From assembly GCA_004297465.1 (NCBI GenBank), contig SCUB01000019.1, positions 254,501 through 318,500 on the forward strand: DNA of 64,000 nt. The letters are read 5' to 3'. The notes under the pieces are model-generated. The model was not told the origin of the DNA. It searched no databases and was given only the letters and a program-made list of their open reading frames with translations. This document shows positions 1 to 64,000 of this stretch, piece by piece (within the stretch, counting starts at the first letter, position 1; every line of letters begins with the position of its first letter). Source of the stretch: Xanthobacteraceae bacterium (GTDB taxonomy: Bacteria > Pseudomonadota > Alphaproteobacteria > Rhizobiales > Xanthobacteraceae). Position numbers and translations under genes: made by a program.

Positions 1-566
1 GCCTTCACCTTGCGCTGCTGCGAGCCGACATGGAACGAGATGCCATGCGCCTCCAGCCCCAGCCGCTTGGCGAGGTCGAGCACCTCGACGGCCATCTCCG
101 GATCGCAGCCGAACTTGCGCGACAGCGGCCACTCGGCGCCGGCGCAGTCATACAGGATGCGGCAGAACACGCGGGCGCCGGGGGCGACGCGGGCGATCTT
201 CTCCACTTCCGCGGTCGAGTCGACCGCGAACAGGCGGATGCCCAGCGCGAAGGCGCGCGCGATGTCGCGCTCCTTCTTGATGGTGTTGCCATAGGAGATG
301 CGGTCCGCGGTCGCGCCGGCGGCCAGCGCCATCTCGATCTCGGCGACCGAGGCGGTGTCGAAGCACGAGCCCAGCGAGGCCAGCAGCGCCAGCACTTCCG
401 GCGCCGGGTTGGCCTTGACGGCATAGAACACCCGGCTGTCCGGCAGCGCGGTGGCGAAGGCGAAATAGTTCTCGCGCACGACGTCGAGGTCGACCACGAG
501 GCATGGCTCGGTGTCGCGCCCCTCGGCACGGCGGTGACGGAGGAACTCTTGAATGCGCTCGGTCAT
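1..566 (-). CDS. odc: Ornithine decarboxylase (PLP fold type III), 3' end cut by window edge
   Basis: Decarboxylates ornithine to putrescine, the first step of polyamine synthesis, in the cytoplasm. The first 188 codons are in the window, and the C-terminal half lies beyond position 1. The N-terminal alanine-racemase-like barrel is clear: FYAVKANP carries the PLP lysine (Lys51), followed by the GNTIKK and HGISFHVGS motifs of eukaryotic-type ornithine/diaminopimelate decarboxylases. ATG at 566 follows GGGGAGTGACGCC, a purine-rich ribosome site. The very long 5' leader suggests RNA-level control. Lysine/ornithine dual specificity cannot be excluded from the N-terminus alone. Confidence 0.9.
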   Translation of the reverse strand, partial: MTERIQEFLRHRRAEGRDTEPCLVVDLDVVRENYFAFATALPDSRVFYAVKANPAPEVLALLASLGSCFDTASVAEIEMALAAGATADRISYGNTIKKERDIARAFALGIRLFAVDSTAEVEKIARVAPGARVFCRILYDCAGAEWPLSRKFGCDPEMAVEVLDLAKRLGLEAHGISFHVGSQQRKVK

Positions 567-789
567 GGCGTCACTCCCCAAAAGCGGATGAATGGACGGC
601 GAACCGTCCATGGGGTGCTCGGATTTGAAGCTTCGCCGGCCGCGCGCGATGGAGGCGCGCCAGCCGCAAATATTCAAACCCGACTGTGCTGCCGTGGATT
701 GGATGGGGAAGTTCCCGTCCGCACGCCTGGCAATGAAGGACAAGCCTCTTCGGTAGCCCGCGCCGGCTGGTGGAAAGCCGGCAGAGTCC

Positions 790-841
790 AAAAAAGCCCG
801 CTCCGTCGTTGCTTTAAGTCGCGTCCCCCGTTGAGCGCGGG
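790..841 (-). terminator. Attenuator-like terminator hairpin within the decarboxylase leader
   Basis: On the minus strand, CCC-(GC)-GCTC at 841-833 can pair with GAGCGGG at 803-797, followed directly by C and six T at 795-790. The same 5' arm can instead form CCCCG/CGGGG with the segment around 830, which would block the terminator. Mutually exclusive hairpins ahead of a T-run more than 200 nt upstream of the start codon fit transcription attenuation. Confidence 0.45.
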
Positions 842-868
842 GTGCGCCGGTTCGCCTCCGGCTGCCGA

Positions 869-985
869 TCACGGTTGCAAGAAACAGGAGCCTTCAAACG
901 GCGCGTCCCTGGAGAGAGACACTTCGGCTCTTTGCTTCTTGGCGGCTGTCCGGCCTCTTGTCCGGATACCTACCGACCGACACAC
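869..985 (-). CDS. Candidate upstream ORF (38 aa) in the decarboxylase leader
   Basis: A GTG-started frame of 38 codons lies inside the leader. Its peptide is basic in the middle (RTAAKKQRAE) and ends in FEGSCFLQP just before TGA at 869. The frame spans the GAGCC/GGCTC stem and stops about 30 nt before the attenuator-like hairpin, so ribosome progress through it could change downstream folding. No strong Shine-Dalgarno is visible. A 74-codon frame (894-1118) overlaps it in another phase and is less well placed. Function is inference only. Confidence 0.35.
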   Translation of the reverse strand: MCRSVGIRTRGRTAAKKQRAEVSLSRDAPFEGSCFLQP

Positions 986-1019
986 GACCACAGGCACGTG
1001 CGAAATTGGGCAAGCGTGG

Positions 1020-1047
1020 AAGTAAGTGATTTAGAGGGGGGGTGCAA
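1020..1047 (-). promoter_or_regulatory. Possible sigma-70 promoter of the ornithine decarboxylase transcript
   Basis: TTGCAC at 1047-1042 and TTACTT at 1025-1020 are separated by 16 nt on the minus strand, ahead of the structured leader. The -10 is imperfect. It was chosen because it precedes all leader hairpins. Confidence 0.35.
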
Positions 1048-1206
1048 GAATTTTTCGCGCCGCGCGGCGATTTTTCACACAAAGGTGTTGCAGCGCTGCA
1101 CGCGTGCCGCGCCGACATGAACAGACGTTAAAGTTGCTTAACGTTTTCGCGCTTCCCCCACGTCGAGCGGCAGGCAGGACGAGGGGAGCGGCGGGACGCG
1201 CGATCT

Positions 1207-1461
1207 TCAGCGCGTGAACGGCTCGACGCGCCGCGCGGCGCGCACGAACGACACCATGATGGCGACGCCGATCAGGAACAGGATGACCTGCAGGATGTGG
1301 GCGGCGGTCTCGTTGAGGCCGAACAGGATGGCCAGCGCCCAGCCGCCGGCGAAGGCGGCGCCGAACACCTCGGCGCTGATCAGGATCGCCGCGCTGAGCA
1401 CGGTGATGACGCTGGGCCAGGCGATGCGGCGGCCGGTTGCGGGGGATGGTTGTGAACCCAT
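1207..1461 (-). CDS. Small two-helix membrane protein, function unknown
   Basis: An 84-residue protein starting MGSQPSPATGRR. It has two hydrophobic segments, roughly residues 14-45 (VITVLSAAILISAEVFG and on) and 52-74 (AAHILQVILFLIGVAIMVSF), and a basic C-terminus RAARRVEPFTR, so it is probably an inner-membrane hairpin. ATG at 1461 has a GAGGTG ribosome site about 10 nt upstream; a 102-aa longer frame exists but lacks one. It is divergent from the peptidase gene at 1586. I recognise no family. Confidence 0.6.
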   Translation of the reverse strand: MGSQPSPATGRRIAWPSVITVLSAAILISAEVFGAAFAGGWALAILFGLNETAAHILQVILFLIGVAIMVSFVRAARRVEPFTR

Positions 1462-1585
1462 ATGATGAGCACCTCGATTTATGGCCAGATGCCATGAAAA
1501 GGTGGCGGCAATCAAGCCAAATGGCTGCGCCGAAGCCCCGATTCGCTTTCCCGGCCGGCCGCCAGCACCCCGTCAGGATTATCCG

Positions 1586-3670
1586 ATGTCTCACTCCGCT
1601 TCCGCCGCCGCCAACCCGCTGCTGGAGGACTGGGCGGGCCCGCATGGCGCGCCGCCATTCGGGCGCATCAGGCCCGAGCACTTCCTGCCGGCGTTCCGGC
1701 AGGCGTTCGCCGGCCATGCCGCCGAGGTGGCGGCGATCGCCGAAAGCGGCGAGACACCGGGCTTCGATAACACCGTCGCCGCGCTGGAGCGCGCCGGCCA
1801 GTCGCTGACCCGGGTTTCGTCGGTGTTCTACAACCTCGCCTCGGCGCACACCAATCCCGAACTGCTGGAGGTCGAGACCGAGGTGGCGCTGCTCGCCGCC
1901 CGTCACTGGAACGCCATCAACATGAACGCGGCGCTGTTTGCCCGCGTCGCGGCGCTGCATGCGGCGCGCGCCACGCTCTCGCTCAGCGGCGAACAGACGC
2001 GGCTCCTGGAGCGCACCTACACGCGGCTGCAGCGCGCCGGCGCCGGGCTCGACGAGGCCGCGCGGGGCCGTCTCGCCGCCATCAACGAGCGCCTCGCCGA
2101 ACTCGGCACGCGCTTCAGCCATCACCTGCTCGCCGACGAGCAGGAATGGTCGCTGGCGCTGGCGCCCGAGGATCTGGCCGGCCTGCCCGACTTCTTCGTC
2201 GCCGCGGCGCGCGCCGCCGCCGCCGAGCGCGGGGCGCCGGGCGAGGCCGTGATCACGCTGTCGCGTTCGTTCGTCGAGCCGTTCCTGCAAAGCGCCGCGC
2301 GGCGCGACCTGCGCGAGAAGGTGTTCCGGGCCTTCACCGCGCGTGGCGACAATGGCGATGCGCGCGACAACAATGCCGTGATTGCCGAGACGCTGCGGCT
2401 GCGCGAGGAATATGCCGCGCTGCTCGGCTATCCGACCTTCGCCGCCTTCAAGCTCGCCGACACCATGGCGAAGACGCCGCAAGCGGTCGCCGCCCTGCTC
2501 GAACGGGTGTGGCGGCCGGCGCGCGACAAGGCGCTGGCCGACCGCGACGCGCTGCAGGAGCTGATCCGCGCCGAGGGCGGCAATTTCGCGCTTGCCCCAT
2601 GGGACTGGCGCTACTACGCCGAGAAGCTGCGCGCCATCCGCGCCGATTTCGACGATGCCGCCATCAAGCCGTATCTCACCCTCGACAACATGATCGCGGC
2701 GGCGTTCGACACCGCCCACCGGCTGTTCGGGCTGACGTTCGCGCCGCGCGCCGACGTTCCGGTCTGGCATCCCGACGTGCGGGTGTGGGAGGTGAGCGGC
2801 GCCGACGGCCGCCATGTCGGGCTGTTCTACGGCGACTACTTCGCCCGCGCCTCCAAGCGCTCCGGCGCCTGGATGACCAGCCTGCGCGACCAGCACCGGC
2901 TCGACGGCGCGGTGACGCCGCTGATCGTCAACGTCATGAACTTTTCCAGGGGCGCCGACGGCGCGCCGGCGCTGCTGTCGCCCGACGACGCCCGCACCCT
3001 GTTCCACGAGATGGGCCACGGCCTGCACGGCCTTCTGTCTGACGTCACCTATCCTTCGCTCTCGGGCACCAGCGTGTTCACCGATTTCGTCGAGCTGCCC
3101 TCGCAGCTCTACGAGCACTGGCAGGAGCGCCCCGAGGTGCTGCGGCGTTTTGCCCGCCATTACCAGACCGGCGCGCCGCTGCCCGACGACCTCATGGCGC
3201 GCTTCCTCAAGGCGCGCAGGTTCAACCAGGGCTTCGCCACCGTGGAATACGTGTCCTCGGCGCTGATCGACCTCGAATTCCATTCCCGCCCGGCCGCCGA
3301 GGTCGCCGACGTCCACGGTTTCGAGCGCGGCATGCTGGCGCGCATCGGCATGCCGGACGAGATCGCGCTGCGCCACCGGCCGCAGCAATTCGGCCACATT
3401 TTTTCGGGAGACCATTACGCCGCCGGCTACTACAGTTATATGTGGTCGGAGGTGATGGACGCCGACGCCTTCGGCGCGTTCGAGGAGGCCGGCGACGTGT
3501 TCGACCCGGTCACGGCGCAGCGGCTGCGCGAGGCCATCTACGCCTCCGGCGGCACGCGCGATCCCGAGGCCGCCTATGTGGCGTTCCGCGGCCGCGGGCC
3601 GGAGCCTGCGGCGCTGTTGCGGCGGCGGGGTCTCGCCGGCGAGAAAGACGAGAAACAGGAAACGGCATGA
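1586..3670 (+). CDS. dcp: M3 family metallopeptidase, peptidyl-dipeptidase Dcp / oligopeptidase A type
   Basis: A cytoplasmic zinc peptidase that degrades short peptides. At 694 aa it has the usual length for Dcp/OpdA. The zinc site is visible: His474-Glu475-Met-Gly-His478, then Glu503 in FTDFVELPSQ as the third ligand. C-terminal GDHYAAGYYSYMWSEVMDADAF is the conserved M3 substrate-side block. The start MSHSASAAANPLLEDW was chosen because family homology begins there; the frame is open further upstream to 1481. The stop overlaps the next gene by ATGA. No signal peptide is seen. A second M3-clan peptidase (PepF type) lies at 47750. Confidence 0.93.
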   Translation: MSHSASAAANPLLEDWAGPHGAPPFGRIRPEHFLPAFRQAFAGHAAEVAAIAESGETPGFDNTVAALERAGQSLTRVSSVFYNLASAHTNPELLEVETEVALLAARHWNAINMNAALFARVAALHAARATLSLSGEQTRLLERTYTRLQRAGAGLDEAARGRLAAINERLAELGTRFSHHLLADEQEWSLALAPEDLAGLPDFFVAAARAAAAERGAPGEAVITLSRSFVEPFLQSAARRDLREKVFRAFTARGDNGDARDNNAVIAETLRLREEYAALLGYPTFAAFKLADTMAKTPQAVAALLERVWRPARDKALADRDALQELIRAEGGNFALAPWDWRYYAEKLRAIRADFDDAAIKPYLTLDNMIAAAFDTAHRLFGLTFAPRADVPVWHPDVRVWEVSGADGRHVGLFYGDYFARASKRSGAWMTSLRDQHRLDGAVTPLIVNVMNFSRGADGAPALLSPDDARTLFHEMGHGLHGLLSDVTYPSLSGTSVFTDFVELPSQLYEHWQERPEVLRRFARHYQTGAPLPDDLMARFLKARRFNQGFATVEYVSSALIDLEFHSRPAAEVADVHGFERGMLARIGMPDEIALRHRPQQFGHIFSGDHYAAGYYSYMWSEVMDADAFGAFEEAGDVFDPVTAQRLREAIYASGGTRDPEAAYVAFRGRGPEPAALLRRRGLAGEKDEKQETA

Positions 3671-4305
3671 GACGGATTTTCTTGGGCGCGATGGTGCTGG
3701 GCGCGGCGCTCATGGCGGCGGTGCCCGCGGCCAAGGCGCATCCCCATGTCTGGGTCGTCTCGGCGAGCGAGGTGATCTACGGCGCCGACGGCGCGGTGAC
3801 CGGCATCCGCCATGCATGGACCTTCGACGACATGTTCTCGACCTACGCGCTGCAGGGGCTCGAAACCAAGACCAAGGGCGTCTACAGCCGCGAGGAACTC
3901 GCCCCGCTCGCCGAAACCAACGTCACCTCGCTGAAGGAGTTCGGCTTCTTCACCTTCGTGCGCGCCGGCGGCCGCAAGGAGAAGTTCAATGAGCCGGTCG
4001 ACTACTATCTCGAATACACCGACAGCCGGCTGGTGTTGCATTTCACGCTGCCGTTCAAGACGCCGGTGCAGGCCAAGGAGCTGGCGCTAGAGGTCTACGA
4101 TCCCAGCTATTTCGTCGGCTTCGATCTCGCCGAAAAGGAGCCGGTCCGGTTCGTCGGCGCGCCGGCCGGCTGCGCGGCGCAGGTCGCGGCCGCGCGCGAC
4201 GCCAAGCCGCCGCAGCAGACGCTCAGCGAGCAGAACTTCATGTCCGGCGACACCTCCAACTACGGCGCCATGTTCGCCAACAAGATCACGGTGACATGCC
4301 CGTGA
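3667..4305 (+). CDS. DUF1007 family periplasmic protein, partner of the metal exporter
   Basis: A 212-aa exported protein. Residues 1-24 (MRRIFLGAMVLGAALMAAVPAAKA) form a signal peptide, with mature protein starting HPHVWV, as is characteristic of DUF1007. The body contains AWTFDDMFSTYALQGL and DPSYFVGFDL. The two histidines at the predicted mature N-terminus could bind metal, which is inference. It overlaps the upstream peptidase stop by 4 bp and the downstream transporter start by 10 bp, so the three are translationally coupled. DUF1007 proteins are commonly encoded next to NicO-type nickel/cobalt permeases, as here. Biochemical role is unknown. Confidence 0.85.
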   Translation: MRRIFLGAMVLGAALMAAVPAAKAHPHVWVVSASEVIYGADGAVTGIRHAWTFDDMFSTYALQGLETKTKGVYSREELAPLAETNVTSLKEFGFFTFVRAGGRKEKFNEPVDYYLEYTDSRLVLHFTLPFKTPVQAKELALEVYDPSYFVGFDLAEKEPVRFVGAPAGCAAQVAAARDAKPPQQTLSEQNFMSGDTSNYGAMFANKITVTCP

Positions 4306-5369
4306 CGGCCGCCCGCGTGCGAGGACTGGCCGCCGTCCTGCGCACCCTGTGGGGGCCGCTGCTGGCGCTGCTCGTGATCGCCGTCATCGCCGATGCCGTC
4401 ACCACGGCGGCGCTGGCGCAGGGTACGCCGTTCGGCGCGCCGCGCCCGCCTCAGGCGGCGCCGCAGGTCGGCGGCATGGTCGGCTGGCTGCTCGCCAAGC
4501 AAGCCGAGTTCTACCGCGCCATGTCGGCGGCGGTGCGCGCCGCCAAGAGCGACGGCAGCGCGGCGCTGACGCTGCTTGGAGTTTCGTTCCTCTACGGCAT
4601 CTTCCATGCCGCCGGGCCCGGCCACGGCAAGGCGGTGATCTCGTCCTATCTGATCGCCAACGAGGAGACCGCGCGGCGCGGCATCGTGCTGTCGTTCGCC
4701 TCGGCGCTGCTGCAGGCGCTGGTCGCGGTCCTGGTGGTCGGTGTCGGCGCCTGGCTGTTCAACGCCACCAGCCGGAGCTTGTGCGGCGCCGAGCGCGTCA
4801 TCGAGCTGGCGAGCTACGCGCTGATCGCGGGCCTCGGCGCGCGGATGGTGTGGACCAAGGGGCGCGGCTTCTTCGGCGCGGTGCAGGACTGGCGCATGGC
4901 GCGGGGCGACGGCCATCACCATCATCACGACCACGCCGATCACAGTCACGCCGATCACAGTCCTGATGATTGCAGCCGTGGCGATTGCGGCCACTCCCAT
5001 GGCCCCGACCTCGCGACGATCGCGGGCCGGGGCGGCTGGCGGCGGGGCCTGAGCGCGATTGTCGCGGTCGGGCTGCGGCCCTGCTCGGGCGCCATCCTGG
5101 TGCTGGTGTTCGCGCTGGCGCAGGGGCTGTTCTGGGCCGGCGTCGCCGCCACCTTCGTCATGGCGCTGGGCACGGCGATCACCGTGACGGGGATCGCGCT
5201 TCTGACGGTCGGCGCCCGCGACCTGGCGCGACGGATAGCCGCGCACCGCGTCGGGGCCGGCGGCGTGGCGCTGCGCTTCATCGAATTCGGCGCCGCCGGG
5301 CTGGTGCTGCTGCTCGGGCTTGCGCTGCTGCTCGGCCAGGCCGCCGCCGAGCGCGTCACCTGCTTCTGA
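4296..5369 (+). CDS. NicO/RcnA-type nickel-cobalt efflux permease with His-rich loop
   Basis: A 357-aa inner-membrane protein of the NicO family, which exports Ni/Co or related divalent cations. Visible features are an N-terminal hydrophobic segment; the GIFHAAGPGHGKAVISSYL signature (a conserved HAxGPGHxK block); a cytoplasmic or periplasmic loop at about residues 204-240 rich in His/Asp (GHHHHHDHADHSHADHS); then GLRPCSGAILVLVFAL, the second conserved block; and a C-terminal helix. The His loop resembles metal-sensing loops in RcnA and CDF proteins. The start overlaps the DUF1007 gene by 10 bp. The substrate metal cannot be told from sequence. Confidence 0.88.
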   Translation: MPVTAARVRGLAAVLRTLWGPLLALLVIAVIADAVTTAALAQGTPFGAPRPPQAAPQVGGMVGWLLAKQAEFYRAMSAAVRAAKSDGSAALTLLGVSFLYGIFHAAGPGHGKAVISSYLIANEETARRGIVLSFASALLQALVAVLVVGVGAWLFNATSRSLCGAERVIELASYALIAGLGARMVWTKGRGFFGAVQDWRMARGDGHHHHHDHADHSHADHSPDDCSRGDCGHSHGPDLATIAGRGGWRRGLSAIVAVGLRPCSGAILVLVFALAQGLFWAGVAATFVMALGTAITVTGIALLTVGARDLARRIAAHRVGAGGVALRFIEFGAAGLVLLLGLALLLGQAAAERVTCF

Positions 5370-5443
5370 CCTGTTCCTAAAAGCCGGCCCGGCCGCCGTC
5401 GCCACTTGTGCGAGCCTGCCGCATCGTCTTAGGTGCGGCCGCC

Positions 5444-5977
5444 ATGGCCGATACCCTGCGCCGCCTGTCCGATCGCATCGACCGCCTCGCCGAACTCACC
5501 GGCCGCGCCGTGACCTGGTGCGCGCTGGCGATGGTGCTGGTGCAGTTCGCGGTCATCCTGTTGCGCTACGTGTTCGGGCTCGGCTCGTTGTGGCTGCAGG
5601 AATCGCTGGCCTATTTCCACGCCGCGCTGATCCTGTTCGCGGCGGCCTGGACGCTGCGCGCCGGCGGCCATGTGCGGGTCGACGTGTTCTATGCCGAGGC
5701 CGGCCCGCGTGCCCGGGCGTGGATCGACCTCATCGGCGCGCTCCTGATGCTGTTGCCGTTCATGGTGGCGCTGATGTGGCTGTCGTGGCCCTATGCGCGG
5801 CGCGCCTGGATCATCCTCGAAGGCTCGCGCGAGTCCAGCGGCCTGCCGCTGGTGTTCCTGCTCAAGAGCATGATCCCGCTGTTCGCGGCGCAGTTCTTCC
5901 TGCAGGGCCTGTCGCAGGCGATCCGCGCCGGGCTGATGCTGTCGGCCACCGCGCCGCGGGATGCGGCCACGTCATGA
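5444..5977 (+). CDS. TRAP transporter small permease (DctQ family)
   Basis: A 177-aa four-helix membrane protein, starting MADTLRRLSDRIDRL. It has the DctQ core: FAVILLRYVFGLGSLWLQESLAYFH, then HVRVDVFY, and two further hydrophobic helices. It is the small subunit of a sodium- or proton-driven carboxylate importer. ATGA overlap with the large permease at 5974 shows coupling. No DctP or TAXI solute-binding gene is adjacent on either side, so the specificity partner must be elsewhere or lost. An upstream in-frame codon at 5408 is possible but does not add family sequence. Confidence 0.88.
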   Translation: MADTLRRLSDRIDRLAELTGRAVTWCALAMVLVQFAVILLRYVFGLGSLWLQESLAYFHAALILFAAAWTLRAGGHVRVDVFYAEAGPRARAWIDLIGALLMLLPFMVALMWLSWPYARRAWIILEGSRESSGLPLVFLLKSMIPLFAAQFFLQGLSQAIRAGLMLSATAPRDAATS

Positions 5978-7536
5978 CCGGAGCGGAGATTCTTTCCGTC
6001 GCGCTGGTGGCGGGCGTCTGCGCGGCGCTGATGCTCGGCTATCCGGTGGCGCTGACGCTGGGCGGCGTCTCGCTCGGCTTCGCGCTTGCCGCCGGCGCGC
6101 TCGACCTGTTCCCGCTGGGCCTCCTGGGCGCGCTGCCGCCGCGCATCTTCGGCGTGCTGGTCAACGAGACGCTGATGGCGATCCCGCTGTTCATCTTCAT
6201 GGGCGTGGCGCTGGAACGCTCGCGCGTGGCCGAGGACCTGCTGGAGGCGATGGCGCGGCTGTTCGGCACGCTGCGCGGCGGGCTCGGCATCGCCGTGCTG
6301 GTGGTCGGCGTGCTGCTGGCCGCCGCCAAGGGCGTGGTCGGCGCCACCACCGTGACCATGGGGCTGATCGTGCTGCCCTCGATGCTGCGCCATGGCTATG
6401 ATCCGCGTCTCGCCGCCGGCACCGTGGCCGCGACGGCGACGCTCGCCCAGGTTTTCCCGCCGGCCACCGTGCTGGTGCTGCTCGGCGACCAGATCGCCAA
6501 CGCCTGGCAGAGCGCGCAACTCGCCAAGGGCGTCTACGCGCCCTCGCCGGTGACGGTGACCGATATCTTCGCCGGTGCCCTCGTGCCCGGCTTTGCGCTG
6601 GTCGTGCTGTATTTCCTGTTCCTTGTCGCCGTGGCGTGGCTGTTTCCGAACGCCTCGCCGGCGATCGCGCCCGAGCCGGACGCGCCGCGCGGCCTTGCCC
6701 GCGCCCGCGACCTGTTGCGCGCGCTCATCGCGCCGCTGGCGCTGATCGTCGCGGTGCTGGGCTCGATCCTCGGCGGCATCGCCACCCCGACGGAGGCCGC
6801 CGCGATCGGCGCGGCCGGCGCGCTGGGGCTGGCCGCGCTGCGCAACGACGCGACCCGGCCGTGGCCGGTCGCCGTCGCCGCGCTGGCGCTCGCCGCGCTG
6901 ATGGGCTTGCGCGCGAGCTTCGACCTGCGCGCCGGCGCCGCCCCGGCCGCGATGGCGGCGGCGCTGGTCCTGACGGGCGCGCTGGCAGGCAGCGTCGCGG
7001 TCATGCTGGCGCGGCTTTCGCGCGCCGGGCTGATGCGCGACATCCTCGCCAAGACCACCCAGATCACCAGCATGATCTTCGTGATCCTGATCGGCGCGAC
7101 GCTGTTCAGCCTGGTGTTCCGCGGGCTCGGCGGCGACGATCTGGTGCATCGCTCGCTGGCGCACCTGCCCGGCGGACCCGCCGGCGCCGTGCTCACGGTG
7201 ATGCTGGCGATGTTCCTGCTCGGCTTCGTCATGGACGCGTTCGAGATCATCTTCGTCATCGTGCCGATCGTGGCGCCGCCGCTCTTGTCCCTGCATGGCA
7301 TCGATCCGGTCTGGCTTGGCGTGCTGATGGCGGTCAACCTGCAGACCTCCTACATGCATCCGCCGCTGGGGCCGACGCTGTTCTACCTGCGCAGCGTCGC
7401 GCCGCCGGGCATGACGACGCGGCATATTTATGTCGGCATCATTCCATTCGTCTTGATCCAGCTCGCGATGCTGGTCATTCTCTGGGTGTTTCCCGCGCTC
7501 GCGACCGCGCTGCCGCGGCTGTTGGCGACCTCCTGA
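5974..7536 (+). CDS. TRAP transporter large permease (DctM family)
   Basis: A 520-aa polytopic membrane protein, longer than the ~430 aa of classical DctM and nearer the mannitol/chloroaromatic-type subfamily. Recognisable blocks are ETLMAIPLFIFMGVALERS, GATTVTMGLIVLPSMLRHGYD, GIATPTEAAAIGAAGAL, FILGFVMD-like LLGFVMDAFEIIFVIVPIVAP, and the C-terminal NLQTSYMHPPLGPTLFYLR. An extra hydrophobic region at about residues 290-350 accounts for the added length. It forms the transport channel with the preceding DctQ. A substrate-binding protein is missing from the locus, so the substrate is unknown. Confidence 0.9.
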   Translation: MTGAEILSVALVAGVCAALMLGYPVALTLGGVSLGFALAAGALDLFPLGLLGALPPRIFGVLVNETLMAIPLFIFMGVALERSRVAEDLLEAMARLFGTLRGGLGIAVLVVGVLLAAAKGVVGATTVTMGLIVLPSMLRHGYDPRLAAGTVAATATLAQVFPPATVLVLLGDQIANAWQSAQLAKGVYAPSPVTVTDIFAGALVPGFALVVLYFLFLVAVAWLFPNASPAIAPEPDAPRGLARARDLLRALIAPLALIVAVLGSILGGIATPTEAAAIGAAGALGLAALRNDATRPWPVAVAALALAALMGLRASFDLRAGAAPAAMAAALVLTGALAGSVAVMLARLSRAGLMRDILAKTTQITSMIFVILIGATLFSLVFRGLGGDDLVHRSLAHLPGGPAGAVLTVMLAMFLLGFVMDAFEIIFVIVPIVAPPLLSLHGIDPVWLGVLMAVNLQTSYMHPPLGPTLFYLRSVAPPGMTTRHIYVGIIPFVLIQLAMLVILWVFPALATALPRLLATS

Positions 7537-7562
7537 GCCGATCCATCGCGCTTTTCGATGCC

Positions 7563-8585
7563 ATGACCGATATTCCGCCTCCCGCTGTCGCGCCGCCGGT
7601 CCCCGGCCGCGTCGGCGTGCTGCTCATCAACCTCGGCACGCCGGACACGGCGGATGCGCGCGGCCTGCGCGTCTATCTCAGGGAGTTCCTGTCCGACGCC
7701 CGCGTGATCGAGAACCAGGGGCTGTTCTGGAAGCTGCTGCTCAACGGCGTCATCCTGCGCGTGCGCCCAAGGCGCCGGGCGCGCGACTACCGCCGGATCT
7801 GGAACGCCGAACGCGACGAATCGCCGCTCAAGACCGTCACACGGTCGCAGGCCGAAAAACTCGCCGCCGCCATCGACGACGCCCATGTCGTGGTCGACTG
7901 GGCGATGCGCTACGGCAATCCGTCGATCGGCTCGCGCCTGGCCGCGCTCAAGGCGCAGGGCTGCGAACGCATCCTCGCCGTGCCGCTCTATCCGCAGTAT
8001 TCCGCCGCCACCACCGCGACGGTGTGCGACGAGCTGTTCCGCGTGCTGATGACCATGCGCGCCCAGCCGGCGTTGCGCATCGCGCCGCCCTATTACGACG
8101 ATCCGGTCTACATCGAGGCGCTGGCGCGCTCGCTCGAACAGGGACTGGCGAAGCTTGCGTTTGCGCCCGACGTCATCCTCGCCTCGTTCCACGGCATGCC
8201 GCGGGACTACGTCGACAAGGGCGATCCGTATGCCGGCCACTGCGCCGAGACGGCGCGGCTGTTGCGCGCCCGCCTTGGCTATGACGAGACAAAGCTTGTC
8301 GTGACGTTCCAGTCGCGGTTCGGACCGGCCGAGTGGCTCAAGCCCTATACCGACGCCACCGTGGCGCGGCTGGCGCGCGAGGGCGTCAAGAACATCGCCG
8401 TCATCACGCCGGGCTTTGCCGCCGACTGCCTGGAAACGCTGGAGGAGATCGCGGTCGAGAACGCCAGAATCTTCCGCCGCAAGGGTGGGGTTGGGTTCGC
8501 CGCCATTCCCTGCCTCAACGACGGCGAGGAGGGCATGGACGTGATCCGCCAACTCGTCATGCGCGAGCTGCAGGGCTGGATCTGA
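7563..8585 (+). CDS. hemH: Ferrochelatase
   Basis: Inserts ferrous iron into protoporphyrin IX, the last step of haem synthesis. At 340 aa it has bacterial length. Seen: VGVLLINLGTPD at the N-terminus, LAVPLYPQYSAATT, ILASFHGMPRDYVDKGDPY with the metal-site histidine (His210), and LETLEEIAVEN with the conserved Glu. The ATG lies 26 nt after the TRAP permease stop and may be co-transcribed. Haem demand fits the cytochrome-rich nap and cco loci elsewhere in the window, though linkage is not functional proof. Confidence 0.96.
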   Translation: MTDIPPPAVAPPVPGRVGVLLINLGTPDTADARGLRVYLREFLSDARVIENQGLFWKLLLNGVILRVRPRRRARDYRRIWNAERDESPLKTVTRSQAEKLAAAIDDAHVVVDWAMRYGNPSIGSRLAALKAQGCERILAVPLYPQYSAATTATVCDELFRVLMTMRAQPALRIAPPYYDDPVYIEALARSLEQGLAKLAFAPDVILASFHGMPRDYVDKGDPYAGHCAETARLLRARLGYDETKLVVTFQSRFGPAEWLKPYTDATVARLAREGVKNIAVITPGFAADCLETLEEIAVENARIFRRKGGVGFAAIPCLNDGEEGMDVIRQLVMRELQGWI

Positions 8586-8683
8586 TCCGCCGGCCAGTTT
8601 GTCGCAACGCTGCCGCCGGGCTTGCTTTGCGCCGCAACTACGCTTCAAATCCTTGGGCCATTTTCGCGCCACCGGGGGGCCAT

Positions 8684-9649
8684 ATGTCGGGATTTGATAT
8701 CTTCGCCGTCGTGCTGCTGCTTGTCGTGGTCATGACTCTGATCGCCGGCGTCAAGACCGTGCCGCAGGGCTATGCCTGGACCGTCGAGCGGTTCGGCCGC
8801 TACACGCGCTCGCTGGTGCCCGGGCTCAATCTGATCGTGCCGTATTTCGATCGCGTCGGCCGCAAGGTGAACATGATGGAACAGGTGATCGACATTCCCC
8901 AGCAGGAGGTCATCACCAAGGACAACGCCACCATCACCGTCGACGGCGTCGCCTTCTATCAGGTGTACGACGCCGCCAAGGCGAGCTACGAGGTGGCCAA
9001 CCTCAACCTCGCCACCGTGACGCTGACCATGACCAACATCCGCTCGGTGATGGGCGCGATGGACCTCGACCAGGTGCTGTCGCATCGCGATGAGATCAAC
9101 GAGCGGCTGTTGCGCGTGGTCGACGCCGCGGTGGCGCCGTGGGGCGTCAAGGTCAACCGCATCGAGATCAAGGACATCGTGCCGCCGACTGATCTGGTCG
9201 AGGCGATGGCGCGGCAGATGAAGGCCGAGCGCGTCAAGCGCGCCGACATCCTGCAGGCGGAGGGCCAGCGCCAGTCCGACATCCTGCGCGCCGAGGGCGC
9301 CAAGCAGTCGCAGATTCTCGAGGCCGAGGGCCGTCGGGAAGCCGCCTTCCGCGACGCCGAGGGCCGCGAGCGGCTGGCCCAGGCCGAGGCCAAGGCGACC
9401 GACATGGTGAGCCAGGCGGTGGCGCGCGGCGACGTCGCGGCGCTCAACTACTTCGTCGCCGAGAAATATCTCAAGGCGTTCGCGCAGCTTGCCGAATCGC
9501 CGAATCAGAAGATCCTGATGCTGCCGATCGAGGCGACCAGCGTGCTCGGCGCGCTGGCTGGCATCGGCGAGATCACCAAGGCGACGTTCGGCGAGGCCGC
9601 CGTGGCGGCGCGGCGCGGCTCGGTGCCGCCCGCCGGCACGGCGGGCTAA
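8684..9649 (+). CDS. qmcA: SPFH/band-7 membrane protease-associated protein (QmcA type)
   Basis: A 321-aa protein with one N-terminal membrane helix (residues 4-22) followed by an SPFH domain (VPQGYAWTVERFGRYTRSL to IVPPTDLVEAM) and an Ala/Glu-rich coiled coil at about 190-260 (ILQAEGQRQSDILRAEGAK repeats). Such proteins form ring assemblies in membrane microdomains and influence FtsH-type proteolysis. The ribosome site GGGGGG precedes ATG at 8684. The NfeD-like gene follows 15 nt downstream, the standard pairing of stomatin-like and NfeD proteins. Confidence 0.92.
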   Translation: MSGFDIFAVVLLLVVVMTLIAGVKTVPQGYAWTVERFGRYTRSLVPGLNLIVPYFDRVGRKVNMMEQVIDIPQQEVITKDNATITVDGVAFYQVYDAAKASYEVANLNLATVTLTMTNIRSVMGAMDLDQVLSHRDEINERLLRVVDAAVAPWGVKVNRIEIKDIVPPTDLVEAMARQMKAERVKRADILQAEGQRQSDILRAEGAKQSQILEAEGRREAAFRDAEGRERLAQAEAKATDMVSQAVARGDVAALNYFVAEKYLKAFAQLAESPNQKILMLPIEATSVLGALAGIGEITKATFGEAAVAARRGSVPPAGTAG

Positions 9650-9664
9650 GGGAAGCAAACGGCC

Positions 9665-10108
9665 ATGATCAATCTCATTGTCGCGCTGGGGCCGTGGAAC
9701 TGGATGATCCTCGGCCTCGTCCTGCTCGGGCTGGAGCTGCTGGCGCCCGGCATGTTCATGCTGTGGCTCGGGCTCGCCGCGTTCCTGGTCGGGATCAACA
9801 CGTTCCTGATCGACTGGTCGTGGCAGAGCCAGATTCTCGCCTTCGCGATTTTCTCGGCCGCCGCGGTGCCGCTGTGGCGGCGCATGGCGCGCAACGAGAG
9901 TGACGACACCGGCAACACCTTCCTCAACCGCCGCGCCGAGGCGCTGGTCGGGCAGGTGTTCACGCTGGACCGGCCGATCGCCAACGGCAGCGGCTCGGTG
10001 CGCGTCGGCGACACGGTGTGGCGCGTCAGCGGGCCGGATGCGCCGGCCGGCAGCCGCGTGCGGGTGATGCGCGCCGAAGGCGCCAGCCTGACGGTGGAGC
10101 CGGTGTAG
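9665..10108 (+). CDS. NfeD-like membrane protein (YbbK type)
   Basis: A 147-aa short NfeD. Two or three hydrophobic helices (about residues 8-65; FMLWLGLAAFLVGINTFL) are followed by a soluble OB-fold domain (RAEALVGQVFTLDRPI to SLTVEPV). It lacks the ClpP-like protease part of long NfeD proteins. It is the partner of the SPFH protein immediately upstream, and both probably form one operon. Its exact biochemical role is unresolved in the family. Confidence 0.88.
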   Translation: MINLIVALGPWNWMILGLVLLGLELLAPGMFMLWLGLAAFLVGINTFLIDWSWQSQILAFAIFSAAAVPLWRRMARNESDDTGNTFLNRRAEALVGQVFTLDRPIANGSGSVRVGDTVWRVSGPDAPAGSRVRVMRAEGASLTVEPV

Positions 10109-10130
10109 CGCAGGCCAGGCGCCGCCGCCT

Positions 10131-10406
10131 TCATCATGCCCGGGCTTTGAGGCGGGCATGACCTCTCCTTCGTCATGCCCGATCTTTGAGGCAGGCATGA
10201 CCTCTCCTTCGTCACGCCCGGGCAGAAAGATGGATTGCCGGGTCAAGCCCGGCAATGACGAGAGGAAAATCCGAGTTCGGCTACGAAGGGGAGATTACAG
10301 GCGGGCTTGACTTCTCCTTCGTCATGCCCGGGCTTGACCCGGGCATCCATCTTGGTCGTTCAAGGAAAGATGGATAGCCGGGCCAAGCCCCGGCAATGAC
10401 GAGATG
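10131..10406. repeat. Cluster of dispersed palindromic repeats
   Basis: The 312 nt between the NfeD gene and kdsD is filled by palindromic arms built on CCGGGCTTGACCCGG with ATCCATCTT/AAGATGGAT and CGTCAT/ATGACG caps. Three shortened left arms (CATGCCC...GGGCATGACCTCTCC) are tandem at 10131-10210, followed by larger left/right pairs up to 10406. The same unit recurs at 41649-41743 and 43661-43747. It resembles intergenic palindromes common in Bradyrhizobium-like genomes. No gene is seen here. Confidence 0.85.
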
Positions 10407-10420
10407 AGGGGGCAGACGCC

Positions 10421-11431
10421 TTACGCCACGCCGGCGCGCAGGATGTCGTGCAGGTGCACGATGCCGACCGGCTTGCCGGCCTCCGTCACGATCAGCGCGG
10501 TGATTTTCGACGAGTTGAGGATTTCCAGCGCCTCGCTGGCGAGAAGCCCCGGCGCGATGGTCTTGGGGCCGCGCGTCATCACGTCGTCGACCCGCGCGGT
10601 CATGAGGTCGGGCCGCATGTGACGGCGCAGGTCGCCGTCGGTGACGATGCCGGCGATCTGGCCGCGCTCGTCGATGATGCCGACGCAGCCGAAGCCCTTG
10701 GCCGACATCTCCACCAGAGCGTCCGACATTTTCGTGCCGAGCGGCTTGAGCGGAATGGTGCCGCCGGTATGCATCAGGTCGCGCACCAGCTTGAGCATGG
10801 CGCCGAGCTTGCCGGCCGGGTGCAGCGCGCCGAAATCGAGCGCGGTGAAGCCGCGGCTTTCCAGGAGCGCGATGGCGAGCGCATCGCCGAGCGCGAGCTG
10901 CATCAGCGACGAGGTGGTCGGCGCCAGGTTGTGCGGGCAGGCCTCGCGCGCCCTCGGCAGCGCCAGCACCACGTCGGCGGCCTGACCCAGCGTCGAGCCG
11001 CCGTCGGCGGTCACCGCGATCAGGCCGATGCGGAAGCGGCGCGAGTAGGTGATGAGGTTCTTGAGTTCGGCGGTCTCGCCCGACCACGATAGCGCCATGA
11101 TGACGTCGTCGGCGGTGATCATGCCGAGGTCGCCGTGGCTTGCCTCGGCGGCGTGGACGAAGAACGACGGCGTGCCGGTGGAGGCGAAGGTGGCCGCCAT
11201 CTTGCGGCCGATGTGGCCGGACTTGCCGAGGCCGGAAACGATGAGGCGCCCCTTGGCGCCGCGAATGAGGTCGACCGCGGCGGCGAAGGCGCCGCCAAGT
11301 TCGTTGCGCAGCGCCTCCGCCAGCGCCGTGATGCCGCCGGCCTCGACCTCAAGGGTGCGCAGCGCCGAGGCGACGGGCCCCGCGCCGTGCGGCGCGGCTG
11401 GCTGGCTGGGGCGCGGTTTCGAGCCGGGCAT
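10421..11431 (-). CDS. kdsD: Arabinose-5-phosphate isomerase (KpsF/GutQ family)
   Basis: Converts ribulose-5-phosphate to arabinose-5-phosphate, the entry to Kdo and lipopolysaccharide core synthesis. At 336 aa: an N-terminal SIS domain (GLGKSGHIGRKMAATFASTGTPSFF, HAAEASHGDLGMI, SWSGETAEL) and two CBS domains (about residues 215-335: DLMHTGGTIPLK and DVMTRGPKTIAPG). The start MPGSKPRPSQ was chosen because upstream codons add a low-complexity stretch; AGGA lies just upstream. Divergent from the outer-membrane gene at 11632; both face sites resembling CtrA half-sites. Confidence 0.94.
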   Translation of the reverse strand: MPGSKPRPSQPAAPHGAGPVASALRTLEVEAGGITALAEALRNELGGAFAAAVDLIRGAKGRLIVSGLGKSGHIGRKMAATFASTGTPSFFVHAAEASHGDLGMITADDVIMALSWSGETAELKNLITYSRRFRIGLIAVTADGGSTLGQAADVVLALPRAREACPHNLAPTTSSLMQLALGDALAIALLESRGFTALDFGALHPAGKLGAMLKLVRDLMHTGGTIPLKPLGTKMSDALVEMSAKGFGCVGIIDERGQIAGIVTDGDLRRHMRPDLMTARVDDVMTRGPKTIAPGLLASEALEILNSSKITALIVTEAGKPVGIVHLHDILRAGVA

Positions 11432-11526
11432 GGGCGATCCTGATCGGGCCGGGCCTGTCGCCGGCGGCCTTGGGATAGCACGGCAGGCTGATGAACGCGA
11501 CGATGGCGGCATTCCTCAACGTCCCG

Positions 11527-11558
11527 TTAACCATGATTGTTTTAACTCGGTTAACCAT
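11527..11558. promoter_or_regulatory. Two TTAACCAT sites between divergent envelope genes
   Basis: TTAACCAT occurs at 11527-11534 and again at 11551-11558, start-to-start 24 bp, in the 200-bp gap between kdsD and the outer-membrane protein gene. TTAACCAT is the CtrA half-site known from Caulobacter. The full TTAA-N7-TTAA form is not present here, so the regulator is inferred. Confidence 0.4.
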
Positions 11559-11631
11559 GCCGCGCCGGGCGGGCGCGGATCGTTCCGGCGCGCGCGGCGT
11601 GGTCTTATGTCATTGATAACAGTTGGGTTCT

Positions 11632-13242
11632 GTGCCTGCACGGCAACGACGGCGAAACCTCGGGGGGGTGCGGGACGCGCCCGGCGCGCTGCTGCGCGCC
11701 TGCCTTGCGGGGCTATTTTCGCTGCTGTGCGGGCCGCTGGCGGCCCAGAGCCTGCCCGACAGTCTGATCGCCGCGACGCCGGAAAGCCGGCGCAGCCAGC
11801 CGCCGTTTGTCCGTCTCGCCCGGGACGAGCCGGCGGCGGCCTCGCGCATCGGCAGGATTCCCGTCTATGGCACCCCGGCGGCTTCGGGCGCCGCCGCCAG
11901 CGGCTTCGATTCGCTCAGCCGCAAACGGCGCAAGGCCAGGGCCTATCCTGGCGCCAGGCCGCCGAAAGCGGGCCTGCCGTCGGCCGCTTCCGCGCCGCGC
12001 CGGACGCCGGTGGCGGCCGCCGTGGCCGGCACCGCGCTAGGCTCGCCGCCGCGCCGCCGCCTCAGGCCCGACGACGATCCGTTCGGCGCGGTCGGGTTCT
12101 ATGCCGGCGGCCTGCTGACCAGGACGGCGGTGGAACTCTCCGGCGGCTATGACAGCAACCCGGCGCGCATCGCCACCGGCAAGGGCTCGACGGTCTCGAT
12201 GATCGCCGGCGAACTCTTGATGGCGTCGAACTGGTCGCGCCACGCGCTCAATGTCGACCTGCGCGGTTCGTTCACGCATTATGGCGACAGGCCGGATTGC
12301 GACTGCCTGCCGGGCAGCGTGCCGGACACGCTGGACCGGCCCGACGTCACCGGCAAGGCCGCGGGCCGCGTCGATGTCACGCGCGACCTGCGCATCGAGA
12401 GCGAGGCGCGGCTGCGGGTCGCCACCGACAATCCCGGCAGTCCCGACATCGCCGCCGGGCTGTCGCGCTACACCACCTATGCCAGCGTCGGCGGTTCGCT
12501 CGGGCTGGTGCGGCGCTTCAACCGGCTCGAATTGGGCGTGAGCGGGGGCATCGACCGCACCGCTTACGAATGGTCGCGCTTCACCAACGGCGCCACCGCC
12601 TCCAACCACGACCGCGATTACGCCCAGTCCACGCTGACCGGCCGCGCGTCGTACGAGATGACGCCCGGCGTCAAGCCGTTCGTCGAGGCAAGCCTCGACC
12701 GCCGCGTGCACGATCTCGCCGCCGACCGCTCGGGCTACTTGCGCGACTCGCGCGGGTTCACGGTGAAGGCCGGCACGACCTTCGAACTGACGCGCCTCAT
12801 CACCGGCGAGGCCGCGGTGGGGTATCTGACGCGCGGCTATGACGATGCCCGGCTCGGGGATCTCAGCGGCCTTCTCACCAGCGCCTCGCTGGTCTGGAGC
12901 GTCACGCCGCTGACCACGGTGAAATTCACCGCGACCTCGACCATCGACGAGACGACGCTTGCCGGCGTGCCCGGCGTCGCCAACCGCAGCTATGGCGCCG
13001 AGATCAGCCACGCATTGCGGCGCTGGCTCGTCGGCACGCTGAAATTCACCGCCGGAAATTCGGATTATGTCGGGGCGGGGCGCAGCGACCGGAGCTATTC
13101 GGCGGCCGCCGCGCTCACCTACAAGCTGTCGCGCACCATGCACCTCAAGGGCGAGTTCCGCCGCGACTGGCTGCAGTCGAGCATTCCCGGCAGCGACTAC
13201 ACGGCAAACGTCGTCATGCTGGGCCTGCGGTTCCAGCGCTGA
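11632..13242 (+). CDS. Outer-membrane beta-barrel protein, function unknown
   Basis: About 536 aa. The N-terminus has a signal peptide (LLRACLAGLFSLLCGPLAAQS), then a disordered Arg/Ala/Pro-rich segment to about residue 150. From FYAGGLLTRTAVELSGGYDSNPAR onward, alternating amphipathic strands with Gly/aromatic turns are typical of an outer-membrane barrel that ends in MLGLRFQR. It resembles the large barrel proteins of rhizobia linked to surface polysaccharide loci. Start is uncertain: an in-frame stop at 11617 leaves TTG 11623, GTG 11632 or a later GTG after GGGGGG. It is convergent with galU, 4 bp apart. Confidence 0.75.
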   Translation: MPARQRRRNLGGVRDAPGALLRACLAGLFSLLCGPLAAQSLPDSLIAATPESRRSQPPFVRLARDEPAAASRIGRIPVYGTPAASGAAASGFDSLSRKRRKARAYPGARPPKAGLPSAASAPRRTPVAAAVAGTALGSPPRRRLRPDDDPFGAVGFYAGGLLTRTAVELSGGYDSNPARIATGKGSTVSMIAGELLMASNWSRHALNVDLRGSFTHYGDRPDCDCLPGSVPDTLDRPDVTGKAAGRVDVTRDLRIESEARLRVATDNPGSPDIAAGLSRYTTYASVGGSLGLVRRFNRLELGVSGGIDRTAYEWSRFTNGATASNHDRDYAQSTLTGRASYEMTPGVKPFVEASLDRRVHDLAADRSGYLRDSRGFTVKAGTTFELTRLITGEAAVGYLTRGYDDARLGDLSGLLTSASLVWSVTPLTTVKFTATSTIDETTLAGVPGVANRSYGAEISHALRRWLVGTLKFTAGNSDYVGAGRSDRSYSAAAALTYKLSRTMHLKGEFRRDWLQSSIPGSDYTANVVMLGLRFQR

Positions 13243-13246
13243 AAAA

Positions 13247-14119
13247 TTATTTCAGGTGGCGCGCCATTTCCGCGCGCAGGCCCGACGCGAGGTCGTCGCG
13301 GTCCATGCCGTAGGCGATGTTGGCGGCGAGGAAGCCGGGCTTGGAGCCGCAGTCGAAGCTGCGGCCCTTGAACTGCAGGCCGTAGAAGGCTTGCGCGTTC
13401 GCCAGCGTCTTCATCGCGTCGGTGAGCTGGATCTCGCCGCCGGCGCCGCGTTCCTGCGTTTCGAGGATGTCGAAGATCTCCGGCTGCAGGATGTAGCGCC
13501 CGGTGATCGAGAGGTTCGACGGCGCCTTGTCGCGCGGCGGCTTCTCCACCATGCCGTCGATGGCAAAGGCACGGCCCCTGTGCGCGCCTTTGCCGACCAC
13601 GCCGTACATGTGCACGACCTCCATCGGCACTTCCTCGACGGCGAGGAGGTTGGCGCGCTCGCCGAGTTCACCGGCCGCATCGATCATCTGCTTGAGGCAG
13701 CCCGGCGTGTGCTTCACCAGCACGTCGGGCAGCAGCACCGCGAACGGCTCGTGGCCGATGACGTCGCGCGCGCACCACACCGCGTGGCCGAGGCCAAGCG
13801 GCGACTGCTGGCGGGTGAAGCTGGTGGCGCCGCCGGCCGGCTGGTCGCGATCGAGCAGCGTCAGTTCCGCGTTCTTGTTGCGCTGGCGCAGCGTTTCCTC
13901 GAGCTCGAACTGGCGGTCGAAATGGTCCTCGATGACGCCCTTGTTGCGGCCGGTGACGAACACGAAGTGCTCGATGCCGGCCTCGCGCGCCTCGTCCACC
14001 ACGTGCTGGATCAACGGACGGTCGACGACGGTGAGCATCTCCTTGGGCATCGCCTTGGTGGCGGGCAGGAAGCGGGTGCCGAGACCGGCGACCGGAAACA
14101 CAGCTTTGCGGATTTTCAT
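13247..14119 (-). CDS. galU: UTP-glucose-1-phosphate uridylyltransferase
   Basis: Makes UDP-glucose for surface polysaccharides and glucans. The 290-aa length is standard. The nucleotidyltransferase signature GLGTRFLPATKAMPKEML is at residues 12-29, followed by LGLGHAVWCA, VLLPDVLV, GMVEKPP and the GRYILQPEIFDIL block. ATG at 14119 follows an AAAGACCTTCC context with weak ribosome pairing. Neighbouring kdsD and outer-membrane genes fit an envelope biogenesis cluster. Confidence 0.96.
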   Translation of the reverse strand: MKIRKAVFPVAGLGTRFLPATKAMPKEMLTVVDRPLIQHVVDEAREAGIEHFVFVTGRNKGVIEDHFDRQFELEETLRQRNKNAELTLLDRDQPAGGATSFTRQQSPLGLGHAVWCARDVIGHEPFAVLLPDVLVKHTPGCLKQMIDAAGELGERANLLAVEEVPMEVVHMYGVVGKGAHRGRAFAIDGMVEKPPRDKAPSNLSITGRYILQPEIFDILETQERGAGGEIQLTDAMKTLANAQAFYGLQFKGRSFDCGSKPGFLAANIAYGMDRDDLASGLRAEMARHLK

Positions 14120-14341
14120 GGAAGGTCTTTTGCGGGAGGGTGAAGCAACTGCTGGGGGCAACTGGCGCGGGGAAAACGGATGCGCCGGTCATAGCATTTT
14201 TCACCTGAGGGAAAAACTTTGGCCGAACCGGGGCGGCCGGCGGGCACGGACGGTACGGAAAATGCCGCTATGTTAAGTTAATGGAAACCGGTCCGGGGCC
14301 TCCTTAGAGGCCAGGGTTTGGTCTTGGGATGGGTTAAGGCG

Positions 14342-15700
14342 ATGGGTGGAACGGGCATGGGGACCGGGCAAGGCCGGGGACTGTTTGTTGGCGTGCTGGC
14401 GGGCCTGCTCACGGTGGCCGGCGCGGCATCGGCGCAGTCGCCGCAGTTGCAGCGCGCCTCCGTCACTGGCTCGATCACGCAAGGCGTCCCGGCGCAGCCG
14501 CCGGCGCGTGAATGGAGCGGCGAGGACGGCGCCTCGGGCCATCCGCTGATGACCGCATCCGCGATCCGCGAGGCCGCCGCCAATTTTGATTCCTGCATCG
14601 CCGGCATGTGGCCGGAGGCGGCGCGGCGGCGCATCTCGGAAACAAGCTTCGTCCGCTTCACCGCCGATCTCACCCCCGACCTGCGCATCATGGACCTGAT
14701 GGACGCGCAGCCCGAGTTCACCAAGGCGATCTGGGATTACCTCGACGTGCTGGTGAACGAGACGCGGCTCGCCAGGGGGCGCGACATGCTGGCGCGCCAC
14801 CGCGCCACCTTCGATGCGGTCGAGCAGGCTTACGGCGTCGACCGCTATGTGATCGCCGCGATCTGGGGCATCGAGTCGAACTACTCGACCATGGGCGGCG
14901 ATCGCTCGGTCTTGCGCTCGACCGCGACGCTGGCCTGCGTCGGCCGCCGCCAGGCCTATTTCCGCGAGGAGTTCCTGTCGGCGCTGGAGATCCTGCATCG
15001 CGGCGACCTGCGCCCCGAGCAGTTGCGCGGCTCGTGGGCCGGCGCGTTCGGGCCGACCCAGTTCATGCCGACCTCGTTCAAGCGCTTCGCGGTCGATTTC
15101 GACGGCGACGGCCGCCGCGACGTGGTCGATTCGGTGGCCGACCTGATCGCCTCGACCGCCAACAACCTCAAGAAGGACGGTTGGCAGGCCGGCCAGACCT
15201 GGGGCTATGAGGTCGAGGTGCCGGAGGGCTTCAATTACCTTTACGCCGACCGCGCCCGGCGCCTGACGCTGGCGCAGTGGCAGCAGCTCGGCCTCCGCCG
15301 CGCCGGCGGCAAGCCGTTCCCGCGCCTGACCGACCAGGCCTTCCTGCTGGCGCCGGCCGGCGCGCAGGGGCCCGGCTTCCTGATGCTGGGCAACTTCCGC
15401 GCCATCCTGCGCTACAACCCGGCCGAGGCCTATGCGCTGGCGATCGGCCATTTCGCCGACCGGCTGCGCGGCGGCGAGCCGTTCGTGCAGGACTGGCCGC
15501 GGCAGGAGCGGGTGCTGACGCGGGCCGAGCGGCTCGAGCTGCAGCAGCTGCTGGCGCAGCAGGGCTACTACCGCGGCGAGCCGGACGGCCAGCTGGGCGG
15601 CAGGACGCGCGAGGCGCTGCGGCATTTCCAGTCCTCCACCGGGCTGCCGGCGGACGGGTTCGCCTCGGCCGAGGTGCTGGAGCGGCTGCGCGGCCGCTGA
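14342..15700 (+). CDS. Lytic murein transglycosylase, MltB-like, with peptidoglycan-binding domain
   Basis: Cleaves peptidoglycan glycan strands with 1,6-anhydro formation. About 452 aa. Signal peptide GLFVGVLAGLLTVAGAASAQ; SLT_2 catalytic domain with the catalytic Glu in AIWGIESNYSTMGG and GAFGPTQFMPTSFKRFAVDFDGDG; C-terminal PG_binding_1 domain (RLELQQLLAQQGYYRGEPDGQLGGRTREALR). ATG 14342 has AAGG 5 nt upstream; TTG 14318 and ATG 14357 are alternatives. A cysteine lipobox is not visible, so it is probably a soluble periplasmic form. Confidence 0.92.
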   Translation: MGGTGMGTGQGRGLFVGVLAGLLTVAGAASAQSPQLQRASVTGSITQGVPAQPPAREWSGEDGASGHPLMTASAIREAAANFDSCIAGMWPEAARRRISETSFVRFTADLTPDLRIMDLMDAQPEFTKAIWDYLDVLVNETRLARGRDMLARHRATFDAVEQAYGVDRYVIAAIWGIESNYSTMGGDRSVLRSTATLACVGRRQAYFREEFLSALEILHRGDLRPEQLRGSWAGAFGPTQFMPTSFKRFAVDFDGDGRRDVVDSVADLIASTANNLKKDGWQAGQTWGYEVEVPEGFNYLYADRARRLTLAQWQQLGLRRAGGKPFPRLTDQAFLLAPAGAQGPGFLMLGNFRAILRYNPAEAYALAIGHFADRLRGGEPFVQDWPRQERVLTRAERLELQQLLAQQGYYRGEPDGQLGGRTREALRHFQSSTGLPADGFASAEVLERLRGR

Positions 15701-15864
15701 GGCCGCCAGTCTGGACCCGCGGACTCCAAGGCCCTCAAGTGAACATGATTGCGCCGCACCTTGACGGCGATGGCCGAACCCCGGCTTTATGGCGGGGCGC
15801 GATGCCTCCTGAGGCGTCCGGAAAAAGCGGTCTGGAAACGGCGGTCTGAAACGGTCCCAGGGCA

Positions 15865-17469
15865 ATGGCGAAACGCATTCTCCCATGGCGAATCCTGCGC
15901 GAGCGCGGACCGCTGATGGCGGTGGCCGCCGTGCTGCTGCTCGTCATCGCCGCACCTGCTTCGGCGCAATTCTTCCTGTTCGGCCGCCCGTCCGCGCCGC
16001 CGCCGCCGGGACCGCCCTCCGACTTTCCGTTCTTCTCGCCGTTCGGCGCCCGCCCGCGTCCGGCGCCGGCACCGACGGGCGATTTCTCGCGCGCGCCGCC
16101 GCCGCGCAAGTCCGACACCGTGCCCGAGCGCCATATCCTCGTGCTCGGCGACGCCATGGCCGACTGGCTTGCCTATGGCCTCGAGGATGCGTTCGCCGAG
16201 ACGCCGGACATCGGCGTGACGCGCAAGCACAAGACCATTTCCGGGCTGATCCGCTACCAGCCCAAGGGCGAGCCGGCCGACTGGGCCGCCGCCGCGCGCG
16301 GCATCGTCGCCAGCGAGCAGCCCAGCGTCATCGTGGTGATGCTGGGACTGAGCGACCGCATGGATATCCGCGAGGCGGCCGACAAGGCCAAGGACGTCAA
16401 GAAGCCCGAGAAGAAGGCCGACAAGCCTGACCGCAAGGCGGCCAAGCCGGCCACCGAGGCCAAGCCGGATGTGGCCAAGCCGGATGGAGCCAAGCCGGAG
16501 GCGGCGCCCTCCACCGATGCCGAACAGGCCACGACCGACGACAACGATGGCGGCGAGCCGCCAGCGATCGCCGCGCCGGAAGGTGCGGGGCGTTCAGCCA
16601 ACGGCGTCCATGAATTCCGCTCGGCGAAATGGGTGGAACTCTATTCCAGGAAAATCGAGGAGATGATCGGCGTCCTCAAGGCGAAGGGCGTGCCGGTGCT
16701 GTGGGTCGGCCTGCCGGCGGTGCGCGGACCGCGCGCCACGTCCGACACGCTCTATCTCAACGCGCTCTATCGCGAAGGCGCCAGCAAGGCCGGCATTCCC
16801 TATGTCGATGTCTGGGACGGCTTCGTCGACGAGAACGGGCGCTTCCTGCAGCAGGGCCCCGACGTCGAGGGCCAGACCCGGCGGCTGCGCTCGGCCGATG
16901 GCGTGTATTTCACCAAGGCCGGCGCGCGCAAGCTCGCCCACTATGTCGAGCGCGAGATCCATCGCGTGCTGGCGACCAAGGTGGTGCCGGTGGCGCTGCC
17001 GACCGAGCCGGCGCTGCCCGACGGCAATGCGCGCCCCGGCGGTCCCGCGCCACGCCCGCTGGCCGGGCCGATCGTGCCGCTGGTGGCGCCGACCGTCGGC
17101 AGCGACGAACTGCTCGGCGGCGCCGGCACCCGGCCCGCCGCGGTCGATGCGCTGGCGGCGCGTACGCTGGTGAAGGGCGAGCCGCTGGCGCCGCCGGCCG
17201 GTCGCGCCGACGATTTTTTATGGCCGCGCCGCGAGGTCGGCCCCGGTGAGGCGGGGCCCGACGCGGCCAGCGGCGAACCGGCAGGGCCCAGCGAGGCGGT
17301 CAAGCCCCGCCCGTCCACTCCGGCGCCGGTCAAGCACCGTGCCGCCGCGCCGCGTCCGCCAGCTCCGCCGCCGGGGCCGCCGCCCGGCTGGGAGCCGCGC
17401 CGTGACGACATCCCGCGTCCGCCCGGCATGGTCGGCCGTTCGACGTTCACGCCGGGACTGTTCCGCTAG
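15865..17469 (+). CDS. DUF459 SGNH-like periplasmic protein, catalytic residues substituted
   Basis: A 534-aa exported protein. Signal peptide (PLMAVAAVLLLVIAAPASA) and Pro-rich linker lead into an SGNH-hydrolase-like core: VLGDAMADWLAYGLEDAF, VIVVMLGLSDRMDIR, VLWVGLPAVRGPRATSD, YVDVWDGFVDENGRF, DGVYFTKAGARKLAHYVE. A Lys/Pro/Ala-rich insert (about 172-220) interrupts the core, and a long Pro-rich tail ends it. The expected nucleophile position reads Gly-Asp-Ala97 instead of Gly-Asp-Ser, and the DxxH position reads Asp345-Gly-Val-Tyr348. It may be a non-catalytic binding member. The family is linked to cell-wall modification, but its substrate is unknown. Confidence 0.82.
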   Translation: MAKRILPWRILRERGPLMAVAAVLLLVIAAPASAQFFLFGRPSAPPPPGPPSDFPFFSPFGARPRPAPAPTGDFSRAPPPRKSDTVPERHILVLGDAMADWLAYGLEDAFAETPDIGVTRKHKTISGLIRYQPKGEPADWAAAARGIVASEQPSVIVVMLGLSDRMDIREAADKAKDVKKPEKKADKPDRKAAKPATEAKPDVAKPDGAKPEAAPSTDAEQATTDDNDGGEPPAIAAPEGAGRSANGVHEFRSAKWVELYSRKIEEMIGVLKAKGVPVLWVGLPAVRGPRATSDTLYLNALYREGASKAGIPYVDVWDGFVDENGRFLQQGPDVEGQTRRLRSADGVYFTKAGARKLAHYVEREIHRVLATKVVPVALPTEPALPDGNARPGGPAPRPLAGPIVPLVAPTVGSDELLGGAGTRPAAVDALAARTLVKGEPLAPPAGRADDFLWPRREVGPGEAGPDAASGEPAGPSEAVKPRPSTPAPVKHRAAAPRPPAPPPGPPPGWEPRRDDIPRPPGMVGRSTFTPGLFR

Positions 17470-17531
17470 TCAGCGGCCCCGCACCATGCGTTGGCCCGGA
17501 AGGGGTCAGGTCAGACAGTCGACAACAGGTT

Positions 17532-18356
17532 CTATCGGCGCCAGTTTTTCAGCGCGGCCAGAAATCTGGATGCCTTGCTCTTCGCGCGTTCCGGAAACAC
17601 CGTCCTGTTCGTCAGGATGTCGAATTTGAAATTTTCATAGCGGTTTTCAAAATTCTGCGTGCCGTGCGAATTGACCTGAAAATGGGTCATGACGTGCGGC
17701 AGGTAGATGATCGGAATTCCCGCATGCTGCGAGAAGATTTTGATCGATCGCTCGAAGGCATGCCCGGCATGCGGCTGATTTCCAATGTGTCCGATCATTG
17801 GCTCAAACCAGTCGACGAATGCGCGCAGAATCCCGGGTGTCATGCACACATTGTTCGTCGCGGGCCAGGATCTCTTCGCGCTGCCCGGCACATCGTTCTT
17901 CATCACCTCATCGAGGGAAACGCCGTAAACGTCCTTCAGCGCATTCGTGAGCGGCGCCGCCCCCATGTTGTTGCGGAGGAAATTTTCGTCGGTGGTGCTC
18001 TCGGGGATGTAGCCCAGAATGCAATTCGGATTTTCCGCCGCTGTTGAAACGGTCTCCGCCTCGAACGTTTCCGTCATGGCGGTGTCGTACTGAATGAGCG
18101 AAACGATTGCGTCGTCCGCAAGGTCGTTTCTGACGATGGCATACCATGCCGTGAAATCGACGAAGAAATTCTCCGGCTCGATATTGTCCGGGAGTTCGCG
18201 GGCGATGACGACGTTTTTCCGCCTGACCTTCTCGCAGTCCCTCGAACCGACGAAAACATACTGATAATCGGAGAGGCGCCGGGAGAATTTTCCGGAGGTC
18301 TCGCTGTCGAGTATGATGTCCTGGTCGTGGACGGTGATGAACGTCTTGAGGCGCAT
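17532..18356 (-). CDS. Unrecognised protein in an AT-richer island behind gltD
   Basis: A 274-aa protein starting [22 protein letters not shown] at 18356, only 8 nt after the gltD stop. No signal peptide or membrane helix. Motifs that look structured are [71 protein letters not shown] and [22 protein letters not shown]. The alternating hydrophobic strands and Asp-containing turns recall a glycosyltransferase-like fold, but I cannot assign a family. Base composition is near 50% GC against roughly 68-70% in neighbours, which suggests acquisition by transfer. No terminator is seen between it and gltD. Confidence 0.75.
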
Positions 18357-18364
18357 CTGGGGCG

Positions 18365-19783
18365 TCAGCGCGGCAGCGTGCTGGCGCCCATCAGGAATTC
18401 GTCGATGGCGCGGGCGCATTGCCGGCCCTCGCGAATCGCCCACACCACCAGCGACTGGCCGCGCCGCATGTCGCCGGCGGCGAACACCTTGGCGAGCGAG
18501 GTCCGATAGTTGGTGACCTCGGCCTTGACGTTGCCGCGGGCATCGAGCTCGACGCCGAGCTTCTTCAGGAGGCCCTCGTGCAACGGATGCACGAAGCCCA
18601 TGGCGAGCAGCACGAGGTCGGCCTTGAGCGCGAACTCGCTGCCCGCGATCGGCTGCATCCTGGCGTCGACGCGAACGCAATGCAGCGCCGTGACCGTGCC
18701 GTCCTTGCCCTCGAACTTCTGCGTCAGCACCGCGAATTCGCGCTGCGCGCCTTCCTGATGGCTCGACGAGATGCGCAGCTTGAGCGGCCAGTTCGGCCAG
18801 GTCAGCATCTTGTCCTCGCGCTCGGGCGGCTGCGGCATGATCTCGAGCTGCACGATCGAGCTGGCGCCGTGGCGCACCGAGGTGCCGATGCAGTCCGAGC
18901 CGGTGTCGCCGCCGCCGATGACGACGACGTCCTTGCCGGTGGCGAAGATGTCGGCGCTGCCGTTGGGCGCCTCGCCGCTGACGCGGCGGTTCTGCTGCGG
19001 CAGGAAGTCCATGGCGAAGTGGATGCCGGCAAGTTCGCGGCCGGGAATCGGCAGGTCGCGCGGGGCCTCGGCGCCGCCGGTCAGCGCGACGGCGTCGTGC
19101 GCCTTCATCAGTTCCGCCGGATCGACGGTGACGCCGACATTGGCGCCGTAATGGAACGTCACGCCCTCGGCCTGCATCTGCGTGACGCGGCGGTCGATCA
19201 GGTGCTTCTCCATCTTGAAGTCGGGGATGCCGTAACGCAGAAGGCCGCCGGCCTTGGCGTGCTTCTCGTAGACATGCACCTCATGGCCGGCGCGCGCGAG
19301 CTGCTGGGCGCAGGCCAGGCCCGCCGGTCCCGAGCCGATCACCGCGACGCTGCGGCCGGTCTTTTCCGTCGCGACCTGCGGCGGCAGCCAGCCGTTCTCC
19401 CAGGCGCGGTCGACGATGGCGCATTCGATGGTCTTGATGGTTACCGGCGCGTCGTTGATGTTGAGCGTGCAGGCGGCCTCGCACGGCGCCGGGCAGACCC
19501 GCCCGGTGAATTCCGGAAAGTTGTTGGTCGAGTGCAGGTTGCGCGAGGCCTCTTCCCAGTCGCCGCCATAGACGAGGTCGTTCCAGTCCGGGATCTGGTT
19601 GTTGACCGGGCAGCCGGTGTGGCAGAACGGGATGCCGCAATTCATGCAGCGCGCCGCCTGGTCGCGGGTGTCCTTCTCGTTCAGCGGGAGGACGAATTCG
19701 CGGTAGTGCTTGATGCGCTCGGCGACCGGCGCATAAACGCGGTCGCTGCGCTCGATTTCGAGAAAGCCTGTGATCTTGCCCAT
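18365..19783 (-). CDS. gltD: Glutamate synthase (NADPH) small subunit
   Basis: Supplies electrons from NADPH to the large subunit for glutamine-plus-2-oxoglutarate conversion to glutamate. 472 aa. N-terminal Cys motifs [17 protein letters not shown] and CPAPCEAAC bind the Fe-S clusters; FAD site [22 protein letters not shown]; second nucleotide site [17 protein letters not shown]-terminal [18 protein letters not shown]. It lies 18 nt after gltB in the same operon. Confidence 0.97.
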
Positions 19784-19801
19784 GTTTCGTGACCCCGGAA
19801 C

Positions 19802-24511
<4,710 letters not shown>

Positions 24512-25048
24512 CGTCAACCCCTTGACCCCAATAAGAGTATCTTCGCCTTCAGCGGCGCATCCTGATCGGTTGCGGGGCTGCTTGCGAGCCGCCGCCCCCT
24601 TCGCAGGGCGAGCCGAATTGGGAAACGCAGCCGGAAGATTCGCCGTCTTATCCGGCGCGCCTTTCGTGCTGCTTGCTGTCCGGAGCCGCGCCAATCGACC
24701 GACGCCCGCTTCGGATCCAAGCACCTGCGCGCGGCATGCATTGCCACGGCGGCCGCGCCGCGTGACAGGATACCGCCATTTTCGACGTGGAACCCGGGGA
24801 TCTTCATCGCCCGGCCGCGCCGTCATCGCTGCTTTTCCCAATTGCCGCAGCTTGCGTGCGCGAGGGCCTTTCGATCAGGCCGCCCGCCAACAATTGGGAC
24901 AGCAATGCTGTCCTAACGTTTCACATTGCCAAATTTTTTCCTACCACACAAGCGCTGGAGAGTCGCTTGGGACAACGCGGATTTGGGGGATCGGTTTCAG
25001 GGCGCCCGGACCCGGCCCGGCCGGGCGCCTGGGGGGTCGCGGAGCGAC
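24512..25048 (-). promoter_or_regulatory. gltB upstream region with a 17-bp perfect palindrome
   Basis: About 540 nt without a convincing gene. GGACAGCA-A-TGCTGTCC at 24897-24913 is a perfect inverted repeat with a central single base, the sort of site bound by a dimeric regulator. On the minus strand TTGGCA lies just upstream of it, so it could overlap a promoter. The family of regulator is not known; Lrp/AsnC-like proteins bind similar CAGCA/TGCTG arms, which is only a suggestion. Plus-strand frames here have biased, repetitive content and were not called. Confidence 0.4.
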
Positions 25049-25085
25049 AAAAAAGTGCGCCCCGGCTGGGGGGAGCCGAGGCGCA
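25049..25085 (-). terminator. Intrinsic terminator of the hsp20 gene
   Basis: On the minus strand, TGCGCCTCGGCT (25085-25074) and AGCCGGGGCGCA (25067-25056) pair over 12 bp with one G-T pair and a C6 loop, followed by C and six T. A second perfect hairpin, CGAAACGG/CCGTTTCG, lies at 25101-25124, between the stop codon and this terminator. Confidence 0.85.
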
Positions 25086-25137
25086 TCAGGTCGTGGCCTG
25101 CGAAACGGGGGGCAATCCGTTTCGGGAGGGGGGTCCG

Positions 25138-25608
25138 TCAGGCCGCCTGATTTTCAATCACCGTGCCGCCCTTGCCGGCGGTGGTGATGGGAACGGATTT
25201 GGGCTTCATGGCCTCGGGGATCTCGCGGACGAGATCGATATGCAGGAGGCCGTTCTCCAGCGTCGCCTTCTTTACCTCGACGAAATCGGCCAGTTGGAAC
25301 ACGCGCTCGAAGGTGCGCGCGGCGATGCCACGATAGAGCATCTGCGTTCCCTCGTCCTTGCCGTTTTCGCCGGCGATCTTCTCGCCGCGCACCGTCAGGG
25401 TGTTTTCCTTGGCAACGATCGACAGTTCCGGCTCGGCAAAGCCGGCCACCGCGATGCTGATGCGGTAGGCGGTGTCGCCGGTGCGTTCGATGTTGTAGGG
25501 CGGATAACCCGAGGCGCCGTCGAGGCCGGAGGCCTGGTCGAGCAGCGAGAACAGACGGTCGAAGCCAACCGTGGAACGATAGAACGGGGTCAGGTCAAAC
25601 GTACGCAT
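25138..25608 (-). CDS. Small heat-shock protein, Hsp20/IbpA type
   Basis: A 156-aa cytoplasmic holdase chaperone. Conserved alpha-crystallin domain at about residues 38-135: YPPYNIERTGDTAYRISIAVAGF, LTVRGEK, MLYRGIAARTFERVFQLADFV, ENGLLHIDLVREIPE. N-terminal MRTFDLTPFYRSTVGFDRLF is typical of rhizobial class A sHsps. Start ATG 25608 sits 5 nt after GGAGG, which is sequestered in the ROSE hairpin. RpoH-type promoter, RNA thermometer and strong terminator make it a self-contained heat-shock unit. Confidence 0.96.
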   Translation of the reverse strand: MRTFDLTPFYRSTVGFDRLFSLLDQASGLDGASGYPPYNIERTGDTAYRISIAVAGFAEPELSIVAKENTLTVRGEKIAGENGKDEGTQMLYRGIAARTFERVFQLADFVEVKKATLENGLLHIDLVREIPEAMKPKSVPITTAGKGGTVIENQAA

Positions 25609-25700
25609 AATATCCTCCAGCGTGAGCGATACATCGATGAGCCCGCCGTCAGGCCGGGCTCGGGTTGTCAACAGCGTGCAGCCTAGATGTGGCCTGCACG
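25609..25700 (-). promoter_or_regulatory. ROSE-type RNA thermometer in the hsp20 5' UTR
   Basis: Three hairpins follow one another on the minus strand. The first is CGTGCAG(G)CC/GGCTGCACG at 25700-25675. The second is GAGCCCG/CGGGCTC at 25661-25639. The third pairs GTATCGCTC with GGAGGATAT around a 5-nt loop. The third carries UCGCU at 25629-25625 opposite the Shine-Dalgarno AGGAG (25618-25614). U(U/C)GCU facing the ribosome site is the hallmark of ROSE elements, which melt on heating and free translation of small heat-shock genes in rhizobia. Confidence 0.85.
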
Positions 25701-25706
25701 GGCGTG

Positions 25707-25735
25707 ATATGGGAGTGGCCCTGCCCAGCCGCAAG
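25707..25735 (-). promoter_or_regulatory. RpoH (sigma-32) type promoter for hsp20
   Basis: CTTGCG at 25735-25730 and TCCCATAT at 25714-25707, with a 15-nt spacer, match the heat-shock consensus CTTGAA / CCCCATNT. The predicted start point near 25700 coincides with the first ROSE hairpin. Confidence 0.75.
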
Positions 25736-25824
25736 GGGCGGCTCCCAAGCCTTCCCGCTGGCGGCTTTGCCACGCCTCGCCTGTCGCCGTTCCGGCTCCT
25801 TTCGTCCCCGGATTTCAGTCCCGC

Positions 25825-26772
25825 ATGACCCTGTTCCCGATCCCGGCCAATCCCGTCCCCGACGATGTCGTGACCGGCATGCTCAGCACCGCCGACGGCG
25901 CCGAGATCCGGTTCGCGCGCTGGGCGCCGCCGGCCAATCGCAGGGGCACGGTGTGCGTGTTCACCGGGCGCGCCGAATTCATCGAGAAGTATTTCGAGAC
26001 GGTCAGCGACCTGCGCGCGCGCGGCTTCGCCGTGGCGATGATCGACTGGCGCGGCCAGGGCCATTCGTCGCGGCGGCTGCGCGATCCGCGCAAAGGTCAT
26101 GTCGGCGATTTCGCCGACTACGAGACCGACGTCGCGACCTTCATGCAGGAGGTGGTGCTGCCCGACTGCCCGCCGCCGTTCTACGCGCTGGCCCATTCGA
26201 TGGGCGGAGCGGTGATGCTGCGGCTGGCGCATGCCGGGCGGCGCTGGTTCGAGCGCATGGTGCTGGTGGCGCCGATGATCGACCTGCCGGGCCGGCTCAA
26301 CTCGCTGCCGACGCGCGTCGCGGTGCGGCTGATGCGCTATGCCGGCCTCGGCACCCGCTACGTTCCGGGCGGCACCGACGAGATCGCCGGCTCGCAGTCC
26401 TTCGTCGGCAATGAACTGACCAGCGATCCGGTGCGCTTTGCCCGCAACCGCGCCATCCTCGACGAGAATCCGACACTTGGGTTGGGCGCCCCGACCATCG
26501 CCTGGGCCGACGCCGCGTTTCGCACCATGGCAGCGTTCGGCGCGCCCGCCTATCCCGGTCGCATCCGCCAGCCGGTGCTGATTCTGGCCGCCGGGCTGGA
26601 CACCGTGGTCTCGACCTCGGCGATCGAGGCGTTCTCCTACTACCTCCGCGCCGGTTCGCATCTGGTGATCGCCGGCGCCCGGCACGAGATCCTGCAGGAG
26701 CAGGACCGCTTCCGCGACCAGTTCTGGGCCGCCTTCGACGCCTTCGTGCCGGGCACGTCGCCGTTCAAGTAG
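25825..26772 (+). CDS. Alpha/beta hydrolase, lysophospholipase (PldB) / monoacylglycerol lipase type
   Basis: A 315-aa hydrolase without signal peptide. Nucleophile elbow AHSMGG puts the catalytic Ser at residue 125; oxyanion region FTGRAEFIEKY and IDWRGQGHSS are as in PldB-like lipases. The candidate acid is Asp in LAAGLDTVVS, and His is in GARHEILQEQDRFRD. It probably cleaves acyl esters of glycerides or lysophospholipids, but specificity is inference. It is divergent from hsp20 and convergent with hisN, 7 bp apart. Confidence 0.88.
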   Translation: MTLFPIPANPVPDDVVTGMLSTADGAEIRFARWAPPANRRGTVCVFTGRAEFIEKYFETVSDLRARGFAVAMIDWRGQGHSSRRLRDPRKGHVGDFADYETDVATFMQEVVLPDCPPPFYALAHSMGGAVMLRLAHAGRRWFERMVLVAPMIDLPGRLNSLPTRVAVRLMRYAGLGTRYVPGGTDEIAGSQSFVGNELTSDPVRFARNRAILDENPTLGLGAPTIAWADAAFRTMAAFGAPAYPGRIRQPVLILAAGLDTVVSTSAIEAFSYYLRAGSHLVIAGARHEILQEQDRFRDQFWAAFDAFVPGTSPFK

Positions 26773-26779
26773 AACGGCG

Positions 26780-27577
26780 CTAGAGCGCGAGACGGGCGGT
26801 GGCGAGCAGTTTCATGGCCTCGTCATGGACGCGGCGGTCGCCCGCCGCGATGATGCGGCCGCCCTGCTGCGGCGGACGTCCGTCCCAGGTGGTGATGAGG
26901 CCGCCGGCGCCGGTGATGATCGGCACCAGGGCCGCGATATCGTAGGGCTTCAATTCGGTCTCGATGACAAGGTCGATATGGCCGGCCGCCAGCATGCAGT
27001 AGGCGTAGCAATCGCCGCCGTAGCGCGACAGCCGCACCGTGCTCTCGATACGGGCGAACGCCGCGCGGTCGGCCTCGTTCATCAGCAGCGGGCTGGTGGT
27101 GAACAGGGTGGCTTCGCGCAACGCCGCGCACGGCCTTGTTGCCAGCGTGCGCTGGCCCGTGGGCCCGCGAAAGCGCGCGCCGTCGCCGTCGCCGGTGAAA
27201 CTCTCGCGGATGTAGGGCTGGTGCATCATGCCGAACACCGGCGTGCCGTTGTGCTGGAGCGCGATCAGCGTGCCCCAGATCGGCAAGCCCGCGATGAATG
27301 ACTTGGTGCCGTCGATGGGATCGAGCACCCAGACATATTCCGCCTCCGGGTTCACGTCGCCGAACTCCTCGCCGACAATGCCGTGATCGGGGAAATTGGC
27401 ATGGATGAGGCGGCGCATCGCCATCTCGGCGGCGCGGTCGGCTTCGGTGACCGGATCGAAGGCCAGCGTGGTGGCCTTGTTCTCGACGCCGAGCGCGGTA
27501 CGGAAGAACGGCAGCAGCGCCTCGCCGGAAATCGCGGCCAGCCGGTCGATGAATGCCTCGAAATCAATCACCGTCAC
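26780..27577 (-). CDS. hisN: Histidinol-phosphatase, inositol monophosphatase family
   Basis: A 265-aa Mg-dependent phosphatase. Metal-site motifs are visible: DPVTEADRAAE, GEEFG, VLDPIDGTKSFIAGLPIWG, YGGDCYAYCMLAAG and ELKPYDIAALVPIITGAGG. The GTKSFIAGLPIWGTLIAL and GDCYAY blocks fit the HisN subgroup, which dephosphorylates histidinol phosphate; other substrates such as inositol-1-phosphate cannot be fully excluded. GTG start at 27577; a second GTG two codons later is possible. Confidence 0.88.
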   Translation of the reverse strand: MTVIDFEAFIDRLAAISGEALLPFFRTALGVENKATTLAFDPVTEADRAAEMAMRRLIHANFPDHGIVGEEFGDVNPEAEYVWVLDPIDGTKSFIAGLPIWGTLIALQHNGTPVFGMMHQPYIRESFTGDGDGARFRGPTGQRTLATRPCAALREATLFTTSPLLMNEADRAAFARIESTVRLSRYGGDCYAYCMLAAGHIDLVIETELKPYDIAALVPIITGAGGLITTWDGRPPQQGGRIIAAGDRRVHDEAMKLLATARLAL

Positions 27578-27850
27578 GACAGTCGGTTCTCCAGGGCCCC
27601 GCCAGCCCGAGCGCGCTTTCCTCCCGCCTATAAGAATCCGACCGCATCGGCAATGCCGCCGGGGACGACCCGAGGGATGCCGGCTTGGCCGAAGGCAGCG
27701 CGGGATAAGGTTCGGTTCAATACCATAAAAAGGGTGTGCTTAACGGCAAGCCCGGTTTTTCTCTCTTGAAGTGGGTGGCGGAAGCGGCAGGCATCGCCAC
27801 GCTCGTTCAGCAGGTATGTGCATTACGCATAACAAAATGCTTGATTGCTC

Positions 27851-27879
27851 TTGTGTTCGCTGCGGCGCGAAGGCATATT
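27851..27879 (+). promoter_or_regulatory. Sigma-70 promoter ahead of the anti-SD small RNA
   Basis: TTGTGT (27851-27856), 17-nt spacer, CATATT (27874-27879). The predicted start is about 27886, giving an ~87-nt transcript to the terminator below. No open frame or ribosome site follows. Confidence 0.6.
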
Positions 27880-27885
27880 GTTGCA

Positions 27886-27972
27886 GTGCGGTAGCGCCTC
27901 GCGCTGCTGCTGCCCTCCTTGGGCGTTTCCTCCCTAGACTTGGGCCGCTTGTTCGACAAGCGGCCCTTTTTT
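27886..27972 (+). ncRNA. Candidate trans-acting sRNA with two anti-Shine-Dalgarno loops (CcsR/alpha-r14 type)
   Basis: After a CG-rich 5' segment come two small hairpins. The first is GCCC-TCCTT-GGGC (27912-27924). The second is GTTT-CCTCCCT-AGAC (27925-27939, with one G-U pair). Each exposes a loop complementary to ribosome binding sites. A perfect terminator follows at once. This arrangement is that of alphaproteobacterial anti-SD RNAs (alpha-r14 in rhizobia, CcsR in Rhodobacter), which are stress-induced and Hfq-linked. It lies in the 484-nt gap between hisN and the amidohydrolase gene; the rest of that gap shows no gene. Confidence 0.75.
27942..27972 (+). terminator. Rho-independent terminator of the sRNA
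   Basis: GGGCCGCTTGT and ACAAGCGGCCC pair perfectly around a very short loop and are followed by six T on the plus strand. The minus strand has no T-run, so the terminator does not serve the amidohydrolase gene. Confidence 0.9.
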
Positions 27973-28061
27973 CTTGCCCTTTCGCGGCATTCTTGCGCGC
28001 TTTGAAGAAAAAGCCGACCGGTCCGGAAATGGGTCGGCGGGGCCCGGCGAGGCGCCTTGGG

Positions 28062-28958
28062 CTACTCGGCCGCCGCCTGGCAGGGCTCGATGAGGTCGCG
28101 CGCCACGGCCGCAATGGCGGGCGCGAGCTTTGCAAAATCATCGACCACCTGACTGAACCGCGGCTTCCGCACCAGCCTGCGCTCGTCCAGATAGACCGCG
28201 CGGTTCAGCTCGATCTGGATGGTGTGGTAACCATTCGCCGGGTTGCCGTAATGCTCGGTGATGAAGCCCCCGGCGTAGGGTTTGTTGCGGCCGACCCGGT
28301 AGCCGAGGTCCTGCAGCAAGGTTTCGATGACGAAGGTCAACGCCGGGGTGCAGCTGGCGCCGTAGCGATCGCCCAGCACGACGTCGGGCCGCGGCGGCTC
28401 GTCCCGGCTGGAGCCGGTCGAGGGCATCGAATGGCAGTCCACCAGGATCACCGCGCCGAACCGGCGATGCACCTGCGCGAGCATCCGGCGCAGCGCGCGG
28501 TGGTAGGGCTTGTAGAGATAATCGATGCGGCCAAGCGCCTCCTCGGGCGCAATCGGCGCGGCGTAGATTTCGTGGCCGTCGCCCACCACGCGCGGGATGG
28601 TGCCAAGCCCGCCGGCGACGCGCATCGAGCGGGTGTTGGCAAAGCTCGGCAAGCGCCCCGAAAACATGCGCGGATCGAGCTCGTAGGGCTCGCGATTGAC
28701 GTCGACATAGCTGCGCGGAAAATACGCCTGCATGGTCGCGAAGCCCTGCTCGACAAGGCCGGCGATGAACTCGTCGACGTAGGAATCCTCGGACTTGCGC
28801 AGGGTGTGCAGGTCGAGCCGCGAGGCCCGCAGGAAGACCTCCGGATAGACCGCGCCGCTGTGGGGCGAATTGAACACGACCGGTGCCTGCCAGCCGCGCG
28901 GTTCGCGGATTTCGAACGGCGGAGCGAAGTCGCCGAAACTGGAAGTTTGAGCGGCCAT
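28062..28958 (-). CDS. N-formylglutamate amidohydrolase
   Basis: Hydrolyses N-formyl-L-glutamate to formate and glutamate, the last step of one histidine degradation route. At 298 aa it has family length. Seen: VVFNSPHSGAVYP, SYVDEFIAGL, RSYVDVNREPYELDPRMF, ILVDCHSMPS (metal-site DCHSM) and FITEHYGNPANGYHTIQIELNR. ATG at 28958 (MAAQTSS). No hut genes adjoin, so the pathway context is not confirmed and it may act on other N-formyl or N-acyl amino acids. Confidence 0.92.
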   Translation of the reverse strand: MAAQTSSFGDFAPPFEIREPRGWQAPVVFNSPHSGAVYPEVFLRASRLDLHTLRKSEDSYVDEFIAGLVEQGFATMQAYFPRSYVDVNREPYELDPRMFSGRLPSFANTRSMRVAGGLGTIPRVVGDGHEIYAAPIAPEEALGRIDYLYKPYHRALRRMLAQVHRRFGAVILVDCHSMPSTGSSRDEPPRPDVVLGDRYGASCTPALTFVIETLLQDLGYRVGRNKPYAGGFITEHYGNPANGYHTIQIELNRAVYLDERRLVRKPRFSQVVDDFAKLAPAIAAVARDLIEPCQAAAE

Positions 28959-29150
28959 GACCGAATTCTGCGTGGCCGGGGTGGCGCGCGCAAGCCGCAT
29001 CGCGGCCGGACAACACAATTTTGCGGAAAAAGTCGGTCGGGATGGGTGCCTTGGGCCGCCCGGGCCTGCTCCTTCACCCGATATTTACCGGGACGCAGGC
29101 AAATGGAACTATCCTGCTCACCGTTCCGTCACCCCTGAATGGCAGTTCCC

Positions 29151-29513
29151 ATGCACAAGAAGATCCTGCTCGCCGAAGACGACAACGATATGCGACGCTT
29201 CCTCGTCAAGGCGCTGGAGAACGCCGGCTTCCAGGTCAGTTCCTACGACAACGGGCTGTCGGCTTATCAGCGGCTGCGCGAGGAGCCGTTCGAGATGCTG
29301 CTCACCGACATCGTCATGCCGGAGATGGACGGCATCGAGCTGGCGCGCCGCGCCTCCGAGCTCGATCCCGACATCAAGATCATGTTCATCACCGGTTTTG
29401 CCGCGGTGGCGCTCAATTCCGATTCCAACGCGCCCAAGACCGCCAAGGTGCTGTCGAAGCCGGTGCACCTGCGCGAGCTGGTCAGCGAAGTGAACAAGAT
29501 GCTGGCGGCCTGA
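29151..29513 (+). CDS. cpdR: Single-domain response regulator CpdR
   Basis: A 120-aa receiver domain only. KKILLAEDDNDMRRFLVKALENAGF, phospho-acceptor Asp53 in LTDIVMPEMDG, FITGFAAVAL and Lys in VLSKPVHLRELV. In Caulobacter and rhizobia the unphosphorylated form brings substrates to ClpXP at the cell pole and so links the CckA-ChpT phosphorelay to proteolysis of CtrA and others. The start at 29151 gives MHKKILL, as in homologues. The neighbouring amidohydrolase is divergent and probably unrelated. Confidence 0.94.
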   Translation: MHKKILLAEDDNDMRRFLVKALENAGFQVSSYDNGLSAYQRLREEPFEMLLTDIVMPEMDGIELARRASELDPDIKIMFITGFAAVALNSDSNAPKTAKVLSKPVHLRELVSEVNKMLAA

Positions 29514-29580
29514 AACCCGCCGCCGGGGCGCGTTCCGGGGCCTTGCCGGCCCGGGTCGCGAGGTTCCCCGCGTTCCCGGC

Positions 29581-29609
29581 TTGCCTGACCGCCGCCGAGC
29601 CGATATAGG
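29581..29609 (+). promoter_or_regulatory. Promoter of tRNA-Val
   Basis: TTGCCT, 17-nt spacer and TATAGG, ending 23 nt upstream of the mature tRNA 5' end. Confidence 0.6.
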
Positions 29610-29632
29610 GACGCACCCGTAACGTTCGGTCA

Positions 29633-29707
29633 GGGCGCGTAGCTCAGCGGGAGAGCACTACGTTGACATCGTAGGGGTCGCTGGTTCGATCCCAGCCGCG
29701 CCCACCA
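29633..29707 (+). tRNA. tRNA-Val (GAC)
   Basis: The 7-bp acceptor stem GGGCGCG/CGCGCCC closes the cloverleaf. The D arm contains AGCTCAGCGGGAGAGC, the anticodon stem is CTACG/CGTAG with loop TTGACAT (anticodon GAC at 29665-29667), and the T arm is GGTTCGATCCC. Discriminator A and genomic CCA are at 29704-29707. Confidence 0.97.
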
Positions 29708-29812
29708 TCTTCCCCCCCGGCCATATCCCCTCCCGGTCCGCTTGACCGGACAGGGCGCCCGACGTGGGTTGAGGATGAGCCCGGCGCCGACTTGCCGGGC
29801 CGCCTCGTTCCG

Positions 29813-30388
29813 TCAGGGCCGGTGCCGGCGCAGGCGGAACGACAGGCCGATCAGCATGCAGCCGAACGCGACCGAATAGGCGGCGATGGCCCAGATCAGG
29901 CCGAGCGCGCCCGCGCCCGGCGCGATCAGCACCACCAGGCCGAACAGCGCCGACAGCACGCCGGCCAGGATCAGCCACCATTCGTTGTCGATCTCCTTGC
30001 GCAGCTTGATGGCGCCGACGATCTCGAACACGCCGTGCACCAGCGCCCAGGCGCCGATCAGCATCACCAGCACGACGGCGGTCAGTCCCGGCAGGATCAG
30101 CGCGATGAGGCCCGAGGCGACGCCGGCGAGGCCGGCCACGGCGAGCCACCACGTCGGCATCGGCTTGGCGCGTCCGGTGAAGGTGGCGATCAGCGCCAGC
30201 ACGCCGTCAGCGACGGCGAAGGCGCCGTACAGCACCACCAGCGTGAGCAGCGTCAGGCCCGGCCACAGGAAGGCGAGGATGCCGAAGATGACGGACGCGA
30301 TGCCGCGCAGCAGCACAAGCCACCAGACCCGCGCCAGCGCGTGCAGCATCGGCGTGCCACCGGGATATTCGACGGTTGTGGTCGACAT
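29813..30388 (-). CDS. HdeD family membrane protein (DUF308)
   Basis: A 191-aa polytopic protein with about six short hydrophobic helices in three repeats: WWLVLLRGIASVIFGILAFLWPG, WWLAVAGLAGVASGLIALILPG, and WWLILAGVLSALFGLVVLIAPG. The recurring WPG/LPG/APG ends mark DUF308. E. coli HdeD protects against acid at high cell density; a stress role here is inference. AAGGAGGATGAC precedes the ATG, an unusually strong ribosome site. Confidence 0.9.
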   Translation of the reverse strand: MSTTTVEYPGGTPMLHALARVWWLVLLRGIASVIFGILAFLWPGLTLLTLVVLYGAFAVADGVLALIATFTGRAKPMPTWWLAVAGLAGVASGLIALILPGLTAVVLVMLIGAWALVHGVFEIVGAIKLRKEIDNEWWLILAGVLSALFGLVVLIAPGAGALGLIWAIAAYSVAFGCMLIGLSFRLRRHRP

Positions 30389-30708
30389 GTCATCCTCCTT
30401 CGGGTTTCTTCGTCACGTCTCACGGATTTCGCGGACGCGAAGGCGCGGACGGAAAACCGGCCGCGGCGGCGCGTCGATCGCGATAAAAGTGGATGTGCAA
30501 GAAAATGGATATGAGGGGAGTCAGCGGCGCTGCCGGCCAACGCGTGCGCCGCCGTCGCAAGCAATTCCGGCTCGACAATCAATCTCATCGAGAGCAATCC
30601 GCCGCGGCATCGAACCAAGCCTAGCATTTCGTCGGCCGGCGCGCGACGGGGAAAAACCGCGCTGGCTGCACGGGAAGGTCGTGACGGCCAGCCGGGAATT
30701 TTCCGTCG
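30389..30708. other. Intergenic stretch with no recognised feature
   Basis: About 320 nt between the HdeD gene and the small overlapping ORFs. No convincing coding frame, terminator or palindrome is seen; it should contain the hdeD promoter on the minus strand. Confidence 0.5.
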
Positions 30709-30870
30709 TCAGCCGACGAAGGCGGTTCCTTCCGGCGGGGCGATCGTGATCAGGATGAAGCGGTTGATGAGTTCGACGGTCACGATGAACTGTGCGCCGG
30801 TGACATCCCGGTAGATCATCTGCGACTGCGGCCCGTTGGTCACCGTTTCGCTGCGCGTCCATTGCGTCAC
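30709..30870 (-). CDS. Small protein (53 aa), GTG start, possible second half of a frameshifted gene
   Basis: The frame reads VTQWTRSETVTNGPQSQM, then IYRDVTGAQFIVTVELINRF, then ILITIAPPEGTAFVG. Polar and hydrophobic residues alternate as in a small beta-rich protein, unlike random frames here. No family is recognised. The GTG overlaps the stop of a 22-codon ORF by GTGA. Either the two are translationally coupled, or one base change has split a ~75-aa protein, because only the upstream ATG has a good ribosome site. Confidence 0.5.
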   Translation of the reverse strand: MTQWTRSETVTNGPQSQMIYRDVTGAQFIVTVELINRFILITIAPPEGTAFVG

Positions 30871-30935
30871 GTCGCGGCGGCGGTTTTGGTTCTGGACGCG
30901 ACGGCGCCGGTCGGTGCGGAAAGCGGAACATTCAT
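30867..30935 (-). CDS. 22-codon ORF overlapping the start of the next small ORF
   Basis: MNVPLSAPTGAVASRTKTAA and two more residues, ATG at 30935 with AAGGA 9-10 nt upstream. Its TGA lies in a GTGA overlap with the 53-aa frame. It could be a leader peptide or the N-terminus of a frameshifted gene. Evidence is limited to the ribosome site and the overlap. Confidence 0.4.
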   Translation of the reverse strand: MNVPLSAPTGAVASRTKTAAAT

Positions 30936-31102
30936 GGGGCCGGATCCTTGAAGGTCGGGTCGGGCCAGCCTCGTCAAAAACATTTTCAAATGTGTTATGC
31001 GGCGCGCCGGCCGGGCGGCGAGTCCGGAAGGAGCGTTAATGATCCGTGTGGGCGCGATGCCGCCGCCTGTGCCCAGGCCCCACGGGTCACGCGCAGGAAA
31101 AC

Positions 31103-31135
31103 AAAAAACCCCTCCCGCGCATGACGCGGAAGGGG
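31103..31135 (-). terminator. Terminator of the nap operon
   Basis: On the minus strand, CCCCTTCCGCG (31135-31125) pairs with CGCGGGAGGGG (31119-31109) with one mismatch, then six T. It lies 38 nt downstream of the napC stop. Confidence 0.88.
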
Positions 31136-31172
31136 CGAGGTCGGGAGCGTGCCTTTCCTTACGTCGCCTTGC

Positions 31173-31904
31173 CTAGCGCACGGCGCCGTGGGGCGGCTCG
31201 GCGGCAACCTGCTTCAGATAGCCTTCGATGTCGGTGCGCGGGCCGAGTTCGCGTTCGAGCTTGTCGATGGCGTCCTGCGCGCCGGGCGGCAGCTTGTGGG
31301 CGATGCCCTTGTGACAGTCGATGCAGGTCATGCCTTTCTTGAAGCCGTCCTGATGCTTGTCGGCGGCGCGTTTTTCCTGCACCGAATAGTCCATCTGCAC
31401 GAAGTTGTGGCAGTTGCGGCATTCGCGGCTGTCGGTGGTCTTCATGGCGCGCCACACGTTGCTGGCGAGCTGGGTGCGCTTGGCGTCGAATTTCTCGCGC
31501 GAGTCGACGCTGCCGAGGAAGTGGTGCCACAGCTCGTTGGAGGCCTGCACCTTGCGGATCATCTTGTGGGTCCAGTCCTTCGGCACGTGGCAGTCCGGGC
31601 AGGTGGCGCGCACGCCCGTGCGGTTGGTGTAGTGCACGGTCTGACGGTATTCACGGTACACGTTCTGCTCCATCTCGTGGCACGAGATGCAGAACGTCTC
31701 GGTGTTGGTGGCCTCCACCACGGTGTTGAAGCCGCCCCAGAAGATGATGCCGGCAACGAAGCCGATGAGCAGCAGCGCGCCCAGCGAGATCGCGCCGGTC
31801 GGGCTCCAGAACCAGCGCCAGAAGCGGCCAAGCGGCCCGCGCTTCTTTCCGGTGTCGGGAGCTGCCGCCTCCGCCTGTGCGTCGTTCAGCGTTTCGGTGG
31901 TCAT
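31173..31904 (-). CDS. napC: NapC, tetrahaem quinol dehydrogenase
   Basis: Passes electrons from membrane quinol to NapB/NapA. 243 aa. One N-terminal membrane anchor (about residues 40-63, GAISLGALLLIGFVAGIIFWGG) and four CxxCH haem sites: CISCH, CPDCH, CRNCH and CIDCH, as expected for the NapC/NirT family. ATG at 31904 has GGGGA upstream; a TTG four codons earlier is possible. It is the last gene of the operon, 39 nt after napB, and is followed by a strong terminator. Confidence 0.96.
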   Translation of the reverse strand: MTTETLNDAQAEAAAPDTGKKRGPLGRFWRWFWSPTGAISLGALLLIGFVAGIIFWGGFNTVVEATNTETFCISCHEMEQNVYREYRQTVHYTNRTGVRATCPDCHVPKDWTHKMIRKVQASNELWHHFLGSVDSREKFDAKRTQLASNVWRAMKTTDSRECRNCHNFVQMDYSVQEKRAADKHQDGFKKGMTCIDCHKGIAHKLPPGAQDAIDKLERELGPRTDIEGYLKQVAAEPPHGAVR

Positions 31905-31943
31905 GTGATTCCCCAATTGTCCCTGTCGAACACCCTCGCGTTC

Positions 31944-32420
31944 TCACTTGACCTGCGTGGCGTCCTGGAAGGTGTTGCTGATCAGCGGCCTGGCGTCGGC
32001 CTGCGGCACATGGCACTGGGTGCAGAAGAACCGCGTGCCGGTGATCTTGTCGAGCCGGTTGCCCTCGCGGTCGTTGTAGTGCGTCTCCGAGACCTTCGGC
32101 GCGCCGGCCTTGGTGTTGGCCGGCCAGTCGTGGCAGGTCATGCACTGGTTGTAGTCCTTGGTGATCTGATAGCCGTCGATGCGGTGCGGAATGAGCGGCG
32201 GCTGCTGCCGGTAGGAACGGTTGAACATGCCGTCGGCCGGCATCTCCTGCTTGGTGACGGCGGGCGCCGGGTTGATGTCCTCGATCCCGACCTCGCCGCG
32301 CAGCGACTTGAGCGGGGAAGCCTGCTGCGCGTGGCCCGCGACCGTCGCTAGTCCGATGGTGAACAGCGCCGCGAGCGTCGCCGCGGCCAGTGTTCCGCCA
32401 AATCGCCGAAAGTCAGTCAT
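31944..32420 (-). CDS. napB: NapB, dihaem cytochrome c subunit of periplasmic nitrate reductase
   Basis: 158 aa. Signal peptide [20 protein letters not shown] to GHAQ. Mature part with NapB signature DGMFNRSYRQQPPLIPHRI and two haem sites, CMTCH and CTQCH, plus distal histidines. It receives electrons from NapC and delivers them to NapA. It starts with a 4-bp ATGA overlap with the napH stop, and GGAGG precedes the ATG. Confidence 0.96.
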   Translation of the reverse strand: MTDFRRFGGTLAAATLAALFTIGLATVAGHAQQASPLKSLRGEVGIEDINPAPAVTKQEMPADGMFNRSYRQQPPLIPHRIDGYQITKDYNQCMTCHDWPANTKAGAPKVSETHYNDREGNRLDKITGTRFFCTQCHVPQADARPLISNTFQDATQVK

Positions 32421-33379
32421 CGTTGCCCTCCATCGGTGCAAAGGTCGTTCATTGAGGTGTTCCCGGGTCCGTCCGCGCCGGCCGCATCGAGCGTGCGGTC
32501 GAACCGGTGGGTGAAGACGAAAACGCGCTCCGGGCACACGTCGGCGCAGCGGCCGCACGCGGTGCAGTCGCCCGAGAGGATGACCGGCCCCGGTCCGTGG
32601 CCCTCGCGCAGCGCCGGGGTGATGACGTGATCCTCCGGGCAGACCACGTAGCATTCGAGGCAGTCGTCGCAGCGGGCGCGGCCGCGCGCGGAAACGCGCA
32701 TGAGCGCGGCGCGGCCGATCAGGCCGTAGAACGCGCCGACCGGGCAGACATGGCCGCACCAGCCGTCGCGCACCACGAACAGGTCGAACACGAAGATGGC
32801 GGCGACGAGCCACAGCCCGAACAGCGAGCCGAACACCAGCGTGCGCCACAGCGCGGTGATCGGATTGACCAGTTCCCAGGCGATGGTGCCGGTGAGCGCG
32901 GCGACGATCAGGATCATCGCCAGCATCCACAGCCGGATCGAGGACTTCACCGGCCCGCCGCGCGCGATGCCGAGGCGGCGGCGCAGGTAGGCGGCGAGAT
33001 CGGTCACCGGATTGACCGGGCACACCCAGCTGCAATAGGTGCGCCCGCCGAGCACGAGATAGACGGCGAGCACGATCGCCGCGCCAAGGAGCGCGGTCGC
33101 CTCCGGCCAGTGCCTTGCTCCGAGCGACTGCGCCAGCACCAGCGGATCGGTCAGCGGCAGCACGTTGAGCGTGAGGCTCGAGGCCAGCGTGCCCTTGGCG
33201 ATCCAGAAGCCGAACAGAGGACCGGTCAGGAACAGCGCGAGAAAACCCAGTTGCGCGGCGCGCCGCAGCACCAGGAAGCGGTTGGCGGTCCACCAGCCGT
33301 GGCGGGCGCGCGCGGCGCGGCCGGGAATGGCGGCGCTTTTTGGCGGGTGCCTTGCGACGATGGTTCTGGCGGCGGTCAT
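32417..33379 (-). CDS. napH: NapH, membrane iron-sulfur quinol dehydrogenase
   Basis: 320 aa, about four to five membrane helices. Two cytoplasmic-side CxxxCP motifs ([18 protein letters not shown]) as in NapH/NosR, then a C-terminal ferredoxin domain with [12 protein letters not shown] and [12 protein letters not shown] for two [4Fe-4S] clusters. With NapG it forms an alternative quinol oxidising route to NapA. ATGA overlaps on both sides (napG and napB). [13 protein letters not shown] chosen as start at the overlap; the frame is open further upstream. Confidence 0.95.
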
Positions 33380-34140
33380 GGCGATATCCCCGGCAGCCGC
33401 TTGGGCATCTCGATGAGATCGGGCACCAGCGCGCCGCCGGCCTTCTTCTTCTCCTCCCAGCCGAGCCGGTAGTGCTCGCCGATCTTGCCGCGGGCGAGCG
33501 CGGCCGGCAGCACCTTGATGGCGGCCTCCTCGAGCACGCACGATTTCTCGCACTTGCCGCAGCCCGTGCACTTGTCGGCATGCACGGTGGGTTCGAGAAT
33601 GGCGTGGCGGCCGGTGCGCTGGTTGTGGCGTTCTTCCAGCGTGATCGCCTTGTCGATCAGCGGACAGGAGCGGTAGCAGACGTCGCAGCGCAGGCCGAGG
33701 AAATTAAGGCAAGTGTCGCGCGACACCAGTACCGCGATGCCCATCTTGGCGTCGTCGATGTTGGTGAGGCTCTTGTCGAGCGCGCCGGTCGGGCACGCCT
33801 TGACGCAGGGAATGTCGTCGCACATCTCGCATGGCACGTCGCGGGCGATGAAATACGGCGTGCCGTGGGCCGGTCCCGCGCCGAGGTCGGCGAGCTTGAG
33901 CGTGTGATAGGGGCAGTCGCGCACGCACAGGCCGCAGCGCACGCAGGCCGCCTGGAATTTCTGTTCGGCGCGCGCGCCGGGCGGCCGCAGCGCGTTGGCG
34001 GGCAGCGCGCGCGACTGTCGCGCCAGCGCGACGAGGCCGACGCCGCCGGCGCAGACCACAGCCGCAGCGCGGGCGGACTCGTGCAGGAACTTGCGCCGCG
34101 ACAGCGCGTCCTTGCCAGTCATCGTGCTTTCGTCAGCCAT
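33376..34140 (-). CDS. napG: NapG, periplasmic ferredoxin-type subunit
   Basis: 254 aa. Tat signal [20 protein letters not shown] (twin arginine at about residues 15-16). Four [4Fe-4S] motifs: [43 protein letters not shown] and [11 protein letters not shown]. It takes electrons from NapH. The presence of NapGH together with NapC gives two quinol branches, as in E. coli, which may allow both menaquinol/ubiquinol-type donors to be used; the quinone type is not visible. Confidence 0.95.
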
Positions 34141-34170
34141 GGGAGTTGGCCCATCGGGATTGGGAAAATG

Positions 34171-34203
34171 CCGGTGCGGGGGAGGGAGGAGCCCCCGCAC
34201 CGG
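34171..34203. promoter_or_regulatory. GC-rich hairpin between napA and napG
   Basis: GCCGGTGCGGGGG-like arms (34170-34181 and 34191-34203) can form about a 12-bp stem around AGGGAGGA, in the only sizeable gap of the operon (78 nt). There is no T-run, so it is not a terminator. It could protect the 3' end of napA mRNA or mark a processing site, giving NapA in excess over GHBC. Confidence 0.5.
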
Positions 34204-34218
34204 AAGCCGTCGGCTTCG

Positions 34219-36738
34219 TCAGGCGCTCTCCACCTTGCAGGCGCACTTCTTGAAGTCGGTCTCTTTCGAGATCGGGCAGGTGGCGTCGAGCGTCAGCTTG
34301 TTGACGAGCTGGCTCTCGTCGAAGAAGGCGATGAACACCACGCCGGAAGGCAGCTTGTTGCGGCCGCGCGTTTCGACGCGGGTGACTACCTCGCCGCGCC
34401 GGGTCTTGATCTTCACCGCCTGGCCGCGCCGGAAGCCGCGTGCCTGCGCGTCGTCCGGGTTCATGAACACCTGGGCATTGGGATAGGAGCGGTGCAATTC
34501 CGGCACGCGGCGCGTCATCGAGCCGGAATGCCAGTGTTCGAGCACGCGGCCGGTGACGAGCCACAGATCGTAATCCTGATCCGGCGATTCCGCGGCCGGC
34601 TCGTACGGGCAGAAGATGACGCGCGCCCTGCCGTCCGGCTTGCCGTAGAACTTCACGCCTTCGCCGGCCTTGATGTAGGGGTCGTAGCCCTCGCGGAAGC
34701 GCCACAGCGTTTCCTTGCCGCCGACCACTGGCCAGCGCAGGCCTCGGGCCTTGTGGTAGAGGTCGAAATCGCCGAGGTCGTGGCCATGGCCGCGGCCGAA
34801 CGCGGCGTATTCCTCGAACAGGCCTTTCTGCACGTAGAAGCCGAAGGCGCTGGACTCGTCGTTGTCGAAATCCCGCTGCAGCTGATCGAGGCCGAACTTG
34901 TTCACGGCGCCGTTGGCGAACAGCACGTCGTACAGCGTCTTGCCCTTGTACTCAGGCTTCTTGGCGATCAGCTCTTCCGGCCAGACCTCCTCGACCTTGA
35001 AGTATTTCGAGAACTCGATGGTCTGCCACAGGTCGGACCTGGACGCGCCCGGAGGCTTGACCTGCTGGCGCCAGAACTGGCTGCGCCGCTCGGCGTTGCC
35101 GTAGGCGCCTTCCTTCTCCATCCACATTGCCGTGGGCAGGATGAGGTCGGCGGCGAGCGCGGTGACCGTCGGATAGGGATCGGACACCACGATGAAGTTG
35201 TCGGGGTTGCGGTAGCCCGGATAGCCCTCGCCGTTCATGTTGGGCGCGGTCTGCATGTTGTTCGTGCATTGCACCCAGTAGGCGTTGAGCTTGCCGTCCT
35301 TGAGCATGCGGTGTTGCACCACGGCGTGATAGCCGATGTTGCCCGGCAGCGTGCCTTCCGGAAGCTGCCACAGCTTCTCGGTCATCTCGCGGTGCTTGGG
35401 ATTGGTCACCACCATGTCGGCGGGCAGGCGGTGGGCGAAGGTGCCGACCTCGCGCGCGGTGCCGCAGGCCGAGGGCTGGCCGGTGAGCGAGAACGGGCCG
35501 TTGCCCGGCTCGGAGATCTTCCCGGTGAGCAGGTGCACGTTGTAGATCATGTTGTTCACCCAGGTGCCGCGAGAGTGCTGGTTGAAGCCCATGGTCCAGT
35601 ACGACACGATCTTCTTCTTCGGGTCGGCGTAGAGTTTCGCCAGCCGCTCCAGCTTCGCCGGCTCGACGCCAGACAGCTTGGCGGTGAACTCAAGCGTGTA
35701 TGTGGAGACCAGTTCCTTGTACTGCTCGAAGCTGATGTCGCTCATGCCGGCGGGATCGACCGCGCCGTCCTTGCCGGCCTTGTGCGCGGCGTTCCTGGCC
35801 TTGATCTCGAGCGGGTGGGTCGGCCTCAGGCCGTAGCCGATGTCCTCCACGGTGCGGGCGAAGGCGACGGCCTTGTCGACGAACGCCTTGTTCACCGCGT
35901 TGTTCTGGATGATGTAGTTGGCGATGTAGTTGAGGATCGCCAGATCGGTCTGCGGCGTGAAGATCATCGGATTGTCGGCGAGCTCGAAGCTGCGATGCTC
36001 GAAGGTCGAGAGCACGTGCACCTCGCAGCCCGGATGGGTGAGACGGCGGTCGGTCAGGCGCGACCACAGGATCGGATGCATCTCCGCCATGTTCGAGCCC
36101 CACAGCACGAAGGCGTCGGCCTGTTCGAGGTCGTCATAGCAGCCCATCGGCTCGTCGATGCCGAAGGTGCGCATGAAGCCGGCGACCGCCGAGGCCATGC
36201 AGTGGCGCGCGTTGGGATCGAGGTTGTTGGTGCGGAAGCCGGCCTTGTAGAGCTTGGCGGCGGCATAGCCCTCCCAGATCGTCCACTGGCCGGAGCCGAA
36301 CATGCCGACGCCGGAGGGCCCCTGCTTCTTGAGCGCGGCCTTCCACTTCTCGGCCATCAGCTCGAACGCCTGGTTCCAGGTGATCGGCGTGAAGTCGCCG
36401 TTCTTGTCGAACTTGCCGTTCTTCATGCGCAACAACGGCTGCGTCAGGCGGTCCTCGCCGTACATGATCTTGGAGAGGAAGTAGCCCTTGATGCAGTTGA
36501 GGCCGCGGTTGACCGGCGCATCGGGATCGCCCTGGGTCGCGACCACCTTGCCGCCCTTGGTGCCGACCAGCACGCCGCAGCCGGTGCCGCAGAACCGGCA
36601 CACCCCCTTGTCCCAGCGGATGCCGTCGGCGCGCACCTGGGCCTGCGCCGGGGCGCCGGCCACCGGTACGCCGGCCGCCGCCGCGGTTGCGGCGATCGCC
36701 GCGGATTTGATGACGTCGCGTCGGGTTTGCTCCAACAT
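34219..36738 (-). CDS. napA: NapA, periplasmic nitrate reductase catalytic subunit
   Basis: Reduces nitrate to nitrite in the periplasm. 839 aa, standard. Tat signal [20 protein letters not shown]; [4Fe-4S] cysteines Cys47-x2-Cys50-x3-Cys54 and Cys82; molybdenum ligand Cys180 in [10 protein letters not shown]; MoCo-binding blocks [28 protein letters not shown] and [17 protein letters not shown]. Five nt after napD, whose product proofreads this Tat signal. Confidence 0.98.
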
Positions 36739-36743
36739 GGCTT

Positions 36744-37010
36744 TCAGGCCTCCTTGGCAACTGCGCCGGCGGTGTCGTGGTCCGGCTCGAAGTGGTGATA
36801 GACGAGGGCCGCGGCGACGACGCCGGGCGTGCGGTGAATCTGTTCCAGGCCGGACAGCGCCAGCGTGGATGCGGTGTCCTCAATGGTGACGATGAGGCGG
36901 CCGCCGTCGGCGGAGCCGTGCAGCTCGACGCCGCTGATCCGCGCCAGCGCGGCGGCGACGTCGGCGACGCAATCGGGTTTGGAATGAACGAGGACGCCGC
37001 AGATGTTCAT
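36744..37010 (-). CDS. napD: NapD, Tat-signal chaperone for NapA
   Basis: 88 aa, ferredoxin-like fold. [34 protein letters not shown] and [14 protein letters not shown] match NapD. It binds the NapA twin-arginine signal until the cofactor is inserted. Start overlaps the stop of the upstream gene by ATGA. It is notable that the upstream gene encodes a second NapD-like domain. Confidence 0.92.
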
Positions 37011-37414
37011 GCTGAAAGATCCTCCGTAGCCGTGACCATGGCCGCCGACAGCACGTGCGGCATGTGATTGAGCGCGAGCAGCACGGCATCGGCGCGCGCC
37101 TGAGGGGCGGCGACGACCATGAGGCCGCGCGGGTCGCTGGAATGGATGGCGGCGCCCTCGATGGTGGCGATCAGCGCGAGCGCGTCGGCGAGCCGTTCGG
37201 GGCGGGCGCGCACCGCGATGCGGACGGGGGCTTCGGCAAAGGCAACGGAGGCAAGGGAAGCAGGCGCCGGCTGGCGCGGCTTGAGCCACCTTCCGCTCAG
37301 GAACCGGCGGCGGTCGACGGCCCTCACGGCGGGAGAGAGCCTTCCGTTATCGGCGGCGCTGGAATCGGCCTCGCCATCGCTTGGCGCCGTGACGGAATCC
37401 GCTGGGGGGAGCAT
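37007..37414 (-). CDS. NapD-like protein with NapF-like N-terminus in the napF position
   Basis: 135 aa, first gene of the nap operon, in the slot where E. coli has napF. Residues about 34-48 read DRRRFLSGRWLKPRQ, like the N-terminal RRxxLxGRWRK motif of NapF. No Fe-S cysteines follow. Instead PVRIAVRARPERLADALALI, EGAAIHSSDPRGLMVVA and HMPHVLSAAMV align by pattern with the NapD in the next gene. So it appears to be a NapF-like head joined to a NapD-like fold. Translationally coupled to napD by ATGA. ATG 37414 chosen; an ATG 14 codons earlier adds Arg-rich sequence. Role in NapA maturation is inference. Confidence 0.75.
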   Translation of the reverse strand: MLPPADSVTAPSDGEADSSAADNGRLSPAVRAVDRRRFLSGRWLKPRQPAPASLASVAFAEAPVRIAVRARPERLADALALIATIEGAAIHSSDPRGLMVVAAPQARADAVLLALNHMPHVLSAAMVTATEDLSA

Positions 37415-37528
37415 GCCGGAACTGCCTTTCCGCCGCCGATAGCGGCGGCCGAACAAGGGCAGGGCGGGCGTTCAAGGCGCAGGCTCGTCTTGTTGGATCA
37501 ACTCTAGGTTTGGCAATTCGTAGATGCC

Positions 37529-37542
37529 TTGATGACCATCAA
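37529..37542 (-). promoter_or_regulatory. FNR/FixK box upstream of the nap operon
   Basis: Perfect TTGAT-GACC-ATCAA. TAGAGT at 37506-37501 serves as a -10 and predicts a start near 37494, so the box is centred about 41.5 bp upstream, the class II activation position. The 5' UTR would be ~80 nt. Confidence 0.85.
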
Positions 37543-37650
37543 GCAAAATGCACCGCAGCTGAAAATTTTTGTTTTGCAGCATAACTAGTAGCAAGCGCCA
37601 AATGGCGAGGAGGTGCCGCGAGGCATAACACCCCGGCAAACGGTCCTGGA

Positions 37651-37679
37651 TTGACATCCCCCCTCCGCGCCCTTAGAAA
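37651..37679 (+). promoter_or_regulatory. Sigma-70 promoter of rpmJ
   Basis: TTGACA (37651-37656), 17-nt spacer and TAGAAA (37674-37679), about 90 nt before the L36 ATG on the plus strand. Confidence 0.7.
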
Positions 37680-37770
37680 CCCGGCCAGCGGGCGCCCCGC
37701 TTTGGCGGTGCGGTGCCCTTTTTACATTTTCCGGCTGTCGCATGCGGCCCTTGGTAAGAGAGATCGTCCG

Positions 37771-37896
37771 ATGAAGGTCCGTAACTCCTTGAAATCGCTG
37801 CGCAGCCGTCACCGCGCCAACCGCCTCGTGCGCCGCAAGGGCCGGGTCTACGTGATCAACAAGGTGCAGCGCCGGTTCAAGGCCCGCCAGGGCTGA
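37771..37896 (+). CDS. rpmJ: Ribosomal protein L36, zinc-free (C-minus) form
   Basis: 41-aa basic protein: [20 protein letters not shown] then [20 protein letters not shown] and G. It has the KVR...KR...VYVIN...K.RQG frame of L36 but lacks all Cys/His zinc ligands of the classical protein, so it is the C-minus type that works without zinc. AAGAGAGATCG precedes the ATG. A GCCGCC/GGCGGC inverted repeat follows at 37902-37918, a weak terminator candidate. It stands alone rather than in a ribosomal operon. Confidence 0.95.
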
Positions 37897-38007
37897 TCCG
37901 CCGCCGTCAAGGCGGCCCGGTTTCACCTTTTCCACATCACCAGGGTTTGACGCCGCGGCGTTGTGGTCCCGATTCCATTGGGCCCGCAACGGCTCTAGAT
38001 TCGCGGC

Positions 38008-38658
38008 ATGCGAGGACCGACCCCCAAATGGCGCAGTGGCGCCGTCATGCTGGCCATCGTGGCTGTCGCGGCGGCGGCTGTCCCGGCGCGCGCCCAGCAG
38101 ACGCCGCCCGCCGGGGCGGGGCGCAGCCTGCCGGGCCCGCCCGCCGTGCTGCCACGGGGGATTCCCGCCGACCGCAGCGCCAAGGGCCTCGATTTCCTGT
38201 TCGGGGCGCTCAAGGCCGCGCCGGACGAGGCCAGCGCCAAGCATGTCGAGGGCCGCATCTGGGCGATCTGGGCCGCCACCCAGAGCGATACCGCCGCGCT
38301 CTTGATGAGCCGCGCGCAGGTCGCGCTGGAGCAGAAGAATTCCCAGCTGGCGCTCAAACTGCTCGACGCCGTGGTCAAGCTGCGTCCCGACTACATCGAA
38401 GGCTGGAACCGCCGCGCCACGCTGCATTACATGAACAACGAATATGCCCAGGCGCTGGCCGACATCCGCGAGGTGCTGGCGCGCGAGCCGCGCCATTTCG
38501 GCGCGCTCACCGGGCTCGGCCTGATCATGCAGGAGCTGGGCGACGACCGGCACGCGCTGGAAGCGTTCCGCGCCGCGCTTGCCCTCAATCCCTACCTCGA
38601 CCGCGTGCCGGAGCTGGTGCGCACGCTGACCGAAAAGGTCGAGGGCCGCGACATCTGA
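38008..38658 (+). CDS. Exported tetratricopeptide-repeat protein
   Basis: 216 aa. Signal peptide (AVMLAIVAVAAAAVPARAQQ), then helical TPR-like repeats at about 75-205: NSQLALKLLDAVVKLRPDYI, YAQALADIREVLAREPRHFG and DRHALEAFRAALALNPYLD. Predicted periplasmic scaffold for protein contacts. Partner unknown; convergent with pyruvate kinase. Similar short TPR lipoprotein-like proteins are common in rhizobia but I know no assigned role. Confidence 0.85.
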   Translation: MRGPTPKWRSGAVMLAIVAVAAAAVPARAQQTPPAGAGRSLPGPPAVLPRGIPADRSAKGLDFLFGALKAAPDEASAKHVEGRIWAIWAATQSDTAALLMSRAQVALEQKNSQLALKLLDAVVKLRPDYIEGWNRRATLHYMNNEYAQALADIREVLAREPRHFGALTGLGLIMQELGDDRHALEAFRAALALNPYLDRVPELVRTLTEKVEGRDI

Positions 38659-38677
38659 AACGCGCGCTTGCTACAGC

Positions 38678-40111
38678 TTACGGCCCGACATCCTCGGCGC
38701 CGACATAGGCGATGCGCACCATGTTGGTGGCGCCCGGCGTTCCCAGCGGCACGCCGGCGACGATGATGACGCGCTGCCCGGCCTTGGCGAAACCGTCGCT
38801 GAACGCCATGCGGCAGGCGCGGTTGACCATGTCGTCCTGGTCGTGCGCGTCCTCGGCGACGACGCAATGCACGCCCCATACCAGCGACAGCTTGCGCCCC
38901 GTCGCGCTGTTCGGGGTGATCGCCACCACCGGCGGCTTGGGCCGCTCGCGCGCCACCCTGAGCGCGGTCGAGCCCGAGCTGGTCCAGCAGATGATGGTGG
39001 AGAGGTCGAGCGTCTCGGCGATGGTGCGCGCGGCTTCCGCGATGGCGTCGGCGCCGGTCGGTTCCGGATCGGGCCGCTGGGCGCGGATGACGGTGCGGTA
39101 GGTGGGATCGCGCTCCACCTCCTCGGCGATGCGGTTCATGGTGCTGACCGCCTCGACCGGGAATTTGCCCGCCGCCGATTCGGCCGACAGCATGATGGCG
39201 TCGGCACCCTCGAACACCGCGGTGGCGACGTCGGAGACCTCGGCGCGCGTCGGCACCGGACTCTGGATCATCGATTCCAGCATCTGCGTCGCGATCACGA
39301 TCGGCTTGCCGGCGCGCCGCGCCATGCGCGTCATCTGCTTCTGCAGGCCGGGCACGCGCTCGGCCGGCATCTCGACGCCGAGGTCGCCGCGCGCCACCAT
39401 CAGCGCGTCGGCGGCGTCGAGGATCTCGGCCAGGCGCTCGATCGCCTGCGGCTTCTCGATCTTGGCCATCACCGAGGCGCGGCCGCGCACCAGCTTCTTG
39501 GTCTCGATCACGTCCTCGGGGCGCTGCACGAACGACAGCGCCACCCAATCGATGCCGCATTCGAGCGCGGCGTCGAGGTCGGCGCGATCCTTGGGCGTCA
39601 TCGCCGACATCGGCAGGTCGGTGTCGGGCAGGCTGACGCCCTTGCGGTCGGACACCTTGCCGCCGACCGCCACGCGCGTCACCACGCGCCCCGGCGTGTG
39701 CTCCTCGACGATGAGGCGGATCTTGCCGTCGTCGATGAGCAGCGCATGGCCGGGCCGCAGCGCGGCGAGGATTTCCGGATGCGGCAGCTGCACGCGGCTC
39801 TTGTCGCCGGGCGCGGCATCGGCATCGACGATGAACGCCTCGCCGTTCTTGAGCATGATGCCGCCCTCGGCGAAGGTGCCGAGCCGGAGCTTGGGCCCCT
39901 GCAAGTCGACCAGGATGCCGATCGGACGGCCATAGCTGCCCTCGACGTTGCGGATGGTGGCGACCATTTCGCGCAGCTTGTCGTGCGGCGTGTGGCTCAT
40001 GTTGATGCGGAACACGTCGGCGCCGGCCTCGAACAGGCGGCGGATGACGGCGCTGTCGGCCGAGGCGGGACCGAGCGTCGCCAGGATCTTGATGCGGCGC
40101 AGCCGTCTCAT
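38678..40111 (-). CDS. pyk: Pyruvate kinase
   Basis: Phosphoenolpyruvate + ADP to pyruvate + ATP, the last step of glycolysis. 477 aa. KILATLGPAS near the N-terminus, RINMSHTPHD, the active-site block VMAKIEKPQAIERL with catalytic Lys, MVARGDLGVEMP, ATQMLESMI and the C-terminal regulatory domain ending AYVGAEDVGP. Bounded by the DUF1036 gene 7 nt upstream, which is probably in the same transcript. Confidence 0.97.
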   Translation of the reverse strand: MRRLRRIKILATLGPASADSAVIRRLFEAGADVFRINMSHTPHDKLREMVATIRNVEGSYGRPIGILVDLQGPKLRLGTFAEGGIMLKNGEAFIVDADAAPGDKSRVQLPHPEILAALRPGHALLIDDGKIRLIVEEHTPGRVVTRVAVGGKVSDRKGVSLPDTDLPMSAMTPKDRADLDAALECGIDWVALSFVQRPEDVIETKKLVRGRASVMAKIEKPQAIERLAEILDAADALMVARGDLGVEMPAERVPGLQKQMTRMARRAGKPIVIATQMLESMIQSPVPTRAEVSDVATAVFEGADAIMLSAESAAGKFPVEAVSTMNRIAEEVERDPTYRTVIRAQRPDPEPTGADAIAEAARTIAETLDLSTIICWTSSGSTALRVARERPKPPVVAITPNSATGRKLSLVWGVHCVVAEDAHDQDDMVNRACRMAFSDGFAKAGQRVIIVAGVPLGTPGATNMVRIAYVGAEDVGP

Positions 40112-40118
40112 GTCGGGC

Positions 40119-40667
40119 TCATTTCCTGGGCGGTTGCGGGCCGGGCGGGATTATGGAGCCGGGGTTGGGAAGCCCCGGCAGGCCGGGCGGCGGCTGGATG
40201 GACTTTTCGCCGGATTCGGTCAGTTGCACGGTCCAGGACCTCTGTTCGCCGGTGTCGACCTCGAAGAAGCCGGTGCGGTCGTAGCCGCGCGCCAGGCAAT
40301 CCTCGGTGCCGCGGATGGTGAATTCCTTGTCGCGGCTGCACATGAAGGCTTGCCCCGACCACTCGCCGCCACGGTCGTAATCTATGGCGTAGATGTAATA
40401 ATATCGTGCGACAAGCGTTCCCTTGAGCAGCGTCTCGCAACTGCGCGGGGCGACGTTCCACCAGCCTTCGGTGGCCCAGCCGTCATTGTCCTTGTAGCCG
40501 AGCGCGATGCCGACGCGGCTTGCGGTGTTGTTGCAGAGCCGGAAGTCGGCCCATGCCGGCGACGCCATCAGGCCGGCGGCAAGGCATGCCCAGGCCGCCA
40601 GCCAGCGGCCGATGGCGCGGCCGTGCCGGGGGAAGGGGAATCGGCGGGAGGGCAGGATGGATGTCAT
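40119..40667 (-). CDS. DUF1036 exported protein
   Basis: 182 aa. Signal peptide GRWLAAWACLAAGLMASPAWA, then the DUF1036 core FRLCNNTASRVGIALGYKD, GWATEGWWNVAPRSCETLLKG and YYYIYAIDYDRGGEWSG, followed by ECLARGYDRTGFFEVDTG-like sequence and a Pro-rich tail. Three or four Cys suggest disulfides in the periplasm. Function of the family is unknown. It lies just upstream of pyk on the same strand, with the stop 7 nt before the pyk ATG. Confidence 0.85.
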   Translation of the reverse strand: MTSILPSRRFPFPRHGRAIGRWLAAWACLAAGLMASPAWADFRLCNNTASRVGIALGYKDNDGWATEGWWNVAPRSCETLLKGTLVARYYYIYAIDYDRGGEWSGQAFMCSRDKEFTIRGTEDCLARGYDRTGFFEVDTGEQRSWTVQLTESGEKSIQPPPGLPGLPNPGSIIPPGPQPPRK

Positions 40668-40800
40668 TTCCGCTTGCGAGGAATGGTTTTCGGGCTGATT
40701 TCGCGTAACCCCTCCACCGCTGTCAACGATGATCGCCGCCGGATGTGGCGAAACCGGCGCCGAACCGTTAATTTGGGGGCCGGATCTGGAGATTTCACCA

Positions 40801-41100
40801 ATGACGATCGACGACGCCACCCGCACCGAACTGGAAGCCGCCGCCTTCCGCCGCCTGGTCGAACACCTGCGCGCGCGTACCGACGTGCAGAATATCGACA
40901 TGATGAATCTGGCCGGCTTCTGCCGCAACTGCCTGTCCAACTGGTTCAAGGAAGCCGCCGACGCGCGCGGCATTGCGCTGTCGAAGGACGACAGCCGTCG
41001 CGCGATCTATGGCATGCCGTACGAGGAGTGGAAGGCGAAATACCAGACCTCGGCGACGCCGGAAGCCGCCGCCGAGCTCAAGAAGCATCATCACCACTAG
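40801..41100 (+). CDS. DUF1244 family protein
   Basis: 99 aa, small soluble protein. AAAFRRLVEHLRARTDVQNIDMMNLAGFCRNCLSNWF carries the conserved Cys pair and GFCRNCL motif of DUF1244, and GMPYEEWKAKYQ follows. The C-terminus ends in KKHHHH, four histidines that could contact metal. The family is widespread in proteobacteria, without known role. Divergent from the DUF1036/pyk pair. Confidence 0.85.
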   Translation: MTIDDATRTELEAAAFRRLVEHLRARTDVQNIDMMNLAGFCRNCLSNWFKEAADARGIALSKDDSRRAIYGMPYEEWKAKYQTSATPEAAAELKKHHHH

Positions 41101-41316
41101 CATGGGTATGTGCGCGAAGAAGCCTGGCGCGTGCGCTTTTTGAGTCTTCGCGCGCCTTCCCGCATAAAGGCAACGGTCAATCGCCGCGTCGGTCTCGACG
41201 CGGTTATTTTCATGCGGCCTGTGGGTCGCTGTGGATGAGCATGCAAGCGCCTTGACGGAGCAAGCCGCGGTCCGCGAAGTGGCGGGGCGCAATCCCCGCG
41301 TCACCAGGAGTACCCC

Positions 41317-41595
41317 ATGGCCACGTCCGCCGCCGCCAAGACCAACGAAGAATACGCGCACAACTTCGCCAAGGACCAGCTCAAGGCCATTATCGAGCGC
41401 ATCGAGCGGCTGGAAGAGGAAAAGAAGGCGATCGCCGACGACATCCGCGACGTCTACGCCGAGGCCAAGGGCAACGGCTTCGAGGTCAAGGCGCTGCGCA
41501 CCATCGTGCGGCTGCGCCGCGAGGACGCCAACGAGCGGGCCGAATACGAGACCATCCTGGAGACCTACATGCATGCACTCGGCATGATGGCGTGA
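41317..41595 (+). CDS. gapR: GapR-type nucleoid-associated protein (DUF2312)
   Basis: 92 aa. [38 protein letters not shown] forms the long dimerising coiled coil, and [31 protein letters not shown] completes the family. GapR binds overtwisted, AT-rich DNA ahead of replication and transcription and is essential in Caulobacter. Start [14 protein letters not shown]; the weak GGAG-like AGGAG lies 6 nt upstream. Confidence 0.95.
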
Positions 41596-41648
41596 GGCCG
41601 TCGCCGGCGGCGTTGCCGGGATGTTCGTTCCGGCTGGACGTTCCTTTC

Positions 41649-41743
41649 CGTCTTTGCCGGGCTTGACCCGGCAATCCATCTGACTAGCCAAGTCAATGGC
41701 GGCAAGGAGATGGATGCGCAGGGATCAAGCCCGCGCATGACGA
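41649..41743. repeat. Dispersed palindromic repeat, second copy
   Basis: Left arm GCCGGGCTTGACCCGGCAATCCATCT and right arm GATGGATGCGCAGGGATCAAGCCCGCGCATGACG flank a ~25-nt middle. Same unit as at 10131-10406, between gapR and the DUF882 gene. Confidence 0.8.
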
Positions 41744-41783
41744 GGCCGAGAACGCAGCACGCAGGGAAGCCTGCGGCCGCGCT

Positions 41784-43301
41784 TTAGCGCAGCGCGGCGG
41801 TGCGGGTGATGAAGCTCACGGTGGAGAGCTGCGCCGTCGCCGAGCCGGTGAACTGGCTGGTGATCACGCCCTGATGCGGATCGGCGCAGAAGCCGACCGC
41901 CAGCGCGCTGCGCGGCTTGACCATCAGGGAAGCGAGCGTGGTGAGATCGGGCTCGCCGAACGCGGTGACGGCCAGCGCATCATGCGCGCTCGGCGCGGCG
42001 ATCAGCGCGCGCAGCCAAGGATCCTGGCTGGCGGAGATCGCCACCACCTTGGCGGCCTGCTCGCCGGCGTCGCGGTTCAGCACGGGCTGGGTGAGGCTGG
42101 CCGGCGAGGGCGGCCGCAGCCGCGGCACCGGGGCGCTGGCGGCGACGATGCGGCTGCGCTCGGTCAGCGTCGGGGCGGCGAAGGCAAGCGCCTGTGCCTG
42201 CGCGGCGGTTGGCTTCGGAGCGTCGTCACCCCAGAAGCCGCGGGCGTTGATGATGTCGGCGGGCGTCTGCGGACGCGGCTCGGGTGCGCGCGCGGATTGC
42301 GGCGGCGCGGCGGCGACCTGGTAGGTGGCGGCCGGACGGCTGCGCGGCAGCGGCGCCGGTTCGGCGGTCCTGGTGTCGGGAGCCTTGATGTCGGCCTTCT
42401 TCGGCTCGGCCGCTTTGGGCTCGGCAACCCTGGACTCTGCCCTGGCGGCGGTTTTGGTTGCCGGCGCGGCAACGCTCGCCGTTTCGTCCTCGTCGTCGTT
42501 CGATTTGCCGCCGAGCAGGGAAGCCAGCATGCCGGGCCTGGCCCTGGAGCCGAATCCGTCGGTGTCCCTGGCGGTGCGGCGCTTCTCGATGTCGGCCATC
42601 GCCAGCGCATAGCCCGGCAACGGATTGCCGTCGGACGGCACGTGCACGGTGCGCCCGTTGGGGAACACGCGCGCCAATTGGTCGTGGCTCATGCGCGGCC
42701 AGTGGCGGATGCGGCCGGTGTCGAGATGCACGAACGGCGAGCCGGAGGTCGGATAGAAGCCGACGCCGCCACGCTGCAGGCGCAGGCCGGCGGCGCGGAT
42801 CTGATCGAGCGACACGCCGGGGATGAAGAAATCCATGGCGTTGCCCTGCATGTGCTGGCTGAAGCGGGCGACGCCCGACGAACGGCGGCGCAGCATGGCG
42901 TTGGTGGCGGGCGAGCGGTAGGCGGAGATGATCTGGACCGGCTGCCTGGCGTCGACGTCGCGGTAGACTTCCCACACGATGTCGAACAGATGACGGTCCA
43001 TCGTGGTTGGTTCCTGGGAGCGCCAGTCGCGCAGGAACCAGTTGAGCTTCTTGAGGCCATCCTCGTCGTAGCGCCCGTTGCGCTTGAAGGTGACGGTGAT
43101 GTCTTCGCCGGAATGGGTGTGATGGATGGTCAGGCTGCGGGTTTCGCCATAGGCGGTGGCGTCATGCACGGTGCCGGCGCCGACCATCAGCAGCGCCGAG
43201 GTCGCGCCGAGGCCAACGGCGAGACGCGCGGCCAGCCGGCTGCGCGAGAACGCCGCGAGGGAAGATATGCGCGCTAGGCGAATTGGCACGAAGCTGCCCA
43301 C
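41784..43301 (-). CDS. DUF882 (YcbK-like) cell-wall peptidase-like protein
   Basis: About 505 aa. N-terminal signal anchor (SRLAARLAVGLGATSALLMVGAG), then the M15-like DUF882 domain: LKKLNWFLRDWRSQE, IISAYRSPATNAMLR, SQHMQGNAMDFFIPGV and GVGFYPTSGSPFVHLDTGRIRHW, with His/Asp zinc ligands visible. A long Ala/Pro/Lys-rich tail follows. Likely a periplasmic peptidoglycan endopeptidase or a relative of it. Start is GTG 43301 (GSFVPIRLARISS) by homology; GTG 43343 is also open. Confidence 0.85.
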   Translation of the reverse strand: MGSFVPIRLARISSLAAFSRSRLAARLAVGLGATSALLMVGAGTVHDATAYGETRSLTIHHTHSGEDITVTFKRNGRYDEDGLKKLNWFLRDWRSQEPTTMDRHLFDIVWEVYRDVDARQPVQIISAYRSPATNAMLRRRSSGVARFSQHMQGNAMDFFIPGVSLDQIRAAGLRLQRGGVGFYPTSGSPFVHLDTGRIRHWPRMSHDQLARVFPNGRTVHVPSDGNPLPGYALAMADIEKRRTARDTDGFGSRARPGMLASLLGGKSNDDEDETASVAAPATKTAARAESRVAEPKAAEPKKADIKAPDTRTAEPAPLPRSRPAATYQVAAAPPQSARAPEPRPQTPADIINARGFWGDDAPKPTAAQAQALAFAAPTLTERSRIVAASAPVPRLRPPSPASLTQPVLNRDAGEQAAKVVAISASQDPWLRALIAAPSAHDALAVTAFGEPDLTTLASLMVKPRSALAVGFCADPHQGVITSQFTGSATAQLSTVSFITRTAALR

Positions 43302-43562
43302 CCCGATTGATCTCAGTCGAAAGCATCTGTCCGCCGCCCCCACGGCAGCGGAGTGATGAACGCAACCTTAATCGGGAAGGGTTAATTGAGATTTGACACC
43401 CCGCCCCCAAGTGACCGTTCGAGTAGCGGGCGAGTATGGCGAAAAATAGCCCCCTGCCGGATCGGTCGTTTTGGCTGGTTAATGGGGCTGGCCGCCACGA
43501 ACTGGCCATGACGGATCAACATCTTGAAAAGCTTGTATTTATTTCCGTCATGATGCCGCGAA

Positions 43563-43601
43563 ACAAAACGGCCGCGGGCGCAAGGCCAGCGGCCGTTTTG
43601 T
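43563..43601. terminator. Bidirectional terminator-like inverted repeat
   Basis: ACAAAACGGCCGC (43563-43575) and GCGGCCGTTTTGT (43589-43601) are perfectly complementary over 13 bp with a 13-nt loop, and the arms carry A/T-runs on both strands. It could end the L,D-transpeptidase transcript from the right, and any plus-strand transcript from the left. Confidence 0.6.
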
Positions 43602-43660
43602 TCGTAAGCCCGTCCCCGGGAGGAGGGCATAGGGCGGATCGCGTGCGTCCAAGCCCCCAC

Positions 43661-43747
43661 TTCGTCATGGCCGGGCTTGACCCGGCCATCCATCTTTTCT
43701 GCTTGAGACGGATGCGCGGGTCGAGCCCGCGCATGATGCGCATGACG
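43661..43747. repeat. Dispersed palindromic repeat, third copy
   Basis: TTCGTCATGGCCGGGCTTGA begins the left arm, ending ATCCATCTT; the right arm is GGATGCGCGGGTCGAGCCCGCGCATGA. It abuts the 3' end of the L,D-transpeptidase gene. Confidence 0.8.
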
Positions 43748-43762
43748 ACCCTGTCGGCCGGC

Positions 43763-45844
43763 CTAACGCTGGGCGCGGCGCGAGCGCCGCGACGGCGGCG
43801 GGGGTGGTTCGGCGGGGCCGCCGCCGAACAGGCGCTCGAGGAACGAAGGTCCGCTGGAATAGTTGCCGACGACGCCGTCCGGCAGGCTGACCGAGGGCCG
43901 GCCGTAGCTCGGCTGCGCGTGCGAGACCGCGACCTCGAGGCTGCGGCGCTCGGAGCCGCGCAACAGTTCGAACATGCGCGCGTCGCGGCCGTAGACGTCC
44001 TTGCGGATCTCCAGCTTGCCGGCCTCGTTCACGAACGCGGTCTGGTAGGTGATGTTGACCGGGATCGGGATCGGGAAGTTGATGTTGATCTCGCTCGAGC
44101 CGTACATGCCGCGAATCTTCTCCACGGTGTAGTGCTCGTGCGGCAGCGTGATCTTGAGCAGCGTGGCGGCGTACTGGTCCGGGTTCTGCACCCGCATGCA
44201 GCCGTGGCTGTAGGCGCGCGTCTCGTGCGCGAACAGGTTCTTGTCCGGCGTGTCGTGCTGGTACACCAGGAACTTGTTGGGGAAGTTGAAGCGGATGCGG
44301 CCGAGCGCGTTGCCGGCGCCCGGCGGCTGCGAGATGTGCACGCTGCCGTCGCGGTTCTGGCTCAGCCTGAGCCCCATGCGCTGCAGCACGGTCGGATCCT
44401 GGCGCAGCGCCGGCAGGTATTCGTTGTAGACGATCGACGGCGGCACGTTCCAGGTCGGGTTGACGGTGATGAACTTCATCGTCTCCGACAGCATCGGGGT
44501 CGCGGTCTTGCCGGGCTTGCCGGTGACGACGCGGGTGGTCCACACCGGCGCGCCGTTCTGCATCACCTTGAGCGTGAAGTCGGGAATGTTGAGGATGACA
44601 TAGGCGTTGCCGAGCCTGGGCTCGCCGAGCTGGCGCGGCAGCCAGCGCCAGCGCTCCATGTTGACCCGCACGATGTCGATGATGCGGTCCTTCCTCGGGC
44701 TGTTGAAGGCGCGCACGGTGGCGTTGTCGAGCGTGCCGGTGGCGGCGAGGTCGTGGTTCATCTGGAATTTCTTCACCGCCTCGGCGACGGCGGCGTCGTA
44801 ATGGCGGTCGTCGGCGCTGGCGACGCCAAGGCGCGCGCGCAGGGCCGGCACGCGGTCGTCCTCGGCCGGCGGCTTTTTCTTGCTGAACTTGAGCACCGCG
44901 CCCTCGGCGATGGGGGCGGCGGGCGTCTCGCTCTGGCCGCGCAGTTCGGCGAGCTTGGCCTTGAGCGCCTTGTAGCCCTCGTGCGGCGGATTGTAGCCAT
45001 CAAGCGCGGCGGCGGCGTCGGGCGCGTCGGCGACCTTGGCCAGCACCTCGGCGGGGTCGACCGGGTGCTCGGGATAGGCGATGTCGGCGGACACGCGCGA
45101 CCAGTGCATGCGGCCCGAATAGGCGTGACGCGCATACTCCAGTACGGTCGCGGTGAGCTGCAGCTCGGCTGCGGCCAGCGCCTCGGGCGAGCTGGCCGTG
45201 GCAAGATCCGGCATCGGATAGTCGGCCGCGTCGAGGCCGTCGGCGCCGGCGCCCTTGAGCCGGGCGATGGCGCTGAGCGCGCGCGCGGTCGGCTTGCCGG
45301 CGGTGCTCCACAGCGGGGCATGGTTGCGCGCGGCGTAGAAGGCCTCGACCGCGGTGCGCTCGGCCTTGCTGTCGAACTGCTTGAGTCCCTTGCTGGCGAT
45401 CAGCTCGCGCAATTTGTCGGCGACCGCCTGGTCGGCGGCGGCCACGGCTTTCGCCGCGTCCTTGGCCGGATCGGCCGCGATGACGGGCGCGGCCGCGGGC
45501 GGAGCCGGGGTCGCGGCCGGCGCGGCGACCGCCGGCTCGGCGGGCTTGGCGTCCTCCGCCTTCTGTTCGGGCTTGGCTTCGGGCGGCTTGGCCTCGGACG
45601 GCTTGGCTTCAGAAACCGTGGGTTCGGACGGTTTGGATTCGGAAGCTTTGGCCTCGGTGACCGGGGGTGCGGCGGTGGTATCGGGTGCGGCCGACGGCGT
45701 GGTCGAGGCGACCGTTTCCGGGCTGGAGGTTTGCGCTAGGGCCGGGACTCCTGCCAGCGTCATCCATGTGGCGAGCGCCACAGCCAAAGTCCGGCCCAGC
45801 GCATAACGGTCGTGACGCTTGCGGTCAGTCAAAAAGTCATTCAT
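43763..45844 (-). CDS. L,D-transpeptidase, YcbB/LdtD type
   Basis: Forms 3-3 crosslinks in peptidoglycan. 693 aa. Signal peptide (LAVALATWMTLAGVPALAQ), low-complexity KPSEAKPPEAKPE linker, scaffold domain, PG_binding_1 (AVAEAVKKFQMNHDLAATGTLD), then a YkuD catalytic domain with His547-Gly-Cys549 in AYSHGCMRVQNPDQYA and the NVPPSIVYNEYLPAL capping-loop region. MNDFLTDRKRHDRYALG chosen; the frame is open 17 codons further upstream. Close to the DUF882 gene, so this is a small cell-wall remodelling neighbourhood. Confidence 0.94.
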   Translation of the reverse strand: MNDFLTDRKRHDRYALGRTLAVALATWMTLAGVPALAQTSSPETVASTTPSAAPDTTAAPPVTEAKASESKPSEPTVSEAKPSEAKPPEAKPEQKAEDAKPAEPAVAAPAATPAPPAAAPVIAADPAKDAAKAVAAADQAVADKLRELIASKGLKQFDSKAERTAVEAFYAARNHAPLWSTAGKPTARALSAIARLKGAGADGLDAADYPMPDLATASSPEALAAAELQLTATVLEYARHAYSGRMHWSRVSADIAYPEHPVDPAEVLAKVADAPDAAAALDGYNPPHEGYKALKAKLAELRGQSETPAAPIAEGAVLKFSKKKPPAEDDRVPALRARLGVASADDRHYDAAVAEAVKKFQMNHDLAATGTLDNATVRAFNSPRKDRIIDIVRVNMERWRWLPRQLGEPRLGNAYVILNIPDFTLKVMQNGAPVWTTRVVTGKPGKTATPMLSETMKFITVNPTWNVPPSIVYNEYLPALRQDPTVLQRMGLRLSQNRDGSVHISQPPGAGNALGRIRFNFPNKFLVYQHDTPDKNLFAHETRAYSHGCMRVQNPDQYAATLLKITLPHEHYTVEKIRGMYGSSEININFPIPIPVNITYQTAFVNEAGKLEIRKDVYGRDARMFELLRGSERRSLEVAVSHAQPSYGRPSVSLPDGVVGNYSSGPSFLERLFGGGPAEPPPPPSRRSRRAQR

Positions 45845-46121
45845 CCGACACCCCTTGAGCCCCAAAATAGCGGCGCGTTCCGCGCCGCTGGTCATGAATC
45901 AATTCAAATCCGCTGCCCGGTCAATTCGTTACGGTATTTCCAACCGTCCTCGACTGGGCTTTCTGTAACGCGCCCATTGCTTGTAGATAGCATGACTCGC
46001 GAGGCGAACCAGTGACGCCCCTGCCATCACGCAGAACTGACTTCAAATCGTTCCAGTACGCAACAGCCCGCCATTGTCCGGTACAGGCTTTTCCATTGGT
46101 CTGTTACTCCGCCGCAACGGT

Positions 46122-47627
46122 TCAAGACGAGCCGTCGGATACCGGCTTCTTGCCATCGATGGCGTCGAGCTTGCGGTACAGCGTCGAGCGGCCGATCCGC
46201 AGCCGGCGCGCCACTTCCGACATCTGGCCGCGGTAATGGGCAATGGCGAAGCGGATGATCTCGGTCTCCAGCTCGTCGAGCGGACGCACCTCGTCGTCGG
46301 CGGTCATGAGCGGCAGGCTGGCGGCGGCAGGCATCGCCGGCGCGGCCAGTGGCGCGATCGGTATCTCGGAACCATTGAGTAGCGGCGCTGGGGCCGCCGG
46401 CCGCCATTCCACTTTCATGTCCTTGGTTTCGAGCGCGCCGGCGACGGCCTGCGTGGCGAGCTGGGGGAAGTCGTCGGCGCCGAGCGCGTCGTCCTCGCTC
46501 ATGACCACGGCGCGATAGACGGCGTTTTCGAGCTGGCGCACGTTGCCGGGCCAGTCGAACGCCTTGAGCCGCTGCAGCGCCTCGGCGGTGACCGCGCCGA
46601 TGGCGCGGTTCTCCTCGGCGCAGAAGCGGGCGAGGAAGTGGCGCGTGAGTTGGACGATGTCCTCGCGGCGCTGGCGCAGCGGCGGCACGGTCAGCGCCAG
46701 CACATGCAGGCGGTAGAACAGGTCCTCGCGAAACGCGCCGGCCTTCACGCGGTCGATCAGGCTGCGGTTGGTCGCCGAGATGATGCGGACGTCGACCCGG
46801 ACCGGGTGGCGCGCGCCGACCGGCTCGACCTCGCCGGTCTGCACCGCGCGCAGCAGCTTGACCTGGGCGGCGAGCGGCAGTTCGCCGACCTCGTCGAGGA
46901 ACAGCGTGCCCCCGGAGGCTTCGATGAACTTGCCGGTGTGGCGCTCGGTGGCGCCGGTGAAGGCGCCTTTCTCGTGGCCGAACAGGATCGACTCGACGAG
47001 GTTGTCGGGAATGGCGCCGCAGTTGACGGCGACGAACGGCTTGGCCGCGCGCTCGCCCGAGCCATGCACGGCGCGCGCGATCAGTTCCTTGCCGACGCCG
47101 GATTCGCCCTCGATCAGCACCGGGATGGCCGAGGCCGCGGCCTTTTGCGCCGAACGCAGCATCGCCGCCATCGCCGCGTTGCGGGTGATGATGTCGGAAA
47201 ATGTCAGCACGCCGTCACGGCTGCGCTTGATGCGCTGCAGCTCGCCCTTGAGCGCGCTGGCCGTGAGCGCGTTGCGCAAGGACACCTGCAGCCGTTCGAT
47301 GCCGACCGGCTTGACCACGAAATCCTGCGCGCCGCCGCGCATCGCCGACACCACATTGTCGATGCCGCCATGGGCGGTCTGCACGATCACCGGAATGGCG
47401 AGATGGGCCGCGCGCATCTTCGCCAGCATGCCGAGGCCGTCGAGGCCGGGCATGACGAGATCGAGCACCACGGCGTCGATGACGGGCGCGTCGGAGCCGG
47501 TCAGCAGGGCCATGGCGGCGTCGCCGCCCTCGGCGGTCACGACCCCGTAGCCCGAGCGCTGCACCATGTTCTCGAGCAGGCGCCGCTGCACCGGATCGTC
47601 ATCGACAACAAGGATGGTAGCGGCCAT
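46122..47627 (-). CDS. Orphan sigma-54-dependent response regulator (NtrC family)
   Basis: 501 aa. Receiver domain with phospho-acceptor Asp56 (AVVLDLVMPGLDG) and KPVG; AAA+ domain with Walker A GESGVGKE (174-181) and the sigma-54 contact loop GAFTGA (221-226); C-terminal Fis-type helix-turn-helix (SEVARRLRIGRSTLYRKLD). Activates RpoN promoters when phosphorylated. No histidine kinase adjoins, and the targets are unknown. An Ala/Pro-rich linker of about 45 residues separates AAA+ and DNA-binding parts. Confidence 0.93.
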   Translation of the reverse strand: MAATILVVDDDPVQRRLLENMVQRSGYGVVTAEGGDAAMALLTGSDAPVIDAVVLDLVMPGLDGLGMLAKMRAAHLAIPVIVQTAHGGIDNVVSAMRGGAQDFVVKPVGIERLQVSLRNALTASALKGELQRIKRSRDGVLTFSDIITRNAAMAAMLRSAQKAAASAIPVLIEGESGVGKELIARAVHGSGERAAKPFVAVNCGAIPDNLVESILFGHEKGAFTGATERHTGKFIEASGGTLFLDEVGELPLAAQVKLLRAVQTGEVEPVGARHPVRVDVRIISATNRSLIDRVKAGAFREDLFYRLHVLALTVPPLRQRREDIVQLTRHFLARFCAEENRAIGAVTAEALQRLKAFDWPGNVRQLENAVYRAVVMSEDDALGADDFPQLATQAVAGALETKDMKVEWRPAAPAPLLNGSEIPIAPLAAPAMPAAASLPLMTADDEVRPLDELETEIIRFAIAHYRGQMSEVARRLRIGRSTLYRKLDAIDGKKPVSDGSS

Positions 47628-47684
47628 GGTGGGGTCCGGTGCCTCGAATTCTGTCTCGAATCGGGGCACTGTGGGCCAAGCCGA

Positions 47685-47699
47685 TTAAGGCTCTCTTAA
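47685..47699. promoter_or_regulatory. CtrA-like box between the response regulator and pepF
   Basis: TTAA-GGCTCTC-TTAA is the exact TTAA-N7-TTAA core of the CtrA consensus, in the 122-bp divergent intergenic region. Only the flanking C/G are off-consensus. Confidence 0.5.
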
Positions 47700-47749
47700 G
47701 GGATGCCGTCGCGCCGCCGCCGTCTTTTTCCGGGTTTGAAACAATCATC

Positions 47750-49636
47750 ATGGCCAGAACTTCCAAGCGCAACGTCAAGAGCAACGTCAAAGCCAGCGCC
47801 AAAACCGGCGCCAAAACCGGCACCACGGGCCGCAAGGCCGCCGTCCGGCGTTCGTCTCCGGGTGCGGCGCTGCCGGAATGGAATCTCGCCGATCTCTACG
47901 CGGCGATGGACGCCCCCGAGATCGCCCGCGATCTCGACCGGCTCGACGCCGACAGCCTCGCCTTCGAAGACGCCTACAAGGGCAAGCTCGCCGAAGAGAC
48001 GGCCAGGCCCGGCGGCGGCGACTGGCTGGCGCGGGCGGTGAGAACCTATGAGGCGATCGACGATCTGGCTGGCCGGCTGATCTCCTATGCCGGCCTCGTC
48101 CATGCCGGCAACACCGCCGATCCGGCCATCGCCAAGTTCTATGGCGACGTGCAGGAGCGCCTCACCGCGGCCTCGGTGCATCTCCTGTTCTTCACGCTCG
48201 AACTCAACCGCGTCGACGACGCCGTGCTCGAAACCGCCATGGCCACCCCGGCGCTGGCGCATTACCGGCCGTGGCTCGAGGATATCCGCAAGGACAAGCC
48301 CTACCAGCTCGAGGACCGCGTCGAGCAGCTGTTCCACGAAAAATCGGTCAGCGGCTATGCCGCGTGGAACCGGTTGTTCGACGAGACCATCGCCACCTTG
48401 CGCTTTCCGGTCGGCGGCAAGAAGCTTGCCATCGAGCCGGTGCTCAACCTGCTGCAGGACCGCGACGCGGCCAGGCGCAAGGCGGCGGCGCAGGCGCTCG
48501 CCGCGACGTTCAAGACCAACATCCGGCTGTTTTCGCTCATCACCAACACGCTGGCCAAGGACAAGGAGATTTCCGATCGCTGGCGCGGCTTCGCCGATGT
48601 CGCCGACTCGCGTCATCTCGCCAACCGGGTCGAGCGCGAGGTGGTCGATGCGCTGGTCGCCGCCGTGCGCGCGGCCTATCCGCGGCTGTCGCACCGCTAT
48701 TACGCGCTCAAAGCCCGCTGGTTCAAAAAGAAGAAGCTGGCGCACTGGGACCGCAACGCGCCCTTACCCTTCGCCGCCACCCGCGCCATCGGCTGGAGCG
48801 AGGCGAAGGCGATGGTGCTGACGGCCTATGAAGCGTTCTCGCCGCAGATGGCGGCGATCGCCGGGCGCTTCTTCACCGACCGCTGGATCGACGCGCCGGT
48901 GCGGCCGGGCAAGTCGCCGGGCGCGTTCTCGCATCCCACCACGCCGTCGGCGCACCCCTACATCCTGCTCAACTACCAGGGCAAGCCGCGCGACGTGATG
49001 ACGCTCGCCCACGAACTCGGCCACGGCGTGCACCAGGTGCTGGCGGCGCCCAACGGCGCGTTGATGGCGCCGACGCCGCTCACATTGGCCGAAACCGCCA
49101 GCGTGTTCGGCGAGATGCTGACCTTCCGCCGCCTGATCGCCACGACCAGGGACCGCAAGCAGCGCCAGGCGCTGCTCGCCGGCAAGGTCGAGGACATGAT
49201 CAACACGGTGGTGCGGCAGGTCGCGTTCTATTCCTTCGAGCGCGCGCTGCATGAGGAGCGCCGCAAGGGCGAACTGACCGCCGAGCGCATCGGCGAATTG
49301 TGGATGAGCGTGCAGGGCGAAAGCCTCGGCCCGGCCATCGAGCTCAAGCCCGGCTACGAGACGTTCTGGGCCTACATCCCGCACTTCATCCATTCGCCGT
49401 TCTACGTCTACGCCTACGCGTTCGGCGACTGCCTGGTGAATTCGCTCTACGCGGTCTACGAGCGGTCGCATGAGGGGTTCGCCGAGCGCTATCTCGCCAT
49501 GCTGGCGGCGGGCGGCACCAGGCACCATGCCGAGCTGCTGGCCCCGTTCGGGCTTGATGCGCGCGAGCCGGCGTTCTGGCAGGGCGGCCTGGCCGTCATC
49601 GAGGGCCTGATCGCCGAACTTGAGGCGATGGAATGA
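47750..49636 (+). CDS. pepF: M3B oligoendopeptidase F
   Basis: 628 aa cytoplasmic zinc peptidase for small peptides. N-terminal basic low-complexity stretch (ARTSKRNVKSNVKASAKTGA) precedes the conserved part LPEWNLADLYAAMD; zinc site His421-Glu-Leu-Gly-His425 in LAHELGHGVHQVL, with Glu in LAETASVFGEMLTFR; C-terminal YVYAYAFGDCLVNSLY. MARTSKRN chosen as start; upstream codons lie over the CtrA-like box. Divergent from the sigma-54 regulator. Confidence 0.94.
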   Translation: MARTSKRNVKSNVKASAKTGAKTGTTGRKAAVRRSSPGAALPEWNLADLYAAMDAPEIARDLDRLDADSLAFEDAYKGKLAEETARPGGGDWLARAVRTYEAIDDLAGRLISYAGLVHAGNTADPAIAKFYGDVQERLTAASVHLLFFTLELNRVDDAVLETAMATPALAHYRPWLEDIRKDKPYQLEDRVEQLFHEKSVSGYAAWNRLFDETIATLRFPVGGKKLAIEPVLNLLQDRDAARRKAAAQALAATFKTNIRLFSLITNTLAKDKEISDRWRGFADVADSRHLANRVEREVVDALVAAVRAAYPRLSHRYYALKARWFKKKKLAHWDRNAPLPFAATRAIGWSEAKAMVLTAYEAFSPQMAAIAGRFFTDRWIDAPVRPGKSPGAFSHPTTPSAHPYILLNYQGKPRDVMTLAHELGHGVHQVLAAPNGALMAPTPLTLAETASVFGEMLTFRRLIATTRDRKQRQALLAGKVEDMINTVVRQVAFYSFERALHEERRKGELTAERIGELWMSVQGESLGPAIELKPGYETFWAYIPHFIHSPFYVYAYAFGDCLVNSLYAVYERSHEGFAERYLAMLAAGGTRHHAELLAPFGLDAREPAFWQGGLAVIEGLIAELEAME

Positions 49637-49845
49637 ATGAATCTGGTTCATCAATATGGATAGTGTTCGCGCCGCCCGCGAGCCGGCGGGAGAGGCCGGA
49701 TCGCGCCTTGGAATCAAGTGCTTGGCGCGGCCGCCATCGGCGCTGCCCAGGAATCGTGCAGCGCCTGGAATCCGTCCAACGCCCGTTGCCCTGCCTCATC
49801 AATTAGGCTAAGGCCACGGGGGGATGAAACGGCTGGAGGATTATA

Positions 49846-49998
49846 ATGGCTGACCACGGCACCGCGGCTTACGCGACCGCCGACGGCAACGATCTGGCGG
49901 CGCACGAAGCAACCTACAGATCCTTTCTCCGGCTTGCGAAATTCAGCACGGCGGCGATCGCCGCCGTTCTCGTGCTGATGGCCATCTTTCTCACCTGA
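49846..49998 (+). CDS. Short aa3-type cytochrome c oxidase subunit IV-like protein
   Basis: 50 aa, one C-terminal helix: polar N-terminus MADHGTAAYATADGNDLAAH then EATYRSFLRLAKFSTAAIAA and VLVLMAIFLT. This matches the small bacterial subunit IV of aa3 oxidases (HxxTYxxFxxxxKxxT pattern). GGAGG sits 8 nt upstream. Such genes are often found just before pntAA in alphaproteobacteria, as here, away from the other oxidase genes. Function in oxidase assembly or stability is not defined. Confidence 0.85.
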   Translation: MADHGTAAYATADGNDLAAHEATYRSFLRLAKFSTAAIAAVLVLMAIFLT

Positions 49999-50080
49999 AA
50001 ATTATCACGGAGCCGCTCCACTCCCCGTGGAGCGAGGGCCAGGCGCAACATGCGCGGCGTAAGGCGTCGCGGGAGGCGTT

Positions 50081-51211
50081 ATGAAAATTGCTGTCCAGAA
50101 AGAAACTGATCCGGCCGAACCGCGGGTGGCGGCGACGCCGGAGACCGTCAAGAAATTCATCGCGCTCGGCGCCACGGTGGCGGTCGAGCCCGGCGCCGGC
50201 GTCAAGTCCGGCGTGCCCGATGGCGAGTTCGAGGCCGCCGGCGCATCGTTAAGCGCCGACGCGGCCGGCGACGCCGACATCGTGCTGCGGGTCAAGCGCC
50301 CGGATGCCGGCGACCTGGGCAAGTACAAGCCCGGCGCGCTGGTCATCGCCATCATGGACCCCTACGGCAACGATGCCGCGCTCAAGGCCATGGCCGGCGC
50401 CAACGTCGCGTCCTTCGCCATGGAACTGATGCCGCGCATCACCCGCGCGCAGTCGATGGACGTGCTGTCGTCGCAGGCTAACCTCGCCGGCTATCGCGCA
50501 GTGATCGACGGTTCGTCCGAATACTGCCGCGCGCTGCCGATGATGATGACGGCGGCGGGCACCGTGCCGGCGGCCAAGATCTTCGTCATGGGCGTCGGCG
50601 TCGCCGGCCTGCAGGCGATCGCCACCGCGCGGCGCATGGGCGGCATCGTCACCGCCACCGACGTGCGTCCCGCCGTCAAGGAGCAGGTGCAGAGCCTCGG
50701 CGCCAAGTTCATCGCGGTCGAGGACGAGGAGTTCAAGCAGGCCGAGACCGCCGGCGGCTACGCCAAGGAGATGTCCAAGGAATACCAGGCCAAGCAGGCG
50801 GCTCTCGTCGCCGACCACATCAAGAAGCAGGACATCGTCATCACCACGGCGCTGATCCCCGGCCGGCCGGCGCCGCGCCTCGTCAGCAGGGAAATGGTGG
50901 CCTCGATGCGACCCGGCTCGGTGCTGGTCGATCTCGCGGTCGAGCGCGGCGGCAACGTCGAGGGCGCCGAGCCCAACAAGGTGGTCGAGATCGGCGGCGT
51001 CAAGATCGTCGGCCTCGCCAACGGCGCCGGGCGTCTGGCGGCTTCGGCCTCCTCGCTCTACGCCAAGAACCTTTTGACCTTCATCGAGACCATGATCGAC
51101 AAGAAAGAGAAGAAACTCGCGGTCAACTGGGACGACGAACTGGTCAAGGCGACGCTGCTGACGCGCGACGGCGCCATCGTTCACCCCGGCTTCCAGCCCA
51201 AGAGCGCCTAA
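50081..51211 (+). CDS. pntAA: NAD(P) transhydrogenase subunit alpha 1 (domain I)
   Basis: 376 aa cytoplasmic NAD(H)-binding part of proton-translocating transhydrogenase. [20 protein letters not shown] start; NAD site [26 protein letters not shown]; mobile loop region [44 protein letters not shown]. The three-gene split (AA, AB, B) is typical of alphaproteobacteria. Spacing to pntAB is 11 nt. Confidence 0.97.
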
Positions 51212-51222
51212 GGAGAGCCGCC

Positions 51223-51546
51223 ATGGAGCATGTCGCACAAATCGTCGACCCGTTCGTGTTCCGGTTGTCGATCTTCGTCCTCGCCGTCTTCGTCGGCTAT
51301 TACGTGGTGTGGTCGGTGACGCCCGCGCTGCATACGCCGCTGATGTCGGTGACCAACGCCATTTCCTCGGTCATCGTGGTCGGCGCGCTGCTCGCGGTCG
51401 GCGTCGCGCTGGTCGGCAATGACAACGGCCCGTTGTGGGCGCGCGCGCTCGGTTTCGTCGCGCTGATTTTCGCCTCCGTGAATATTTTCGGCGGCTTCCT
51501 GGTCACCCAGCGCATGCTGGCGATGTACCAGAAGAAAAAGAAGTAA
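51223..51546 (+). CDS. pntAB: NAD(P) transhydrogenase subunit alpha 2 (membrane part)
   Basis: 107 aa with about four helices. [39 protein letters not shown] carries the conserved [12 protein letters not shown] block, followed by [19 protein letters not shown]. Contributes to the proton channel of domain II together with PntB. 12 nt to pntB. Confidence 0.96.
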
Positions 51547-51558
51547 GGAGCGACGTCG

Positions 51559-52956
51559 ATGTCCGCAAATCTGGCCGCTCTTCTCTATCTCGTCGCCGGC
51601 GTCCTGTTCATCCTCGCGCTGCGCGGCCTCTCCAGCCCCGTATCGAGCCGGCAGGGCAACCTGTTCGGTATGATCGGCATGACCATCGCCGTGCTCACCA
51701 CGCTGGCCTCGCATCCGCCGGCCAGCCTGATCTCGTGGATCCTGGTGCTCGCCGGGCTCGCCATCGGCGGCGGCGTCGGCGCGATAATCGCGCGCCGCGT
51801 GCCGATGACCTCGATGCCGGAACTGGTCGCCGCGTTCCACTCGCTGGTCGGCATGGCCGCGGTGCTGGTGGCGGCGGGCGCGTTCTACGCGCCGACCGCG
51901 TTCGACATCGGTACCATCGGGGCTATCCACAAATCGAGCCTCGTCGAGATGGCGCTCGGCGTCGCCATCGGCGCCGTCACCTTCACCGGCTCGGTGATCG
52001 CCTTCATGAAGCTGTCGGGCCGCATGAGCGGCGCGCCGATCCTGCTGCCGGCGCGTCACGTCATCAACATCGCGCTGGCGCTGGCGCTGGTCTACTTCGT
52101 CTACGGCCTGGTGGTGTCGCAGAGCCAGCTCGACTTCTGGCTGGTGGCGATCATCGCCTTCGTGCTCGGCGGCCTGATCATCGTCCCGATCGGCGGCGCC
52201 GACATGCCGGTGGTGATCTCGATGCTCAACTCGTATTCGGGATGGGCGGCGGCCGGCATCGGCTTCACGCTGGGCAACTCGGCGCTCATCATCACCGGCG
52301 CGCTGGTCGGCTCGTCGGGCGCGATCCTGTCCTACATCATGTGCAAGGGCATGAACCGCTCGTTCATCTCGGTCATCCTCGGCGGCTTCGGCGGCGAGGT
52401 GGCGGCGGCGGGCGGCGCGGCCGAACAGCGTCCGGTCAAGCTCGGCTCGGCGGAAGACGCCGGCTACATCATGAAGAACGCCGCCAAGGTCATCATCGTG
52501 CCGGGCTACGGCATGGCGGTGGCGCAGGCCCAGCACGCGCTGCGCGAGATGGCCGACAGGCTCAAGCATGCCGGCGTCGAGGTCAAGTACGCCATCCATC
52601 CGGTGGCGGGCCGCATGCCGGGCCACATGAACGTGCTCCTGGCCGAGGCCAACGTGCCCTATGACGAGGTGTTCGAGCTCGAGGACATCAACTCGGAGTT
52701 CGCGCAGGCCGACATCGCCTTCGTCATCGGCGCCAACGACGTCACCAATCCGGCGGCGGAAGACGACAAGACCTCGCCGATCTACGGCATGCCGGTGCTG
52801 CAGGTGTGGAAGGCGGGCACGGTGATGTTCATCAAGCGCTCGCTGGCCTCGGGCTATGCCGGCATCGACAACCCGCTGTTCTATCGCGACAACACCATGA
52901 TGCTCCTGGGCGACGCCAAGAAAATGGCCGAGGGCATCGTCAAGGCGATGGAGTAG
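51559..52956 (+). CDS. pntB: NAD(P) transhydrogenase subunit beta
   Basis: 465 aa. N-terminal membrane domain II (about nine helices) and C-terminal NADP-binding domain III: VIIVPGYGMAVAQAQHALREM, KYAIHPVAGRMPGHMNVLLAEANVPYD and VIGANDVTNPAAEDDKTSPIYGMP. The complete pump couples proton entry to NADPH formation. The stop overlaps the start of a palindromic repeat by one base; a strong terminator follows at 53064. Confidence 0.97.
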   Translation: MSANLAALLYLVAGVLFILALRGLSSPVSSRQGNLFGMIGMTIAVLTTLASHPPASLISWILVLAGLAIGGGVGAIIARRVPMTSMPELVAAFHSLVGMAAVLVAAGAFYAPTAFDIGTIGAIHKSSLVEMALGVAIGAVTFTGSVIAFMKLSGRMSGAPILLPARHVINIALALALVYFVYGLVVSQSQLDFWLVAIIAFVLGGLIIVPIGGADMPVVISMLNSYSGWAAAGIGFTLGNSALIITGALVGSSGAILSYIMCKGMNRSFISVILGGFGGEVAAAGGAAEQRPVKLGSAEDAGYIMKNAAKVIIVPGYGMAVAQAQHALREMADRLKHAGVEVKYAIHPVAGRMPGHMNVLLAEANVPYDEVFELEDINSEFAQADIAFVIGANDVTNPAAEDDKTSPIYGMPVLQVWKAGTVMFIKRSLASGYAGIDNPLFYRDNTMMLLGDAKKMAEGIVKAME

Positions 52957-53004
52957 GGCATGATCCCGAAAAGTGGGAACCGGTTTTCGGAAAAGATCAT
53001 GCCC
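52956..53004. repeat. Imperfect palindromic intergenic element
   Basis: GGGCATGATC...GATCATGCCC termini enclose CCCGAAAAGTGGGAACCGGTTTTCGG. This resembles a short element I know to be abundant in Rhizobiales genomes. It is a single copy in this window, unrelated to the CCGGGCTTGACCCGG family. Confidence 0.75.
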
Positions 53005-53063
53005 AAATAAAAGATAATCCTAGGCGTCTGAATTCGACGCAGATGAATCAGACTTTAAGTTCA

Positions 53064-53091
53064 GGCGGGGCCTTCGGGCCCCGCCTTTTTT
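53064..53091 (+). terminator. Terminator of the pnt operon
   Basis: GGCGGGGCC-TTCG-GGCCCCGCC followed by six T on the plus strand. Confidence 0.93.
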
Positions 53092-53110
53092 GCGCGGAAA
53101 AACGCGCGCC

Positions 53111-53144
53111 AAAAAACAACGCGGGCGACCGGCGCCCGCGTTGT
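53111..53144 (-). terminator. Terminator of rpsU
   Basis: ACAACGCGGGCG and CGCCCGCGTTGT pair over 12 bp around a 5-nt loop; on the minus strand six T follow. It lies about 30 nt downstream of the rpsU stop. Confidence 0.92.
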
Positions 53145-53174
53145 GCGATTCTTTCAGAGAAGACAGGGCGAGGC

Positions 53175-53468
53175 TTAGCTGCGCGGGCCCCGGCCCGGAC
53201 CGCCCGCCGCGCCACGGGGGCCACCCGCGCCCGGACCGCCGAAGGTCGGCTTCGGCTTCGACGGCAGGAGGCCCTCGCGCTGCAGCTTCTTGCGCGCCAG
53301 CTTGCGGGCGCGGCGCACCGCTTCCGCCTTCTCGCGGGCCTTCTTCTCGGACGGCTTTTCGTAATGGCCGCGGAGCTTCATCTCGCGGAAAATGCCCTCG
53401 CGCTGCATCTTCTTCTTGAGCGCCTTGAGAGCCTGATCGACGTTGTTATCGCGGACGAGAACCTGCAC
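53175..53468 (-). CDS. rpsU: Ribosomal protein S21
   Basis: 97 aa, longer than the 71 of E. coli. [40 protein letters not shown] and [20 protein letters not shown] are canonical; a Gly/Pro/Arg-rich tail ([20 protein letters not shown]) is added, as in other rhizobia. GTG start with GAGGAT upstream. Monocistronic, with its own terminator. Confidence 0.95.
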
Positions 53469-53616
53469 GCGGCATCCTCTTCAAAGTCTGGTTTGCACAG
53501 CCGAAATCGGAATTTCGTTGACGCACGGCGGGTCGGCTTGATGCCAAGGCACTGGCGTCGGAAGGCGCTCATCTACCAGATCAAATCACGGATGTCCACC
53601 GCGCGTAGCCGTCAAA

Positions 53617-54696
53617 TCAGGGCTTTTCCGGCTCGATCACGGTGACATGACCCATCTTGCGGCCCGGCCGGGCCGCCGTCTTGCCGTAGAGGTGGACGGT
53701 GGCGCCGGGCCGGGCCAGCCACTGGCCATGGCTTTCGACCTCGTCGCCGATCAGGTTGGTCATGGTGGCCCGGCCGTGGCGGCGGGCAGGCGCCAGCGGC
53801 CAGCCGGCGATGGCCCGGACATGCTGCTCGAACTGCGAGACCGCGCAGCCGTCCAGCGTCCAGTGGCCGGAATTATGCACCCGTGGCGCGATCTCGTTGA
53901 CGGCGAGCGTTGGCCCCCCGGGCGCGGGCACCACGAACATCTCCACCGCCATCACGCCGACATAGCCGAACGCCTCGGCGATGGCGCGGGCGATGGCGCG
54001 CGCTTCCGAGGCGAGGCTTTCGGGGATTTCCGCCGGGGCGCGCGAGACCTTGAGGATGTGGTCGCGATGCTCGTTCTCGGTGACGTCGAAGCACTCGATC
54101 TGGCCGTCGGCGTTGCGCGCGGCGATCACCGAGACCTCGCGCTCGAACGGCACGAAGGCTTCCAGGATGCAAGGGTTTCCGCCCAGCTCGCGGAACGCCG
54201 CGGCCGCGGCGGAGGCCTCGCGCAGCATGGCCTGGCCCTTGCCGTCGTAGCCGAAGCGGCGGGTCTTGAGCACGGCGGGCAGGCCGATGCGCGAAAGCGC
54301 CGCCGCGAGATCGGCCTCGCTGGTGACGTCGGCATAGGCCGCGGTGGCGATGCCGAGCCGGGTGATGAAGTTCTTCTCGGCCAGCCGGTCCTGGGTGATT
54401 TCCAGCACCTTGGGGTCGGGCAGCACCGGAGCGTGGGCGGACAACAGGCTCGCGGTTTCGGCCGGGACGTTCTCGAATTCGTAGGTGACGACATCGACCT
54501 CGTCGGCGAAGTTCTCCAGCGCCACGGCGTCGGTGTAGTCGGCGCAGGTGGCGAAGCGCACCACGTCGAAGGCCGGCGAATCCGGCTCCGGGGCGTAGAT
54601 GTGGCACTTGAAGCCGAGCCGGGCGGCGGCGAGCGCCAGCATGCGGCCGAGCTGGCCGCCGCCCAGAATGCCGATGGTGGAACCGGGGGCGAGCAT
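53617..54696 (-). CDS. purK: N5-carboxyaminoimidazole ribonucleotide synthase
   Basis: ATP-grasp enzyme of purine synthesis: AIR + bicarbonate + ATP to N5-CAIR. 359 aa. TIGILGGGQLGRMLALAAARLG start; LKTRRFGYDGKGQAML, PCILEAFVPFEREVSVIAARN; NEIAPRVHNSGHWTLDGC metal and active-site block; C-terminal VHLYGKTAARPGRKMGHVTV. It lies 17 nt after purE, forming the usual purEK pair. Confidence 0.97.
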   Translation of the reverse strand: MLAPGSTIGILGGGQLGRMLALAAARLGFKCHIYAPEPDSPAFDVVRFATCADYTDAVALENFADEVDVVTYEFENVPAETASLLSAHAPVLPDPKVLEITQDRLAEKNFITRLGIATAAYADVTSEADLAAALSRIGLPAVLKTRRFGYDGKGQAMLREASAAAAAFRELGGNPCILEAFVPFEREVSVIAARNADGQIECFDVTENEHRDHILKVSRAPAEIPESLASEARAIARAIAEAFGYVGVMAVEMFVVPAPGGPTLAVNEIAPRVHNSGHWTLDGCAVSQFEQHVRAIAGWPLAPARRHGRATMTNLIGDEVESHGQWLARPGATVHLYGKTAARPGRKMGHVTVIEPEKP

Positions 54697-54713
54697 GATG
54701 GCGATGCTGGCGG

Positions 54714-55208
54714 TCAGGGGGCGTCGGAAACGGGACGCTCGGCCACCGCCGCGGTCTGCGTCTTGCGCCAGGCGGCGAGACGGCCGGCGAGCGCCGGGTC
54801 GCCGAGCGCCAGCACGCTCACCGCAAGCAGCGCGGCGTTGATGGCGCCGGACTTGCCGATGGCCAGGGTGCCGACCGGAATTCCGGCCGGCATCTGCACG
54901 ATCGAATAGAGCGAATCGAGGCCCGACAGCGACCGCGAGGCCACCGGCACGCCGAACACCGGCAGCTCGGTGAGCGAGGCGGTCATGCCGGGCAGGTGCG
55001 CGGCGCCCCCGGCGCCGGCGATGATGACCTTGATGCCTGCCGCCTTGGCGCCCTTGGCGAATTCATAGAGCCGCTCCGGCGTGCGGTGGGCCGAGACGAT
55101 GCGCACGTCGGCGGCGACGTCGAGCGCGGCCAGCGTATCGGCGGCATGGCGCATGGTATCCCAGTCGGACTGGCTGCCCATGATAATGGCGACGGATGGC
55201 ACGCTCAT
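54714..55208 (-). CDS. purE: N5-carboxyaminoimidazole ribonucleotide mutase
   Basis: 164 aa. [20 protein letters not shown] with the PurE signature, [17 protein letters not shown] with the catalytic His, and [23 protein letters not shown]. Converts N5-CAIR made by PurK to CAIR. A sigma-70-like promoter duplicated elsewhere in the window lies 76 nt upstream. Confidence 0.97.
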
Positions 55209-55283
55209 GTCGGATGCGGATCCTGATCCGGGTGTTGGCTGGAAGCTGACGCCGGCCCCTGCGGCGGCGAAAAGAAACCGCGG

Positions 55284-55311
55284 ATTATAGGTTTCGACCT
55301 TGCGGAGGCAA
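55284..55311 (-). promoter_or_regulatory. purEK promoter, within a duplicated 34-bp segment (copy A)
   Basis: TTGCCT (55311-55306), 16-nt spacer and consensus TATAAT (55289-55284). It lies within 55280-55313, which is 33/34 identical to 56674-56707. Confidence 0.75.
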
Positions 55312-55363
55312 GCAATTCCCGCTCACGCCGTGGGTTCATGGTCAATGACGCCGGGGTGGGACA

Positions 55364-56557
55364 TTAGCGCCGGGCTTCCGCCTCGCGCTGGCGAAGGCGG
55401 CGCAGCAGGAGCGCCGCCGCGATGCCGGCCACGGTGGCGGCGACGAACACCAGCGGGGCCTGCGCCCAGCCGAAGGCCTGCACGAAGGCGCCGAGCGCCG
55501 CCGGGCCTGCCAGCGCGCCGATGTTGCTGGTCTGGTTGACGAGCCCGATCGCGACCGCGAGCAGGGCCGGGCTGGGGGCGTAGTTGGGCGCGGCGGCGAA
55601 GATCGAGCCCGGGATCGCGCCGGTCAGCGCCAGGCTCAGGCAGGCGAGCAGCGCGACCATCCAAACCGGCAGCGCCTGCGAGAAGATGCCAAAGGCGGCG
55701 AGCCCCTGAAAGCCGAACGAGACGGCGATGACGGCCCAGATCGGCACCCCGAGCCGCATCAGCGCGCCGGCGCTGAGATTGCCGAAGGCGTTCGCGGCGA
55801 CGGTCAGCGCGCTGATGAAGCCCGCCGCCGGGATCGACAGGCCGAGCTGATGCACCAGCAGGGTCGGCATCAGGCCGGTCAGCGCCGCATACTGGAAGGT
55901 ATAGATGCCGAAGGTCAGCCCCAGCAGCGCGGGTCCGGGCGCGCCGAGCACGCGCCGCGCGTTGGCGAGGATGGCGCGGCCGTCGACCCTGGGCAGCGGC
56001 GGCTCGGCGATGTCGAGCCGGCTCAGCCCGACGGCGAAGATCAGCGCCACCACGCCGTTGACGATCCACAGCGCCTGCCAGCCGAACGCCATCAGGTAGG
56101 GTCCGCCGAGCATCATCGCCGCCGCGCCGCCGGGCAAATAGACGCCCCACAACGCAAACACCGCCTGGCCCTCGCGCGGCGAAGCCAGCGCCCCCAGCAG
56201 CCGTGGCCCGGACACGGCGCAGGCGATGAAGCCGCAGCCTTCCAGCACGCGGGTCGCGATCAGGATCGGGCCGGAGGGCGCGAGCGCTCCCGCCAGGCTC
56301 GCCACGCCCGCCAGGACGAGGCCCCCGATCATGACCGCGCGCGCGTTCAGCATCGAGGTCAGGATGCCGCCGGGCAGCCCAGCCAGCGCGCCGAGCGCGC
56401 TGTAGGCGCCGACGATCCAGGCGGCTGTGGACAATGAGAGCGCCAGTTCCACCTGCAGGGCCGGCAGCGCGACCGCGGCCTTGCCGATCTGCAAGGCGGC
56501 GACCACGCCGGCCAGGATGACGACAAGCGCCGCGCCCCAGCGCGTCCTATCGGGCAT
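55364..56557 (-). CDS. MFS transporter, function unknown
   Basis: 397 aa, about 12 helices. WIVGAYSALGALAGLPGGIL and MIGGLVLAGVASLAGALAPSGPILIATRVLEG carry the motif-A/C region of the major facilitator superfamily; LLGLTFGIYTFQYAALTGLMPTLLV begins the second half. COG-like nearest relatives are CynX/nimT-type or general drug/solute permeases; the substrate is not assignable. MPDRTRWG chosen as start. The gene sits between two copies of a 34-bp promoter segment, suggesting insertion by duplication next to purE. Confidence 0.87.
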   Translation of the reverse strand: MPDRTRWGAALVVILAGVVAALQIGKAAVALPALQVELALSLSTAAWIVGAYSALGALAGLPGGILTSMLNARAVMIGGLVLAGVASLAGALAPSGPILIATRVLEGCGFIACAVSGPRLLGALASPREGQAVFALWGVYLPGGAAAMMLGGPYLMAFGWQALWIVNGVVALIFAVGLSRLDIAEPPLPRVDGRAILANARRVLGAPGPALLGLTFGIYTFQYAALTGLMPTLLVHQLGLSIPAAGFISALTVAANAFGNLSAGALMRLGVPIWAVIAVSFGFQGLAAFGIFSQALPVWMVALLACLSLALTGAIPGSIFAAAPNYAPSPALLAVAIGLVNQTSNIGALAGPAALGAFVQAFGWAQAPLVFVAATVAGIAAALLLRRLRQREAEARR

Positions 56558-56677
56558 CGGAACCCGGGATGATGGCAAGGAAGGGCGCGCGCATGCTGGA
56601 GGCGGGATCCTGTCGGCAAAGGAGGGATGGGCGAAGGGATTGGCGGCGCGGAATCCATGCCGCAAAAAGAAGCGCGG

Positions 56678-56705
56678 ATTATAGGTTTCGACCTTGCGGG
56701 GGCAA
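56678..56705 (-). promoter_or_regulatory. Promoter of the MFS gene, duplicated segment (copy B)
   Basis: TTGCCC at 56705-56700, 16-nt spacer and TATAAT at 56683-56678, ~120 nt upstream of the MFS ATG. It differs from copy A by one base, in the -35. Confidence 0.7.
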
Positions 56706-56774
56706 GCCGTTCCGGTTGCATAATGGTCATGTCAATTGCGCCGGCACCGGCGCTTGGGGAATGCGCGGAATTTC

Positions 56775-57431
56775 ATGACGAAGCGGGAATCGGCAGGCAG
56801 GACGGATGGCGGGCGTGGCGCAGCCGTGTCCGACCCGTTCGATGCCATCGCGCGGCTCGAACGCCGTCTTGCGGCGGCGCGGCGGCGCATCGCTGCGCTC
56901 GAGGCGCATGCCGACACCGACATGCTGACCGGCATCCTCAACCGCCGCGGCTTTGTCCGCGAGCTGCGTCGCTCGCTGGCCTATGCGCGGCGCTACGGCG
57001 CGACGGCGGCGCTGGTCTATTTCGATGTCGACGAGCTCAAACCTGTCAACGACCGTCATGGCCATGCCGCGGGCGACGCCGCGCTGCGCCATGTCGCGCG
57101 CGCGCTGGCCGCCCTTGTGCGGGTGTCCGACGTGATCGGACGGCTCGGCGGCGACGAGTTCGCCGTGCTGATGTGGAATGTCTCGGCGCAGGATGCCCGC
57201 GCCAAGGCGACGCAGATCGAACGCGCGATCGCGGCCGTGGCGGTTGCGTGCCGTGCCGGTCCGGTCGTGGTCGGCGCATCGGCCGGCGTGACCCTTTGCG
57301 GCGGGGATGACGAGGTCGAGGCTGTGCTCGACCGCGCCGACCAGGCCATGTATGCGCGCAAGCGAGCGCGCCGGGACGCCGCCGCATCATCCGGTTCGAT
57401 GATGGCGCATCGGGCCGCCGAAAGCGGGTAA
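56775..57431 (+). CDS. Diguanylate cyclase (GGDEF domain)
   Basis: 218 aa. Short N-terminal coiled region (AIARLERRLAAARRRIAALE) then a GGDEF domain: DMLTGILNRRGFVRELR, LVYFDVDELKPVNDRHGHAAGD and an intact signature GRLGGDEFAVLM. Makes cyclic-di-GMP. No sensor domain, membrane helix or obvious RxxD inhibitory site is visible. Start ATG 56775; a GTG at the 16th codon or so (SDPFDAIARLERR) is an alternative. Confidence 0.9.
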   Translation: MTKRESAGRTDGGRGAAVSDPFDAIARLERRLAAARRRIAALEAHADTDMLTGILNRRGFVRELRRSLAYARRYGATAALVYFDVDELKPVNDRHGHAAGDAALRHVARALAALVRVSDVIGRLGGDEFAVLMWNVSAQDARAKATQIERAIAAVAVACRAGPVVVGASAGVTLCGGDDEVEAVLDRADQAMYARKRARRDAAASSGSMMAHRAAESG

Positions 57432-57478
57432 TGCCGATTGTCCGCTTTCGTGCCGTTGCGGGTTGCCCGGATCCCGCT

Positions 57479-57685
57479 TCAGGCGATGATGTCGGGCGTG
57501 ATCTGGTCTTCGATGAAGGTGATGCGGTCACGCAATTGCAGCTTGCGTTTTTTCAGGCGTTGCAATTGCAGCACGTCGGAGGCCGCCGAATGCTGCAGCG
57601 CTTCGATCGCGGCGTCGAGGTCGCGGTGTTCCTGCCGCAACCGCGAAAGTTCGGCAAACAGCGCGTGCTCACTATCGTCATTCAT
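57479..57685 (-). CDS. DUF465 (YdcH-like) small coiled-coil protein
   Basis: 68 aa helical hairpin: MNDDSEHALFAELSRLRQEH, RDLDAAIEALQHSAASDVLQ, LQRLKKRKLQLRDRITFIED. The DxxI...LKKRKLxLRDxI pattern is diagnostic of DUF465. The frame is open 65 codons further upstream, but family homology starts here. It faces a second DUF465 gene in divergent orientation. Function unknown. Confidence 0.85.
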   Translation of the reverse strand: MNDDSEHALFAELSRLRQEHRDLDAAIEALQHSAASDVLQLQRLKKRKLQLRDRITFIEDQITPDIIA

Positions 57686-57900
57686 GACGGGCGGAGATTC
57701 CATTGACCATGGTTGCACCGTCGTTAACGGCAAAAACCCATTGATTATTGCCATTTGCCACACCGCCAGCAAGTCCTTGGGTAGCGAACGCGCGTTTTCT
57801 ACCGCCGATTGCGACAGCCATGTGTCATCCCCAGTCGACAGATAGGTCGGCTGATGTACAATGCTGCCATCAGGCCGCAATCTGATGAAGGAGACCGAAT

Positions 57901-58080
57901 ATGGCGATCCAGGCGCATCTTGCAGAACTCGAACGCAAACACGAGATGCTCGAAAGCGAATTGCACCAAGCGCTCATCCATCCTTCGACGGATGATCTGA
58001 AAATCGCCGAGCTCAAACGCAAGAAGCTGCTGGTCAAGGACGAAATCGAACGGTTGCGCGCCGCGCACACGATTCACTGA
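57901..58080 (+). CDS. DUF465 (YdcH-like) small coiled-coil protein, second copy
   Basis: 59 aa: MAIQAHLAELERKHEMLESE, LHQALIHPSTDDLKIAELKR, KKLLVKDEIERLRAAHTIH. The P-x3-D-x2-IAELKRKKLxLKDEI pattern is very typical. AAGGAG lies 9-11 nt upstream of the ATG. It is the classic short form, while the divergent neighbour has a more Gln/Arg-rich helix. Paired divergent DUF465 genes are often seen in rhizobia. Confidence 0.9.
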   Translation: MAIQAHLAELERKHEMLESELHQALIHPSTDDLKIAELKRKKLLVKDEIERLRAAHTIH

Positions 58081-58231
58081 ATTACTGAAATCGCGAAGTC
58101 AGGCCAGGTTCGGCGGATCATGGATTTGCCGGCAGATGTCGCGGCGCGTCTCACGGGCTTTGTCATGAAGTCCACGGACGCGAGCCTCGCGGCGTCGTCA
58201 TGATTTGTCACGATGTCGTGGTTTTGCAAGC

Positions 58232-59350
58232 TCATGCCGCGGCCAGCGCCGCGACATGCCGCGCGATCGCCAGCGACGCGGTGAGCCCCGGCGATTCAAT
58301 GCCGAACAGGTTGACGAGCCCTTCGAGCCCATGCACGTCGGGGCCGTCGATACGGAAGTCCTGCGTCGCGACCGCGGGCGGCACGATCTTCGGCCGCACC
58401 CCGGCATAGGCCGGCGCCAGCGCGCCGTCCGGCAGGCCCGGCCAGTAGCGCCGGATCGCCGGATAGAATTGCGCGGCGCGGCCGGGGTCGACGGCATAAT
58501 CGAGATCGTCGGCGCTGGCGGCGTTCAGCCATTCGACATCGGGGCCGAACTTGGCCTGCCCGCCGAGATCGAGCGTCAGATGCACGCCGAGTCCGCCCGG
58601 CACCGGCACCGGATAGATCAGGCGCGAGAACGGCGCGCGCGCGGTGCAGGCAAAATAGTTGCCCTTGGCGAAATACGGCTGTGGAACGTGCCGTTCGTCG
58701 AGGCCCGCGATGGCGCGCGCCAGTGCCGGGGCGTGCAGGCCCGCGGCGTTGACGAGCGTGCGGCAGCGGAGCCGCATTGGCGCCGCGCCGCCGGCCGTGA
58801 CGACGAATCCCCCTTGCACGGCCTCGGCGCTTAGCATCGCGGCATGGAAGGCGAAGGCCGCGCCATGACTTTCCGCCTCGCCCCGCAGCGCCAGCATGTA
58901 GGCGTGGCTGTCGATGATGCCGGTCGAGGGCGAGATCAGCGCGGCCGTGGCGGAAAGTTCCGGTTCGAGCGCATGGGCCCGCCGGGCGTCGATCAGTTCC
59001 AGGTCGTCCACGCCGTTGGCGGCGGCGCGCGCCTTGATGGCGGCGAGGCGTTCGGCCTCCTCGGCGGAGGTTGCCACGATCAGCTTGCCGATACGGTGAT
59101 GCGGCACATGGCGGCTGCGGCAGAACTCGTACAGCAGCGCGCGTCCGGCCACGCACAGCCGCGCCATCAGGCTGCCGGCCGCGTAATAGATGCCGGCATG
59201 GATCACCTCGCTGTTGCGCGACGAGGTGCCGCTGCCGATGCCGCCCGCGGCTTCCAGCACCACCACCTCGCGGCCGCTGGCGGCCAATTCGCGCGCGACC
59301 GCAAGGCCGATCACGCCGGTGCCGACGACGAGGCAGTCAGTGGTGTCCAT
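58232..59350 (-). CDS. lhgO: FAD-dependent L-2-hydroxyglutarate oxidase-like protein
   Basis: 372 aa DAO-family flavoprotein. FAD motif [19 protein letters not shown] and E in [88 protein letters not shown]. These fit LhgO/YgaF, which oxidises L-2-hydroxyglutarate and passes electrons to quinone. Other 2-hydroxy acids are possible. No csiD or lhgD neighbour to confirm. Confidence 0.85.
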
Positions 59351-59479
59351 GAGGGTCCTTGCGGGCGGGAAGACGGGCGGGAAGAATCGTCAGCCCGGCA
59401 ATAGCCCCGGAGGCAGGGAGGAGGCAAGAACGCCGGATGGGGCAAGAATTATGGGGCAGGAATACTGGAGGGGAAAGCG

Positions 59480-59932
59480 TCAGGAGGCCCGCGAGCGCGC
59501 CGGCTCGATCAGGTAGCCGAACGACGCGGTCTCGGGGGCGCCGGGCGCCGTGGTCGCCGTGTCATGGGCCGGCTCGATGACGATGGCGGCGCAGCCGGTG
59601 CGGCCGGCGAGCCGCGTGGCGGTGTCAAGGATGCTGCGATTGAGCGACGCACCGGGCAACTGACCCATGATGACGTCGGAAACGCGCAGAAACTTGCCGA
59701 ACCGCAGATTGTGCTCAATCCGGTAGGTGAACAGCGCATGCAGATAGCCGCGGCGGTCGCGGATCGCCATCAACCCGCCGCGCTCGGCCGATTGCCGGGA
59801 CCAGCGCCGAGCGAAGGCGAGCCACGAGTCCAGGGAGATCGCCGGGTCGAACAGCCGCACCAAGGGGTAGGCCAGCCGCGCGCGGTGACTGCCCAACAAC
59901 TCCCCCTCGAATATATCGGTGGCCGCCTGCAC
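59480..59932 (-). CDS. Conserved-looking protein of unknown function, GNAT-like
   Basis: 150 aa from GTG 59932, with AAGGA 7 nt upstream. Sequence from IFEGELLGSHRARLAYPLVRLFDPAISLD through RRGYLHALFTYRIEH and FLRVSDVIMGQLPGA to AIVIEPAH looks like a compact alpha/beta domain; the central beta strands and GCAAIVIEP suggest an acyltransferase-type fold, but there is no clear acetyl-CoA loop. A longer frame to 60151 includes Cys-rich, unconserved-looking sequence. No family assigned. Confidence 0.6.
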   Translation of the reverse strand: MQAATDIFEGELLGSHRARLAYPLVRLFDPAISLDSWLAFARRWSRQSAERGGLMAIRDRRGYLHALFTYRIEHNLRFGKFLRVSDVIMGQLPGASLNRSILDTATRLAGRTGCAAIVIEPAHDTATTAPGAPETASFGYLIEPARSRAS

Positions 59933-60308
59933 GTTCTGATCCTTGTCTGGAGAGCGGCAGATTGAAGGGCACGGCCAGGTTTGACATTGAGACAGGTCAA
60001 CAATGCAATTCTGCCATGGCTTGCCAGATGGAATGCAGGACTCGCGCCCGCGGGCGGTACATCGCATGGCGACGGCCTGTTCATCCGGTTTGACGCGATG
60101 GCGCAAAGTCTCGAAAAGCCTGCCGCAAACTGACTTCTCGGCGATTGCCAATTTGGGACGGCTGCATTTACCTGAAAAGAGCTGGAAAATGGCCTCCCAA
60201 GCCTACGATTCCGTCAAGCTCTTTTGCGAGCGATTGGCAAAATTTTTAATTTTGCAAAACCGCTTGATGATATAGATCAAAGCCGTCGCACGCCCTGGAG
60301 GCCGTTTG
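59933..60308 (+). promoter_or_regulatory. fnrN upstream region: AT-rich palindrome and FNR-type box
   Basis: An AT-richer stretch. GCAAAATT-TTT-AATTTTGC at 60237-60255 is a perfect 8-bp-arm palindrome. ATGAT-ATAG-ATCAA at 60267-60280 matches the FNR consensus TTGAT-N4-ATCAA with one change. Its centre lies only 35 bp before the GTG start, too close for class II activation, so it is placed for repression of fnrN by its own product. The 90-codon plus-strand frame (60003-60275) is not supported. Confidence 0.65.
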
Positions 60309-61028
60309 GTGTCGCCTGCGCAGTTGAATGGTAGCTGCCGTCTCGGCAAGGAAGTCTGCATCGACTGCAAGGTGCGGTTCATGAGCATCTGTTCCGCGCT
60401 TGAAGCTCATGAGTTGCCGGAATTCGACGTGCTGATCCAGCGGGCGAACTTTGCACCGCGTGCCGCGCTGTTTGCCCAGGACCAGCCCGCCGACGCCGTC
60501 TACAACCTCACCGAAGGCGTGGTGCGTCTCTATAAGCTGCTGCCCGACGGCCGGCGCCAGATCATCGGCTTCGCGCTGCCCGGCGACTTCCTGGGCCTGG
60601 CGATGGCCGAGCGTTACGGCTTCAGCGCCGACGCGGTGGATACGGTGAGCGCCTGCCGCCTCGCCCGCGAGGAGTTCGCCCATTATCTCGACGCCAAGCC
60701 GCATTTGCTGCGCCGGCTGCACGAATACACCACCCACGAACTGAGCCTGGCGCAGGACCAGATGGTCCTGCTGGGCCGCCGCAACGCCGAGGAGAAGGTC
60801 GCCACCTTCCTCGTCAACTGGCGCGACCGCTGGGCCCGTCTGACCGGCAAGGCGGTCACCGTGCCGCTGCCGATGAGCCGCCAGGACATCGCCGACTTCC
60901 TCGGCCTGACCATCGAGACTGTCAGCCGCACATTCAGCCGGCTCGGCAAAGACAAGACCATCCTCATTGTCCCCGACGGTATCCGAGTGCTTGATCCGCA
61001 GCGGATGGAACGGCTTGCCGCCGCCTGA
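60309..61028 (+). CDS. fnrN: FnrN-type oxygen-sensing Crp/Fnr regulator
   Basis: 239 aa. N-terminal cysteines Cys17-x2-Cys20-x7-Cys28 and Cys116 fit the [4Fe-4S] FnrN group. cNMP-binding-like beta roll (YNLTEGVVRLYKLLPDGRRQI), dimer helix, and C-terminal HTH SRQDIADFLGLTIETVSRTFSRLGKD with the E-x2-SR recognition helix. GTG at 60309 is 6 nt after GGAGG. It should activate the nap and ccoNOQP promoters below 0.5% oxygen or so, as in rhizobia; the threshold is general family knowledge. Confidence 0.93.
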   Translation: MSPAQLNGSCRLGKEVCIDCKVRFMSICSALEAHELPEFDVLIQRANFAPRAALFAQDQPADAVYNLTEGVVRLYKLLPDGRRQIIGFALPGDFLGLAMAERYGFSADAVDTVSACRLAREEFAHYLDAKPHLLRRLHEYTTHELSLAQDQMVLLGRRNAEEKVATFLVNWRDRWARLTGKAVTVPLPMSRQDIADFLGLTIETVSRTFSRLGKDKTILIVPDGIRVLDPQRMERLAAA

Positions 61029-61072
61029 CAAGAACTTTTCCCAGCTTTCTCATCGCCGCCGAATCGTTTTGT

Positions 61073-61086
61073 TTGATTTGTATCAA
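61073..61086 (+). promoter_or_regulatory. FNR/FixK box upstream of ccoNOQP
   Basis: Perfect TTGAT-TTGT-ATCAA. TATGAAT at 61107-61113 can serve as a -10, giving a start near 61121 and a box centre at about -41.5. The 5' UTR would be ~50 nt. Confidence 0.88.
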
Positions 61087-61172
61087 GGCGTCCGATAGGG
61101 GGCGCGTATGAATGTCCACTTGTTGCATCGCATGATTTTCTTATGCCGGTGCATCCACCTTGGGGCTGCGAA

Positions 61173-62828
61173 ATGGCGCAAAACATCTCTTCCGGAAAAC
61201 GAATCACGCTTGGCGAAGGCGGAACCGCTCTGGTTTTCGCCGTTTTTGCCCTGTTCTGCCTGGTGGTGGCGGCCAACGCCCATACGGCGGCCTACGCCTT
61301 CCACGCCATTATCTTCTCGGCGGCCGGCGTCGGGGCGGTGTTCCTGATTTTCAGCAATTACGCCCGGCGCGGCGACGCGCTGCCGGCGCTCACCATCGGC
61401 GGCAAGCCCAACTACAACTATGGGCCGGTGAAGTTCACCGCGATCGCGGCGATGATCTGGGGCGTCGCCGGCTTTCTGGTCGGTGTCATCGCCGCGCTGC
61501 AACTGGCGTTTCCGGTCATCAATTTCGACCTGCCCTGGATCTCGTTCGGCCGCCTGCGGCCGCTGCACACCTCGGCGGTGATCTTCGCCTTCGGCGGCAA
61601 CGTGCTGATCGCGACCGCGTTCTATGTCGTGCAGCGCACCTCGCGCGCGCGTCTCGCCGGCTACCTGTCGCCGTGGTTCGTGGTGCTCGGCTACAACCTG
61701 TTCATCGTGATCGCCGGCACCGGCTATCTGCTCGGCATCACCCAGAGCAAGGAATACGCCGAACCGGAATGGTACGCCGATTTGTGGCTGACCGTGGTGT
61801 GGGTGGCCTTCCTGCTGGTCTACCTGGCGACGCTGATGCGCCGCACCGAGCCGCACATCTACGTCGCCAACTGGTTCTATCTCGCGTTCATTATAACGAT
61901 CGCGGTGCTGCATCTGGGCAATAACGCCGCGATCCCGGTTTCGGTGTTCTCGCCGAAATCCTACATCGTGTGGTCGGGCGTGCAGGACGCCATGGTGCAG
62001 TGGTGGTACGGCCACAACGCGGTCGGCTTCTTCCTGACCGCCGGCTTCCTCGGCATCATGTACTACTTCGTGCCCAAGCGCGCCGACCGGCCGGTCTATT
62101 CCTACCGCCTGTCGATCATCCACTTCTGGGCGCTGATCTTCCTCTACATCTGGGCCGGCCCGCACCACCTGCACTACACGGCGCTGCCGGACTGGGCGCA
62201 GACGCTGGGCATGACCTTCTCGGTGATGCTGTGGATGCCGTCCTGGGGCGGCATGATCAACGGCCTGATGACGCTGTCGGGCGCGTGGGACAAGCTGCGC
62301 ACCGATCCGGTGCTGCGCATGATGGTGGTGTCGATCGCCTTCTACGGCATGTCGACCTTCGAAGGTCCGATGATGTCGATCAAGTCGGTCAACGCGCTGT
62401 CGCATTACACCGACTGGACCATCGGCCACGTGCATTCCGGCGCGCTGGGCTGGGTCGCCTTCGTGTCGTTCGGCGCGCTGTATTGCGTGATCCCGTGGGT
62501 TTACAACCGCAAGGGGCTGTACTCGCTCAAGCTGGTCAACTGGCACTTCTGGATCGCAACCCTCGGCATCGTGCTCTACATCACCGCGATGTGGGTGTCG
62601 GGCATCCTGCAAGGCCTGATGTGGCGCGCCTACACCTCGCTCGGCTTCCTTGAGTATTCCTTCATCGAAACCGTCGAGGCGATGCACCCGTTCTACGTCA
62701 TCCGTGCGCTGGGCGGCGTGCTGTTCCTGCTGGGCAGCCTGATCATGGCCTGGAATATCTACAAGACAATCACCGCGACCGAAGCAGCCTCGCCGGCGGG
62801 CGAGGCGGCGTTGGCTCCGGCGGAGTGA
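61173..62828 (+). CDS. ccoN: cbb3-type cytochrome c oxidase subunit I
   Basis: 551 aa catalytic subunit (FixN). About 12 helices with haem/copper His ligands: [62 protein letters not shown] and [20 protein letters not shown]. High-affinity terminal oxidase for growth at low oxygen. [17 protein letters not shown] chosen as start; the FNR box lies 87-100 nt upstream. Operon continues with ccoO, ccoQ and ccoP. Confidence 0.97.
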
Positions 62829-62836
62829 GGGCGATC

Positions 62837-63571
62837 ATGTCCATCTGGCAAAAGCACGCAATCTTCGAGAAGAACTCGATCATCCTCTCGCTCGGCATCG
62901 TGGTGGTGATCGCCATCGGCGGCCTGGTCGAGATCGCGCCGCTGTTCTACCTCAAGAACACCATCGAGAAGGTCAGCGGCATGCGGGCCTACACGCCGCT
63001 GGAACTCGCCGGCCGCAACATCTATGTGCGCGAGGGCTGCTACAACTGCCACTCGCAGATGGTGCGTCCCTTGCGCGACGAGGTCGAGCGCTACGGCCAT
63101 TATTCGCTGGCCGCGGAATCGATGTACGACCATCCGTTCCAGTGGGGCTCGAAGCGCACCGGGCCGGATCTCGCCCGCGTCGGCGGCAAGTATTCGGACG
63201 ACTGGCACCGCGACCACCTGAACCGGCCGCAGGCCGTGGTTCCGGGCTCGGTGATGCCGGCCTATCCATGGCTCGCCAGGACCGATCTGGACTACGCCCA
63301 TATCGGCGACGACATGAAAGTGCAGGCGCTGCTTGGCGTGCCCTACAGCGCCGAGATGATCGCCAGCGCCGCCGCTGACATCAAGGCGCAGGCCACTCCC
63401 GACGATCCGGGCGCGGCCGATCTCGCCAAGCGCTACCCCAAGGTCAACGCCCGCGACTTCGACACCAATCCGGCCAGGATCACCGAAGCCGACGCGCTGA
63501 TCGCCTATCTGCAGGTGATCGGCACCATGGTCGACTTCAAGCTTTACGACGACAAGGCCAACGTGCGCTGA
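62837..63571 (+). CDS. ccoO: cbb3-type cytochrome c oxidase subunit II (monohaem cytochrome c)
   Basis: 244 aa. N-terminal anchor helix ([24 protein letters not shown]), haem c site [20 protein letters not shown] with the axial Met in [11 protein letters not shown], and [20 protein letters not shown]. Transfers electrons to CcoN. 8 nt after ccoN. Confidence 0.97.
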
Positions 63572-63587
63572 GGCGGAGGAGGATCAG

Positions 63588-63740
63588 ATGGAAAAATACC
63601 TATCCGTCGCCGAGTTCGCCCAGACCTGGGGCCTCGTCTATTTCGTCGCAATATTTCTGGCTGTGCTGGTGTACGCGCTCTGGCCCTCGCGGCAGGCCGC
63701 GTTCGACCAGGCCGCTCGCATGCCATTGAGAGAGGATTGA
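63588..63740 (+). CDS. ccoQ: cbb3-type cytochrome c oxidase subunit IV (small)
   Basis: 50 aa, one helix: MEKYLSVAEFAQTWGLVYFV then AIFLAVLVYALWPSRQAAFD. Stabilises the oxidase complex. GGAGGAGGATC precedes the ATG. Spacing of 16 nt from ccoO. Confidence 0.93.
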   Translation: MEKYLSVAEFAQTWGLVYFVAIFLAVLVYALWPSRQAAFDQAARMPLRED

Positions 63741-63745
63741 CGCCC

Positions 63746-64000
63746 GTGTCGACAGACAACAAACCGATTGTGGATCCGCATACCGGCACCCAGACCACGG
63801 GACACGTGTGGGACGATATCCAGGAACTCAACACGCCGCTGCCGCGCTGGTGGGTGTGGCTGTTCTACGCGACCATCGTGTGGTCGGTCGGCTACTGGAT
63901 CGTTTATCCGACCTGGCCGCTGATCTCGTCCTATACCGGCGGCGTCTTCGAGTGGCGCTCGCGCAACGCGATCGTCGAGGACCTTGCCGCTCTCAAGGCG
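63746..64000 (+). CDS. ccoP: cbb3-type cytochrome c oxidase subunit III (dihaem), 5' part
   Basis: First 85 codons; the haem domains lie beyond the window. GTG start at 63746, STDNKPIVDPHTGTQTTGH, then WDDIQELNTPLPRWWVWLFY, a diagnostic CcoP N-terminus with the conserved membrane helix (FYATIVWSVGYWIVYPTWPL). It starts 5 nt after the ccoQ stop. Confidence 0.95.
   Translation, partial: MSTDNKPIVDPHTGTQTTGHVWDDIQELNTPLPRWWVWLFYATIVWSVGYWIVYPTWPLISSYTGGVFEWRSRNAIVEDLAALKA

Follow-up and report, generated by a model that had tools for sequence, protein, structure and literature searches.

Two nap proteins close to the gene described here are NapD and NapF. NapD (PF03927), the Tat proofreading chaperone of NapA, binds the NapA signal prior to export (PMC4159696, PMC10609526, PMC3712460), and its contacts to the signal are made by the acidic residue 49, strand 4 around V75-Q79 and an acidic loop near residues 51-54 (PMC3712460). 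NapF (TIGR00402) is a cytoplasmic iron-sulphur protein that interacts with NapA, an interaction reported for E. coli NapF and cited as such in PMC4159696 and PMC10609526. Some nap operons have NapF and others do not, and its role is called open in a review, where its effect is described as marginal in some hosts and Paracoccus denitrificans is named as an organism without napF (PMC10609526). A third relative came out of our own survey, i.e. a NapD that begins with a NapF-type head and is found in alphaproteobacterial napEDABC operons without napF; we refer to it as headed NapD.

The locus under study lies in a window of 64,000 nucleotides, the whole stretch of DNA that we analysed, from a Xanthobacteraceae bacterium. 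A complete nap operon occupies positions 37414-31173 of its minus strand and consists of a gene that we call X (37007-37414), napD (36744-37010), napA for the catalytic subunit with its Tat signal (34219-36738), napG (33376-34200, NCBIfam NapG with 374.8 bits), napH (32417-33379, NCBIfam NapH with 391.9 bits), napB (31944-32420) and napC (31173-31916, Pfam Cytochrom_NNT with 260 bits). E. coli K-12 has the order napF, napD, napA, napG, napH, napB and napC, so that X, the first gene of the operon, sits in the napF slot of an otherwise E. coli-type arrangement, as the initial annotation had stated. The napD gene encodes an ordinary headless NapD of 88 aa (Pfam NapD, 83.4 bits) that matches the PDB entries 2jsx and 2pq4. 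The coupling of X to napD by an ATGA could also be confirmed: the stop codon of X and the start codon of napD overlap at 37010-37007 of the minus strand. A perfect FNR/CRP-family box, TTGATGACCATCAA, is found at 37529-37542, about 115 bases upstream of the X ATG, where 0.01 such boxes would be expected per window by chance, and boxes with one or two mismatches precede four of the five other X genes described below. A second perfect FNR-type box, TTGATTTGTATCAA, was observed at 61073-61086, distant from the nap operon.

X shares with NapF its slot, its adjacency to napD and its N-terminal RRxxLxGRW head, which is encoded at 37280-37315 of the minus strand. The head motif reads DRRRFLSGRWLK against SRRGILTGRWRK in E. 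coli NapF, and the head sequence of X is VDRRRFLSGRWLK. Heads of this type are present in 77 of the 83 NapFs that we surveyed. NapF has cysteines and a ferredoxin domain, whereas the 135-aa X product has neither and carries a NapD-fold domain instead. It is free of cysteines, as had been noted from the sequence, so the four [4Fe-4S] cysteine motifs are absent, and it has no match to the NCBIfam NapF family. There are two candidate starts for X, i.e. the ATG at 37414 and a GTG at 37327, five codons ahead of the RR. In four of the five other X genes an ATG lies 13-15 codons upstream of the head, so the first ~20 residues of the long form are doubtful.

The C-terminal part of X is related to NapD in fold and sequence, as the initial annotation had proposed. 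Residues 68-127 match the Pfam NapD family (PF03927) with 34.1 bits and an E-value of 3e-8, above the curated cut-off of 28 bits. In the AlphaFold model residues 61-130 have block-mean pLDDT values of 87-97 and are predicted to form strand-helix-strand-strand-helix-strand, a ferredoxin-type beta-alpha-beta-beta-alpha-beta fold, and the head and linker are unstructured. The top PDB match of the model is E. coli NapD 2jsx (E-value 0.0036, probability 1.00), with 2pq4 in third place. However, this support is not independent of the sequence match because the alignment given to AlphaFold, made up of X, the NapD of the window and NapDs from five fetched loci, already contained NapDs. By sequence X has no match in the PDB, unlike the neighbouring NapD, nor any in PHROGs. 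The Pfam match, the model, the 2jsx similarity and a table of aligned residues together place the NapD-like domain at X residues 64-127 (37034-37225, minus strand).

What separates X from NapD, besides the added head and linker and a separate NapD next door, is the loss of the residues that bind the NapA signal. All 52 headed NapDs and all six NapDs that adjoin an X gene have the acidic residue 49, which is missing from each of the six X proteins; Y/F76 and H/Q/E77 are likewise absent from 6/6 X. X has also lost the acidic residue 33 and H77. The signal-binding set (acidic 49, aromatic 76 and strand 4) is thus complete in 6/6 partner NapDs and in 0/6 X. With these acidic and aromatic residues gone, X is unlikely to proofread by itself. 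X is a headed, degenerate NapD paralogue, a member of the NapD fold family that we do not class as a proofreading chaperone.

The same X-napD-napA-G-H-B-C arrangement was found by genome searches in five further genomes of the same family (G103, G076, G160, G193 and G077). The six genomes span three genera, and in all of them the X frame is open, RRxxLxGxW is invariant, with R, R, L, G and W fixed in 6/6 proteins, the ATGA overlap with napD is kept and X adjoins a headless NapD. The six X domains form one clade with support 96/98. X is not a chance product, since five other genomes share its operon, its motif and its overlap, and its domains are of one clade. Within the family the mean identity is 65% for the head, 40% for the domain and 22% for the linker. 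Two pattern scans of named genomes, which did return six NapD loci, gave no X relatives, and none were found in plasmids. No full NapF was found elsewhere in the host genome, nor did a NapF pass the curated cut-off in any of the six X genomes; five of them give weak matches that score far under it, and the ones that could be placed fall in napG. A normal NapF was not seen in the operons of close relatives either: they have X or, in the sister clade of X operons on the NapA tree (L127-L129), a NapF reduced to 9 cysteines that retains the head RRSLFSAVL. More generally, nine reduced NapFs (L111, L127-L129, L138, L148, L156, L158 and L161) have lost about half of their cysteines, and the head is kept in 9/9.

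We scored the heads with a NapF profile against NapA and NapG signals, leaving out the RRxFL core that they share. The NapF profile gave the best fit for all six X heads and for all 35 non-redundant NapD heads. The glycine at +6 is present in 100% of X heads, 90% of NapD heads and 65% of NapFs, and a PP follows the head in 50 of 68 NapFs and 12 of 35 NapD heads but in zero NapA or NapG signals. We also considered the head as a Tat export signal, which is ruled out by the lack of a hydrophobic region after the RR motif: the median hydropathy of the best 12-residue stretch is -0.03 for X versus 1.78 for NapA and 1.99 for NapG.

We annotated 173 nap operons, 118 from Alphaproteobacteria and 55 from other groups, and recorded where the head sits. 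Among the 51 alphaproteobacterial operons with NapF the head is on NapF and none has a headed NapD; among the 67 without NapF, 58 have the head on NapD or X (Fisher test, 2e-24), where shuffled extensions would yield the motif in about 5 of 58. As operon counts overstate independence, we compared pairs on the NapA tree: of 21 independent pairs with a difference in NapF, 7-8 show the head going the opposite way and none the same way (p ~0.008). No NapF above the family cut-off was found in 23 genomes with a headed NapD or X, while it was detected in 5/5 NapF controls. What holds firmly is that no surveyed operon was found to combine NapF with a headed NapD. That operons without NapF have a headed NapD is confined to Alphaproteobacteria and is not always true there. 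A strict rule of this kind fails in nine alphaproteobacterial operons with neither protein and outside the class, where 32 of the 55 operons have NapF with a headless NapD and 22 have neither NapF nor a headed NapD. We left out L219, the sole headed case beyond Alphaproteobacteria, which adjoins a contig end and has an extension resembling the cut end of a NapF.

Headed NapD is the usual NapD of the alphaproteobacterial napEDABC operons without napF, with 52 such operons surveyed. An example is the NapD of Paracoccus denitrificans PD1222 (WP_011750940, annotated as chaperone NapD), which begins MREPDRTPIQRRDILTGKL. A protein with a NapF-type head on a NapD domain is hence not unique to X; it is common in these operons, and the peculiarity of the present operon is that its napF slot holds a second NapD, one with a head. 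No description of the transfer of the head to NapD or of the NapF/headed-NapD pattern was found in the open-licence literature that we searched, nor any experiment on the partner of the head. The observation made at X is thus part of a larger regularity across alphaproteobacterial nap operons, and both the structure and the pattern are well supported. Four other observations were made in the survey. Three napEDABC operons without NapF outside Alphaproteobacteria (L177, L187 and L229, the last from Cupriavidus necator H16) have a NapD that begins [RK]R[AS]IPI, which may be another kind of head or a worn one. L164:171-449 is an orphan NapD-like ORF with no nap genes nearby, and its genome also contains a headed napEDABC operon. 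The fragment L109:8228-8584, some 2 kb upstream of a headed napD, resembles a relic of napD, and in the napEDABC operon L079:4589-8954 napA reads in many broken pieces, frameshift-like.

Sequence comparison establishes the homology of X, the mutual exclusion of NapF and headed NapD, and the loss of the signal-binding residues; what the head does is our inference. We favour, with some confidence, the reading that X is a headed NapD paralogue which delivers the head in NapF's place from the napF slot, leaving proofreading to the neighbouring NapD. The head would be a portable peptide that docks in the cytosol, before Tat export, on the NapA precursor or on the complex of NapA with NapD; it probably acts on one of these two since it is common to NapF, headed NapD and X. 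X, which has no iron-sulphur clusters, may supply it instead of NapF, and the NapA signal peptide would be bound by the NapD encoded next door. The suggestion of the initial annotation that X unites NapF docking with Tat-signal proofreading fits the single headed NapDs better than X: each of them is the sole NapD in its operon and still has the signal-binding residues, whereas X is a second copy beside a normal NapD and has lost them. Several points count against X as a carrier of the head. The head is not always needed, given the 22 other and nine alphaproteobacterial operons without it; NapF itself is marginal in some hosts (PMC10609526); an origin by local duplication of the partner napD is not rejected (p-AU 0.164); and X evolves fast, with dN/dS about 0.5-1.0 versus 0.13-0.21 for napA, so slow decay is possible. 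NapH or NapE is unlikely to be the general partner of the head because the headed napEDABC operons are without napGH and the X operons are without napE.

The first alternative is that X is one subunit of a NapD heterodimer: its NapD-fold domain and the NapD beside it would form a pair on which the head is exposed. The translational coupling of X and napD in 6/6 operons, the intact predicted fold of X and its constant position beside a headless NapD are in line with this reading, but published work describes E. coli NapD as a small monomer that forms a 1:1 complex with NapA (PMC3712460, PMC4159696), and we regard such pairing as clearly less likely than delivery of the head by X.

X also raises the question of its origin. 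In the domain tree X is nested with 15 headed NapDs of napEDABC operons with support 99/91, these being its nearest relatives, while the partner NapDs of X group with the NapDs of napFDAGHBC operons. This position suggests that napF was replaced by a gene of the headed-napD type, and X probably originated as a headed napD of a napEDABC-type operon that moved into a napFDAGHBC-type operon; the headed NapDs remain in napEDABC operons, whereas X is in a napAGHBC-type operon. The other possibility is an origin in place, where a second copy of the neighbouring napD would have fused to the head of the resident napF, whose iron-sulphur part disappeared. This origin keeps some probability because the tree is built from 77 columns and the grouping of X with its partner NapD is not rejected (p-AU 0.164), and the NapF cut to 9 cysteines in the NapA sister clade and the NapF heads of napFDAGHBC operons that likewise end in GxW (L084 and L085) would agree with it. 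Nevertheless we consider it rather unlikely, as the grouping with headed NapDs is better by 20 in log-likelihood and the nearest headed NapDs also have a W following the head glycine.

A less likely alternative concerns the head itself, which could be a signal-peptide mimic that fills the NapD signal groove, in cis when headed NapD carries it and in trans when it comes from NapF or X, and helps to release the NapA signal. The head and the Tat signals have the motif [SD]RRx[FL][LI] in common, a NapD that carries the head suggests that the head works beside NapD, and the vestigial Tat-like N-terminus of NarG binds the chaperone NarJ (PMC4159696). However, of the NapA residues R6, K10 and A17 that bind NapD the heads keep the arginine only, and the position of K10, a K in 88% of NapA signals, is mostly T, S, R or G in heads. 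With this epitope mostly missing, simple mimicry of the NapA signal is disfavoured; the heads are also without the alanine-rich helix, and the X head is disordered in the AlphaFold model. It is least probable that X is a functionless gene in decay, retained only through its translational coupling to napD. Its high dN/dS, variable linker and lost binding residues point that way, but the frame of X stays open across six genomes from three genera, the core head residues do not vary, the fold is preserved, and X is the first gene after an FNR-type box.

Returning to X as the carrier of the head, many alphaproteobacteria without NapF keep the NapF head, which is then placed on NapD. X is a natural separation of functions, in which the head is retained and both the clusters and the signal-binding residues are gone. 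We tentatively speculate that NapF function has its durable core in this head, which would be a portable peptide for docking on the NapA precursor and would persist after the iron-sulphur clusters have gone. The head is found on cluster-poor NapFs, on NapD and on X, which may be a NapD relic that serves only as its carrier. A peptide of about 12 residues, rather than the four iron-sulphur clusters, thereby becomes a candidate for the key part of NapF.
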